Positions 1 through 39,695 of a DNA stretch of 39,695 nucleotides are shown piece by piece (positions within the stretch are counted from its first letter, which is position 1; the number at the start of each line of letters is the position of its first letter). A program made the position numbers and the translations under genes. Under the pieces are notes generated by a model that worked only from the letters and a program-made list of their open reading frames with translations, did not search any database and had not been told where the DNA came from. The stretch spans positions 1 to 39,695 of the IMG/VR virus record IMGVR_UViG_3300044511_000474; one strand, given 5' to 3'. This stretch comes from a virus.

Positions 1-204
1 ATGACCGACCAAACCGACCTTGAGTCAACCATTAAGGAAGACGTGGAGCGCGGCTACATCGCCACGTTCTCCGCCCCGCCGTTCAGCATCTCTGGGAATG
101 GCGCAAAGCCGGTGCCAACTGAGCCCATTCAGGCACACGAAGACACCGGCGCTGCTTACATGGACAAGGCGCGCAAGATCCACGAGTGGAGGCGTGATTG
201 CTAG
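1..204 (+). CDS. Small hypothetical protein, 67 aa
   Basis: The frame opens with ATG at the first base of the window, so its upstream signals cannot be seen. The product is acidic to neutral and soluble, with no transmembrane segment and no motif I recognise. It ends in a charged K-A-R-K-I-H-E-W-R-R-D-C tail. The stop overlaps the next plus-strand gene by 7 nt, which suggests a two-gene unit. If the molecule is circular, this gene would directly follow the HNH gene at the right edge and close the rightward early operon. Confidence 0.6.
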   Translation: MTDQTDLESTIKEDVERGYIATFSAPPFSISGNGAKPVPTEPIQAHEDTGAAYMDKARKIHEWRRDC

Positions 205-440
205 TCGAGTTCAGCTATTGGCTTGTGACTGACGAGTACGGCAGGCGTCGGAAGTCGGTGTGCCGGATGACCGAAGACGAGGCGAAAGCCCGCTATCCCG
301 ATGCCGAGAAGATCCAGTACACGTCAGAGTGGCGCGATCTGTACCCGCGCAATGAAGCGATGTACAAGTGCTCGATTTCGTACCGGGGCGAGTGGGATGG
401 CACGCCCGGGCCGATTATCCAAGACGGCGATAAAAGTTGA
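198..440 (+). CDS. Small phage-type hypothetical protein, 80 aa, TTG start
   Basis: The frame is open from the codon just after an in-frame TGA (195-197). The only plausible early start is TTG at 198, supported by GGAGG at 188-192 with a 5-nt spacer. The product begins with an aromatic stretch (VEFSYWLVTDEYGRRR), followed by a region ending D-A-E-K-I, a pattern seen in short phage proteins of unknown function. It overlaps the preceding gene by 7 nt and converges on the lysis genes, with only about 25 nt between the opposing stops. No function is assigned. Confidence 0.65.
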   Translation: MLVEFSYWLVTDEYGRRRKSVCRMTEDEAKARYPDAEKIQYTSEWRDLYPRNEAMYKCSISYRGEWDGTPGPIIQDGDKS

Positions 441-453
441 TAATTCGCGCCGA

Positions 454-473
454 CCACTGATGTGCGTCAGTGG
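454..473. terminator. Hairpin between convergent genes
   Basis: A perfect 7-bp inverted repeat (CCACTGA at 454-460, TCAGTGG at 467-473, 6-nt loop) sits where the plus-strand pair and the minus-strand lysis genes converge, and it touches the Rz stop codon. There is no T-run on either side, so it is at best a weak or factor-assisted terminator. It could also be an mRNA 3'-end stabiliser. Confidence 0.35.
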
Positions 474-880
474 CCGGTCACGGTTTCGATCCACCCGTAG
501 CAGGCCCTGAGGGCTTCGCGTAGTTCGTCTGCTCGGGCAGCTTCCCGGACAAGAAACCCTGCATCGTCTCCTGAAAGCTCGGCCCCAGTTGAGCCCTTAC
601 AGGCTTCTCGGGCAGGCTCGGGCATGCGGGCGGGGCGCTGGCGCAGCCGATCAAGAGCATCAGCGAGGCGAGCATTGATAGCGCGCACTTCGTCAGCCTG
701 ACGCTGACGCTGGGTTGCGATGTCGTCATTCCATGCCTCCTTGAGTTCGGTTGCAGCTTTGGCGAGCCGGTACGTATCCGCATCACGCTTGTCCGACTCG
801 ACGGTGATCCCAGCCTTGATGCCCAAGCCGAACATCAGCACAAGGGCCAGGACTGCGGCGGTGATGCGGGTTGGGCTCAT
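467..880 (-). CDS. Rz-like inner-membrane spanin subunit, 137 aa
   Basis: The start is ATG at 880, which overlaps the endolysin stop as ATGA. Residues 1-25 form one hydrophobic N-terminal segment (ITAAVLALVLMFGLGIKAG), the signal anchor expected of an i-spanin. A long charged alpha-helical periplasmic region follows, rich in E, R, A and Q. In the known family, i-spanin pairs with the outer-membrane lipoprotein Rz1 to fuse inner and outer membranes in the last step of lysis. Its position after holin and endolysin, with an Rz1-type ORF embedded in another frame, makes the call firm despite low sequence conservation in this family. Confidence 0.85.
   Translation of the reverse strand: MSPTRITAAVLALVLMFGLGIKAGITVESDKRDADTYRLAKAATELKEAWNDDIATQRQRQADEVRAINARLADALDRLRQRPARMPEPAREACKGSTGAELSGDDAGFLVREAARADELREALRACYGWIETVTGH
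478..729 (-). CDS. Rz1-like outer-membrane spanin lipoprotein embedded in Rz, 83 aa
   Basis: This gene lies wholly inside Rz in a different frame. ATG at 729 is preceded by AAGGAGG with a 6-7 nt spacer, a far better ribosome site than at other starts in this frame. The product has a short N-region, a hydrophobic h-region and a lipobox L-I-G-C, with the acylated Cys at residue 29. The mature part is rich in Pro (CASAPPACPSLPEKP), typical of Rz1. It is predicted to sit in the inner leaflet of the outer membrane and bind the Rz periplasmic domain. The nested arrangement is the classical lambda-type embedded spanin. Confidence 0.85.
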   Translation of the reverse strand: MTTSQPSVSVRLTKCALSMLASLMLLIGCASAPPACPSLPEKPVRAQLGPSFQETMQGFLSGKLPEQTNYAKPSGPATGGSKP

Positions 881-1341
881 GACAGGAACAACCGTTGTTC
901 GGCCTCGCGCCGAGCCGTCAGCCCACGCAGCACGACACCACCCGCCTTGTTCCACTTCGGAAACTCCGCAGCAGCGCCGAGCGTGTCGCCTGCGTTCAAC
1001 TTGCGCAGCAGCGTGGAGGGCTGGCCGCTCTTGAGCGTCACGATCCCATCGCGTACCCCAGCCCTGCCCGGCCCAACGTTGAAGCAGATCGACACCAGAG
1101 CATCGAACTGCCCTTGCGTCACAGGCCGGGTCAGCGACTTCTTCACGATGGCCGTGAACTTGTCCACGTCGGCACGCAGCAGCGCATCGGCTTGAGCCTC
1201 AGTCACCATCATCCCGGGCAGCACATCCAGACCAGTGTGGCCGTACCCCACCGTCAAGATTCCTGCCGGGCAGATGTACGCCTTTGCCCGGAACCCCTCA
1301 AAGCGCTTGATGAGGTCGTAGCAGGCTTGGGATGGGCTCAT
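877..1341 (-). CDS. Endolysin, GH24 lysozyme family, 154 aa
   Basis: This is a peptidoglycan-cleaving N-acetylmuramidase. The catalytic signature E-x8-(D/C)-x5-T is intact: Glu15 in K-R-F-E-G-F, Cys24 in ICPAG and Thr30 in LTVGYGHTG. A C-terminal G-L-T-A-R-R-E-A-E motif (near residue 143) is also typical of GH24. The length of 154 aa is normal for the family. There is no N-terminal SAR or signal sequence, so export should depend on the holin just upstream. Both ends overlap neighbours by 4 nt (ATGA). Confidence 0.93.
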   Translation of the reverse strand: MSPSQACYDLIKRFEGFRAKAYICPAGILTVGYGHTGLDVLPGMMVTEAQADALLRADVDKFTAIVKKSLTRPVTQGQFDALVSICFNVGPGRAGVRDGIVTLKSGQPSTLLRKLNAGDTLGAAAEFPKWNKAGGVVLRGLTARREAEQRLFLS

Positions 1342-1730
1342 AGCCCCACCCTCCCGCCAATCGCGTCAGCGCCCTTGTCCCGGATCTTCTTTGCGAGGTT
1401 CTGGAGCATGCCGACCAGCCCCCAGAACAGGCCGCCGAAGACGAACATCATCGGAAGGACAACCGTCCCGATCCAGTCGAGGATGGCTTCCAGCCCACCG
1501 ACAGGCGGGGCCATGCCTGGGACGTAGTGGGCCACGAGCCTAAGCACTGCACCGCCGACGAACACGCCCCCGATTCCCGCGCCAATAGCCCGCCACCATG
1601 TCTCCCGCCTCGTCTCAGGGTGGTACGCCGCAATGAACGCAGCCCCCACCGCAGACGCGAGAAACATCCCGCCGAACTTCGCCGCGCCCATCGCACCGGC
1701 ACCTGTCTCAATCGCCATCTTGGTTTCCAT
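1338..1730 (-). CDS. Putative holin with three transmembrane segments, 130 aa
   Basis: Hydrophobic segments lie at roughly residues 14-35, 47-68 and 84-108, with a charged C-terminal tail (KKIRDKGADA), a class I holin-like topology. The gene sits directly before the endolysin with an ATGA overlap, the usual holin position. ATG at 1730 is preceded by GAGG with a 6-nt spacer. A second in-frame ATG at 1718 (MAIETG) could give a shorter form 4 residues shorter, reminiscent of dual-start holin/antiholin pairs, but nothing beyond the two codons shows this. Holin families are diverse, so the call rests on topology and context. Confidence 0.75.
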   Translation of the reverse strand: METKMAIETGAGAMGAAKFGGMFLASAVGAAFIAAYHPETRRETWWRAIGAGIGGVFVGGAVLRLVAHYVPGMAPPVGGLEAILDWIGTVVLPMMFVFGGLFWGLVGMLQNLAKKIRDKGADAIGGRVGL

Positions 1731-1884
1731 TCATGGCCTCGTCATGCATGGCCTGTGCTGCGTCCAACTCCCGGCGAATCCGCAGCGTGTCAGGCCACGG
1801 ATTGGTGCGCGAGAAGTCGAACGCCCTGTAGAAGCCCCGAAGCTCCGTATAGGACTCGGGGCGGTCGTCGGCGAGGTGGATCAC
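1708..1884 (-). CDS. Microgene between tailspike and holin, 58 aa, GTG start
   Basis: The GTG at 1884-1882 overlaps the tailspike TGA as GTGA, the same coupling used throughout this operon. The frame then runs 58 codons and overlaps the holin start by 23 nt. The product is hydrophilic, with aromatic and acidic residues (ESYTELRGFYRAFDFSRTNP) and an acidic C-terminus. There is no membrane segment. Without it the stretch 1731-1880 would be an unexplained gap in a gap-free operon. Function is unknown. Position suggests a lysis or tail accessory role, which is inference only. Confidence 0.65.
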   Translation of the reverse strand: MIHLADDRPESYTELRGFYRAFDFSRTNPWPDTLRIRRELDAAQAMHDEAMNGNQDGD

Positions 1885-3854
1885 GCGCCCGCCCAGTCGG
1901 AGTAAGGGTTGTCGACGACTTGCATGAATGCCTTCTGCACAGTCACATCGATCGACCCAGCGCTGAGGCTGTAGAACACGTACAGCAGGCTCAAGGTCGC
2001 CGGGTTGGCCCCGGCATCGGCGACGAAGAACGGATTGCTCACATACGTCAGCACGTCCCCAGCTTTTGCAGGCAGCCCGGTCTGGCCGAGGGCCGCGCCC
2101 ACGCCGAGGGTGTCAAACACAAGCGAGCCTCGAAAGTTCGCGTCGTTGCCTGTGAAAACGTTGCCTTGGAGGTATCCGAATCCAACTGGGTCTGTGTTGA
2201 ACTTGAAGACCAGCCCGGCGCGGTACCACTTCCCCCGGCGCAACTGCGACGCGAAGCTGGGTGTCTGGATGCCAGCGCGGCCCGCTGCCGAGTACGTGAC
2301 CTGCAACTGCCATCCGTAGCCCTGGCCGTTGCCCTTGTCGATGCCCGCGGTGCTGGCAACAGTGGCAGCAGTCAGCGTGTTGATGCTCCACCCAGTCGGC
2401 TTGGTGCCGGTGATGTTCGCCGCCGTGGCGTCGGTACTGCCCGTGAACAGTGGGTTCGGCAGGATGTTGGGGTACTGGGCGTCAGGCTGCGCGTAAGTCA
2501 CAGCGTCCTCGAAGATCGACACAGGGCCAATATCCGGGCGCGTGCCAAAGCGGGCCGTCATTTTGGACAGCTCTGCCTTAGCGATCTTGAAACACTGGTT
2601 TGGGTGCAGGTGCACGCCGTCGTTTGTGGCGCTCGCAGTCGTCAGCATTTTCCCGTCTGGGCCAACTGACTGCGCGTATGCGTCGATGACAACCATCTGG
2701 GGTGTCTGCGATGCCTTCGCAAGGATCAACTGCCTCAGGTGTGCAAACGCTTGCGCCTTGAAATCGGCATAGGTCGGGAAGTTCGCCGAATCGCCAGCGG
2801 GGATCGTCACGCGCGGCGTGGCCCCGTATGCGATCACGGCATCGACAATCTGCGAGATGCAAGACATCGACAGCGTTGCCGCCTGCATCGATTCGGCCAA
2901 GCTAGTGCCCAGGTTGATGTTGTTGGTGCCGGTGCAGAGGTCAAGAATGTCGAACTTAGGCCCGGCCAGCATGTTGGGCAGCGCGGCCAGGGCCTCCTCA
3001 GCACGCGAGCCGCCGACAGCGTAGGTGGCGACCAGAATCGACGGGTTGTTGGACAGCACATCCAAGAAGTAGTCCGGCTGGCCGTCTTTGTTTCGGTAGA
3101 GCGTCATGACGCTCCAGATATCCGTGCTGGCTGCGCCCACGGTGGAATAGTCGCCATCAGGAAGCGCCGGGCTTCCATCCGGGTTTAGCAAAGCGAACGT
3201 CAGAGTGCTCGACGTGGCAGACAGGATCTTGACCATCCTGTTGTGCAGGCTCGTGTTGCGCCGGTACGTGCCCAACGTCGACGGCACGCCAGGGTTAGCG
3301 CCAGCAACCCAGCCGACCGCTGGAGCGATCAACTGGCCGTAGTTGCCAGGGAGCAGTGGGTGTCCACCGGGAAACGCCGTGGACACGTTCATGGTAACGA
3401 CCCCACCCGACACCACGAACCCGCCTGCCGAGTAGTTCGCTGCAACGTTCGTCCCGATGCGGGCCTGCGTGGAGTCGCCTGCCGTGGCCCGGCGCAGCGC
3501 TCGGATGGATACACCGCCACCGCCAGCGGCAACGGTGGAGCCGCTGCCGTCAACGATACCCGTCGGCGCACCAGTCGCAGGGTTGCGCGTGACATACACG
3601 TCGGGTGTGGCCGGTGTCGGATCGCCTGCCACGACGCTGTAATCCAGCGTGCCGGTCGTGCTGATCGTCACTTGCACTTCCGCAGCTTGCGGCCCGTACA
3701 CATACGCACCAGCGCCGAGGAACGCAGTCGCATCCTCACGCGCAGACCCAGAGCCGGTCACGGTCTCGGTGCCCGACAGGTTGCGGATGATGAGCGAAGA
3801 GCCCTTGGGCACGGACAGTTTCAGCGAGCCAGCGCCGGAGGTCAGGATTGCCAT
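1881..3854 (-). CDS. Tailspike/receptor-binding protein with SGNH-hydrolase domain, 657 aa
   Basis: The N-terminal about 115 residues are Gly/Ser/Thr-rich and probably attach to the virion. The middle looks like an SGNH (GDSL-type) hydrolase: G-D-S at 126-128 (block I), a Gly-containing AVGGSR near 279-284 (block II), G-T-N-N at 309-312 (block III) and D-G-V-H-L-H-P at 412-418 (block V, with Asp412 and His415). The C-terminal about 200 residues resemble a carbohydrate-binding beta domain. SGNH domains on phage tails usually deacetylate or de-esterify surface polysaccharide. The start at 3854 has GAGG at a good distance. The ends of block spacing are judged by eye. Confidence 0.8.
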   Translation of the reverse strand: MAILTSGAGSLKLSVPKGSSLIIRNLSGTETVTGSGSAREDATAFLGAGAYVYGPQAAEVQVTISTTGTLDYSVVAGDPTPATPDVYVTRNPATGAPTGIVDGSGSTVAAGGGGVSIRALRRATAGDSTQARIGTNVAANYSAGGFVVSGGVVTMNVSTAFPGGHPLLPGNYGQLIAPAVGWVAGANPGVPSTLGTYRRNTSLHNRMVKILSATSSTLTFALLNPDGSPALPDGDYSTVGAASTDIWSVMTLYRNKDGQPDYFLDVLSNNPSILVATYAVGGSRAEEALAALPNMLAGPKFDILDLCTGTNNINLGTSLAESMQAATLSMSCISQIVDAVIAYGATPRVTIPAGDSANFPTYADFKAQAFAHLRQLILAKASQTPQMVVIDAYAQSVGPDGKMLTTASATNDGVHLHPNQCFKIAKAELSKMTARFGTRPDIGPVSIFEDAVTYAQPDAQYPNILPNPLFTGSTDATAANITGTKPTGWSINTLTAATVASTAGIDKGNGQGYGWQLQVTYSAAGRAGIQTPSFASQLRRGKWYRAGLVFKFNTDPVGFGYLQGNVFTGNDANFRGSLVFDTLGVGAALGQTGLPAKAGDVLTYVSNPFFVADAGANPATLSLLYVFYSLSAGSIDVTVQKAFMQVVDNPYSDWAGA

Positions 3855-3872
3855 TGATTCACCTCAGAAATG

Positions 3873-3895
3873 AAAAAGGCCCGCCGAAGCGAGCC
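3873..3895 (-). terminator. Intrinsic terminator between tail fibre and tailspike genes
   Basis: On the minus strand a 7-bp GC stem (one T-G wobble) closes a TTCG tetraloop and is followed by five Ts. It lies in the 62-nt gap between the fibre stop (3917) and the tailspike start (3854). The sequence is a textbook rho-independent terminator inside the late operon. Confidence 0.85.
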
Positions 3896-3916
3896 AAGGA
3901 GAAGGAGTGAGTAGGG

Positions 3917-4624
3917 TTACCAGCCGATTGCGATGTAGCGACCGGATGAGTTGCTGACGTTCTCGGAGTCCACCGTGAAGCCCGATTTAGTGACGTTCAG
4001 CGGGTGGAGTCGGACGTGGACACCGGCACCGGCCGATGACGACATCCACACCCAAAAGCAGGTGCTCGGGAAGTCGGTATCAAAGGTCACGCTTTGCCCG
4101 TTGTTGGAGAACGTCCCAAAGCGGAACTGGAATCCACCGGGCAGGTTTTGCCGCCCCGGGGTTGCCAGGTTCTGGTTTGTCCCGGTGAACGTTGACGATG
4201 AGATGCCGCCCAGGTTTGCGAGGGCGGTTGCAGCGTCGGCCAGGTCGGACAGGTTGGCAGTCTTGGCAAGCGCGTTGCCGGTCGCCGAATCAAGCTGCCC
4301 CTTGTTCACAGCCTGGCCGCTGGTCGTTGCAGTTGGAACAACGGGGGAGCTTGAGAACGTCTTGACGCCTGCGACGGTCTCGTCCCCTGCCAATCCGACG
4401 GCACCCAGCGTTGTGCGCGCTGCGACCGCGTCCGCGTCATCGAGAAGCGTCCGGATGTATGTTGAGACAATGGATGCGTCTAGTTTGTTGTCTCGCAACT
4501 GCGCGATGCAGGAATATGCGAATCGCAGGTGATCGTCCAACTCGGGGAACGGGTTCTCACCGCCTCCAGGCGGGTTGCTATCCGCAGTCGTAGACAGCGA
4601 AGCAAGTGATGCAGGTACGGGCAT
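3917..4624 (-). CDS. Tail fibre protein with gp53-like C-terminal domain, 235 aa
   Basis: The N-terminal half is Ala/Thr/Ser-rich with the repeats common in phage fibres (DADAVAARTTLGAVG; NLSDLADAATALANLGG). From about residue 155 it carries the compact C-terminal fold known from putative tail fibre gp53-like proteins: a K/Q-x-L-P-G-G-F start, aromatic strands, S-G-F-T-V and a terminal YIAIGW. This fold binds host surface structures. ATG at 4624 is preferred over GTG at 4630 because GAGG lies 5 nt upstream of it. Together with the SGNH tailspike it suggests two receptor-recognition proteins. Confidence 0.78.
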   Translation of the reverse strand: MPVPASLASLSTTADSNPPGGGENPFPELDDHLRFAYSCIAQLRDNKLDASIVSTYIRTLLDDADAVAARTTLGAVGLAGDETVAGVKTFSSSPVVPTATTSGQAVNKGQLDSATGNALAKTANLSDLADAATALANLGGISSSTFTGTNQNLATPGRQNLPGGFQFRFGTFSNNGQSVTFDTDFPSTCFWVWMSSSAGAGVHVRLHPLNVTKSGFTVDSENVSNSSGRYIAIGW

Positions 4625-4637
4625 TGGCACCTCAAAT

Positions 4638-4672
4638 GAAAAAGCCCGCTCCGGTGCGACCCGGGCGGGCTT
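4638..4672 (-). terminator. Intrinsic terminator before tail fibre gene
   Basis: On the minus strand the arms AAGCCCGC and GCGGGCTT pair around an inner CCGG/CCGG-like extension and are followed by a T-run ending near 4638. It separates the ejection-protein cistron from the fibre cistron, and it lies back to back with the plus-strand promoter at 4671-4700. Confidence 0.75.
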
Positions 4673-4700
4673 GGTGGGAAGTGGCCTGTCGGCCTAGAAT
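4671..4700 (+). promoter_or_regulatory. Candidate sigma-70 promoter on the strand opposite the late operon
   Basis: TTGGTG at 4671-4676 and TAGAAT at 4695-4700 are separated by 18 bp. The -10 differs from consensus at one position. It points at the small plus-strand ORF starting at 4731, giving a leader of about 25 nt. It lies in one of the few non-coding stretches of the late region (4625-4800). Confidence 0.45.
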
Positions 4701-4730
4701 CGGTCCCCTACGATGAACTAAGGGGCGGTG

Positions 4731-4847
4731 ATGGAGGTCATGTTGGCAAAGCTGCTCGCGTTAGCGGGCATGGAGTTCCTTTACGCCTTCTGGAAGCGCC
4801 TCACTGGCTCAGCAGAAGAGGGCTCGCACGATACAGAAGACCAGTAG
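4731..4847 (+). CDS. Possible moron microprotein, 38 aa
   Basis: ATG at 4731 follows a purine-rich AAGGGGCGGTG. A second ATG three codons on follows GGAGG closely. The peptide starts MEVMLAKLLALAGMEFLYAF, an amphipathic to hydrophobic helix, and ends acidic (EEGSHDTEDQ). It is transcribed against the late genes, its last 47 nt overlap the end of the ejection gene, and it has its own promoter upstream. That is the pattern of a moron expressed from the prophage. No homology is claimed, and the ORF could be fortuitous. Confidence 0.4.
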   Translation: MEVMLAKLLALAGMEFLYAFWKRLTGSAEEGSHDTEDQ

Positions 4848-6465
4848 GAACCTGCGGCGCGGGGTTCATCAGAGCACGGCCAACGGTTGGTGAGTTGAGC
4901 GCCTTGCTGATGCCGCCCATGCTGAGCAGTCCGCCGCCAGCCAGGACCGGGTTAGTCCAACCGCCCAGCGCAAGCCCGGTGCCAAGGGCGCTGTTTTGGA
5001 TCATTGCGCGTGCACTGCCGCCAGTCTGCGGAGTGCGGTCGACAAGAAAGCGTGACCCGATGGCCGACAGGTCAGCAAGCGGCACCCCTGCCGGGTTGCT
5101 GTAAGAGCGGTTCACAGCATTCGGCAGCAGTGCAACGGGCACATCACCTGACACACGCCCGGCCACGCCAACCTCAGCCGAATTCAGCAGCGGCTCAACC
5201 GTCTTGAACGCCTTGTACATGGCGCGGTTCTGCGTCAGCGCTGCTGCGTCAGCCGGGTTGACAGAGCGATTGAACGCACCGATGACGGTCTGCCGTAGGT
5301 CGTTCAACTCATTTCGCAGGCCCGCAGAGCCCTCCGAGCGACGACGCAAGTAGCTTTGAAACTTGTTCGCCACGTCGCCCGGGACAAACAGGCCGCCTTG
5401 CGGGTCTTGCTGCACCTTGGAGAGAAGGTCTTGAATCTCGCGGCGCAGAGATTCGCCCTCCTGCTTCGGAAGCTTCATCGCCTGCGTGTCCAGATCGGTG
5501 ATCTTCTGGAACATCTGCCCATCGACTTGCAGGACGTTGTTGTTCCAGATGCGGTCGAACTCGCTGCCGAGTTTCTTCCGTGCTTGATCCATGACCTGAG
5601 GCGTCAGGCTCTCCTCTGCCGCACCAAAAGTGCCGCCAACTGCCTTGTTGAACGCTTTGGTCTGCTGGTCCTTGAGTGTTTGGGCCGGGCGGCCGATCAC
5701 CGGGAGGTCAGACAGGAAAGAGCGGGCGCTTTTCACTGCGCGGCTGTCCGTCACATCAGCGGGCGCGAGAGGGATGCCGTACTTGTCCACTGCCTTGCGA
5801 GCGAGCGGGTTGGCCTGCGCGCTCGGCCGAACAAGGTCCGCGACGGCATTGCCAGCCTTGCCTGCCAACTGGACCACGCCTGGCGTAGCGGCACCGACAA
5901 CGCCACCTGCCAACGCATCATCTGGGTTGACCATGCCAGCCGTGACGAGGCCGTTGATGGCAGCGCCGACGCTGCGGGGAATCAGGCCGCCACCGGACGC
6001 CCCAGCCGTCTCGACGGCTCGAATGACGTTCGCAACAGCGGGAACGGCCTGAGCGGCGGCGGGCAGGAGCAAGCGGCCACCTTTGGCGAGCACCCCACCA
6101 ACGCCGGATGTCCCAGCAATCTCAGCGCCCAACTTCCCACCCTTGAAGGCGAGCGAGTTTGTGTCAGCACCCATGCCGCGCAGAGCGTCGTCCATCGCCT
6201 GACGACGGTCAGTGCGACCGATGTACTCGTTTTGCACGCCGAACTTACGTGCGAGCGCGTCAACTGGCCCAAGGATGGTTGCTCCGATGGAGCCAGCGCC
6301 ACGCACTGCGCCCGCAAGTACATCGCCTGTGACGCTACTGGATCCTACAGACGCCGGTCTAGGCTTGGGAGAGTTCGCCTGAATCGCTTTCACGATGTCA
6401 GCGTCACTCATCCCATCCGGGAACTCGACCAGGCCTTGCCCCGGCACTTCAATGCGTTGCGGCAT
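4801..6465 (-). CDS. Probable DNA-ejection (internal virion) protein, 554 aa
   Basis: The N-terminus MPQRIEVPGQGLVEFPDG, followed by D-A-D-I-V-K-A-I-Q, is a small module found at the start of many large phage virion proteins. Long Ala/Gly-rich segments follow at residues 50-70, 110-165 and 180-215, which could insert in or cross membranes. A predicted helical region occupies about residues 250-420, and the tail is again Gly/Leu-rich. This is the profile of podovirus ejection proteins, which leave the head with the DNA and form a channel through the envelope. The start overlaps the stop of the preceding gene as TAATG. Identity of the exact family is not certain. Confidence 0.6.
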   Translation of the reverse strand: MPQRIEVPGQGLVEFPDGMSDADIVKAIQANSPKPRPASVGSSSVTGDVLAGAVRGAGSIGATILGPVDALARKFGVQNEYIGRTDRRQAMDDALRGMGADTNSLAFKGGKLGAEIAGTSGVGGVLAKGGRLLLPAAAQAVPAVANVIRAVETAGASGGGLIPRSVGAAINGLVTAGMVNPDDALAGGVVGAATPGVVQLAGKAGNAVADLVRPSAQANPLARKAVDKYGIPLAPADVTDSRAVKSARSFLSDLPVIGRPAQTLKDQQTKAFNKAVGGTFGAAEESLTPQVMDQARKKLGSEFDRIWNNNVLQVDGQMFQKITDLDTQAMKLPKQEGESLRREIQDLLSKVQQDPQGGLFVPGDVANKFQSYLRRRSEGSAGLRNELNDLRQTVIGAFNRSVNPADAAALTQNRAMYKAFKTVEPLLNSAEVGVAGRVSGDVPVALLPNAVNRSYSNPAGVPLADLSAIGSRFLVDRTPQTGGSARAMIQNSALGTGLALGGWTNPVLAGGGLLSMGGISKALNSPTVGRALMNPAPQVPTGLLYRASPLLLSQ

Positions 6466-7709
6466 TACTCGATCCTTCCGGTGGCGGGGTTGTAGCGGCG
6501 AACAGTGGATTGCTGCGACCCCTGCCCTTGGGCCTGCCTTCCGGGGTTGCGGATGCTCTCAACGTTGCCTTGCAGCATGTTGCGCAGCGTGGTGGCTTGC
6601 GTCTTGAGCGTGTCGTTTGAGACCAGCAGTGAGCCAGCGGATGTCGGGTCTTTCACGACAGACTGCAAGATCTCGTAATCGGGACCGTTCAAGACGCCGA
6701 GGTTGTACGCCTCTTTTGCCTGCAACATCATGTTGTTGTAGAGCGTTCCCATCTTCGCCCGCTCGTTGGGGCTGACAAACTTTGTCTTGTCCCACTGATC
6801 CAGAGCGGATGTGTATGCGTCGACGGCATTACTCAGTGACTCGATGCCGCTGATCTGCTTTTTCTGGCCCTCGCCGAGCTTGCCGCCGCCTTTGAGGGGT
6901 GTCATGCCGGGGCCAGCAACAACCGGCATGCCGCGCACGACCGTGCCAGGCGCGACCTTTGACGGCAGAGCGACGAAGTTGCCCTCGCCGTCCTGTTGAT
7001 ACGTCACCGCCTGCGCATCTCGATTTGCCTGTTCACGCTGCAACTTTATGCCAGCCCACCCACGCGACGAGGCATCGCGCTCACCCGGCGTCATGGTCTT
7101 GTTTCCGTACTCAGTCACCTTTCCGGTGATCGGATCAATTCCACCCACGTATCCGCCAAAGTCACGCACCTCAGGGGCCTTGAAAGGCTGTTGCTTGGTA
7201 TCGCGCACATTGCCGAACTCATCGAACCCGACAACCGACACCGATCCATCCGGGTTGCGGATCTCTTTGTAGTCCTTGATCTGCGTCTTGCCGAGGTTGT
7301 CGGCGTTCATGTAGGTCTTGATGAACTCCGGCGCAAAGCCGAGACTGAGCATCTGGCGCGGGCTGGCAGGGTTCGGCTGCGCATCCAGTCGGGGCGACGT
7401 GACGCGCCCAACACCGCTCAGGTAGTCGCGCTGCTGACGCTGCATTTCTTCGGCGCGGGCTTGCGCATCCTGCTGCTGCTTGAGTTGAGCGGCCTGCATG
7501 TCGAACAGCTTGCCGCGCTGCGTCGCAAACTCGCTTTGTCGCTGCAAGTCCTGCCCTTGCGCATACCCCTGCACACCACCCAGCAAGCCCGCACCAATAG
7601 CGTTCAGAGGGCCGCCACGACGCGCACCAGCCAAGCCAGCACCGACAGCCGACAGCAGCCCCATGCCGCCCGGGCTGTTGAGAAAATCGAGCAGACCACC
7701 TTCAGCCAC
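6465..7709 (-). CDS. Probable virion/ejection protein, 414 aa, GTG start
   Basis: The GTG start at 7709 has a strong GGAGG ribosome site 6 nt upstream. The first about 55 residues are Gly/Ala/Leu-rich (GGLLDFLNSPGGMGLLSAVG), then comes a Gln-rich helix (about 55-105) and a long polar region with no recognised enzyme motif. The C-terminus carries another helix near 280-360. Two further Gly/Gln-rich virion proteins lie immediately upstream in the operon, and the four together match the ejection-protein block of short-tailed phages. Function is inferred from composition and position. Confidence 0.55.
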   Translation of the reverse strand: MAEGGLLDFLNSPGGMGLLSAVGAGLAGARRGGPLNAIGAGLLGGVQGYAQGQDLQRQSEFATQRGKLFDMQAAQLKQQQDAQARAEEMQRQQRDYLSGVGRVTSPRLDAQPNPASPRQMLSLGFAPEFIKTYMNADNLGKTQIKDYKEIRNPDGSVSVVGFDEFGNVRDTKQQPFKAPEVRDFGGYVGGIDPITGKVTEYGNKTMTPGERDASSRGWAGIKLQREQANRDAQAVTYQQDGEGNFVALPSKVAPGTVVRGMPVVAGPGMTPLKGGGKLGEGQKKQISGIESLSNAVDAYTSALDQWDKTKFVSPNERAKMGTLYNNMMLQAKEAYNLGVLNGPDYEILQSVVKDPTSAGSLLVSNDTLKTQATTLRNMLQGNVESIRNPGRQAQGQGSQQSTVRRYNPATGRIE

Positions 7710-8172
7710 GGTAACCTCCGAGCAGGCCTTGCACGGCCATGTGTTGCGCTTGTTGGCGCTTCAGCGGGTCGTATTGTTGCGACGGCGACAGCAGCCCCGC
7801 GAATGCTTGCGGGTTCGATTGCATCGGCTGCATCTGAGGCGATTGCACCTGCGGACCTTCAGAGAGTCCACGCGCCTGCCCGTAGATGTTCATGGCCTGA
7901 GATGCAGGCTGCGCGTACTGCGAGAAGCTCGACAGCAGGCCGCCCTGTGCGCCAGCGGTCCCGGCAGATCCGGCCGCAGTAGCCCCCTGTGCCGCGCCTG
8001 CTGTTCCCGCTGCCGTTCCAGTCGCGCCGATTGCGGGAAGAGCATACGGAGCCGCCACTGCCATCAGTGCCGCGCCTGCCATCTGCGCGTCACTGAGGCC
8101 CGTTGCGCGCTTGATTGGCTTCCAGAGCAGGCCGCCGCCGAGAGTCGTATCAAGTCCACCTAGAAAGCTCAT
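7702..8172 (-). CDS. Probable structural/ejection protein, Ala/Gly/Gln-rich, 156 aa
   Basis: The product has an amphipathic N-terminus, an Ala/Gly/Thr-rich hydrophobic stretch (about residues 30-80) that could be membrane-active, and a Gln/Pro/Met-rich C-terminal half (SPQMQPMQSNPQ). It starts with an ATGA overlap on the gene before it and overlaps the next gene by 8 nt. The composition resembles small ejection proteins of podoviruses. Confidence 0.5.
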   Translation of the reverse strand: MSFLGGLDTTLGGGLLWKPIKRATGLSDAQMAGAALMAVAAPYALPAIGATGTAAGTAGAAQGATAAGSAGTAGAQGGLLSSFSQYAQPASQAMNIYGQARGLSEGPQVQSPQMQPMQSNPQAFAGLLSPSQQYDPLKRQQAQHMAVQGLLGGYRG

Positions 8173-8957
8173 TTGCCGCCCCCGCTCTGCTTGGTCGTTT
8201 GTGTCTGAAAGCCAGGCGTGCCGAACACCCCCGACATGGCCTGCAACTTCTTGTACGGGTCGTTGGTCTGGTCTTGGAACTGCTGGTACGCGAAGTCGGC
8301 CTGATCCTGCGATTGCTGCTGCTGAAGGTTGCCAGCGTTGAGCAACTGCCCCGCCCCGGTGTAAGCCGACTGCTGCACGCCGCCTTGCAGTCCGAGTGCA
8401 GACAGTTTGTTGGCCTGGTCGGTGTTGTACGCGCCGCCGTACATCGACGTTGCGATGTTCCCGAGCGAGTCTTGCAACTGGCGATCTTGATTGGCCTGGT
8501 ACTCGGCGACACCCGAGTTGCCGAACGATCCGGACGCCACAGCCTGCGACACCTGCGAAGGCCGCGTGTTCAGGTTGTAGGCGTTGGTCACGCTCTTTTG
8601 AGCGTTCGACACCATCTGATCGAGATACGGGTTCGTCTGACCGCCTTGCAGGAACGAGCCCAGCGCGCTTTCTGCCTGGCCTTGGACCTGGCCGTTGCCC
8701 GCTTGCTGCCGGATCATGTCCAGAGCCTGCGACTGATCGCCGTTCATGTCGGCGAAGCGGTCGCCCGTGTACGACTGGAACGGGGTGTTCGCAACCTGTT
8801 GAGCCTGCTTGGTGAACGTGTCAACCAGCGGGTACAAGCGCGGGTCTAGCCCGCTCGTCGTCGTGGATGAGCCACCGCCACCTTTGAAGAGGCGACGCGG
8901 CCCAACACGGCGCGGCCCCTCGTCATGCTCGTTGTAGACAGAAAAATCGTGGTTCAT
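8169..8957 (-). CDS. Probable virion-associated protein, Gln/Gly/Ser-rich, 262 aa
   Basis: After a charged N-terminus (residues 1-24) there is a Gly-Ser-Thr linker (GGGGSSTTTSGLDPRLYP) and then a Gln-rich predicted helical body. This N-terminal pattern is common in phage proteins encoded between tail hub and ejection genes. No catalytic motif is visible. ATGA overlap with the GNAT-like gene upstream and with the following gene. Structural role inferred from position and composition. Confidence 0.55.
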   Translation of the reverse strand: MNHDFSVYNEHDEGPRRVGPRRLFKGGGGSSTTTSGLDPRLYPLVDTFTKQAQQVANTPFQSYTGDRFADMNGDQSQALDMIRQQAGNGQVQGQAESALGSFLQGGQTNPYLDQMVSNAQKSVTNAYNLNTRPSQVSQAVASGSFGNSGVAEYQANQDRQLQDSLGNIATSMYGGAYNTDQANKLSALGLQGGVQQSAYTGAGQLLNAGNLQQQQSQDQADFAYQQFQDQTNDPYKKLQAMSGVFGTPGFQTQTTKQSGGGK

Positions 8958-9361
8958 TTGCGGTACCTCATCACCGTCCTGACGCGCTCAAAACCGGCGC
9001 GCTCGTACAAACGTGCTTGGCCCTCCAGCGCTTCACAGCGCAACTCGGAGCAGCCGTCAGCGCTTGCCCACATCCAGAGCAAGTCGAGAAAATCGGCGAA
9101 GCGTGCGTGCGGGGCGTAGAGCCCGCTAATCACGCAGACCCGCTTGTTCGGCCATTGCGCCGTGTAGATCGCAGCCCAGCCAACCGTTTGCTTGTCACGG
9201 ACCATCGCGAGCAGTTGCCGCTCGCCTTGGGCCAGCATCATCTTCAGTTGATCGCCCGTGATGTCGCCATCGGACGTGTCACATGCCTTGGACAGGTTGT
9301 GAGCACCCATCCGCCAAGCCGAGTCAATGTGCTTGGCGTCGATTGGGACGAGTTCGATCAT
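8954..9361 (-). CDS. GNAT-like acetyltransferase-fold protein within the virion operon, 135 aa
   Basis: The C-terminal half follows the GNAT pattern: a helix ending near residue 100, a strand (CSELRCEAL), then A-R-L-Y-E-R-A-G-F-E-R-V-R, the usual helix and strand at the end of the fold. The acetyl-CoA loop R/Q-x-x-G-x-G/A is not evident, so enzyme activity is doubtful. GNAT-like folds occur among short-tailed phage virion proteins; T7 gp13 is the classical example from general knowledge. Location between hub and ejection genes favours a virion-assembly role over metabolism. Confidence 0.6.
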   Translation of the reverse strand: MIELVPIDAKHIDSAWRMGAHNLSKACDTSDGDITGDQLKMMLAQGERQLLAMVRDKQTVGWAAIYTAQWPNKRVCVISGLYAPHARFADFLDLLWMWASADGCSELRCEALEGQARLYERAGFERVRTVMRYRK

Positions 9362-9582
9362 CCGATCAACTCCAACTTGGCCGACTCAAGCATCCAGACG
9401 GCCTTGTATTGACTGGCATCACCAGCACCGAAAACGTCCAACTCGTCGCCGTCCAGCACAACAACAGCGGCCTTCACATGCCCGTACTCTCCAGCGTCGA
9501 TCTGATCTGCAATCGACCGCAGAACGGACGAGGCACTTTCAATCGTGGCCCGATCAAGGAGGAGGATGTTCGGCTTTGACAT
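9358..9582 (-). CDS. Small conserved-looking virion-operon protein, 74 aa
   Basis: A compact acidic to neutral protein with alternating strand and helix character (AAVVVLDGDELDVFGAG). No motif is recognised. It is coupled by ATGA to the GNAT-like gene downstream and by TGATG to the gene upstream, and GGAGG lies in front of its start. It is likely to be a small virion or assembly factor. Confidence 0.6.
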   Translation of the reverse strand: MSKPNILLLDRATIESASSVLRSIADQIDAGEYGHVKAAVVVLDGDELDVFGAGDASQYKAVWMLESAKLELIG

Positions 9583-9920
9583 CAGATCAGCGTGACCGTT
9601 GGTGCGGTCGTGTAAGTGATACGCACCGTGTCGCCATCTTTGACGGGCACGATGGGCACAGAGCCGAGCACGGTAGTCACGCCCTGCCGGATGTACGACA
9701 GCGACACACCAGAGCCTCCAGCGACAACCAGCGAGCCATCACGCGGCACGCTGTAGGCATAGGGCGATGCACCAACCGTCACCGGCACGACCCCCGTAGG
9801 CGTCACTACCCGGTCGACCAATTGATTGACGATCAGCGCCGCCTCTTTGAACAGTTCATTGACCCGCATCACGAACCCGCCAGTGGTGGGGATTCGCGGC
9901 TCAGGAGGCAACTTCTTCAT
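9582..9920 (-). CDS. Hypothetical virion-operon protein, 112 aa
   Basis: ATG at 9920 overlaps the stop of the hub-like gene as ATGA, which decides the start. Upstream extension in this frame is only a shadow of that gene. After a short N-terminus (KKLPPEPRIPTTGG) there is a helix, then a Val/Thr/Gly-rich beta region (VTVGASPYAYSVPRDGSL; DTVRITYTTAPTVTLI). This could be a small beta-structured decoration or tail component. No family is recognised. Confidence 0.55.
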   Translation of the reverse strand: MKKLPPEPRIPTTGGFVMRVNELFKEAALIVNQLVDRVVTPTGVVPVTVGASPYAYSVPRDGSLVVAGGSGVSLSYIRQGVTTVLGSVPIVPVKDGDTVRITYTTAPTVTLI

Positions 9921-11341
9921 CGCACCCCCGCAGGCACCAGAGAAAGGCCGACAGCCGACAACCTGCCGTCGCCCTGCATGTCGATGCGGACACGATGGAA
10001 TCGGCCGGTCTGACGCATTGCGAACTTGCTGCCGTCGAACGACGATGCAGAACCCGACGCGATCAGCGCGCCTGAGGTCGTCTTGATGAAGCCTTGACAC
10101 GTCGCCGATTCAGGCAAGCGAGACCAGCGCACGCGCACGTCACGCAGGAACGACGATTGAACCTCGTCACCCTCGTCACCCAGCACTAGATACGACGCGC
10201 CAGGAATGCCTGTCAGTGAGCGAAGTTTGTTGTCGTCGCTGAAAACTGCCGGGTTCGACTTGGAAGCAAGCCAGAACGGTGAGTCATACGAGAACGCAGG
10301 CCCGGTGTCGTAGGTGTAGCCGAGCGAAGCACCGGAGTCATAGGTGATCCCTGGCGACGTGTAGTTGAGGACGGCTTGCACCGTCATGTCGACCACACCC
10401 CATTGGCCCTTCTCGACGTGATAGACCATGCAGCGATCACACGCCCCCGTCGACGATGCGGACGGGTAGAACATCCACACCAGGCCGTTGTCGCGGTCCC
10501 ACATCAGCTTGGTCCGGTAGCGGAACTGGGCCGACGAGTTGTCAATCCACCATTGGCGAACTTGGTTGCCGATTGGCTGGGCAATGTGGCCGTTGAATAG
10601 ATAGATGTTGTCGGAGCCGACGAACACATGGCCCCGGGGCGTGTCTGCAACCGCCTCGACACCCACGCACCCAACATCACCGACAGGCATCGTCCACTGC
10701 CAGATGATCGCGCCGCTGACGTACTGGCCGACGAAGATGCCGCGCTCCTTGTAGGCAATGATGGTGTCGCCCATCCGCAGCCCGGCAGTGATCGGACCAG
10801 AGCCCTCAACCAACCTGCCCTCACCGGATTGCGTGGCAACCGAGTTCGTCCAATCGGTTTCGTTCTGGAATGCCGAGCATTTCCAGCCGTCGGCAACGAT
10901 GCCGTAACCCAGCACCATCACGAATCCCTGAGCCGCAACAATGGCCTTGCCGAACGGGGCAGAGGCAACCGTCGTGAACCCCGCTCCTGTCGACCGTTGC
11001 AACTGCGAAGACGGGCAGATCGCTAGAGCCGAGTTGCCGAACGCAACGAACCGCCACACGTCATCGGATCCAAGCGTGTAGCCACTTCCGACGCTGCTCC
11101 AGCTCGTCCCGCTCAGCTCGTACAGGTTGCTCGACGTGCCAGCAAACAGCCGCGCATTGCCCGCCAGGTTGCGAGTCACCGCAGCACCACGGCACGCAGC
11201 CGCAAGCGCGTTCAACCCAGCATCCGCAGGGCTCGGAGCGGACCGCATGCCCTTAGGGTCAGGAATGAGGTTTTGGCACTCCATGATCGCCCCAGGCGTC
11301 GTGGGCTCAACATCGGGGGAGAAGCCGAGAAGCGGGTTCAT
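9917..11341 (-). CDS. Probable tail hub/packaged-DNA stabilisation protein, 474 aa
   Basis: The protein is beta-rich with repeated aromatic strand motifs (NLYELSGTSW; IIAYKERGIFVGQY; GHVFVGSDNIYLFNG; MVYHVEKGQWGVVD), suggesting a propeller-like fold. Length and position directly after the head-tail adaptor match the P22 gp10 type of hub protein, which closes the portal channel and carries the tail fibres. That family link is inferred from architecture, not from a clear sequence signature. The start MNPLLGFSPDVEPTTPG is decided by the ATGA overlap with the adaptor gene. Confidence 0.6.
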   Translation of the reverse strand: MNPLLGFSPDVEPTTPGAIMECQNLIPDPKGMRSAPSPADAGLNALAAACRGAAVTRNLAGNARLFAGTSSNLYELSGTSWSSVGSGYTLGSDDVWRFVAFGNSALAICPSSQLQRSTGAGFTTVASAPFGKAIVAAQGFVMVLGYGIVADGWKCSAFQNETDWTNSVATQSGEGRLVEGSGPITAGLRMGDTIIAYKERGIFVGQYVSGAIIWQWTMPVGDVGCVGVEAVADTPRGHVFVGSDNIYLFNGHIAQPIGNQVRQWWIDNSSAQFRYRTKLMWDRDNGLVWMFYPSASSTGACDRCMVYHVEKGQWGVVDMTVQAVLNYTSPGITYDSGASLGYTYDTGPAFSYDSPFWLASKSNPAVFSDDNKLRSLTGIPGASYLVLGDEGDEVQSSFLRDVRVRWSRLPESATCQGFIKTTSGALIASGSASSFDGSKFAMRQTGRFHRVRIDMQGDGRLSAVGLSLVPAGVR

Positions 11342-11943
11342 CGAGCACCACGAATCGTCGGGGCAGCCATCTGGCCGCGATAGACGTACTGCGCGTTCAC
11401 CTTGGCAACTGCCTTCTGGTATTCCTTTTCGCCAAAGGCAACCAAGTTGGCATCACGCAGAAACAAGCCCGCCTTGTGGACCGCCCCGAACAAGTAGACC
11501 GAGGGGAACGAATCCAACAGCCAGTTGGTCGGCTGAACATCTGAAAGCGGCGGGATAGCGCACTTAGCGTAGATCGTGACATCGCCAGCAGACAACGCCG
11601 GGAACACCTTCAGAACGCGCCCAATGATTGCCCCGTAGACCTTCGTGGCGTCGTACTCGGCCTGCCCAGCCTCCATGCGGCTCAACTCGTCCACAGACTT
11701 GATGACGATCTCAGGGTTGCGCCCAGCAATGCGGAACGAGTATGGGTCAATCACGTTGTCCGGGATCGCAACAGACCTAGCCCCGGCAGTCACGGCAACC
11801 GTCTGCTCAATCCGCATGGGATGGACGTTCAAGTCGGCAGAGATCTCTCCCTCTGCCAATGAAATGAACGACGCCTCTTTTCCTGCGGCCTGAGCGTCAA
11901 CCACCCACGACGCGACTTCTGTCTTGAGTTCGGTGTAGTTCAC
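11338..11943 (-). CDS. Head-tail adaptor protein, SU10 adaptor-like, 201 aa
   Basis: The N-terminus follows the pattern of phage adaptor proteins that dock on the portal ring: N-Y-T-E-L, then F-I-S-L-A-E-G-E-I-S, then L-N-V-H-P-M-R-I-E-Q. The rest is the helix-strand mix usual for the family, with Y-L-F-G-A-V-H-K-A in the second half. The GTG start at 11943 overlaps the upstream stop as GTGA. It lies between the capsid region and the hub-like gene, as in other short-tailed phages. Confidence 0.75.
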   Translation of the reverse strand: MNYTELKTEVASWVVDAQAAGKEASFISLAEGEISADLNVHPMRIEQTVAVTAGARSVAIPDNVIDPYSFRIAGRNPEIVIKSVDELSRMEAGQAEYDATKVYGAIIGRVLKVFPALSAGDVTIYAKCAIPPLSDVQPTNWLLDSFPSVYLFGAVHKAGLFLRDANLVAFGEKEYQKAVAKVNAQYVYRGQMAAPTIRGAR

Positions 11944-12269
11944 AGCTTGTCCATGCAGCGCAGGTAGGCCAACTCAGGGTCATTGAAAAGCCGCTGCAAC
12001 TCGGCTTTGTCAATGGCGATTCCGCCGCCCTCCATCCACTGACCAGACACCTTGCCCTCTTGAAGCAGCTTGAAGAAGACGGATGTCGGGATGGACATGG
12101 CCTTGCGAAGCTCGCCCGTCTGCTGGACTTCGTTGCGCATCGCTGCGCAGTGCTCAAGCACAGGAGCCCGATCAAACTCCTTTTCAAGCGTCACTTCACC
12201 CGGCTTGTCCGGGTTGACGTGCCACCAAGTGCGCGAATGGGCGTTTTGATTGAAAAGGACTTTGCTCAT
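11940..12269 (-). CDS. Hypothetical protein downstream of capsid gene, 109 aa
   Basis: The first gene after the capsid terminator. The product starts MSKVLFNQNAHSRTWWHVNP and has a helical C-terminal half (MSIPTSVFFKLLQEGK), with no recognised motif. Small proteins at this point in related head modules are of unknown role. The stop overlaps the adaptor start by 4 nt. Confidence 0.6.
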   Translation of the reverse strand: MSKVLFNQNAHSRTWWHVNPDKPGEVTLEKEFDRAPVLEHCAAMRNEVQQTGELRKAMSIPTSVFFKLLQEGKVSGQWMEGGGIAIDKAELQRLFNDPELAYLRCMDKL

Positions 12270-12275
12270 GGCAAT

Positions 12276-12300
12276 GAAAAAGGGGCCCCGGAGGCCCCTT
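12276..12300 (-). terminator. Intrinsic terminator after major capsid gene
   Basis: On the minus strand AAGGGGCC and GGCCCCTT form an 8-bp stem with a 5-nt loop, followed by further Ts. It lies 19 nt after the capsid stop codon (12319) and before the next gene (12269). It probably trims or attenuates so that capsid mRNA is in excess over downstream cistrons. Confidence 0.85.
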
Positions 12301-12318
12301 GAGTTCGTTGAACAACGA

Positions 12319-13293
12319 TCAGGTCAGGTCGGCGATCTTGGCGACGCCCTTGCGGTTCGTCACCTTCAGGGTCGCGTCGTGCACCAGCATGGTCTTGCTG
12401 TTGTCGCCGGTCGGGCCCATCTGCTTCTTGGACACCGGGCGCAGGTAACCGCGCTTGACCGACTCGCCGTCCGTGATGAACAGCGTGCGGTTGCGGATAC
12501 GGTCCGAGTACACCGGCACGAATGCGATGGGGCCGGTTTCCCACACGTAGATGTCGACCACACCGATGACCGATGCCATGTCCCGAGGCTTCACATCGAC
12601 GCGGCGATCAGCAATGCCAGCGAACTGGTTTACAGCCGCCTTTTGCAGCATCGACAGGTAGCAAACCTTCGGCTTGCCGCCGTTCTCCCACATCGTGCGC
12701 AGCGAAGCGGTGAAGATCGCTTCAGTCAGAGCTCGAGTGGTGCCATCGGTCGGGGCGGTCGTAGGCAGGGTCGCGTTGCTGATCGCAGCAGTCGAGCCAC
12801 CAGCGCCGTGCGAGACGTTGACGTTGGCGAACAACTCCAGGCCTGCCATCTTGGATGGCGTGCCGCCCGTGCCAGCGGTGCCAGCGACGGCGGGGTTGTT
12901 CGACAGGAAAGCGGCTTCCACGTCCTTGCGGATTTCAATGGTTGCCTTCTCCAGCAGGTAATCCTGCTCAGACTGGCGGCCGTACTTCTTGATCGCATTG
13001 GCGACGCCGGAAGTGACCACATCCTTTCGGAAGGTCTGGATGCTGTTTTGCAGCAGCAGGGTCGGCGATTGAGCCTGACCAGAGAAGTCGTCGCCTTCCG
13101 TCATGGCGTTGTCCTTGTTCGCTGCGGCGAACGAGTCTTCCTGCCATTGATGGATGCGGGCGGTCACCTTTTCGCTGGCGAGCGACGAGGCAAACGAGGT
13201 TTCCTCCGGGTCGAGGTTGTAGATCTTGGAATCGACATCCTCGGCAGCGCCGCGAAGGGAGTAGGTTTGATAGATGTTGGTCGGTGCAGCCAT
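12319..13293 (-). CDS. Major capsid protein, SU10/DUF5309 type, 324 aa
   Basis: The product starts MAAPTNIYQTYSLRGAAEDV, the start seen in DUF5309/SU10-type capsid proteins. The remainder keeps family landmarks: D-P-E-E-T-S-F, M-T-E-G-D-D-F, G-R-Q-S-E-Q-D-Y-L-L-E-K, a variable Gly/Thr-rich insert around residues 120-170, V-D-I-Y-V-W-E-T-G and the C-terminal R-G-Y-L-R-P-V. The HK97 fold is expected. ATG at 13293 has GAGG upstream; about 36 in-frame codons before it are a shadow. It is followed by a terminator and preceded by a scaffold-like gene. Confidence 0.88.
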   Translation of the reverse strand: MAAPTNIYQTYSLRGAAEDVDSKIYNLDPEETSFASSLASEKVTARIHQWQEDSFAAANKDNAMTEGDDFSGQAQSPTLLLQNSIQTFRKDVVTSGVANAIKKYGRQSEQDYLLEKATIEIRKDVEAAFLSNNPAVAGTAGTGGTPSKMAGLELFANVNVSHGAGGSTAAISNATLPTTAPTDGTTRALTEAIFTASLRTMWENGGKPKVCYLSMLQKAAVNQFAGIADRRVDVKPRDMASVIGVVDIYVWETGPIAFVPVYSDRIRNRTLFITDGESVKRGYLRPVSKKQMGPTGDNSKTMLVHDATLKVTNRKGVAKIADLT

Positions 13294-13300
13294 GATTACC

Positions 13301-14284
13301 TCATGCATCGGGGAGGTTCTGAGACAGCCAGCGGCCTGCGGCGCGTTTGTCGCCCTTGGCCCCGGCCTCGTACAGAGCCTGGGATTTCTTGGTTTGCCCA
13401 AGCAGGCCTTGCGCTGGCTTCGAGCCTGGCGTGACCTTCGATTGCTTGGGCGGTTGCTTGGCGGTTTGGCGCTGCTTTTGCGCCTCGTCGTACAACATGG
13501 CCTTTCGAACCAGTTGCACGGCTGCGGCCCCGCCTTGGCCGTTGTTGATGGCCTGGATCACGTCAGGCGTGAGCCCCGTGTTCTTCATGTAGGCCATTGC
13601 CTTGTTGCAGAAGTCCGGCGTGAACCAGGCTTGCTGCTGAAGCACTTGAGCGGCTTCCTGCTTGCGCTGCTCTTGAACTTGAGCGCCCTCTTGTTGCGCT
13701 TGCTGGCGGGCTTGTTCTGCCTGCTGCATCAGCGACTGAGAATGCTGGGTGATCTGAGCAACGAAGTTCTGCGCGGCATCCAGTTGCGCCTTCTGACGGA
13801 AGTACGCGTCCGGGTCTTGTTGCGCCAGTTGATACAGAGTCTGCTCCGTCACACCAGGCGCAACAAGTTGCGCGATGTGCTGGGCCACTAGCGCAAACTG
13901 CTGCGCCTGTGTTTGCCGTACCTCGGCAATCGCATCGAATGCCTGCTGACGCGTCTGCTGGCGCTCTTGCGCAAGCTCCTGCGTCTTGGCCGTGAAATCC
14001 ACAAACGATTTCGCCATCTCAGCGACCTTGACCTTGCGGCCGTCCGGTAGCTCGTACTCGGCATCGTCTGCGGGTTGCTTCACCGCTTCTGGCTTGTCGG
14101 CATCCTTGGCCTCATCCTTTGGCTCGTCAGCCTCGGAATCAGCATCGTCTTCAGGGTTGGCGTCGTCCTCATACGGAGGCTCGCCCTCATCGTCCGGCAG
14201 CGTGTCGAACAGGCTGCTTTCTTCCGGGCCATGCTGGGGGTTGTCCGCTTCCGGGCCCGCCTGCTGGTTGTCCAGTTCTTCCAT
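13301..14284 (-). CDS. Scaffolding-like protein, 327 aa
   Basis: The N-terminal about 75 residues are strongly acidic with repeated D/E clusters. Then comes a helix with a degradation- or capsid-binding look, and residues 100-240 are a very Gln/Ala-rich coiled coil (QARQQAQQEGAQVQEQRKQE). The C-terminus is basic (KQPPKQSKVTPGSKPAQ). Acidic N-terminus, long helix and basic capsid-binding tail directly upstream of the capsid gene are the features of phage scaffolds. The next gene starts 7 nt later. Confidence 0.75.
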   Translation of the reverse strand: MEELDNQQAGPEADNPQHGPEESSLFDTLPDDEGEPPYEDDANPEDDADSEADEPKDEAKDADKPEAVKQPADDAEYELPDGRKVKVAEMAKSFVDFTAKTQELAQERQQTRQQAFDAIAEVRQTQAQQFALVAQHIAQLVAPGVTEQTLYQLAQQDPDAYFRQKAQLDAAQNFVAQITQHSQSLMQQAEQARQQAQQEGAQVQEQRKQEAAQVLQQQAWFTPDFCNKAMAYMKNTGLTPDVIQAINNGQGGAAAVQLVRKAMLYDEAQKQRQTAKQPPKQSKVTPGSKPAQGLLGQTKKSQALYEAGAKGDKRAAGRWLSQNLPDA

Positions 14285-14300
14285 GTTTCGTCCTCAAACG

Positions 14301-14321
14301 AAAAAGCCGCCCGAAGGCGGC
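14301..14321 (-). terminator. Intrinsic terminator upstream of scaffold gene
   Basis: On the minus strand GCCGCC and GGCGGC enclose a TTCG tetraloop, followed by TTTTT. It lies in the 57-nt gap between the 95-aa gene and the scaffold gene. Confidence 0.85.
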
Positions 14322-14341
14322 CTATTCAGCAGCGGCGAGGC

Positions 14342-14629
14342 TTATGCCCGACGCCTGAATCTGTCGATCAGCGTTGGGGCTTCCTCCCGCTGGATCTGTT
14401 TGCGTGCTTCCGCCTCACCCTCAGTCACCCACAGGGCGAATCGGCGGCGGACAGAACGAATGGTTTGCAGGCTCATGGTCAGCGTGGCAAGACGGTCCTT
14501 ATCGTGGACATCACACGCTGCCAAGCGCTCAATTGCCCCCTGCTCAAGCCCATTGAAGGCCTCGATGAACAGCGGGTCATTGAGGATCAACTGAGCTTGA
14601 TTGGCGCGGATCAGCTTTTCCTCGCTCAC
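14342..14629 (-). CDS. Small head-module protein between portal and scaffold, 95 aa
   Basis: A GTG start at 14629 overlaps the portal TGA as GTGA. The product is fully helical by appearance, starts MSEEKLIRANQAQLILNDPL and ends basic (RFRRRA). Similar short helical proteins occupy this place in other head modules of this type. Function not known. Confidence 0.65.
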   Translation of the reverse strand: MSEEKLIRANQAQLILNDPLFIEAFNGLEQGAIERLAACDVHDKDRLATLTMSLQTIRSVRRRFALWVTEGEAEARKQIQREEAPTLIDRFRRRA

Positions 14630-16563
14630 ATCGGCACCTGCACTTGTTGAGGCTGGAACATGGCGCGCATCTCTGCAATCTGCATGTCGGTCTGCGCCTT
14701 GAGTTCAGCCTTGAATCGCTCGATTTCGGCCTTCTGATCGGCCTTGTACTTCTCAAGCTGCATCTGCATCTCGGCCTTCTGCTTCTCGGCCTGCATCTGC
14801 ATTTCGGCGGGGTTCGGTTGCGGCTGCTGCTGGACGGTGTCCGGGTCAGTCCACGCAAACGCCGGGTCTTTCATGCCTGCCAACTCGGCAAGCTTGACCT
14901 GCACGTTGTAGAGGTTCTTGAGCGTGACCAACTTTCCCAGCCCACCGCCAGCTACCGCCGACTGCTGAGCCTGAGCCACCGCCATCAACTGCATTTGCTG
15001 CTGATCCTTGTCAACGACGCCAAGACCAACATTCACAGCCAGGTCGTATTCGTCTTTCCAGTCACGCGGGTCAATGTCAACGAAGTCATCTCCCGTCACG
15101 CGGACCGTGAATGCCTCGCTCGCGTGCTGGCTCAACAGCTTTGCAATGCCGCGCAAGCAAGGCTTCAGGCACATCTCGCCGAAGATGCGAGCCATCATCT
15201 TGATTCGCTGCTGCGACATCGACGTGATGATGCCCATGCCTCTCGCCGTCTGGTTCAGGCTCTTGGCATCGAGGCCTTGCGAGTAGCGAGTGAACCCAGT
15301 CACGTTCTCTTGGTTTGATTGCTCAAACTCCAACAGAGGGAATGTGTGCTGGGCCACAAACGGGATGGCGATTGCTTCGGCCGCGCCCTGAGGCGCACGC
15401 ACCGGGCGACCAATCTCCGGGTTGTAGAAGTCTTCGATGTTGACCCGGCTGTCCGACTCGTCCACGCGCCACATCGGGTTGTTCGCGTGGTACACGTTGT
15501 CGAACACCTGGCGCTTCAGGGTGGACATCGTTTCCTGAGTCTCGGTCGAGTCGTCACCCGGGCAGCGACCAAAGAACTCATGCGGCTGGATGCTGGGCGT
15601 CCATGCGCTCAGGTTGATCTCGTCAATGATCTCGTTTTCGAGGATCACATTTCCCGCACGCACGATGCGGCGCAGTTCAGGTATGCCGTCACCGTCCCAA
15701 TCAATCTCACGCCAATGCGTGCGGATCTCGGCCTGCCCGGTCAACTCTGACTCTGCGTCGTCGGCACGACGCCACACAGGCGAGTCGTACTGAGATCGAC
15801 TGAACGAGATGGAGTTCACCTTCTCTTCGTCATAGCCGCACTTCAGCAACTCGTCCTTCGTCTTGTCCGTGCGCCAGATGACCACAGGCGCTTTGCTGAT
15901 GTCCTGTGAGCGGGCGCGGGGCGAAACGAGGATTTCCTCGGGCGGGATGGACTCGACCACCACTTGACCCGACTCTTTGACCACGTTCAAGACAACGCTG
16001 ATGGTCCCGTCATCGTTCTGCTTCTGCTCGACAATCTGCGCATCAGGGAAGTCGAACGCCAGCAGATACAGCGCATCAGGCGTGAGCGAGTTGTACCGCT
16101 CTTGGGTCATGACGCGCTTGGTTTCCCAACGCCACGTCAGATAGCCCGTCTTGAGCCACACGCCGTCCTTGATGCACTCGATCAGGTTTAAGAACCCGTT
16201 GTTCTGCACATAGAAGACGTAGTTGACCAGCGTGTTTTGCTGCTTGGCCTGCTCGATGCCATCGCGGCGCTTTGCCGTGAATTCAATGGCCTTGTCCGTG
16301 CTGACGTAGATGTCAGCAATGGCCGTGCTCACACCCTCAACGACCTTGTACACCTCAGGACTGATGACCTTGGACCGCCCTTCGCGCTCGTCACCCATCG
16401 GGCGGCGCAGGTAGTAGTCCAGCGCCTTTGCGCGCTCAGGCCCAATCACGTCATCCGTGTAGAACTGCGCGTCGGAGTAGTCCTCGTCCAAGATGGCGAG
16501 CAACTCCCGGTCGCGCTCGTCCATGTCTTCCGACATTTCGTGACCGGCCTCGTAATCCATCAC
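14626..16563 (-). CDS. Portal protein, about 644 aa
   Basis: This is the dodecameric DNA-entry ring of the head. The size, the place after the large terminase and the motifs fit podovirus-type portals: an acidic N-terminus, Y-Y-L-R-R-P-M-G-D-E-R-E-G-R-S near residue 50, a central W-D-G-D-G-I-P-E-L-R-R, and a wing/stem region with N-Q-T-A-R-G-M-G. The last about 60 residues are a Gln/Met/Lys/Glu coiled coil (AEMQMQAEKQKAEMQMQ), as in barrel-bearing portals. Adjacent GTG (16563) and ATG (16560) are both possible starts; the stop of the upstream gene overlaps them. Confidence 0.88.
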   Translation of the reverse strand: MMDYEAGHEMSEDMDERDRELLAILDEDYSDAQFYTDDVIGPERAKALDYYLRRPMGDEREGRSKVISPEVYKVVEGVSTAIADIYVSTDKAIEFTAKRRDGIEQAKQQNTLVNYVFYVQNNGFLNLIECIKDGVWLKTGYLTWRWETKRVMTQERYNSLTPDALYLLAFDFPDAQIVEQKQNDDGTISVVLNVVKESGQVVVESIPPEEILVSPRARSQDISKAPVVIWRTDKTKDELLKCGYDEEKVNSISFSRSQYDSPVWRRADDAESELTGQAEIRTHWREIDWDGDGIPELRRIVRAGNVILENEIIDEINLSAWTPSIQPHEFFGRCPGDDSTETQETMSTLKRQVFDNVYHANNPMWRVDESDSRVNIEDFYNPEIGRPVRAPQGAAEAIAIPFVAQHTFPLLEFEQSNQENVTGFTRYSQGLDAKSLNQTARGMGIITSMSQQRIKMMARIFGEMCLKPCLRGIAKLLSQHASEAFTVRVTGDDFVDIDPRDWKDEYDLAVNVGLGVVDKDQQQMQLMAVAQAQQSAVAGGGLGKLVTLKNLYNVQVKLAELAGMKDPAFAWTDPDTVQQQPQPNPAEMQMQAEKQKAEMQMQLEKYKADQKAEIERFKAELKAQTDMQIAEMRAMFQPQQVQVPM

Positions 16564-16838
16564 TCAAACACCTCAACGCGGCCATCAGCAATGACAGCGC
16601 GGAACTCGCGACCATCTACGCAGACCAATCGCCCACCCTTAAACGAGCACACAACACCGAGCAGAGAGCGGAAGGCCAGCACGATGTCGGAGGGGCACTG
16701 CTCGCTCAAGGGAACTTCAGCCAGGTAGTCAGGGATGGGCACAAAAAAAGCCGGAGAGGAATCAACCTGCTCCGGCTTGCTTTCGGCTTCGACCTTCGGG
16801 GGCCTGCCGCGTCGTTTGGGTTCTGTCACCTGATCCAT
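16560..16838 (-). CDS. Small protein with AT-hook-like N-terminus, 92 aa
   Basis: Residues 8-15 read K-R-R-G-R-P-P-K, which matches the AT-hook core (R/K-G-R-P) that binds the minor groove. The rest is a mixed domain (VSS... FKGGRLVCVDGREFRAVIADG) of unknown fold. The gene overlaps the terminase end by 13 nt and the portal start. A DNA-binding packaging accessory is possible but not shown. Confidence 0.6.
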   Translation of the reverse strand: MDQVTEPKRRGRPPKVEAESKPEQVDSSPAFFVPIPDYLAEVPLSEQCPSDIVLAFRSLLGVVCSFKGGRLVCVDGREFRAVIADGRVEVFE

Positions 16839-18283
16839 GATGTGTTTGCCTTTGGCCTTTCTTTCCTCTTATGCGCCACCGCAAACCGCTTCATCATGTT
16901 TGCGTATCGCGTAGCGGACATGAGGTCGTCGTCCAACTTGACGATCTTCCCGTCCTTGCGGTGATACATGCGGAACTCTTCAAACCAGTCATTGAGGTGG
17001 CTGAACACCTTGAAGCGACCCGTCTGCATCCGGTCAAGCAGATCCATCACACCGGCCTCAACACCGTTGCCGCCAGATCCTTCAGGCTCACCATCCGTTG
17101 GCGGATGAGTCGCCTTGTCTTTGAGCATGTTCAATCCCTGCGCTGCGTACTGATCTCGCAGCGCCTCACCAGACCCCTTGTCATGCTGCAAGCCGTCGTG
17201 AGGCCAAGCCCAAGGCAACCAGTCACCCCAAGGCTTTACAGTCGAGGCAAACAGCAAAGGCGTCTGCTCTTTCTGTCGATGGCACGCGGTCACATAAATG
17301 ATGTCTGCGTCTCTGTCCCAAGCCAACTTCACCGCCGCGCTAGGGTGATCCCAACCAAAGTCGATGCCTGCGATCTGCACCCAATGCGCGGGAATGTCGA
17401 AGGCTTCGACCTTGATTAGTTCCTCATCAATCGGGTAAATGCGCCCGCTCCCCAATGTTGGGATGCCCTTTGTCCGCGCCTCACGCTCATGAGCTGGGTA
17501 ACTCGCGATGATCGCGGCCCGCTGCTCAGGCGTGTAGTGCTCTGCGTCTTCAATCGTCATGGACGTGACAACCGAGCCAGGCGCTTTGTCCATAAGGAAC
17601 CGCTTCACCACATCGCTCATGCCTTTGAGTGGCGTGAACGTCATGTAGACGATCCCGTTTGTTGCGTTTGTCCGGGTAAGCGACTCGGTGTAGATGTCTG
17701 CGTCCGGCTCTTCGTCAAGCCAAACAAAATCCAGCGTTTCAGCCTGGAACTTCTCGCGGCCTTGGTCGTAGCTCTTGAACCCCAGCAGGCTTTCCCCTGC
17801 TTGAATGTCTCCACCACCACCATGCCGGATGACGAGCGTGTCAATGGCGTCAGCCACCCCGCGCTTCATCGCCTTCTCTTTGATCGCATCCTTTGGGATA
17901 GCCCCGAGGCCAATCGCATTAATGCGGCCACATAGAACGCGCTGCACAGAGTCGCGGGTGACCTCACTCGTCACGCCAGCAGCCCAGCCAGCCACAGCTT
18001 TGTCAAACGTCCTGCCCTGCCACCAATCCGGATAACGACCCGTCAAGTGCATGGCGGTCTCAAAACCTGCGCTCCACGTCTTCCCAAGCTGGTTGCCAGC
18101 CATCAAAAGCCGCTCGCGGAACAAGCGCCCGTTAGCGTGGAACTCCTGCTGTTTCGCGTAAGCCCGGTAATCACGCAGCTTGTTTTCAGCCTTGCGCCTG
18201 GCTTTCTCTTCCAGAAGCGCCAGCAACTGAAACTTATCCGCCCGCTGCAATGAGTTGGGCAAGTCGTGCGTCAAGCTGCTCAT
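16826..18283 (-). CDS. terL: Terminase large subunit, 485 aa
   Basis: This is the ATP-driven DNA packaging motor with a nuclease domain. Visible motifs: Walker A A-G-N-Q-L-G-K-T (residues 62-69), Walker B L-D-F-V-W-L-D-E-E (184-192), the coupling motif F-T-P-L-K-G (216-221) and the nuclease Asp308 in G-I-D-F-G-W-D. The length is normal for the family. The start overlaps the small-subunit gene by 50 nt, unusually long for this operon. Confidence 0.95.
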   Translation of the reverse strand: MSSLTHDLPNSLQRADKFQLLALLEEKARRKAENKLRDYRAYAKQQEFHANGRLFRERLLMAGNQLGKTWSAGFETAMHLTGRYPDWWQGRTFDKAVAGWAAGVTSEVTRDSVQRVLCGRINAIGLGAIPKDAIKEKAMKRGVADAIDTLVIRHGGGGDIQAGESLLGFKSYDQGREKFQAETLDFVWLDEEPDADIYTESLTRTNATNGIVYMTFTPLKGMSDVVKRFLMDKAPGSVVTSMTIEDAEHYTPEQRAAIIASYPAHEREARTKGIPTLGSGRIYPIDEELIKVEAFDIPAHWVQIAGIDFGWDHPSAAVKLAWDRDADIIYVTACHRQKEQTPLLFASTVKPWGDWLPWAWPHDGLQHDKGSGEALRDQYAAQGLNMLKDKATHPPTDGEPEGSGGNGVEAGVMDLLDRMQTGRFKVFSHLNDWFEEFRMYHRKDGKIVKLDDDLMSATRYANMMKRFAVAHKRKERPKANTSWIR

Positions 18284-18650
18284 CCGTCAAATCAACCAGC
18301 GTCGTCTTCTGGTCAATCTCGATCTTGTCCCCGTACTCCTTGGGGCTGGCCTTCGATGCCTTCCAGCGATAGTGCTGCGCCAATTCGCGCGCCCTTGCCA
18401 GCGTGAACGGGTCAGAGGCAGCCCTAAGCTCAGCCTCAGCCTTTTCGTCAAACTGGCGAGCCGCCGCAATCCGGGCCTCGCGTGCGCGCGCGGAACGTTC
18501 AGGATTAGCGCCGAGCCAAGCCGACAAAAGGGCAATGCTCACACCAGCGTCAGCGGCGATCTGGCTTTGGCTGTCACCTGCGACGATGCGGTCACAGATT
18601 TCATCAATGCCAATCTCGTCCAGCTTTGCTGTCTTGCTGCCTTTTGCCAT
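18234..18650 (-). CDS. terS: Terminase small subunit, 138 aa
   Basis: ATG at 18650 has GAGG about 10 nt upstream. Residues 27-47 (DSQSQIAADAGVSIALLSAW) form a clear helix-turn-helix for recognising the packaging site. A helical central domain for ring assembly follows, and the C-terminus (LTDEQLDARLAQLIAAGG) should bind the large subunit. It is the first gene of the late operon, just before terL. A TTG at 18680 could add 10 residues but lacks a good ribosome site. Confidence 0.85.
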   Translation of the reverse strand: MAKGSKTAKLDEIGIDEICDRIVAGDSQSQIAADAGVSIALLSAWLGANPERSARAREARIAAARQFDEKAEAELRAASDPFTLARARELAQHYRWKASKASPKEYGDKIEIDQKTTLVDLTDEQLDARLAQLIAAGG

Positions 18651-18849
18651 GCTTGCGAATCCTCTTGGGTTGTTCGCCAATGAATCCCCGCCCGCCGCCG
18701 ATCCTCGGAAGGAGGCACCGAGGGGCTTCCCATAGCGTCGGGGTCTGCTGCTGATGATGCTCAGTCAGCTCGCGTTGTAGGGTGCCGGGCGCTGATCCCA
18801 TTGGAGAAGGAGCGATGGATGCGCGACGGGATAGGCCCGGCAGAAAAGC
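18651..18849. other. Non-coding late leader between terminator and terS
   Basis: About 200 nt with no credible gene on either strand. On the minus strand it forms the 5' leader of terS after the leader terminator. It is GC-rich with short Pu/Py patches, and I see no clear repeat. It is a plausible place for the packaging (cos/pac) site because it adjoins terS, but no site can be identified from sequence alone. Confidence 0.4.
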
Positions 18850-18884
18850 AAAAAGCCCCGGGACCGTGAGGCACCGAGGCTTTT
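18850..18884 (-). terminator. Leader terminator (tR'-like) of the late operon
   Basis: On the minus strand GCCTCGG pairs with CCGGGGC (one T-G wobble) around a 12-nt loop, flanked by AAAA on the left and TTTTT on the right. It lies about 60 nt downstream of the predicted late start site and 200 nt before terS, so unmodified RNA polymerase would stop here. Confidence 0.8.
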
Positions 18885-18897
18885 GTAGAGGCGGCAA

Positions 18898-18915
18898 TCC
18901 CTGCGCAAGCAGGGA
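18898..18915. other. Perfect hairpin in the late leader
   Basis: TCCCTGC and GCAGGGA (7-bp stem) enclose a 4-nt loop. It lies in the short transcript between the late promoter and its leader terminator, where lambdoid Q factors or pausing signals act. Function is not shown by sequence. Confidence 0.5.
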
Positions 18916-18946
18916 CGTACTTATGCTATCGCTCTACGTAGCTGTG

Positions 18947-18975
18947 TTTATACACATGTTTTTCTGTACAGTCAA
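18947..18975 (-). promoter_or_regulatory. Predicted late promoter, sigma-70 type
   Basis: On the minus strand TTGACT (18975-18970) and TATAAA (18952-18947) are separated by exactly 17 bp, giving a near-consensus promoter. The -35 overlaps the stop of the Q-like gene. The -10 lies inside an imperfect palindrome TGTGTATAAACACA (18946-18959 region) that could bind a regulator. It is followed by a hairpin and the leader terminator, then terS. Confidence 0.8.
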
Positions 18976-19349
18976 GCGGTCTCTTTCTGCGCCAGCAAGT
19001 TCTTCAACATGGACCGCCCATCAACGATCAGCTTCATGAGGCCTTCGCGATTGGTTCCGACTCGTTGACAGATGGCTGTTGGGCCCGATCTGCTGATGTA
19101 GCACCACTGCACGGCGATGCGGTGAGACTCAGGAAGATCCTTCATCACCTTCTGCACATCCGCAGCATCCAGCGCGTTTGTCGGCGTTTGAGAAGGAGCA
19201 GGCTCCCAATAGTCGTTCCGGTACTGCCGGAACATGGGGTGAACGTTTGCGGATCGTGAGCCGCGCGCCCACTTTGCCCAGTTGACCAATCTGTCATGAA
19301 TTGCGTACTGCTCCGGGGCAACGTGGTTGAAGTCAATAACGGTTCTCAT
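18972..19349 (-). CDS. Q-like late antiterminator candidate, 125 aa
   Basis: The C-terminal half (residues 72-120) looks like a sigma region 4/HTH: L-P-E-S-H-R-I-A-V-Q-W-C-Y, then G-P-T-A-I-C-Q-R-V-G-T-N-R-E-G-L. This pattern resembles phage 82/21-type Q antitermination proteins. It is the last gene of the leftward early operon, and its stop overlaps the late promoter, exactly the lambda Q position. The N-terminal half has W-A-K-W-A-R-G. The family call is by pattern and context; a plain transcription activator of the late promoter is the alternative. Confidence 0.7.
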   Translation of the reverse strand: MRTVIDFNHVAPEQYAIHDRLVNWAKWARGSRSANVHPMFRQYRNDYWEPAPSQTPTNALDAADVQKVMKDLPESHRIAVQWCYISRSGPTAICQRVGTNREGLMKLIVDGRSMLKNLLAQKETA

Positions 19350-19714
19350 GCTGTCTCTTTCTCCAGTTGCTTGGCGGCGATCTTGACCTTGAGCATCCCG
19401 GCCATCGTTGGGGCTCGGTGAATACGCAGGTCGTCAATCTGGCTGTCATCTGCCCACACGCCAGCGTGCGTGAGTGCGTCGAGGATTGCTTTAAGCAGGT
19501 TGTCGAGGTCGCGCTTGCGCCTGTCAGGCATCCATGCCTCGATTTCCACGATCAGCCTGGCATCCCCGAAGGCGGGCCACTTCTGAGCCCGAGCCATGCT
19601 GATGATTGCGGCCCGGTAGTCCCGCCCGTCAGCGCTGATGAGCACGCCTTTCCCTGGCACGCTGCGCCAATAGCGGTTCATGGAAGGCGGCCACGGGATG
19701 ATGATTTCTGTCAT
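19346..19714 (-). CDS. rusA: RusA-type Holliday junction resolvase, 122 aa
   Basis: RusA is a dimeric Mg-dependent endonuclease that cuts four-way junctions made in phage recombination and replication. The catalytic aspartates are in place: Asp69 and Asp71 in K-R-D-L-D-N-L-L-K and Asp90 in W-A-D-D-S-Q-I. The start I-P-W-P-P-S-M-N-R-Y-W is also typical. Length is normal. It lies between the HNH-like gene and the Q-like gene in a nin-type region, with ATGA overlaps on both sides. Confidence 0.95.
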   Translation of the reverse strand: MTEIIIPWPPSMNRYWRSVPGKGVLISADGRDYRAAIISMARAQKWPAFGDARLIVEIEAWMPDRRKRDLDNLLKAILDALTHAGVWADDSQIDDLRIHRAPTMAGMLKVKIAAKQLEKETA

Positions 19715-19983
19715 GCAGCCACCAGCCTTTCAACGGTAACGGCAAGGGCGTCGATTTCATCCATCTTTCTCACCATCCATGCTCTGCGCTGACCGTGAAG
19801 ACCGAGGACTGGCCCGCGATGGCAGTCAGGGCAAAGGCTCACAGAGGTGAACCACTGGCCTTGCTTGATTTCGTGGCACTCCGTTGGAGGCGGGGCATCG
19901 CACACAGCGCATGGGACAGACTTCACGCGCTCGATGTGATCCCGCTCAGCTTTCGTCGGAGGCTTCTTGTTCTTCGACTGCAT
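19711..19983 (-). CDS. HNH-like/Ref-type zinc nuclease, 90 aa
   Basis: A Cys/His pattern fits a small zinc-bound HNH-like nuclease: C-A-V-C-D near residue 25, E-C-H-E-I-K-Q-G and C-P-D-C-H-R-G, then L-H-G. Small nin-region proteins of this kind (Ref, NinG, DUF968-like) act in recombination. The best start is ATG at 19983, overlapping the next stop as TGATG. Which exact family it belongs to cannot be decided here. Confidence 0.7.
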   Translation of the reverse strand: MQSKNKKPPTKAERDHIERVKSVPCAVCDAPPPTECHEIKQGQWFTSVSLCPDCHRGPVLGLHGQRRAWMVRKMDEIDALAVTVERLVAA

Positions 19984-20171
19984 CAATGCACCTCCACAAC
20001 AGCATGTCGTGCTGCGTGCGATAGCTGCTCGATGGCTTCGCGGAGTTTGACCAGCTCGGACGAGACGCCCAACACGCCTGCTGCCTCGCTCAGTTCCATC
20101 GAGACGGCGAGAAGCGTTGTTGCCATTACCTCGACCTCAAGCGCGGCTTCGTCGTAGGTGATGGGGGTCAT
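19983..20171 (-). CDS. Small helical hypothetical protein, 62 aa
   Basis: The start ATG at 20171 is fixed by an ATGA overlap with the gene upstream. The product (MTPITYDEAALEVEVMATTL...) is one or two amphipathic helices and ends HAVVEVH. No motif is recognised. It belongs to the coupled nin-like block. Confidence 0.6.
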   Translation of the reverse strand: MTPITYDEAALEVEVMATTLLAVSMELSEAAGVLGVSSELVKLREAIEQLSHAARHAVVEVH

Positions 20172-20362
20172 CGTGGCACCTCCCCGCCGAAGTACTTCAT
20201 GGGGAGCGGCTTTAGGTCTTCCGGGAACGCCGCGTGCGTTCGTCCAAGCCACTCGCCTTCGATCTCCATCACCTTCCAGCATCCGTCAGTGCCAAGTTTC
20301 TCAACCGCGATCACAGGACGCTCACAGGCCCAAATCGCGTATTTGTGTCCCTGCTGAATCAC
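20168..20362 (-). CDS. Small hypothetical protein, 64 aa, GTG start
   Basis: GTG at 20362 overlaps the upstream TGA as GTGA and has GGAGG about 7 nt upstream, so this start is preferred over ATG at 20392. The product is beta-rich with many aromatic and charged residues (KYAIWACERPVIAVEKLG). No function is recognised. Confidence 0.6.
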   Translation of the reverse strand: MIQQGHKYAIWACERPVIAVEKLGTDGCWKVMEIEGEWLGRTHAAFPEDLKPLPMKYFGGEVPR

Positions 20363-20559
20363 GCCTTCACCTCCTGCTGCTTCTTCCACCATTCGCCGAA
20401 CTCCTTGCGTAGCGCATCACCCCTGAATCGGCCTTCTGACGACCTGACGGCATCGATGTACTGGCGTATGTCGTCTGTGCTGTGGCCCATCGAGTACATC
20501 TCCTTGAGCCTGTCCATGTGCGCTTGATGTGCGCGGACTGCGGGGGTGATGAGGTTCAT
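20359..20559 (-). CDS. Small hypothetical protein, 66 aa
   Basis: ATG at 20559 overlaps the preceding stop as ATGA. The product is helical and charged (HMDRLKEMYSMGHSTDDIRQ), which could be a small DNA- or protein-binding helix pair. No motif is recognised. Confidence 0.6.
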   Translation of the reverse strand: MNLITPAVRAHQAHMDRLKEMYSMGHSTDDIRQYIDAVRSSEGRFRGDALRKEFGEWWKKQQEVKA

Positions 20560-20792
20560 GCGGACTCCGCCTCGTATAGCGCTCGGTCTTGCTGTTCTCG
20601 CCACGCGCCCCATTCCGCGATCACCTTGTAGTAGACGGAATTCATTTCATCTGGGAAGCATGCCTGCGGGAGTGCGGAGCGCCACATATGGCGACCAGTC
20701 GCCTTGAACTCGGCTTTTTCAGCGAGCCACAAAATCGCCTCAGGCACCTCGTGCCGACCTAACGGCGTCATCCAATACGAAACAGTTTTCAT
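20556..20792 (-). CDS. Small hypothetical protein, 78 aa
   Basis: The product starts MKTVSYWMTPLGRHEVPEAI and is rich in Trp and Glu. No known motif is visible. ATGA overlaps tie it to NinB upstream and the 66-aa gene downstream. Confidence 0.6.
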   Translation of the reverse strand: MKTVSYWMTPLGRHEVPEAILWLAEKAEFKATGRHMWRSALPQACFPDEMNSVYYKVIAEWGAWREQQDRALYEAESA

Positions 20793-21223
20793 GCGTAGGC
20801 TCCTTCCATGCTCTTAGGCAGCGGGACTTTCACGCCGCGATCTGATGCCACTGCGTTGAGAAACTCCATCCATGCGCCCCATTCGTTGCGCTTGAACTTG
20901 CTGGTTCGCTGGCCGAGCATCACGACGCCACCATTCAGGCCTTGAGCGAGTCTTGGCACCTCCTGACGATACGCAGCAGTCAGGATGTCCTTCCACTCAT
21001 CGGCTGTGAGCCGTGTCATCTGGCCGTTGACGGGCCACACCAGTTGATCGGAGAACGCTTGCAGGATCGGCCACTGAGCCGAGTTCTGGTCAGTGGTTCG
21101 GGTTTCGTAGTCGGCAGTGACCTCGACCTTGTGACCGGCCATCAGGGCGGGCTTGATGGTGTTAGACCACAGTCCAGCGAAAGCCTGGTAGCCCTGCTGC
21201 GCGTTGTGCAGGGTGACTTTCAT
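20789..21223 (-). CDS. ninB: NinB-like recombination protein (Orf family), 144 aa
   Basis: Lambda NinB (Orf) binds single-stranded DNA and can replace RecFOR in Red recombination. Family landmarks seen here: the start M-K-V-T-L-H, then T-R-T-T-D-Q-N-S-A-Q-W-P-I-L, then D-E-W-K-D-I-L-T-A-A-Y, then R-T-S-K-F-K-R-N-E-W. Length matches lambda NinB. ATG at 21223 is fixed by an ATGA overlap. It is part of the nin-like block that leads to RusA and the Q-like gene. Confidence 0.92.
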   Translation of the reverse strand: MKVTLHNAQQGYQAFAGLWSNTIKPALMAGHKVEVTADYETRTTDQNSAQWPILQAFSDQLVWPVNGQMTRLTADEWKDILTAAYRQEVPRLAQGLNGGVVMLGQRTSKFKRNEWGAWMEFLNAVASDRGVKVPLPKSMEGAYA

Positions 21224-21669
21224 GCGGCCTCCGTAGCCCGGACCAGCAATCGGTCGGTGTAGTCCTTGACCCGCGCCATGTAGTCGGCAGGCATCTGGTT
21301 GATGATCTGCGCGGCCTCGTTCAAGCCAGCCACGATCAGAGGAAGCGCCTCCGGCTTCCATCCGTTGTCATTGATGACATCGGCAGCGATTGAAACCGCA
21401 TCGCACAGCACATCGCCAACGCCTTGAGGATCGTCCCAGCCCTCAATCGACTTCATGGCGGGGCAGATGAACTGCAACACCTGCTCCATAGCCTCTCGGC
21501 ATGGCTCGCCGTCTTTTGCCGCCACAAGGAAAGCGCGCATCTCGGCAATCCACTGGTGCATGTCATGGCGCTCTTTGGCCTTTGCGATGGGGTTTGCCGC
21601 CGCCGCCAATCTCTTGCGCCGCTCGGCGACAAGCTGCTGCGGCACACCGTAGAAGCGTCCCTTAGCCAT
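21220..21669 (-). CDS. Hypothetical nin-region protein, 149 aa
   Basis: A soluble helical protein with a basic N-terminus (MAKGRFYGVPQQLVAERRKRLAA) and no recognised motif. Its N-terminus and position before NinB suggest a nucleic-acid role, but that is inference. It overlaps the DUF3310 gene by 8 nt. Confidence 0.6.
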   Translation of the reverse strand: MAKGRFYGVPQQLVAERRKRLAAAANPIAKAKERHDMHQWIAEMRAFLVAAKDGEPCREAMEQVLQFICPAMKSIEGWDDPQGVGDVLCDAVSIAADVINDNGWKPEALPLIVAGLNEAAQIINQMPADYMARVKDYTDRLLVRATEAA

Positions 21670-21886
21670 TGCTCACCTCCTTCAGCTTCGCCGCGTAGTG
21701 CCTGGCCTTCGCTGCGTCTTCCGTGGCATCGCCCTTGCGGCCCTGACGCATCGAATACTTGAGCACGTTGCCCTTGAGGAACCCCCGGAACTCTTCAGGC
21801 GTCAGCAGGCTTTGCATCACCTCCCACGGCTGAATCTCCATGTCCTTGTAGTGGCTCCCGCCTACTTGGGTTGCGTCTGCGGTCAT
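21662..21886 (-). CDS. DUF3310 protein, 74 aa
   Basis: The signature is clear: V-G-G-S-H-Y-K, then I-Q-P-W-E-V, then F-L-K-G-N-V-L-K-Y, then R-x-G-R-K-G-D-A-x-E-D-A-A-K-A. The family includes the C-terminal part of T7 gp1.7, a nucleotide kinase. In many phages it is a stand-alone domain of unclear role. ATG at 21886 is fixed by an ATGA overlap. Confidence 0.9.
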   Translation of the reverse strand: MTADATQVGGSHYKDMEIQPWEVMQSLLTPEEFRGFLKGNVLKYSMRQGRKGDATEDAAKARHYAAKLKEVSNG

Positions 21887-22587
21887 GCTGCCTCCGCTTC
21901 TTCTCGCACCTTGCCTGCGGCGCAACTCGCACCGGCCATGCTCACCAGTTGCCAGAACGGGTTGTTGGCGACAGTGGTCTTACCGAACTTCTTCTGCCGG
22001 TACACGGCCGCACTCGCCCGGATCTTTGCTCGATTGCGTTCGCGCCACTCGGCGTTGTATGCCCGCTTGTCGACCTTCGGCTTCGGTGCATCAACGCCAG
22101 GACCGCGCCCAAACACTGGCATGTATCCCTTGGCGCTGCCTTTGACATACGTCCAGCGGGTGATACGCAGCGTCCGGGTGTCGCCCCCCTCTCGGTAATA
22201 GCTGACGGCAGACTGCACGCAATACTGCTCACACCCGATCCAGTCGGCCATGTCGGCGACCGTCATCGGACCATTGGCCTCAATGGCATCGAAGATCGAC
22301 CTCAGCCGAGGCGTGAGCTTTCGGTTCTTGCCCAGGTTCTCCGACGCTGCTGGCATCGGGTGCTTGACGTGCACGTCATAGAACGCAGCCGGGCGGCCAT
22401 CTGTCGGGATGCTGCCGTTCTCAAACACCAATCCGGTGCGCTTCAACACACGGAGGTTTGCCGTCACTGCGCTCCGCGTGATCCCGACCCTGCTGACAAG
22501 ATCGGCCATTGTCAGCTTGCCATCGCTCAGCACTCCGAGAATCATCTTCTGCGTGTACGTGAGGACTTTGGTCTTTTGCTCGTTCAT
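21883..22587 (-). CDS. Winged-helix DNA-binding protein, 234 aa
   Basis: Two HTH-like units are visible: residues 12-60 (KMILGVLSDGKLTMADLVSR, then TRSAVTANLRVLKRTGLV) like MarR/IclR wings, and about 88-130 (TVADMADWIGCEQYCVQSAV). The C-terminal part is basic (ERNRAKIRASAAVYRQKK). It is probably a transcription regulator or a replication-linked DNA-binding protein. ATG at 22587 is fixed by an ATGA overlap with a 57-aa gene. Confidence 0.7.
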   Translation of the reverse strand: MNEQKTKVLTYTQKMILGVLSDGKLTMADLVSRVGITRSAVTANLRVLKRTGLVFENGSIPTDGRPAAFYDVHVKHPMPAASENLGKNRKLTPRLRSIFDAIEANGPMTVADMADWIGCEQYCVQSAVSYYREGGDTRTLRITRWTYVKGSAKGYMPVFGRGPGVDAPKPKVDKRAYNAEWRERNRAKIRASAAVYRQKKFGKTTVANNPFWQLVSMAGASCAAGKVREEAEAA

Positions 22588-22757
22588 GCCTTGCCACCCT
22601 TCCCCGTCAGATCGCCAGTCACCACCAGCGCCCATGTGACCCACTGAGGGCTAACGTCCAGCCCTGCCTTTGCCATGTCCAGAATCCGATGCGCGTCGGC
22701 TTTCGTCTGCGGCTTCTGGTCCGCTTGCTTCTTCGTGTTGCGCGGAAATAGCGTCAT
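22584..22757 (-). CDS. Microgene, 57 aa
   Basis: The frame 22757 to 22584 starts and ends in ATGA overlaps with its neighbours and fills an otherwise empty interval. The product begins MTLFPRNTKKQADQKPQTKA, a basic N-terminus, then a short helix and WVTWALVVTGD. It is likely a real coupled gene. No function is recognised. Confidence 0.7.
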   Translation of the reverse strand: MTLFPRNTKKQADQKPQTKADAHRILDMAKAGLDVSPQWVTWALVVTGDLTGKGGKA

Positions 22758-23536
22758 GCTTGCTTCCCCTCGATCTGTTCCTGATAGGCCATCACTCGCT
22801 CTGCTGCCTCACGCTTGCGGCGCTCCGTTTCTTGGCGAACCGCCTCCGATTGATCCGATTCGTCACGCTTGACCAGCAGCGCCTTGAGCGCAGCGACGCG
22901 CTCCCGCACGGTGCTCGGGTCTGCACTTGCCTTCGCGTTCTCCAGCAGCAGAGCGGCGGTCGTGTGCGTGTCTGCCTTCGGCGGAGCCAAGCGGAGCGCT
23001 TCGCCAGCCTTGAGCAGCCCGCGAGACTCAGCAGCCACAAGCGCGCCGTGCCGCTTCTCGGCGTCATGGCCGAGCGACACAGACCAGGCCACCGGGCGGC
23101 GTGCTCGGCGTGCGTCATCAACCATCCGGCCATATGCCTCTTTGAACGCCATGCGACCGCCGATCTGGTCGCCCTCCTGCATCAGCGGCTGAGCCACTGC
23201 GTATGCCTCCGACATCTCAGCCGTCCACACCACGGTTTCCGACTCGTCAGCCGCACGGCTGCACATCGCCCACGCCTCTTCAGCACCAGGCCGACCGTCA
23301 TCCGCGACCAGACCTTCGATCTGCTCAATCACATCCGCAGGCATCGGCGCAAACCGCCCGCGCTTCGGGTCTTTGATATGAGCGTCTAGGCCAGCGCGAA
23401 CGGCCTCTAGGCTATGTGCCCCTAGGGCACGGAAGAAAAGTGCCTTGGCGGGGCCATTAAGGGCCTTCTCGCGCCCCAGCAGCGCATAGCAACCATCCAG
23501 CAGTTCAATGAATGCCGGGAAATCTGCTTCACGCAT
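22754..23536 (-). CDS. Helicase-loader/P-like replication protein, 260 aa
   Basis: Residues 1-80 (FPAFIELLDGCYALLGREKA... LFFRALGAHSLEAVRAGLDAH... FAPMPADVIEQIEGL) fit the small N-terminal domain shared by phage helicase loaders and lambda P-like proteins. The middle and C-terminal parts are long charged helices (ETERRKREAAERVMAYQEQ). It directly follows the O-like gene with an 8-nt overlap, the same order as lambda O-P. The role proposed is recruiting the host replicative helicase. Confidence 0.7.
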   Translation of the reverse strand: MREADFPAFIELLDGCYALLGREKALNGPAKALFFRALGAHSLEAVRAGLDAHIKDPKRGRFAPMPADVIEQIEGLVADDGRPGAEEAWAMCSRAADESETVVWTAEMSEAYAVAQPLMQEGDQIGGRMAFKEAYGRMVDDARRARRPVAWSVSLGHDAEKRHGALVAAESRGLLKAGEALRLAPPKADTHTTAALLLENAKASADPSTVRERVAALKALLVKRDESDQSEAVRQETERRKREAAERVMAYQEQIEGKQA

Positions 23537-24293
23537 CGATCACCCCCTGAGCATCGGTCGGGTCAAAGTTGAAGCCGAGAAGGCGTGCTGCCTCGGCATT
23601 GGCTTCGGCGTTTGCTGCCGCAATGCGATCACGCGGAGCCATCGTCGGCACCCCTCGCTCGTGAGGCTTAAGCCAATCGGCGATGAGTCCCTGAGAGCCA
23701 CGGGCACACCACAGCGACAGGAACCGCTCAAGCGGCAGGTGCGCCTTCGCGGCTTCCGCCCTCGCCTCCTTCAAGACGGTTTCTGAGACGGTTGACTTTT
23801 TGGCCTTGCGGAGTGCGCACCAATCCGCCCACACCTGATCGCTCACGTCGTCGGGCTTGGAGGGGGTGGCAGAGCGCGAAGCGCGAGTCTTTTGCGCTGC
23901 CTCTGTCTCTGTCTCTGCCTCTGTCTCTGTTCTCTGTAATGCCTCTGTCTCTGAGCACGATTCCGGTGCAAGTTGCTTGCAACCTGCTAGCGCGTTGCTA
24001 GCGTCTTGCTCCATAACAAAAAAGCCTCGTTCAATGAGCGGCTTAAGCGCTTTGGTTATGTCTTTTTCGTTCGTGCGGAGGCGAAAGGCCAGGTCGTCTG
24101 GATCGGCCTCAATCGAGCCATCGACAGACTCAGCGGCGAGCAGCCACAGCATCGGCGCAAGGGCGCGAGACTCCACCGGAAGGCGGTGGAAGTCCTTGTC
24201 ATCGAGCAACTTGCGATGCAGTCGAATCCAAGGAGGGTTCCGGTCCTTGTAATGCTGGAACTCGCGCCAGTTCTTCGGCGTGATCCGTGGCAT
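23529..24293 (-). CDS. O-like replication initiator, 254 aa
   Basis: Residues about 20-95 (WIRLHRKLLDDKDFHRLPVE... DDLAFRLRTNEKDITKALKP) form the winged-HTH found at the start of phage replication proteins. The central linker (about 110-135) is a T-E/A-E repeat encoded by direct DNA repeats, the probable origin. The C-terminal domain ends in A-E-A-A-R-L-L-G-F-N. The start ATG 24293 has a strong GGAGG. The P-like gene follows. This matches a lambda O-type initiator that binds iterons within its own gene. Confidence 0.72.
   Translation of the reverse strand: MPRITPKNWREFQHYKDRNPPWIRLHRKLLDDKDFHRLPVESRALAPMLWLLAAESVDGSIEADPDDLAFRLRTNEKDITKALKPLIERGFFVMEQDASNALAGCKQLAPESCSETEALQRTETEAETETEAAQKTRASRSATPSKPDDVSDQVWADWCALRKAKKSTVSETVLKEARAEAAKAHLPLERFLSLWCARGSQGLIADWLKPHERGVPTMAPRDRIAAANAEANAEAARLLGFNFDPTDAQGVIDA
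23899..23953. repeat. Three 13-bp direct repeats inside the O-like gene (candidate origin)
   Basis: GCCTCTGTCTCTG occurs perfectly at 23899-23911, 23917-23929 and 23941-23953, 18 and 24 bp apart, with partial copies between them. They encode the T-E-T-E-A linker (residues about 114-132) between the HTH and the C-terminal domain of the O-like protein. Lambda's origin iterons occupy the equivalent position in its O gene. A simple-sequence explanation (a repetitive linker) remains possible. Confidence 0.6.
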
Positions 24294-24337
24294 CAGTCAC
24301 CCCTCCATGTCCGATTCGACGGACGCCCGTCTAGGGG

Positions 24338-24427
24338 TTGTCCCAATGTTGAGCAGTTCATGTACTATTGGCTCCGATTGCTTGAGAAACCGGCCGAGGG
24401 GTTGCAGCCCCGATGACGCCGGTTTTT
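24338..24427 (+). ncRNA. Candidate OOP-like antisense RNA with terminator
   Basis: The 164-nt gap between the methyltransferase stop and the O-like start has no gene. On the plus strand, TTGTCC (24338) and TACTAT (24363-24368) form a weak promoter with a long 19-bp spacer. The arms AAACCGGC (24387) and GCCGGTTT (24418) with an inner GGGG/CCCC pair and a following TTTTT make a strong terminator. The implied RNA of about 50 nt is antisense to the early leftward transcript, in the same place as lambda OOP. A second hairpin (24431-24451) follows. The terminator is convincing; the promoter is not. Confidence 0.4.
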
Positions 24428-24457
24428 CTTGCCTGCTGTATGGCCGCAGGCATCGCC

Positions 24458-25156
24458 TTAGATGAGTTCCGGCTGTGTGATGTGGCTCAGGTCGGCAGCT
24501 GATGTACCGTTGAAGCCGAACATGTCGCCCATGCGCTGCGCGTCTTCAATGCGCTTGCAGGCAATGTCGAAGTACTTGGTTTCGCGCTCGATGCCGATGA
24601 ACTGGCGGCCCATCTGAACGGCCGCAACGCCGGTTGTGCCGCTGCCCATGAAGGGGTCTAGGATGGTGTCGGCTTTGGGGCATAGGTCGATAACCCACCG
24701 CATCACTGCAGTCGGCTTCTGAGTCGGATGGAATCGTTCCTCGTTTCCTTGGCGGATCATCCCGTTCCAACGCCACTCAAATTTACGAACCGCTTTCGGC
24801 CAGTTAGTCCAAGCCAGCTCGCAATCAGCGAAGTCTCCCGAGTTGAGCTTGTCCCAAACTAGCCAGCATGAAGTCGGCGGAAGAACGAAGTAGTTGCCAC
24901 CGAAGAACGCCTGCCAATCGGACGCGGCTCTAATCGCCTCGATCAGGTCGCTAGATGGCGGCTTATCGTCCCACTCAACCACCCCATAGTCCTTTGCTTC
25001 GGCCATCTTGGAAGACCCAACCTTCCCGTTATGCGCCACGCCAATCCCATACGGCGGATCAGTTATGCAGGCATCGACACGCGGCAGGTTTGGCAAAACC
25101 TCCATACAGTCAGCCAAGTAAAGCGTTGCATTTCCGATAACCACAGGCTTAACCAT
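24458..25156 (-). CDS. DNA adenine/cytosine-N4 methyltransferase, 232 aa
   Basis: A beta-type DNA methyltransferase: the catalytic D-P-P-Y-G (residues 33-37) precedes the SAM-binding D-P-F-M-G-S-G-T-T-G (167-176). The size is close to the minimal phage form. It may shield phage DNA from restriction or tune phage promoters. The first 34 residues match the N-terminus of the gene just upstream closely (VIGNATLY-x-x-D-C-M-E-V-L-P, then ITD), which is discussed under findings. The overlap with that gene is 8 nt. Confidence 0.92.
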   Translation of the reverse strand: MVKPVVIGNATLYLADCMEVLPNLPRVDACITDPPYGIGVAHNGKVGSSKMAEAKDYGVVEWDDKPPSSDLIEAIRAASDWQAFFGGNYFVLPPTSCWLVWDKLNSGDFADCELAWTNWPKAVRKFEWRWNGMIRQGNEERFHPTQKPTAVMRWVIDLCPKADTILDPFMGSGTTGVAAVQMGRQFIGIERETKYFDIACKRIEDAQRMGDMFGFNGTSAADLSHITQPELI

Positions 25157-25691
25157 TGAGCAACTCCTTCAATGCAGCGGAAAACGGAAATTGCTCAAAT
25201 GTCTTTCCACTTTTCCCGCCGTGCTTCGGCGGATTTGGGTCGGCATGCGTCCTAATGTGAATGGTTTGCGCCTGATTTGACTGCGGCAAGTAAGCAACGC
25301 GCCGAGCATCAAGCGCGACCAGCGCAAGCATGTCGAACTCGCCGTCTTGATAAACCCTAGCCCCCGCTTTCCCTGCCCTCCTGACGTGCCACATATAGGC
25401 AGGGAAGTGGCCTACGCGCTGCGGTAGCGGTCTTGCCTTGCGAGTTGATTTCACCTGAATTCGAATCAACTTCCCGCCAATATCAACCGCCACGTCATAC
25501 GGGCAGTTCTGATCGGAAAGGAAAGCGCGGTAGCCTTGCAACAGAAGGTCAGCGCAAACCAAGTGCTCACCAGCCGCCCCTGCTGCAAGATCAGTAATCA
25601 CCGCATCCACCTTCGGCAGCGTCGGAAGCACTTCCATGCAATCGCCACGGTAGAGGGTGGCGTTACCGATGATGACTTTTTCAAAGCTCAT
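25149..25691 (-). CDS. Chimeric protein: methyltransferase N-terminus fused to PD-(D/E)XK nuclease, 180 aa
   Basis: Residues 1-34 (MSFEKVIIGNATLYRGDCME to ITD34) are the start of a beta-type DNA methyltransferase up to the first residue of its DPPY motif. From residue 35 the sequence changes to a different protein: A-A-G-E-H-L (Glu42), P-Y-D-V-A-V (Asp66) and I-Q-V-K-S (Gln79, Lys81). This is the E...D...(E/Q)xK core of a PD-(D/E)XK nuclease like those of homing endonucleases such as I-Ssp6803I. ATG at 25691 is fixed by ATGA. The MTase part cannot work alone. It could be a homing-type insertion or a nuclease borrowing its neighbour's translation start. Confidence 0.8.
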   Translation of the reverse strand: MSFEKVIIGNATLYRGDCMEVLPTLPKVDAVITDLAAGAAGEHLVCADLLLQGYRAFLSDQNCPYDVAVDIGGKLIRIQVKSTRKARPLPQRVGHFPAYMWHVRRAGKAGARVYQDGEFDMLALVALDARRVAYLPQSNQAQTIHIRTHADPNPPKHGGKSGKTFEQFPFSAALKELLNG

Positions 25692-25870
25692 ATCTGGCTC
25701 GGCTTGGTGATGTTCTTGACCGGCTGCGGCACTTTCGGGAGATAGCGAGCGGCCATGCGCTCCCTTGCTGTGCCGGTGTCGTATGCGTTCTTGGTCTGAG
25801 GTCGGCTCTTGTTGTGCCGAAGCTCGCGGTGGTCGATGACCGGGGTGTATGCGGGGCTGAAGGGGGTCAT
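25688..25870 (-). CDS. Small basic protein, 60 aa
   Basis: Coupled at both ends by ATGA. The product is basic and rich in R, K, H and P (HRELRHNKSRPQTKNAYDTG), probably a small nucleic-acid-binding peptide. No family is recognised. Confidence 0.6.
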   Translation of the reverse strand: MTPFSPAYTPVIDHRELRHNKSRPQTKNAYDTGTARERMAARYLPKVPQPVKNITKPSQI

Positions 25871-26076
25871 TCAATACCCCCATGCGACACGACCGCATCA
25901 GCAAGTTGCCACGCATTCATGTCACGCCCGACCTGCTCACCGCGCTGGTTGATGAGGCACCAGCCGCGTATAGAGGGGCGCACAGTCAGGGTGTCGCCAT
26001 TGCTGCACGCGATTTCGCAGCCGTCCTCGACGTGGCCCAGCATCGGGTGGAATGCCGCCTGCGTGGTCTTACGCAT
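25867..26076 (-). CDS. Small hypothetical protein, 69 aa
   Basis: ATG at 26076 has GGGAGGT upstream and is preferred to an upstream shadow start. The product starts MRKTTQAAFHPMLGHVEDGC and contains Cys and Trp in a beta-rich body. No motif recognised. Coupled to the 60-aa gene by ATGA. Confidence 0.6.
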   Translation of the reverse strand: MRKTTQAAFHPMLGHVEDGCEIACSNGDTLTVRPSIRGWCLINQRGEQVGRDMNAWQLADAVVSHGGIE

Positions 26077-26329
26077 GGCACACCTCCCGCTTGCGCTCAA
26101 TCGCCTCCAGCAGATGCTTCGGCACCTTGACTGCGAAGTAGCGGTTGAACCGGACGCCGTTGTTGTTGACGGGTACGCGCTCGATGACGCAGCCCATCTT
26201 CTCCAGATCCGACAGGCGGCGGTGCAGTGATGTGATGCCGAGGTTGCGCGAAGCCTCCAGGCTCGTGATGCCGCGCTTAGAGCGAAGAGCCGGGAGGAGC
26301 TTCAGGCATTGGGTGCGGTAGAGGGTCAT
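26069..26329 (-). CDS. Winged-helix-like DNA-binding protein, 86 aa
   Basis: Residues 15-60 (ALRSKRGITSLEASRNLGIT, then S-L-H-R-R-L-S-D-L-E-K-M-G-C-V-I-E-R) match a small winged helix: helix, turn, recognition helix and a hairpin wing ending at NNGVRFNRYFAV. It may be a phage regulator acting on early transcription. The family is not resolved. Confidence 0.7.
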   Translation of the reverse strand: MTLYRTQCLKLLPALRSKRGITSLEASRNLGITSLHRRLSDLEKMGCVIERVPVNNNGVRFNRYFAVKVPKHLLEAIERKREVCHA

Positions 26330-26544
26330 TCGCTCACCTCGCAGATTCCGGTGCAGTCGTCGGTTTGTTCGTCGTGGGTCGGCTTGACGCGGAACTCCGC
26401 TGCGTCAGAGCCCCACAACGGGATCCGCCCTGCGTCACGCCAAGTACGGTCAGCCGAGAAGAGAGAGCCGAGATAGCGCACCTCGATCTGAGCCCCATCG
26501 GCCCAAGCCTTGATGGCCTCGGCGTGCTTGTGTTGTGTGGTCAT
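26326..26544 (-). CDS. Small hypothetical protein, 72 aa
   Basis: ATG at 26544 is fixed by an ATGA overlap. MTTQHKHAEAIKAWADGAQI and then a beta region with W-R-D-A-G-R-I-P-L-W and an acidic C-terminus (CTGICEVSE). The look is similar to small phage proteins with an internal W-x-D/W motif, but no domain name can be given safely. Confidence 0.6.
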   Translation of the reverse strand: MTTQHKHAEAIKAWADGAQIEVRYLGSLFSADRTWRDAGRIPLWGSDAAEFRVKPTHDEQTDDCTGICEVSE

Positions 26545-26774
26545 GCGGCCACCTTCTTGCTTGCGCGCTTCTCTTGAGCGCATAGCAGCAACGCATTCCC
26601 CAACTGCTCAGCGTAGTCGGGCGTCATAACCAAGCTGATGCTGCCGAAGTGCTCAATGCTGAAATTCGGGACGCGAAGCTCTAGAAAATCCGGGATTTCG
26701 TACTCGCCAACTTCGACGCAATAGCCTTCGGTCCATACGCGGCGGATGACCTCTGTCTGAGGCTTTTCTTCCAT
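26541..26774 (-). CDS. Small hypothetical protein, 77 aa
   Basis: Mostly beta and acidic in the N-terminal half (EKPQTEVIRRVWTEGYCVEV), then a helix ending in a basic tail (EKRASKKVAA). No known motif. Coupled to the 72-aa gene by ATGA. Confidence 0.6.
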   Translation of the reverse strand: MEEKPQTEVIRRVWTEGYCVEVGEYEIPDFLELRVPNFSIEHFGSISLVMTPDYAEQLGNALLLCAQEKRASKKVAA

Positions 26775-26790
26775 CTCTCGCTCCTTCTCG

Positions 26791-27168
26791 TTAAGCGGCC
26801 ATGCGCGCCTGGACCTCTTCCAGACACGTGGCCTTCGCCTTGCGGTTGAAAAACTGAGTCAGGCCGCGCCAGCCGGTGAACGACTCGAAAGCGGCGACGA
26901 AATCAGGAGGCAGGTCAACCGGCGCATTGCTGTCGCGGTTCAACCAGCGCGAAACGTGAGGCGGCCACACCTTCAAGCCGTACTCCTTCTCGCAGTAGTG
27001 GCGGAACGTGGATTGGTCCCCGTTCCTCCGCGCTGACTGCTGCGGGCGGTTCTCCCAGCACCACAGAACAGCCTCACGCCATGAGCCCCAGCGGGCCACT
27101 TCCTGCGGCTCAACCCAGCGCGCTTTAGGCAGCGCGTAAGGGAAGAAGAATTCGGACTGAGGGATCAC
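26791..27168 (-). CDS. Early protein in the cII position, 125 aa, GTG start
   Basis: The GTG start at 27168 has AGGAG 7 nt upstream. The product is rich in Trp/Arg (EVARWGSWREAVLWCWENRP) with a probable HTH-like stretch near residues 65-80 (YGLKVWPPHVSRWLNRDSN). It is the first sizeable gene after cro, where lambda encodes CII, and a direct-repeat-rich stretch lies just upstream. A regulatory role is plausible; homology to CII is not evident. Confidence 0.55.
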   Translation of the reverse strand: MIPQSEFFFPYALPKARWVEPQEVARWGSWREAVLWCWENRPQQSARRNGDQSTFRHYCEKEYGLKVWPPHVSRWLNRDSNAPVDLPPDFVAAFESFTGWRGLTQFFNRKAKATCLEEVQARMAA

Positions 27169-27284
27169 GGTTTCGCTCCTGATTGAAGAAATTCATTGAT
27201 TGAGGGTTGGTTTGTCAGTTGTGTTGTGAGTTGGCCGGGTTGCCAAATGAACCCATCGACAACCCCTCAACAACGGAGCGACAG
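27169..27284 (+). promoter_or_regulatory. Candidate establishment-promoter region between cro block and cII-position gene
   Basis: TGATTGA is repeated directly at 27180-27186 and 27197-27203 (17-nt period), and GTTG occurs four times between 27206 and 27233. In lambda, CII binds spaced direct repeats here to drive PRE toward cI. By mirror symmetry such a promoter would point rightwards, antisense to cro. No good -10 is seen, so this is only a candidate. Confidence 0.3.
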
Positions 27285-27389
27285 ATGGACGACAACGAAT
27301 GGGCGCAGATGGCAGTGCGCAGGCTCATCAACCGGGCACTGATCGACGCGGAGACCGTGTTGCAGTGGCTCGAAGACCTGATGGACTGA
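27285..27389 (+). CDS. Microgene opposite the cro-cII interval, 34 aa
   Basis: ATG at 27285 is preceded by GGAG with a 6-nt spacer. The peptide starts MDDNEWAQMAVRRLINRALI and continues as one acidic amphipathic helix. It is on the strand that a PRE-type transcript to cI would use. It stops 6 nt before the end of the opposing microgene. Longer upstream starts exist but have no ribosome site. It is plausible but unproven. Confidence 0.4.
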   Translation: MDDNEWAQMAVRRLINRALIDAETVLQWLEDLMD

Positions 27390-27395
27390 GGCATG

Positions 27396-27494
27396 TCAGA
27401 ACCTCTGCTCCGGGTCGTAGCCCATCACACGGTCAAGAGCGCGCAATGCGGCGTCGGACCAGCGGTCCAAGACAGCAAGGAGGCGGGACAGCAT
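27396..27494 (-). CDS. Microgene immediately after cro, 32 aa
   Basis: ATG at 27494 follows the cro stop codon directly and has GGAGG 5 nt upstream. The peptide (MLSRLLAVLDRWSDAALRAL, then DRVMGYDPEQRF) is a short amphipathic helix with a polar end. Strong ribosome site, tight coupling and codon use favour a real gene. Function is unknown. Confidence 0.55.
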   Translation of the reverse strand: MLSRLLAVLDRWSDAALRALDRVMGYDPEQRF

Positions 27495-27710
27495 TCAGGC
27501 CTCCGCCGTTTCGCGGAACTGGCCCGTTTTTTGCCCGAAAATGTCGGGGCGCTCTAAGCGCACCTCAGCCGGGATGCCGCGTTTCTGCCAGTTGGCGACA
27601 CGCTGCACCCCGCCTTTGCTCTTGTCGTAACCGAGCAGCTCAGCAACCCTTGTAGGACCGCCTAAAGACTGGATCAGCGTTCGCGCCGGATTCGGTTTGT
27701 GTTTGCTCAT
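27495..27710 (-). CDS. Cro-like regulator, 71 aa
   Basis: A small HTH protein divergent from the repressor gene: L-G-G-P-T-R-V-A-E-L-L-G-Y (first helix), then G-V-Q-R-V-A-N-W-Q-K-R-G-I-P-A-E-V-R (recognition helix and turn), typical of Cro/YdaS-type phage regulators. ATG at 27710 lies only about 2 nt from the predicted transcript start, so the message may be leaderless. It should bind the operators listed around 27723-27756. Confidence 0.8.
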   Translation of the reverse strand: MSKHKPNPARTLIQSLGGPTRVAELLGYDKSKGGVQRVANWQKRGIPAEVRLERPDIFGQKTGQFRETAEA

Positions 27711-27718
27711 GCCCACAA

Positions 27719-27747
27719 ATTAAACAGCATGTTGATGCAAGAGTCAA
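27719..27747 (-). promoter_or_regulatory. Leftward early promoter (PR-like) for cro
   Basis: On the minus strand TTGACT (27747-27742) and TTTAAT (27724-27719) are 17 bp apart. Two operator cores overlap it, one at each hexamer. The start site should be near 27712, next to the cro ATG. Confidence 0.8.
27723..27733. promoter_or_regulatory. Operator at the cro promoter -10
   Basis: Core AACANNNTGTT (minus strand AACATGCTGTT). It overlaps the -10 and has the same flanks (TCAACA...TGTTTAA) as the operator at 28671-28681. Confidence 0.7.
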
Positions 27748-27756
27748 CAGTCTGTT
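27746..27756. promoter_or_regulatory. Operator at the cro promoter -35
   Basis: Core AACANNNTGTT (minus strand AACAGACTGTT); the right half-site forms the -35 (TGTTGAC), as at 28647-28657. A one-mismatch third copy (AACAGAACGTT) lies at 27759-27769, close to the repressor start. Confidence 0.7.
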
Positions 27757-27776
27757 TCAACAGAACGTTTAGCGCC

Positions 27777-28484
27777 ATGGACAATTTGGAGATGCACCCC
27801 GCTTACCTACGACTGCTGAACTGCGCCAGAGAGGCGACAGCAGGCGCTCCAAAGCCAATCCACGACACGACCGATCTATGGCGCGCTCTTGGCGCGACTT
27901 CGGCCACGCTCTCCAACTGGAAGCGGCGCGGCGTACCCATCGAGGTAGCCGTCAAGGCCCAGGAGCTATGGGGGTGTTCGGCCATCTACATCAGGGAAGG
28001 CACTGCCCCACAATGGATCGCCGGTCAATCGTCCGATGGAGTGAACAACGTGCACCCCATAAGTGGGGTGAGACTGGTAAACGTTGCCCATTCTGGTAAA
28101 ACTTACCGGCAGCTCCCCGTTGTTGCATGGGGCCGTTTAGGAGTAGTCTTGCTAGATGGAGTAAGAGAAGCAGACATCGAGGGGTACTTAGATGCCGCCG
28201 ATGTGCAGGTAGATGGCGCTGTGTGGGCCGTCTCCGAGGTGGACTACCCGAGGTTCGGGGTACGTAGAGGGCGCAAGCTGCTCTTCGTGCCAGCCTCCAG
28301 TCCAGCGGAGTGCATCGACAGTGAGTGCTACCTGTTCAAGTCCGCAAAGGGCGCGCTGTTCCTGGCCGAGTTCCGGTCACTGTCTGATGAGCACTTCGAG
28401 GCCATCCCTGACAGTGGACCGAGCTTTGACAGCGGCAGACACGCCATCCAAGTGCTCGGAGCACTCAGGCAGATAGTTTGGTGA
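27777..28484 (+). CDS. CI-like repressor, 235 aa
   Basis: The N-terminal domain is HTH-like (D-T-T-D-L-W-R-A-L-G-A-T-S-A-T-L-S-N-W-K-R-R-G-V-P at residues about 31-55). After a linker the C-terminal half has the beta-rich outline of the S24/LexA-like domain (A-V-W-A-V near 168, then R-K-L-L-F-V-P-A, then L-F-L-A-E-F-R). The Ser of the usual G-x-S-M and the catalytic Lys are not found, so self-cleavage is doubtful. ATG at 27777 is the chosen start; it has no strong ribosome site. Upstream ATGs (27729, 27735) would lie inside the operators. Confidence 0.78.
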   Translation: MDNLEMHPAYLRLLNCAREATAGAPKPIHDTTDLWRALGATSATLSNWKRRGVPIEVAVKAQELWGCSAIYIREGTAPQWIAGQSSDGVNNVHPISGVRLVNVAHSGKTYRQLPVVAWGRLGVVLLDGVREADIEGYLDAADVQVDGAVWAVSEVDYPRFGVRRGRKLLFVPASSPAECIDSECYLFKSAKGALFLAEFRSLSDEHFEAIPDSGPSFDSGRHAIQVLGALRQIVW

Positions 28485-28500
28485 TCTGCCACTCACCAAC

Positions 28501-28524
28501 AAGCCGCCCTTGAGGCGGCTTTTT
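28501..28524 (+). terminator. Terminator after repressor gene
   Basis: AAGCCGCC and GGCGGCTT pair around a 5-nt loop and are followed by TTTTT. It lies 16 nt after the repressor stop. It isolates repressor transcription from the rightward operon promoter. Confidence 0.92.
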
Positions 28525-28646
28525 CACGCCCATGCATTCCGCACGGGCGCGATCCAGGCTAGACAAAGCGTCTACAGACTAACAATCGGACAGGCACACA
28601 ACCTGTTGTCGTCGCCACACGGTTGACCAGTCGCGCCAAAACTCTC

Positions 28647-28657
28647 AACAACCTGTT
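28647..28657. promoter_or_regulatory. Operator at the PL-like promoter -35
   Basis: Core AACAACCTGTT; its right half TGTT runs into the -35 hexamer TTGACA, as at 27746-27756. Confidence 0.7.
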
Positions 28658-28685
28658 GACAGCAAGCATCAACACGTTGTTTAAT
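28656..28685 (+). promoter_or_regulatory. Rightward early promoter (PL-like)
   Basis: TTGACA (28656-28661) and TTTAAT (28680-28685) with an 18-bp spacer. It differs from the cro promoter mainly by one spacer base. Both contain GCATCAACA in the spacer. It drives the operon that starts with the DUF6551 gene. Confidence 0.82.
28671..28681. promoter_or_regulatory. Operator at the PL-like promoter -10
   Basis: Core AACACGTTGTT; its right half TGTT runs into the -10 hexamer TTTAAT, as at 27723-27733. The distance between the two operator centres is 24 bp here and 23 bp at the cro promoter. Confidence 0.7.
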
Positions 28686-28726
28686 TCATCTCAACGCGAC
28701 ACCCCACGGGGATAAGGAGAGTTGAG

Positions 28727-29599
28727 ATGGAACTTGCGCAAATCGAGATCGGCCAATACGCGATGCCGGTTGACGAAAAGACCCCCTTTGGCGCCAACAA
28801 GGTTGACCGCTACGGGTGGGTCATGAAGGACAAGCCTGGAACGCTTCAGCAGATCCCGAAGAACTTCTTGTGCATCAATGAGGCTTACCAGCGCGAGGCA
28901 AACAAGCAAAAGGTGTTGGAGATCGCCTCTCAGTGGTCGTGGCTTGCGTGCGGGACCATCACTGTCGCTCAACGGAACGGCCGTCTGTGGGTCATTGATG
29001 GCCAGCACCGTGTGCTCGCGGCACGCAAGCGCAGCGACATTTACGAACTTCCGTGTCTGGAGTTTGAGCTGGACGATGTGCGCGACGAGGCGATGGGCTT
29101 CTATCGCGCCAATGCAGGCCGAAAGCCGGTTACTGCGCTAGCCAAACACAAGGCGCTCCTTGTCGCTGGCGATGCGACCGCAGCACGAGTTGCCGATGCG
29201 CTCGATGCTGCTGGCCTATCGCTGAAGAAGACCGCGAAGTCGGCAGGCGAGATCAAGGCCGTGAGCCTGTTGTACGCACGGGCAAACGAGAGCCTGCCGC
29301 TTCTTCACGCTGTACTTAAGCTTTGCGCCGATCTGTGTCAGGCGGACGGCGTACCTGTTCATGAACGCCTACTCGACGGCATCTGGTACATCGCCAAGAA
29401 CTATGAGCATGGCCTCAAAGATGCAAGGCTCGTTGCGCGCCTCAAGTCCGTTGGTGCGCGCTCGCTGATTACGGCTGCACAGCGTGCTGCGGCTTACTAC
29501 ACGAAGGGTGGCGCAGCGGTTTGGGCTAACGGCATGCTCACGGAGATCAATAGGGGGCTGCACAAGCGGTTCGTGCTGCGCGGTGGAGAAGAAGCATGA
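28727..29599 (+). CDS. DUF6551/ParB-like protein, 290 aa
   Basis: Residues 40-130 show the ParB/Sulfiredoxin-fold pattern: N-E-A-Y-Q-R near 51-56, then D-G-Q-H-R (91-95) with V-L-A-A-R-K. In ParB-fold families D/E-G-x-H-R contacts nucleotide or DNA. The rest is mostly helical (about 140-280). This is the first gene of the rightward early operon. Such proteins often occur in phages and plasmids with unknown role; partition, nicking or nuclease activity are all conceivable. A strong ribosome site (AAGGAG) precedes ATG 28727. Confidence 0.7.
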   Translation: MELAQIEIGQYAMPVDEKTPFGANKVDRYGWVMKDKPGTLQQIPKNFLCINEAYQREANKQKVLEIASQWSWLACGTITVAQRNGRLWVIDGQHRVLAARKRSDIYELPCLEFELDDVRDEAMGFYRANAGRKPVTALAKHKALLVAGDATAARVADALDAAGLSLKKTAKSAGEIKAVSLLYARANESLPLLHAVLKLCADLCQADGVPVHERLLDGIWYIAKNYEHGLKDARLVARLKSVGARSLITAAQRAAAYYTKGGAAVWANGMLTEINRGLHKRFVLRGGEEA

Positions 29600-29937
29600 C
29601 CTGCTGGGCAACAGTCTCCGAGCGTCAGCACCAAGCCGACGAAGAGAAGAAGGCGCGTCGTGATGACGCCATCGAGCTTGAGACGCGAGTGATCGCGGGA
29701 GTGATGCGGGCTCAGGTTCGCGCGGCGTGTGCTGCTGCTGACCTGACGCGACCCATCCTCATGTCGTCGGACGTGCACGGCGACATCAAGGTCGATATCG
29801 AGTGGGCTTTCGGTGAGTGGTGGTCTGAGCACTACACGGACTACCTGCTGAACCCCGTCAAGCCCATTTGGGACGCATTCCTCGATTTCTGGATTGACGA
29901 ACACGCCGAGGCTATCGCTCAGGCACGGATCAAGTGA
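29596..29937 (+). CDS. Hypothetical protein, 113 aa
   Basis: Starts by ATGA overlap. A charged N-terminal helix (RQHQADEEKKARRDDAIELE) leads to a D/E- and W-rich domain (IEWAFGEWWSEHYTDYLLNP). It is strongly acidic at the C-terminal end. No recognised motif. Confidence 0.6.
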   Translation: MTCWATVSERQHQADEEKKARRDDAIELETRVIAGVMRAQVRAACAAADLTRPILMSSDVHGDIKVDIEWAFGEWWSEHYTDYLLNPVKPIWDAFLDFWIDEHAEAIAQARIK

Positions 29938-29944
29938 GGACGCA

Positions 29945-30154
29945 ATGAACATCACAACCGATTTCCCCGCCACCGAAGCCACCGTGAACACGCGCCAAGG
30001 TCGCCTGTACGTCACGGTCGAACTGGACAAAGCCCAGCGTCTGGAATGCCTGCTTGCCTCGCTCTGCGCGCTCAAGCAAGCCAATGACGACATTCAAGCC
30101 GCGCTCACTGGCGCATGTGATGAGCTTGGGATTGAGATGTGGGTGGCTGCATGA
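29945..30154 (+). CDS. Hypothetical protein, 69 aa
   Basis: ATG at 29945 has GAGG upstream. A beta-strand half (TVNTRQGRLYVTVELD) is followed by a helix (ECLLASLCALKQANDD) and ends EMWVAA. The next gene overlaps by ATGA. No function is recognised. Confidence 0.6.
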   Translation: MNITTDFPATEATVNTRQGRLYVTVELDKAQRLECLLASLCALKQANDDIQAALTGACDELGIEMWVAA

Positions 30155-30291
30155 GCATCCGCATCACCTACGTCGAGCGCGACGGCACACGCGTCACCCG
30201 CTGGGGAATCTGGCCCTCGGTCTGGGCCGCGATTGATTGGGCTCACGAACAGGGCTTTAACGGCGCATCCGCCAAGCCCCTGCCCATCTGA
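30151..30291 (+). CDS. Microgene, 46 aa
   Basis: Starts with an ATGA overlap. The peptide MSIRITYVERDGTRVTRWGI continues with a Trp/Ala-rich helix and ends SAKPLPI. The size is small, but the coupling and strand context support it. Function unknown. Confidence 0.6.
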   Translation: MSIRITYVERDGTRVTRWGIWPSVWAAIDWAHEQGFNGASAKPLPI

Positions 30292-30376
30292 TTTCACGCG
30301 GGCTGGCACCCATCAAACCGAGTTGTAGTAGAGGACGCCCGGATTTCGCCAGTCCGCATTTTTTGAGGATCACCAA

Positions 30377-30598
30377 ATGATCGAGCAAACCCAACTCCAC
30401 CGCGTATCAGTCAACTACGCCTGCGCAGTCGAACGCCCCGAGGAACTGACGACCGGCGAGAAAGCCGTGTTCGCAATCTTCACCGGCCTGGCCTTCATCG
30501 TGTTCTGCGCTTTCGTCGGCTTTCTGTGGGCCGAGTACGGGCACCTGCTGCGCGATGCGTGGCAACTCGTCGGCGAACTGATGGGGGTGAAGCAGTGA
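30377..30598 (+). CDS. Single-pass membrane protein, 73 aa
   Basis: After a polar N-terminus (residues 1-28), residues 29-50 (VFAIFTGLAFIVFCAFVGFL) form a clear transmembrane segment. The C-terminal part is amphipathic. It may be an envelope-directed early protein such as an exclusion or inner-membrane factor; this is inference from topology only. The preceding 85-nt gap (30292-30376) has no gene; it holds a T-rich stretch just before the ribosome site and no convincing terminator. Confidence 0.65.
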   Translation: MIEQTQLHRVSVNYACAVERPEELTTGEKAVFAIFTGLAFIVFCAFVGFLWAEYGHLLRDAWQLVGELMGVKQ

Positions 30599-30801
30599 GC
30601 CGCACCAAGTCCCTTGTTTGGGACGCCATCGAATCACCTGATTTTGAAGACACACCGAGTTTTGACGGAGAGAGCTATGAGCATTGCAACGATGGTTATC
30701 GGGGAATCTGGAACGGGCAAGACAACCAGCCTGCGCAACATCGACCCAGCACACACGCTGCTGATCCAGGCGGTTCGCAAGCCGCTCCCGTTCCGCTCTA
30801 A
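30595..30801 (+). CDS. Possible small protein overlapping the Sak4-like gene, 68 aa, GTG start
   Basis: GTG at 30595 overlaps the previous stop as GTGA. The first about 27 residues (SRTKSLVWDAIESPDFEDTP) look like a phage early protein, but the last 125 nt are in another frame over the ATPase gene, and the C-terminal part there (QPAQHRPSTHAADPGG) looks like shadow sequence. Either a real gene with a long overlap or a truncated remnant. Confidence 0.35.
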   Translation: MSRTKSLVWDAIESPDFEDTPSFDGESYEHCNDGYRGIWNGQDNQPAQHRPSTHAADPGGSQAAPVPL

Positions 30802-31342
30802 GGACTGGAAGCCAGCGACTAAGGAGAACCCGACTGGATCGGTGTTCGTCACTGACGACAGCGCCAAGATCGTTGAAGCGATGCGACGCACTCAGAAGGA
30901 CATCATCATCATTGATGACTTCCAGTACGTCATGGCGAATGAGTTCATGCGCCGCGTCACTGATGTTGAAGTGGGCAACGCAGCGTTCGCTAAGTACAAC
31001 GAGATTGCCCGCCACGCATGGGATGTGCTGACAGCAGCAACCGCCCTGCCCGATCACAAGCGGGTCTATCTGCTGAGCCACACCAGCACTGACGAGTTCG
31101 GCAAGACCAAGATCAAGACGATTGGGAAGCTGCTGGACGAAAAGATCGTCATGGAAGGGCTTGTGACCATCGTCCTGCGCACGGTGGTCATCAACGACCA
31201 ATACCTGTTCCGCACTCGGAACAACGGCAGCGACACGGTGAAAAGCCCAATCGACCTGTTCGCTGACGAAACGATCCCCAACGACCTCGCGGCAGTTGAC
31301 GCCGCAATCCGTGAGTTCTACGGCATCACCGTGGACGCCTGA
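30677..31342 (+). CDS. Sak4-like RecA-fold ATPase, 221 aa
   Basis: ATG at 30677 has GGAGAG upstream. Walker A is G-E-S-G-T-G-K-T (residues 9-16) and Walker B is I-I-I-I-D-D-F-Q (76-83). The short length and the pairing with an SSB-like gene and a 3'-5' exonuclease fit Sak4-type phage recombinases, which promote single-strand annealing and strand exchange. Sensor-like residues lie in L-L-S-H-T-S-T-D-E near 135. Other small phage AAA-type ATPases are the main alternative. Confidence 0.78.
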   Translation: MSIATMVIGESGTGKTTSLRNIDPAHTLLIQAVRKPLPFRSKDWKPATKENPTGSVFVTDDSAKIVEAMRRTQKDIIIIDDFQYVMANEFMRRVTDVEVGNAAFAKYNEIARHAWDVLTAATALPDHKRVYLLSHTSTDEFGKTKIKTIGKLLDEKIVMEGLVTIVLRTVVINDQYLFRTRNNGSDTVKSPIDLFADETIPNDLAAVDAAIREFYGITVDA

Positions 31343-31362
31343 AACCTGAGCAGAGAGAAACC

Positions 31363-32007
31363 ATGAGCTACGCACTCGACACCAATCAAGCCAAAGCCGC
31401 TGACTCGTTCTCGACCAGCATCCGCGAATCCGGCAAGTACATCGGCGTCATCACTCGCGCCGAAGCCATCGTGTCCACCAACGGCACCAAGGGCCTCGGC
31501 CTTTCGTTCAAGGCAGCCGATGGCGCTGCCGCTGACTACCTCGACCTCTACACGCACCGCGCAGACGGCGAGGCCCTGTCATCTCTCAAGACCGTGAACG
31601 CCATCCTGGCCTGCCTGCAACTGCGCTCGATCCAAGAAGGCCCGATCCAGTTTGAGAAGTGGGACAAGGCAGCGAAGGCCCGCGCACGCGTCACGGCCAG
31701 CGGTTACCCGGACCTGATGGGCAAGAAGATCGGCTTCCTGCTGCGCAAGGAACTGGAGACCGACCGGGAAGGCAAGGACCGTGAACGCCTCGCGATCTTC
31801 GCGGTGTTCCAGGCTGACACCGAGTTGACTGCCTCGGAAATCCTTGACCGCAAGACGAAGCCTGAGCGGCTGGAGAAGATGTTGGACGCCCTGATGGCGA
31901 AGCCCGTCAACGACCGTCGCAAGAACGTGCAGAAGCGCACTCAGACGCCATCCGAAGACTGGACGCAAGACGCTGGCGCACCCGCTGACGACGACTTCCC
32001 GTTCTAA
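31363..32007 (+). CDS. SSB-like protein with acidic C-terminal tip, 214 aa
   Basis: The N-terminal 130 residues are beta-rich like an OB-type or DUF669-like fold. The C-terminus is flexible and ends D-D-D-F-P-F (209-214), the classic SSB interaction tip. It lies between the Sak4-like ATPase and the exonuclease. It should coat single-stranded DNA and recruit partners through the tip. The central fold is not firmly assigned. Confidence 0.75.
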   Translation: MSYALDTNQAKAADSFSTSIRESGKYIGVITRAEAIVSTNGTKGLGLSFKAADGAAADYLDLYTHRADGEALSSLKTVNAILACLQLRSIQEGPIQFEKWDKAAKARARVTASGYPDLMGKKIGFLLRKELETDREGKDRERLAIFAVFQADTELTASEILDRKTKPERLEKMLDALMAKPVNDRRKNVQKRTQTPSEDWTQDAGAPADDDFPF

Positions 32008-32015
32008 GTATGAGC

Positions 32016-32033
32016 AGCGCCCTTCGGGGCGCT
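32016..32033 (+). other. TTCG-tetraloop hairpin before the exonuclease ribosome site
   Basis: AGCGCCC and GGGCGCT (7-bp stem) close a TTCG loop; AAGGAG starts at the next base. No T-run follows, so it is not a terminator. It is likely to stabilise mRNA or control translation of the next gene. Confidence 0.6.
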
Positions 32034-32045
32034 AAGGAGCGCACC

Positions 32046-32801
32046 ATGAACCTCTACATTGACATCGAAACCATCCCGGCACAACGCCCTGACATCCTGG
32101 CTGAAATCCGCGAGAAGGCCACGCAAGAACTTGAAGCGAAGATCGCTGACGTTCGCGCACCCAGCAATTACGGCGCTGAAGCCGCAGACAAGTGGATGCA
32201 GACCAAGGGCGCGGAGGCCATTCAATCGCTGCGCGATGGCGTGGATGCCGAGATTGACGAGCAATACCGCCGCACTGCGCTGGACGGCGCATTCGGTCAG
32301 GTCTGCGTGATCGGTTGGGCCGTTGACGATGAGCCAGCACGAACTGTGCAGGGCATGAACGAGGCTTCGGTGCTCTACGGCTTCAGCAAGGCGCTGAAGA
32401 TCGGCGCGTCGTCCTTGTTCAATACCTGCGTCATCGGGCACAACGTTGCAGCGTTCGATCTGCGGTTCCTGGTGCAGCGTCACATCGTCAACGGCATCAA
32501 GCCTCACGCCGTCATTGCACGCGCAGCACAGGCAAAGCCGTGGGAGTCGGAGAAAGTCTTTGACACGATGGTTCAGTGGGGCGGGCCATCTGCGCGTCCT
32601 GGCGGGAGCCTCGACAAGCTGTGCAAGGCACTCGGCATCCCCTCTCCGAAAACCGACATCACGGGGGCAACGGTCTGGGATGCGGTGAAGGCTGGTCGTC
32701 TTGATGACGTGGCCCGCTACTGCGCACGCGATGTAGAAGCGACTCGCGAGATTCACAAGCGCATCACGTTCCAAGAAGCGAAGTCCGAGATCGCCGCATG
32801 A
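32046..32801 (+). CDS. DnaQ-like 3'-5' exonuclease, 251 aa
   Basis: ExoI motif D-I-E-T at residues 6-9 (Asp6, Glu8), ExoII G-H-N-x-x-x-F-D with Asn133 and Asp138, and ExoIII Y-C-A-R-D with Asp229. This is the predicted 3'-5' exonuclease group related to the PolB exonuclease domain. It digests 3' ends in the recombination or repair module. ATG at 32046 follows the hairpin and AAGGAG. Confidence 0.9.
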   Translation: MNLYIDIETIPAQRPDILAEIREKATQELEAKIADVRAPSNYGAEAADKWMQTKGAEAIQSLRDGVDAEIDEQYRRTALDGAFGQVCVIGWAVDDEPARTVQGMNEASVLYGFSKALKIGASSLFNTCVIGHNVAAFDLRFLVQRHIVNGIKPHAVIARAAQAKPWESEKVFDTMVQWGGPSARPGGSLDKLCKALGIPSPKTDITGATVWDAVKAGRLDDVARYCARDVEATREIHKRITFQEAKSEIAA

Positions 32802-33895
32802 GTTCCGACCGCCCTCCCGGCGTAGGCCCTGACAAGACGATGCAGATAGAAAGGAAACGCATGACCACCCCCGAATCCCTGCCGCCGCTGCTGCCGTGCC
32901 CGTTCTGCGGGCGTGCCCAAAAACTCATGGAGCGCCCCGACAACGCTGCGGAAACAGCGTTCATCGCAGCGGTTGTGTGCTACTGCGGCGGCTACGCATC
33001 TTGTGCTCACAAGATGGTGACGAGCAATACGCAGGCAGAGGCGACTCGTGCCGTCACGGCTGAATGGAACCAGCGCGCCGCCCTGTCATCCCGCCCCGTC
33101 GCCGACAGCATCCACGCAGAGAACGCGAAGACGCTGCAGGCCGTGATCGACGAACTGCGCGACATGCTGGGGTTGTCCGAGGGCGACAGCCTGAAGGCTG
33201 CTGTGCAGGCGGTGGTGGCGCGACAGGTGCAGCCCGTGCAGGCTTGTGCGCCTGACATGCGAGCAGCATTTGAGAAGTGGGCGACCAACGATGGCGCGTG
33301 GGCGAACAACATCGCAAGGTCAACATCCGCACCAGATGAATACGCGGACCACCAGATTCAGCAGGCGTGGCTCACGGTGCAGGCGACGCTCGCGCAGGCG
33401 AAACAGCTCCCAGCGCAGGCTGAGGCGGTGGAGCCTGACGCCACTGTGGCTGCGCCGACAACCTACGTCGAATGCTGCGAGTGCAGCAACTGTGGACACA
33501 CCGGTATCAATGACGCAGGCAGCAATGCCGCATGCAACACCTGCGAGTGGTCAGGCCCATCACCCGCCAAGGACAAGTGCCCAGGCTGCGGCCGTGACGG
33601 GACCATGACGCGCGCCTGCCCAGAATGTGGAGAGCGGTACTCACTGGTCTGCGAGGCGCACATACCCGCCACGCAAGCGCCCACTGCTGTGCCGGAGGAT
33701 GTGCGCCGCTACCGCCTGCTGCAAGCTGACATCGATGTAATTGAGGCGGGTGATGAGTTCTTGTCTGATGACACCACGACATGGGCAGTCGACCCCAACC
33801 GGGTATTCGTTGGCATGCCCTACGCCGCACGCGTTCTGCGCCCAGCACGTCGCGCCATCGACGCCGCCCTGTCAGCCGAGAAGGGAGGTGTGTGA
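32798..33895 (+). CDS. Lar-like zinc-finger protein with extra zinc ribbons, 365 aa
   Basis: The start region L-P-C-P-F-C-G (Cys34, Cys37) with a later C-Y-C-G-G is typical of Lar-type restriction-alleviation proteins. The middle is helical and Ala/Gln-rich. Two more zinc-ribbon pairs follow near residues 220-290 (CCECSNCG, ACNTCEW; DKCPGCG, RACPECGE). The whole is much longer than simple Lar (about 65 aa). Start is ATG 32798 by ATGA overlap; ATG 32861 (MTTPES) with AAGGA upstream is an equally good start. Confidence 0.6.
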   Translation: MSSDRPPGVGPDKTMQIERKRMTTPESLPPLLPCPFCGRAQKLMERPDNAAETAFIAAVVCYCGGYASCAHKMVTSNTQAEATRAVTAEWNQRAALSSRPVADSIHAENAKTLQAVIDELRDMLGLSEGDSLKAAVQAVVARQVQPVQACAPDMRAAFEKWATNDGAWANNIARSTSAPDEYADHQIQQAWLTVQATLAQAKQLPAQAEAVEPDATVAAPTTYVECCECSNCGHTGINDAGSNAACNTCEWSGPSPAKDKCPGCGRDGTMTRACPECGERYSLVCEAHIPATQAPTAVPEDVRRYRLLQADIDVIEAGDEFLSDDTTTWAVDPNRVFVGMPYAARVLRPARRAIDAALSAEKGGV

Positions 33896-34395
33896 TGACG
33901 TGCACCTCATACCGCCCAGGCCAGCTTTGCGCAGACGGCTTCCCTATGGCCTACCCAGCCAGTTCGGCTTGCACCCAGCCCGCAGAGGGTGGGGAGGCCA
34001 TCTGTACGATCTATCGCGGTGGCATTGGGGGGTCGTTTGGCAAGTCAACCATATTGCAAGCATGGCTTGATGGTGCCGACAACTTGCCAGATGGACAGCA
34101 CACGCTCTACACCACCCCACCCGCCAGCCAGGAGCAGGCCTACGAAAAGCACCAGAACGAGCTGACCGGGGCGCTCAAGGACCGCGACACATACCACGAT
34201 TGGGCGGACGAACTGGCTGACGCTATCGCCAAGCACACCGGTTATGACATCGGCGAGCACAGCAGCGACAACAACCCTTGGCGCATGGCCCTGAACGCAC
34301 TTGAGTGTCACCAGCGGGCCAACCAGGAGCAGCCCGCCCCTGCTGTGCAGGCAGTGCCGGATGAGGGAAACGAAAGGCAAGGGGACCAGAAGTGA
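33895..34395 (+). CDS. Hypothetical protein, 166 aa
   Basis: ATG at 33895 overlaps the previous stop as TGATG with AAGGGAGG upstream. Residues 1-30 are Cys/Pro-rich, and a later helical part (TGALKDRDTYHDWADELADA, AIAKH) leads to an acidic/Gln-rich tail. Repeats of small modules seen in other genes of this block suggest shuffling. No function assigned. Confidence 0.6.
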   Translation: MTCTSYRPGQLCADGFPMAYPASSACTQPAEGGEAICTIYRGGIGGSFGKSTILQAWLDGADNLPDGQHTLYTTPPASQEQAYEKHQNELTGALKDRDTYHDWADELADAIAKHTGYDIGEHSSDNNPWRMALNALECHQRANQEQPAPAVQAVPDEGNERQGDQK

Positions 34396-34970
34396 TTGAA
34401 GTGCCTACCGACAAGAAGATCCTAGACGCCTGCTGCGGCAGCCGCATGTTCTGGTTTGATCGGGCCGACCCCCGCGCCGTTTACGTTGATAAGCGACGTG
34501 AGCGCCACACGCTGACCGACGCGTCTAGCCGCGGCGGTTCGCGTGAGTTGGTGATCGATCCGGACCATCAGGCCGACTTCACTGCTCTGCCGTTCGCAGA
34601 CAAGACGTTTGCCATGGTGGTGTTCGACCCGCCTCACTTTGAGCGCAATGGCTCAACCGGCTGGGTCGGCCTCAAGTATGGAACGCTCAAGGGCGAATGG
34701 CGCGAGATGTTGCGCAAGGGTTTCGCTGAGTGCTTTCGCGTGCTCAAGCCTGACGGAACTCTCATCTTCAAGTGGTGCGAGGATGAAATTCCGGTTTCGC
34801 AGATTCTGGCCTTGACGCCTGAGCGACCAGTGATCGGACACCGCAGCGGCAAGCAGCAAAAGACACACTGGATTGCGTTCATGAAGGCCGCGAACGACAA
34901 CGAGCCCGTCACCACTGACGCCGCCATGCTCTCCGCATCGCCTGCGGCCAGCCAGGAAGGGGGCGAGTGA
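34392..34970 (+). CDS. SAM-dependent methyltransferase-fold protein, 192 aa, GTG start
   Basis: GTG 34392 overlaps the previous stop as GTGA. Motif I-like I-L-D-A-C-C-G-S (10-17) lies at the N-terminus and V-V-F-D-P-P-H-F near residues 76-83, with F-R-V-L-K-P-D-G-T-L-I-F as the class I post-IV strand. A DPPH instead of DPPY means a DNA N-methyltransferase call is uncertain; small-molecule or RNA methylation is possible. It lacks a visible target-recognition domain. Confidence 0.75.
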   Translation: MIEVPTDKKILDACCGSRMFWFDRADPRAVYVDKRRERHTLTDASSRGGSRELVIDPDHQADFTALPFADKTFAMVVFDPPHFERNGSTGWVGLKYGTLKGEWREMLRKGFAECFRVLKPDGTLIFKWCEDEIPVSQILALTPERPVIGHRSGKQQKTHWIAFMKAANDNEPVTTDAAMLSASPAASQEGGE

Positions 34971-35221
34971 TGTGCATTGACACCATTTCCCTTACACGTG
35001 CGGCAAAGGTGCCCACGGCCATTTACACGTCATCGGCCGAGCCGGTGTGCATCGTTGACACCATGGGCGAGCGCAAGGACGACGCCGAGGTGGCCCGCCG
35101 CCTGGTGGCCTGCTGGAACGCCTGCCGGGGGTTCACGACCGAAGAGATGGAGGCGTGGAGCTTCCAGATGGATGAGGCTCGCAAGCGCAACCCCGCAACC
35201 CAGGAGCCCCGCCATGACTGA
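34970..35221 (+). CDS. Small hypothetical protein, 83 aa
   Basis: ATG at 34970 (GTG just before it is another possible start). M-C-I-D-T-I-S-L-T-R-A-A-K then A-R-R-L-V-A-C-W-N-A-C-R-G-F, a pattern common at the end of accessory phage genes (V-A-x-x-N-A-C). No domain name can be given with confidence. Confidence 0.55.
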   Translation: MCIDTISLTRAAKVPTAIYTSSAEPVCIVDTMGERKDDAEVARRLVACWNACRGFTTEEMEAWSFQMDEARKRNPATQEPRHD

Positions 35222-35426
35222 CAAGCGAGCTATCAGCAAGGGCCTGTGGGCGCCCATTGCAACGCCTGAACGCGGGCGCCCGTGGGTGCTGTGGATCTAC
35301 GTTAGATCAACGAGGCACGAAGCCAAATCCGCCTATCTGAGTGGCTATGACAAGGACACGGCAACGAGTGCTCTCAAGCGCGTCCGCTTCGCCCGCGTCA
35401 CGATCACGGAGGACAGCAATGACTGA
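35214..35426 (+). CDS. Small hypothetical protein, 70 aa
   Basis: ATG at 35214, overlapping the previous gene by 8 nt. The product is basic and beta-rich with W-A-P-I-A-T-P-E-R-G-R-P-W-V-L-W-I. Similar accessory proteins occur in early regions of such phages. Function unknown. Confidence 0.55.
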   Translation: MTDKRAISKGLWAPIATPERGRPWVLWIYVRSTRHEAKSAYLSGYDKDTATSALKRVRFARVTITEDSND

Positions 35427-35811
35427 CAAGCCCATGACCCGAGAGCAGGCGCTGGAGAAATCCCTCACTGATCTGCTGTCCACAGGAGGCCCGATTGCGG
35501 AAGCCACCGACGCTGAACTGAAGGAAGCCATCCTTGACCGCGATGCTGACGACATCGTGAAGGCTCAAGCAGCGTGCGTCTTGCAAGCCCGAGCCGCCCT
35601 TGCCTTGCCGGTGGTGGAGGACAAGGACGGGGAGCGGTGGAGGAGGTTTCGCGCCTTGCATTGGAGCGAAGACGGCATCTGCGCTGTGCTGAACCCGAAG
35701 CAGAACGTGCGGCTCGGTGGAATGTGCCCATCAGGCGAGCACCTCGATTTTCTGGTTGATGCGCTCCCACCCATCGAGCGCGCCCACGGCATCCAAGGCA
35801 AGGAGGGGTGA
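35419..35811 (+). CDS. Hypothetical protein, 130 aa
   Basis: ATG at 35419 with GGAGGAC upstream. A helical N-terminal part (TREQALEKSLTDLLSTGG) precedes a D-G-E-R-W-R-R-F-R-A and a short C-terminal G-G-M-C-P-S-G-E-H-L. The first lines resemble the TREQ start of another gene at 35996. No known motif. Confidence 0.55.
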   Translation: MTDKPMTREQALEKSLTDLLSTGGPIAEATDAELKEAILDRDADDIVKAQAACVLQARAALALPVVEDKDGERWRRFRALHWSEDGICAVLNPKQNVRLGGMCPSGEHLDFLVDALPPIERAHGIQGKEG

Positions 35812-35999
35812 TGGCGAAGAAGGTGATGGCGACCCATGCCAACAAGACGCCGCATCTGGCCGACGGGCGCATCCAGGACCGCATTGAACTTCGCCGAGTC
35901 GAAGTGCTGGCTGAAGCAAAGGGCTATGCGATGGTGCGCCGACCTGGCTGCATGCCATACGTCGCGCCGATCAAAGAAATCAAGAAGGAAACCCCATGA
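35811..35999 (+). CDS. Small basic protein, 62 aa
   Basis: ATG 35811 overlaps the previous stop (TGATG) and has AAGGAGG upstream. It starts MAKKVMATHANKTPHLADGR, then I-E-L-R-R-V-E-V-L-A-E-A-K, and ends in KEIKKETP. No recognised family. Confidence 0.55.
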   Translation: MAKKVMATHANKTPHLADGRIQDRIELRRVEVLAEAKGYAMVRRPGCMPYVAPIKEIKKETP

Positions 36000-36343
36000 C
36001 CCTCACCCGAGAGCAAGTGATTGAGATGGCGAAGCAGGCCGGCCTTACAGACATGCTTCGACTCGACTCCGAAGACAGTCGCGAACTGAGCGTTCGACGC
36101 GTCCAAAGCTTCGCCGCCCTCATCGAGTCAGCCACCGAGAAACGCGCCTACACCGCAGGCCGTGCCGCTGGGCTGGGGGAGGCGGTGGTGGTGTGCGAGC
36201 AGCGAGCGCGCATTCACTCCGATTCCGCAGACACGTGGTCTGCATGGGGAAGCGTTACCGAAACTGCGGGCGCTGTATCAAGGCGAGACGAGGCGACGAA
36301 CTGCGCCGCCGCCATCGAACAACTGAAGGAGACGAGCAAGTGA
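35996..36343 (+). CDS. Hypothetical protein, 115 aa
   Basis: ATGA overlap with the previous gene. Starts MTLTREQVIEMAKQAGLTDM, a widespread short N-terminal module in phage accessory proteins. Then a helical region (AALIESATEKRAYTAGRA) follows. No known motif beyond that. Confidence 0.6.
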   Translation: MTLTREQVIEMAKQAGLTDMLRLDSEDSRELSVRRVQSFAALIESATEKRAYTAGRAAGLGEAVVVCEQRARIHSDSADTWSAWGSVTETAGAVSRRDEATNCAAAIEQLKETSK

Positions 36344-36651
36344 CAGACCGTGAACTGCTGGAACTGGCGGCGAAGGCTGCGGGGGTTGATTACCACATTG
36401 ACCATCTTGATGGAATTCCGAAGATGGTTTCCGATGGGCACGTGTGGAACCCGCTTGTTTGGGATGGCCAGGCGCTGCGGCTGGCGGCAAGACTGAAGCT
36501 AAACATCATGCAAGGCGAGTTCAGCGTTGCTGTCGGTGACGAAGGCGATGTTGACGAGGCCGCATTTGTTCCGGATGAATCTCAGCGCCTGTACGGCATT
36601 CGTGAAGCCATCGTCCGCGCAGCAGCCGAAATCGGGAGGGCGATGGGATGA
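36340..36651 (+). CDS. Hypothetical protein, 103 aa, GTG start
   Basis: GTG at 36340 overlaps the previous stop as GTGA. It begins with T-D-R-E-L-L-E-L-A-A-K-A-A-G-V-D-Y and W-N-P-L, the usual pattern of small early proteins in many phages. The C-terminal half (YGIREAIVRAAAEIGRAMG) is a helix. Function unknown. Confidence 0.6.
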   Translation: MTDRELLELAAKAAGVDYHIDHLDGIPKMVSDGHVWNPLVWDGQALRLAARLKLNIMQGEFSVAVGDEGDVDEAAFVPDESQRLYGIREAIVRAAAEIGRAMG

Positions 36652-36776
36652 GCCGCAGATCACGCGAGCGAGCAAACGCCCGACCGTGGGAGGAGCCCGA
36701 CGACGACCAGGCCACAGGCGATGCGTCAGACGGGTGTGGGGATGGGGATGAGGGGGATGAGGAATGCGATACGTAA
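36648..36776 (+). CDS. Microgene, 42 aa, basic then acidic
   Basis: Starts by ATGA overlap. It opens with a basic R-rich segment (SRRSRERANARPWEEP) and ends in a very acidic D/G/E stretch. It overlaps the next gene start by 13 nt. Probably an intrinsically disordered coupling peptide or a non-functional remnant. Confidence 0.5.
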   Translation: MSRRSRERANARPWEEPDDDQATGDASDGCGDGDEGDEECDT

Positions 36777-37006
36777 AGAAATCGTGGAGAAACTTGGCTG
36801 TAACGCTGTTCGTGCTGCCGATCAAGGTTCCGGTGCTCTTCGCGCTTTACCTGCTGCACCTGCTTGGCGAAGCGGCAGACGAGGCATTCGGATGGGTCGT
36901 GGGCAACACGCCGGGCCTGGAGGAAGACAAGGAGCGCGAGATGGCTCAGCGAAGAATCGAGCGCGATGAATGGATCGCACGGATTACGCAAAAGGACAAA
37001 GCATGA
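36764..37006 (+). CDS. Small membrane protein, 80 aa
   Basis: Residues 10-32 (LAVTLFVLPIKVPVLFALYL, then LHLLG) form one hydrophobic segment or helical hairpin, and the rest is a charged helix (EDKEREMAQRRIERDEWIAR). A membrane-anchored early protein of unknown role. Confidence 0.6.
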   Translation: MRYVKKSWRNLAVTLFVLPIKVPVLFALYLLHLLGEAADEAFGWVVGNTPGLEEDKEREMAQRRIERDEWIARITQKDKA

Positions 37007-37284
37007 CCCCAATCGAAAAACTCCGACGCATCGCAGACAGCACCGCTCTGGACGGAGTGGCTGATGCAATCAGGGAGGTCGCGGATGAGATGGACTGGCG
37101 TCCGATTGAGACTGCGCCGAAGGATGGGACACGCATTCTGATCGCGACACCGCTTGACGGCGTCATGTCTTCCGAGTTCTTCGGGGGCTTGTGGCAGAAC
37201 ATACCGTGGCGAAGAGAGGGCGCAGCGCGCGGCCAGCCTACCCACTGGATGCCGCTCCCACCTGCACCGAAAGGAGCCGAGTGA
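37003..37284 (+). CDS. DUF551-like protein, 93 aa
   Basis: ATG 37003 by ATGA overlap. The second half carries the DUF551-type pattern [17 protein letters not shown], then W-M-P-L-P-P-A-P at the end. The N-terminal half is a helical extension ([20 protein letters not shown]). DUF551 proteins are common in phages and have no known function. Confidence 0.75.
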
Positions 37285-37706
37285 TGCAGCCCAAGTTCAA
37301 CCTTGGCGACCGAGTGCGCAAGACGCGCGGCAGCGAGTGGCAGGGCCGAGTCGTCGGCACGTACTCCACCACACTGACACCCGAGGGCTACGCAGTCGAG
37401 AGCGAGGCACACCCAGGCAGCGTGCAGATCTACCCGGCGAGTGCGCTGGAGATTGCTGGAGATCCGTCAATGCCGCTCTGGGATGGCTGGATCAAGTTTG
37501 ATCGCGAGAGCAAGGACGACTTCCTCACAAGCGGTGTCGAGGCTGATGCGCAAGCACCCGTAAGCCCTTGTAGCGGCCACGCCATCCAGCAGGACCAGGA
37601 TGTACGAGCCGAAACCATCCGCGCAGTCATCGCCCGCCTTGAGCAAGGATTCGGCCACAACTCTGCGCCAGTGTTCGTCATCAAGCAGCAGTTCGGGGGG
37701 GAGTGA
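37284..37706 (+). CDS. DfrB-like (R67 dihydrofolate reductase-type) protein with C-terminal extension, 140 aa
   Basis: Residues 5-56 follow type II (R67/DfrB) trimethoprim-insensitive DHFR almost end to end: G-D-R-V-R-K, W-Q-G, Y[17 protein letters not shown], then G-S-V-Q-I-Y-P and A-L-E. The R67 active-site residues have direct equivalents: Lys32 is Lys13, Gln67-Ile68-Tyr69 are Gln48-Ile49-Tyr50. R67 is a homotetramer with one shared pore; here an extra about 80 residues (57-140) follow, which do not resemble R67. ATG 37284 has AAGGAG upstream. Possible phage folate/thymidylate role or unrelated SH3-like DNA- or protein-binding; activity is not shown. Confidence 0.85.
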
Positions 37707-37921
37707 TGGAAGTAGCTGAAATCCCTGTTGTGGAGGCTGGCCCGCTCGCCGAGACAGCCACGATCAAACGAGCCGCCGAGGCCCTCGGCTTGACCGAGAA
37801 GGCGGTACGCCGAAAGATCGAGGAAGGCGTCTGGATCGAGGGGCGGCACTATCACCGCCGTGGCGGGACAATCTGGGTAGACATTCCGGGAGTGACACGA
37901 TGGGTTCGGCAGGGGGCGTAG
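37706..37921 (+). CDS. Excisionase-like DNA-binding protein, 71 aa
   Basis: ATG at 37706 (GTG just before). The sequence A-T-I-K-R-A-A-E-A-L-G-L-T-E-K-A-V-R-R-K-I-E-E-G is a winged HTH of the MerR/excisionase type, followed by Y-H-R-R-G-G-T-I-W-V as the wing. It lies directly before and overlaps integrase by 22 nt, the usual xis position. Likely controls the direction of integrase action. Confidence 0.85.
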   Translation: MEVAEIPVVEAGPLAETATIKRAAEALGLTEKAVRRKIEEGVWIEGRHYHRRGGTIWVDIPGVTRWVRQGA

Positions 37922-39060
37922 AGAAGCGGGAGCGATCAATCCGCATCCACTTCACATTTCAGGGCAGGCCGTACAAGGAGACCTTGAAGACGGACGGGGA
38001 GCCGATGCCCCCCACACCGGCCAACCTCAAGTACGCCACCAGGCTTGCCGCCGAGATCCGGGAGAAGATCAAGCACGGCACGTTCGTGTTCTCGGACTAC
38101 TTCCCGGCCAGCCCGAACGCGACAACCGGCCGCAGCATCACGGTCGGGGAGCATCTGGAAAACTGGATCAAGCTGCACCCTACCCTCGCAGACTCGACCA
38201 TCAAAGCCTACAGGGTGTCGGTCAACTTCTGGAAGAGCCAGATCGGTGACAAGCCGCTGAAGGCACTTCGGCACTCCGACATCCTGGCCGCGCTGGCGAC
38301 GAAACCGCAGTGGACCGGCAAGACGCGGAACAACAAGACCTCCGTCCTGCGACTGGCCTTAGACCTGGCCCTGCGCGATGAGGATATCAAGGCAAGCCCC
38401 GTGGCCGGGATGGAGGCAGCGCCTCACCAGAAAGACCCGCCCGACCCTTTCGAGATGCTGGAGGTCGAGCAGATCCTCTCTCACATGCGCAGCAGGTACG
38501 GAGAGCAGATCGCCGACTACTTCGAATTCAAATTCTTCTCTGGACTTCGGACCGGGGAAAGTCTTGCCGTGGACTGGAAGAACGTCGATTTCAATCGGCG
38601 TCAACTGCTGGTGGCCGAAACGATCACCCTCGGCGAGCACAAGAAGCGCACTAAGACGAATTCCACCCGCGTGGTTGAACTCAACTCACGCGCCTATGCT
38701 GCCCTGCTGCGGATGAAGAAGCACACCTTCATGCTGCCTGACGGGTGGGTGTTCCGTGCGCCGATGACGGGCGAGCGGTGGGCCGATGATTCCGGGCCTC
38801 GGAAGCGCTATTGGATGCCGACGCTGAAGAGGCTGGGCATCCGCTACCGCAGCCCGTACCAGACCCGGCACACCTATGCGACGATGATGCTGATGGCCGG
38901 GGTGACGCCAGCCTACGCCGCCAAGCAACTTGGGCACTCGGTGGAGATGTTCTTGCGCATCTACTCCAAGTGGATCGACGGGGGCCGGAATGCGTTGGAA
39001 ATGGGGAAGGTGGAAGCGCTGCTTTCGGAGCCGCAAAGAATGCAGGATTCGTTGCCATGA
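37900..39060 (+). CDS. int: Tyrosine integrase with DUF3596 arm-binding start, 386 aa
   Basis: The first about 75 residues (SIRIHFTFQGRPYKETL, then AAEIREKIKHGTF) match the arm-type N-terminal domain. A core-binding SAM-like domain covers about 80-170. The catalytic part has Arg217 (F-S-G-L-R-T-G-E), a basic TKTNSTR hairpin near 251-257, Y-Q-T-R-H (320-324, Arg323 and His324), G-H at 345-346 and the nucleophile Tyr355 in R-I-Y-S-K-W. HxxR is replaced by Y-Q-T-R, a variant seen in this family. The attachment site is not visible inside the window. Confidence 0.95.
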   Translation: MGSAGGVEKRERSIRIHFTFQGRPYKETLKTDGEPMPPTPANLKYATRLAAEIREKIKHGTFVFSDYFPASPNATTGRSITVGEHLENWIKLHPTLADSTIKAYRVSVNFWKSQIGDKPLKALRHSDILAALATKPQWTGKTRNNKTSVLRLALDLALRDEDIKASPVAGMEAAPHQKDPPDPFEMLEVEQILSHMRSRYGEQIADYFEFKFFSGLRTGESLAVDWKNVDFNRRQLLVAETITLGEHKKRTKTNSTRVVELNSRAYAALLRMKKHTFMLPDGWVFRAPMTGERWADDSGPRKRYWMPTLKRLGIRYRSPYQTRHTYATMMLMAGVTPAYAAKQLGHSVEMFLRIYSKWIDGGRNALEMGKVEALLSEPQRMQDSLP

Positions 39061-39695
39061 AGCTGCCGTATTACGAGTACAAGGCTAGCCTTCGATCAGC
39101 AAAGAAACGAGCGGCCATCAAAGGAATTGACTTCACGATCACTGATGAAGAAGCCGATACCATCTGGCGCAGATGTGGGGCCGCCTGCGAGGTCACGAAG
39201 ATCCCATTCGACGTTACGCGGTCCACTCTAGGCGAGAGGCGACCATACGCTCCAAGCATTGACAGAGTGGACTGCTCTCTCGGATACACGGCCGCAAACG
39301 TGCGCGTCGTTTGCGTGGCAGTGAACATCGCCATGAACGAGTGGGGAGAGGATGTCCTGTACCGCTTATGCACATCACTCATCAAGAACGGAGGCTTTGC
39401 GAAGCTCGCCGCCTCCACATCGCACGACTCGCCGCTACCGGCCGATGTCCGGCTTTACAGAGGCAAGAGGGGAATCAGGTACTTCACGCGGGCGAGAGAC
39501 TTTGGCGAGGACTGCTCTCTAGGGACATTCAGCACCGTTGAGGAGGCCCTGTCAGCACGCCGAGAGTGGGCGATTGCAAGGGGGTCACGCAAGGTTATGG
39601 AGCAAGTTTTTGCCTACACCCGGAGCGACTCAGACAGGCAACTGCTGATGGCAAAGTTCCCCGAACATGACCTGAGATTTTCAGGATCGCGCTAA
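39057..39695 (+). CDS. HNH-type homing-endonuclease-like protein with AP2-like C-terminus, 212 aa
   Basis: ATG at 39057 overlaps the integrase stop as ATGA. Residues 10-100 show the compact HNH-like pattern: S-A-K-K-R-A-A-I-K-G, then C-E-V-T-K-I-P-F, A-P-S-I-D-R-V-D, G-Y-T-A-A-N-V-R-V-V and a final A-V-N. Residues 130-175 (VRLYRGKRGIRYFTRARDFG, then C-S-L-G-T-F-S-T-V-E-E-A-L) look like an AP2-type DNA-binding domain. The combination suggests a free-standing homing endonuclease or a phage DNA-processing nuclease. The gene ends exactly at the window edge. Confidence 0.78.
   Translation: MKLPYYEYKASLRSAKKRAAIKGIDFTITDEEADTIWRRCGAACEVTKIPFDVTRSTLGERRPYAPSIDRVDCSLGYTAANVRVVCVAVNIAMNEWGEDVLYRLCTSLIKNGGFAKLAASTSHDSPLPADVRLYRGKRGIRYFTRARDFGEDCSLGTFSTVEEALSARREWAIARGSRKVMEQVFAYTRSDSDRQLLMAKFPEHDLRFSGSR

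Follow-up and report, generated by a model that had tools for sequence, protein, structure and literature searches.

We found that the 140-aa protein encoded directly ahead of the excisionase gene of this phage is a member of the DfrB/R67 family (PF06442), as confirmed by profile matches, pore residues, and predicted fold. With a probability of roughly two in three, we consider it to be an exchangeable tetrameric nicotinamide/pterin-binding module with dihydrofolate reductase (DHFR) capability and an accessory role in infection. DfrB is an unusual enzyme that is familiar chiefly from bacteria resistant to trimethoprim. Previously, DfrB-like proteins were described in freshwater viromes (PMC7265639) and lytic phages (PMC12466917), and phage DfrB proteins with extra domains have also been reported (PMC9835603, PMC7265639). 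Phage DfrB domains are thus already published, and the gene described here is a further instance; new here are the number of copies, their modular build, the test of pore conservation, the contrast in thymidylate genes, the link to a Burkholderiales prophage, and the PS-1 frameshift.

The window, by which we mean the entire stretch of 39,695 nt analysed, is a 39.7-kb virus record. Its minus strand encodes portal, head, scaffold, terminase, and DNA-ejection genes, a virion gene set consistent with a P22-like podovirus. The plus-strand operon comprises SSB, exonuclease, a Lar-like protein, DNA methyltransferase, DUF551, the DfrB gene, xis, and tyrosine integrase, with the following features:

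32798-33895, plus strand: protein with a Lar-like restriction-alleviation module in the DfrB operon (phrog_599, 9.1e-5)
34392-34970, plus strand: DNA methyltransferase in the same operon as the DfrB gene (phrog_954, 3.8e-72)
37003-37284, plus strand: upstream DUF551-domain gene, translationally coupled to the DfrB gene (ATGA; sequence, domain match)
37270-37276, plus strand: likely ribosome-binding site AAAGGAG (sequence)
37284-37706, plus strand: 140-aa gene with an N-terminal R67/DfrB domain and a C-terminal extension (ORF, Pfam, and NCBIfam matches)
37293-37451, plus strand: DfrB (DHFR_2, SH3-like) domain, residues 4-56 (phmmer, Pfam, AlphaFold/Foldseek, conservation)
37452-37703, plus strand: C-terminal extension, residues 57-140 (84 aa), of low confidence in the model except for a helix; no homologue found
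37703-37921, plus strand: excisionase (xis), overlapping the end of the DfrB gene, alternative start 37706 (phrog_539, 2.9e-8)
37900-39060, plus strand: tyrosine integrase with an arm-type DNA-binding domain (profile matches)

The start of the DfrB gene at 37284 overlaps the stop codon of the upstream gene (37282-37284) as ATGA, and its 3' end overlaps xis. The sequence-only reading had placed a complete R67-type domain inside a phage operon ahead of xis and int; profiles and the gene context of a temperate phage bear this out, with excisionase and integrase profiles matching the two downstream genes. Its term 'early gene' is deduced from where the gene lies and from the operon that holds it. 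Only phage-type genes were identified in the neighbourhood of the DfrB gene, and no integron integrase was seen there. A megablast search of the right-hand 24.7 kb against phage records returned no relative. The phage also encodes two different DNA methyltransferases (24458-25156, minus strand, and 34392-34970, plus strand) and a ParB-like protein (28727-29599, plus strand, phrog_1033).

Solved R67 chains aligned to residues 4-56 without gaps (phmmer, E = 5e-22), as had been claimed for residues 5-56. Over residues 5-56, the identity is 78.8% to DfrB4, 76.9% to DfrB3/B6, and 75% to DfrB1, in line with the three quarters estimated earlier. Pfam PF06442 (DHFR_2) matches residues 4-56 with an E-value of 1.4e-27 and 95.8 bits against a cut-off of 25, and NCBIfam trim_DfrB matches with an E-value of 1.9e-30. 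The residue map proposed from the sequence was also right, with Lys32, Gln67, Ile68, and Tyr69 of R67 corresponding to Lys13, Gln48, Ile49, and Tyr50. In addition, W38, Y46, and T51 of R67 correspond to W19 and positions 27 and 32, VQIY occupies positions 47-50, and the position of R67 W45 is taken by T26. The identity of 75-79% to DfrB1-B6 could suggest that the phage recently took a mobile resistance gene from an integron, and phages do carry resistance genes. However, the phage protein of 140 aa has neither the N-terminal tail nor the length of about 78 aa of integron DfrBs, and its trim_DfrB score of 104.6 bits is under the curated NCBI resistance cut-off of 137. Moreover, its nearest relative is a prophage gene (see below), and the diversity of phage DfrBs is far above that of the integron group. 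We consider such a recent capture very improbable.

The AlphaFold model calculated with 64 aligned sequences predicts that the domain adopts the R67 SH3-like barrel with a pLDDT of about 87-96, whereas the model without an alignment was uninformative (pLDDT 39). In Foldseek, the only strong matches were R67 structures (1vie, E = 5.8e-8, 1.0 Å for the r.m.s.d., target TM 0.92), and other SH3-like, Tudor, and chromo folds matched only weakly. We compared R67 with 11 phage proteins chosen by E-value, including that of this phage. At the positions that we assume to form the pore (R67 K32, 36, 46, 51, and 64-69), the mean conservation in these 12 sequences was 0.975 as compared with 0.733 for all positions (permutation p = 3e-4). 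K32, W38, Y46, T51, V66, Q67, and Y69 are invariant in this set, and W45 varies; W38, a tetramer interface residue in R67, is thus kept in the phage protein. We gave no weight to the conservation of VQIY in loci from the motif scan, since the presence of this motif is what the scan selects. Since the pore positions are near-invariant across phage copies, the pore, beyond the barrel alone, is under selection in phages. Pore conservation by itself is compatible with either catalysis or binding and cannot tell them apart.

The sequence-only reading had also considered a non-catalytic SH3-like domain, which would bind protein or DNA and merely resemble R67. Binding is the usual job of SH3-like folds, such folds are found among the weak structural matches, and the domain has many fusion partners. 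However, this idea is weakened by the identity of 75-79% to true enzymes, by a pore and W38 that are invariant across distant phages, and by the phage homologue DfrB-H4, which is active and confers trimethoprim resistance (PMC9835603). It therefore seems quite unlikely.

DfrB domains are widespread among phages. A tblastn search found the domain in 26 phage records, which belong to phages of Rhizobium, Sinorhizobium, Pseudomonas, Vibrio, Ochrobactrum, Aeromonas, and Skermania. Scanning viral contigs by alignment gave 265 DfrB places, as compared with 50 DfrB loci when 84,980 genomes were scanned in a similar manner, and a profile search of 397 further Pseudomonadota genomes found no other clear DfrB copy. 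The density per base comes to roughly 11 per Gb in phage records versus 0.2 per Gb in genomes, two values obtained by different search methods. The domain occurs alone (59-74 aa), at the N terminus, or at the C terminus after long variable proteins with recurring linkers; its fusion partners include Lar, DUF551 (fused to DfrB in phage locus L036), and a phage pyrophosphatase family (the last in two loci). A tyrosine integrase was found in 25 of the 44 DfrB phage records tested. Because DfrB copies are widespread and exchangeable in phage genomes, phages are the likely reservoir of DfrB; this idea, raised earlier from the sequence, is now well supported by the distribution.

Several loci from the survey deserve a separate description. 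PS-1-like viral contigs (L002-L042) encode long proteins of swappable modules in which the linkers RPAQTEQQP, LYAAPIAQTAPQ, and TAVDMATAAAQGFRDG recur; DfrB is usually the last module, and Lar or DUF551 modules lie inside some of these proteins. In L101 (4111-4791) and L118 (5452-6063), the DfrB domain lies within proteins resembling the phage pyrophosphatase family phrog_5658, which two members of the DfrB set match. Bradyrhizobium, Ensifer, Sphingomonas, and Novosphingobium genomes contain a distinct stand-alone DfrB-like gene of 71-87 aa (L089-L095), whose products are about 51-54% identical to the phage domain studied here. A contig of a Polynucleobacter MAG (L048, 8001-8750) carries, within 1 kb, two DfrB domains that differ from each other and lie on opposite strands.

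The best match to the phage protein, with 95% identity over residues 1-56, was found in a MAG of Aquabacterium (Burkholderiales; locus L047). The L047 gene occupies the same site directly upstream of an AlpA/xis-like frame and an integrase and lies beside a uracil phosphoribosyltransferase gene, with gene names read from the translations; because of these neighbours, the locus looks like a prophage. The DNA similarity spans the domain (37280-37451, 92%) and stops short of the tail. A dN of 0.044 against a dS of 0.217 in this comparison means that the domain is under purifying selection. The C-terminal extension of L047 is unrelated to that of the phage, yet both end with FGGE before xis, and in L047 the upstream coupled gene lies at a greater distance, with a different stretch in between. 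Such similarity confined to the domain, with unrelated tails, is module exchange seen directly.

The extension of the phage protein is predicted by AlphaFold to be mostly disordered with a single helix (residues 99-122). A survey for the domain together with its extension gave a divided result: the domain is widespread in phage records, whereas no homologue of the extension was found in phage records, IMG/VR, or the fetched loci. Weak matches to residues 13-114 in about 40 Aquabacterium-family genomes came from one common sequence, presumably of the RmuC type, and were taken as chance.

We propose that the first 57 residues would fold into the R67 SH3-like barrel and that four copies would assemble into the R67 ring (D2 homotetramer) with one central pore, leaving the C-terminal tail as an exchangeable appendage outside the barrel. 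The pore would bind NADPH and dihydrofolate, or similar nicotinamide, pterin, or nucleotide ligands, via K13 and V47-Q48-I49-Y50, and could transfer hydride slowly in a trimethoprim-insensitive manner. The tetramer and the DHFR capability, which we regard as likely, are inferred from the 75-79% identity and the published activity of homologues. Fused homologues, among them DfrB-H4 from a Vibrio phage, confer trimethoprim resistance, and DfrB-H5 shows signs of assembling into a tetramer and of working by a mechanism like that of DfrB (PMC9835603). During infection, the protein would play an accessory (moron or host-takeover) role, with a cofactor of the host being bound or reduced in the pore, rather than serve as a step in a phage-encoded thymidylate cycle.

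The sequence-only reading had suggested a role in phage nucleotide synthesis. In the corresponding explanation, a working DHFR would feed tetrahydrofolate to the thymidylate and purine pathways of the host during phage replication, a job like that of T4 Frd with a different fold. The complete active site and the DHFR activity of homologues (PMC9835603) favour it, as do DfrB copies located among replication genes or in a pyrophosphatase-matching protein. However, neither ThyA nor ThyX was found in the 39,695-nt phage sequence. Among 44 DfrB phage records, ThyA was present in one and ThyX in none, whereas 11 of 26 size-similar contigs with FolA-type DHFR had ThyA (Fisher p = 3e-5 for ThyA), although many viral records are fragments and the absence of ThyA concerns contigs. 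Four FolA phages were inspected, and three of them have thymidylate synthase next to the FolA-type DHFR gene. In addition, the efficiency of catalysis by R67-type enzymes is some two orders of magnitude below that of FolA (PMC9835603). The nucleotide-synthesis role is weakened by this contrast, and we regard it as possible but doubtful.

We favour the accessory role because DfrB phages rarely have ThyA, whereas FolA phages often do. Further signs of such a role are the occurrence of the domain alone or at either end of unrelated partners and the nearby genes for a Lar-like protein and a DNA methyltransferase; a methyltransferase also adjoins DfrB in PS-1. Against it, one DfrB copy adjoins a DNA polymerase and the L101 and L118 proteins match a pyrophosphatase, which would fit nucleotide metabolism, and the ThyA of the host could be the user of phage-made tetrahydrofolate. 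In a different explanation, the pore would soak up or sense a host signal of the nicotinamide or nucleotide type, such as a defence signal or the NAD(P)H pool, and DHFR activity would be a side reaction that later became drug resistance. The symmetric, promiscuous, and strongly selected pore would fit such a function, as would the missing thymidylate genes and the exchangeable accessory setting with restriction-alleviation and methyltransferase neighbours. However, this neighbourhood is typical, non-specific accessory DNA of phages, and our literature search gave no known anti-defence protein of the R67 fold. This explanation is tentative, and we would not expect it to hold.

The finders of the fused homologues could not decide the origin of DfrB and called for metagenomes (PMC9835603), and the study that later named Burkholderiales as the original dfrB hosts does not mention phages (PMC11662351). 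In our 112-row tree, the R67/integron-type group forms one branch and is placed with the phage rows L100 and L097 (99/82, 100/79), whose gene neighbours are phage-type. This branch lies in a 67-row group (99/89) that otherwise contains phage or prophage rows and one Azoarcus row. The outgroup-rooted tree places the integron group inside a phage-rich ingroup with modest support. Viral contig L260 encodes a DfrB that shares 85% identity with the integron type and is followed downstream by a large gene resembling a serine recombinase, as read from the translation. Chromosomal integron-type dfrB genes have acetyltransferase and other cassette-like genes as neighbours, with integron integrases at two loci. 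The tree positions suggest that integron-type DfrBs may have been captured from phages. Of the earlier proposal that phages are their source, the adjacency of phage rows to the integron/R67 group stands, but the nesting within phages was not significant (AU test p = 0.19, 55-column domain alignment) and the alternative was not rejected. It is conceivable, though rather unlikely, that the R67 fold arose and persists in phages as an exchangeable pore capturing or reducing a host nicotinamide/nucleotide or pterin signal, and that clinical DfrBs go back to the capture of this phage module, its DHFR activity having been incidental before trimethoprim was used. With a phage that has a Burkholderiales prophage relative, hundreds of viral copies, and the adjacency in the tree, it becomes testable where a resistance enzyme came from and what its native function is, and the missing thymidylate genes tell where not to look for that function.

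The copy in Pseudomonas phage PS-1 (L149, 2701-3204; also L042) is frame-shifted in the last strand relative to intact copies such as those of L035 and L038, and the copy studied here is intact. The published primer for the DfrB-H3 segment encodes the shifted tail of PS-1, which may explain why DfrB-H3 was insoluble and the sole inactive homologue (PMC9835603).

FolA-type phage DHFRs such as T4 Frd could catalyse the same reaction as DfrB, but the folds are unrelated, and the thymidylate synthase that often accompanies FolA in the same phage, as in T4 frd-td, is lacking in the phage studied here, as in DfrB phages generally. DfrB-H3, -H4, -H5, and -H6 (PMC9835603), which include Pseudomonas and Vibrio phage proteins, likewise combine the domain with unrelated extra sequence in a phage or mobile context near DNA methyltransferases; the partner sequence differs, and the domain is N-terminal here. 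R67/DfrB1 and DfrB2-B21 (PF06442) share with the phage protein the SH3-like domain, 75-79% identical over 52 residues for DfrB1/B3/B4/B6, with the pore and W38 kept. In contrast, the phage protein has no N-terminal tail, carries an 84-aa extension and Thr in place of W45, scores below the trim_DfrB cut-off, and is encoded in a phage operon instead of an integron or chromosome.
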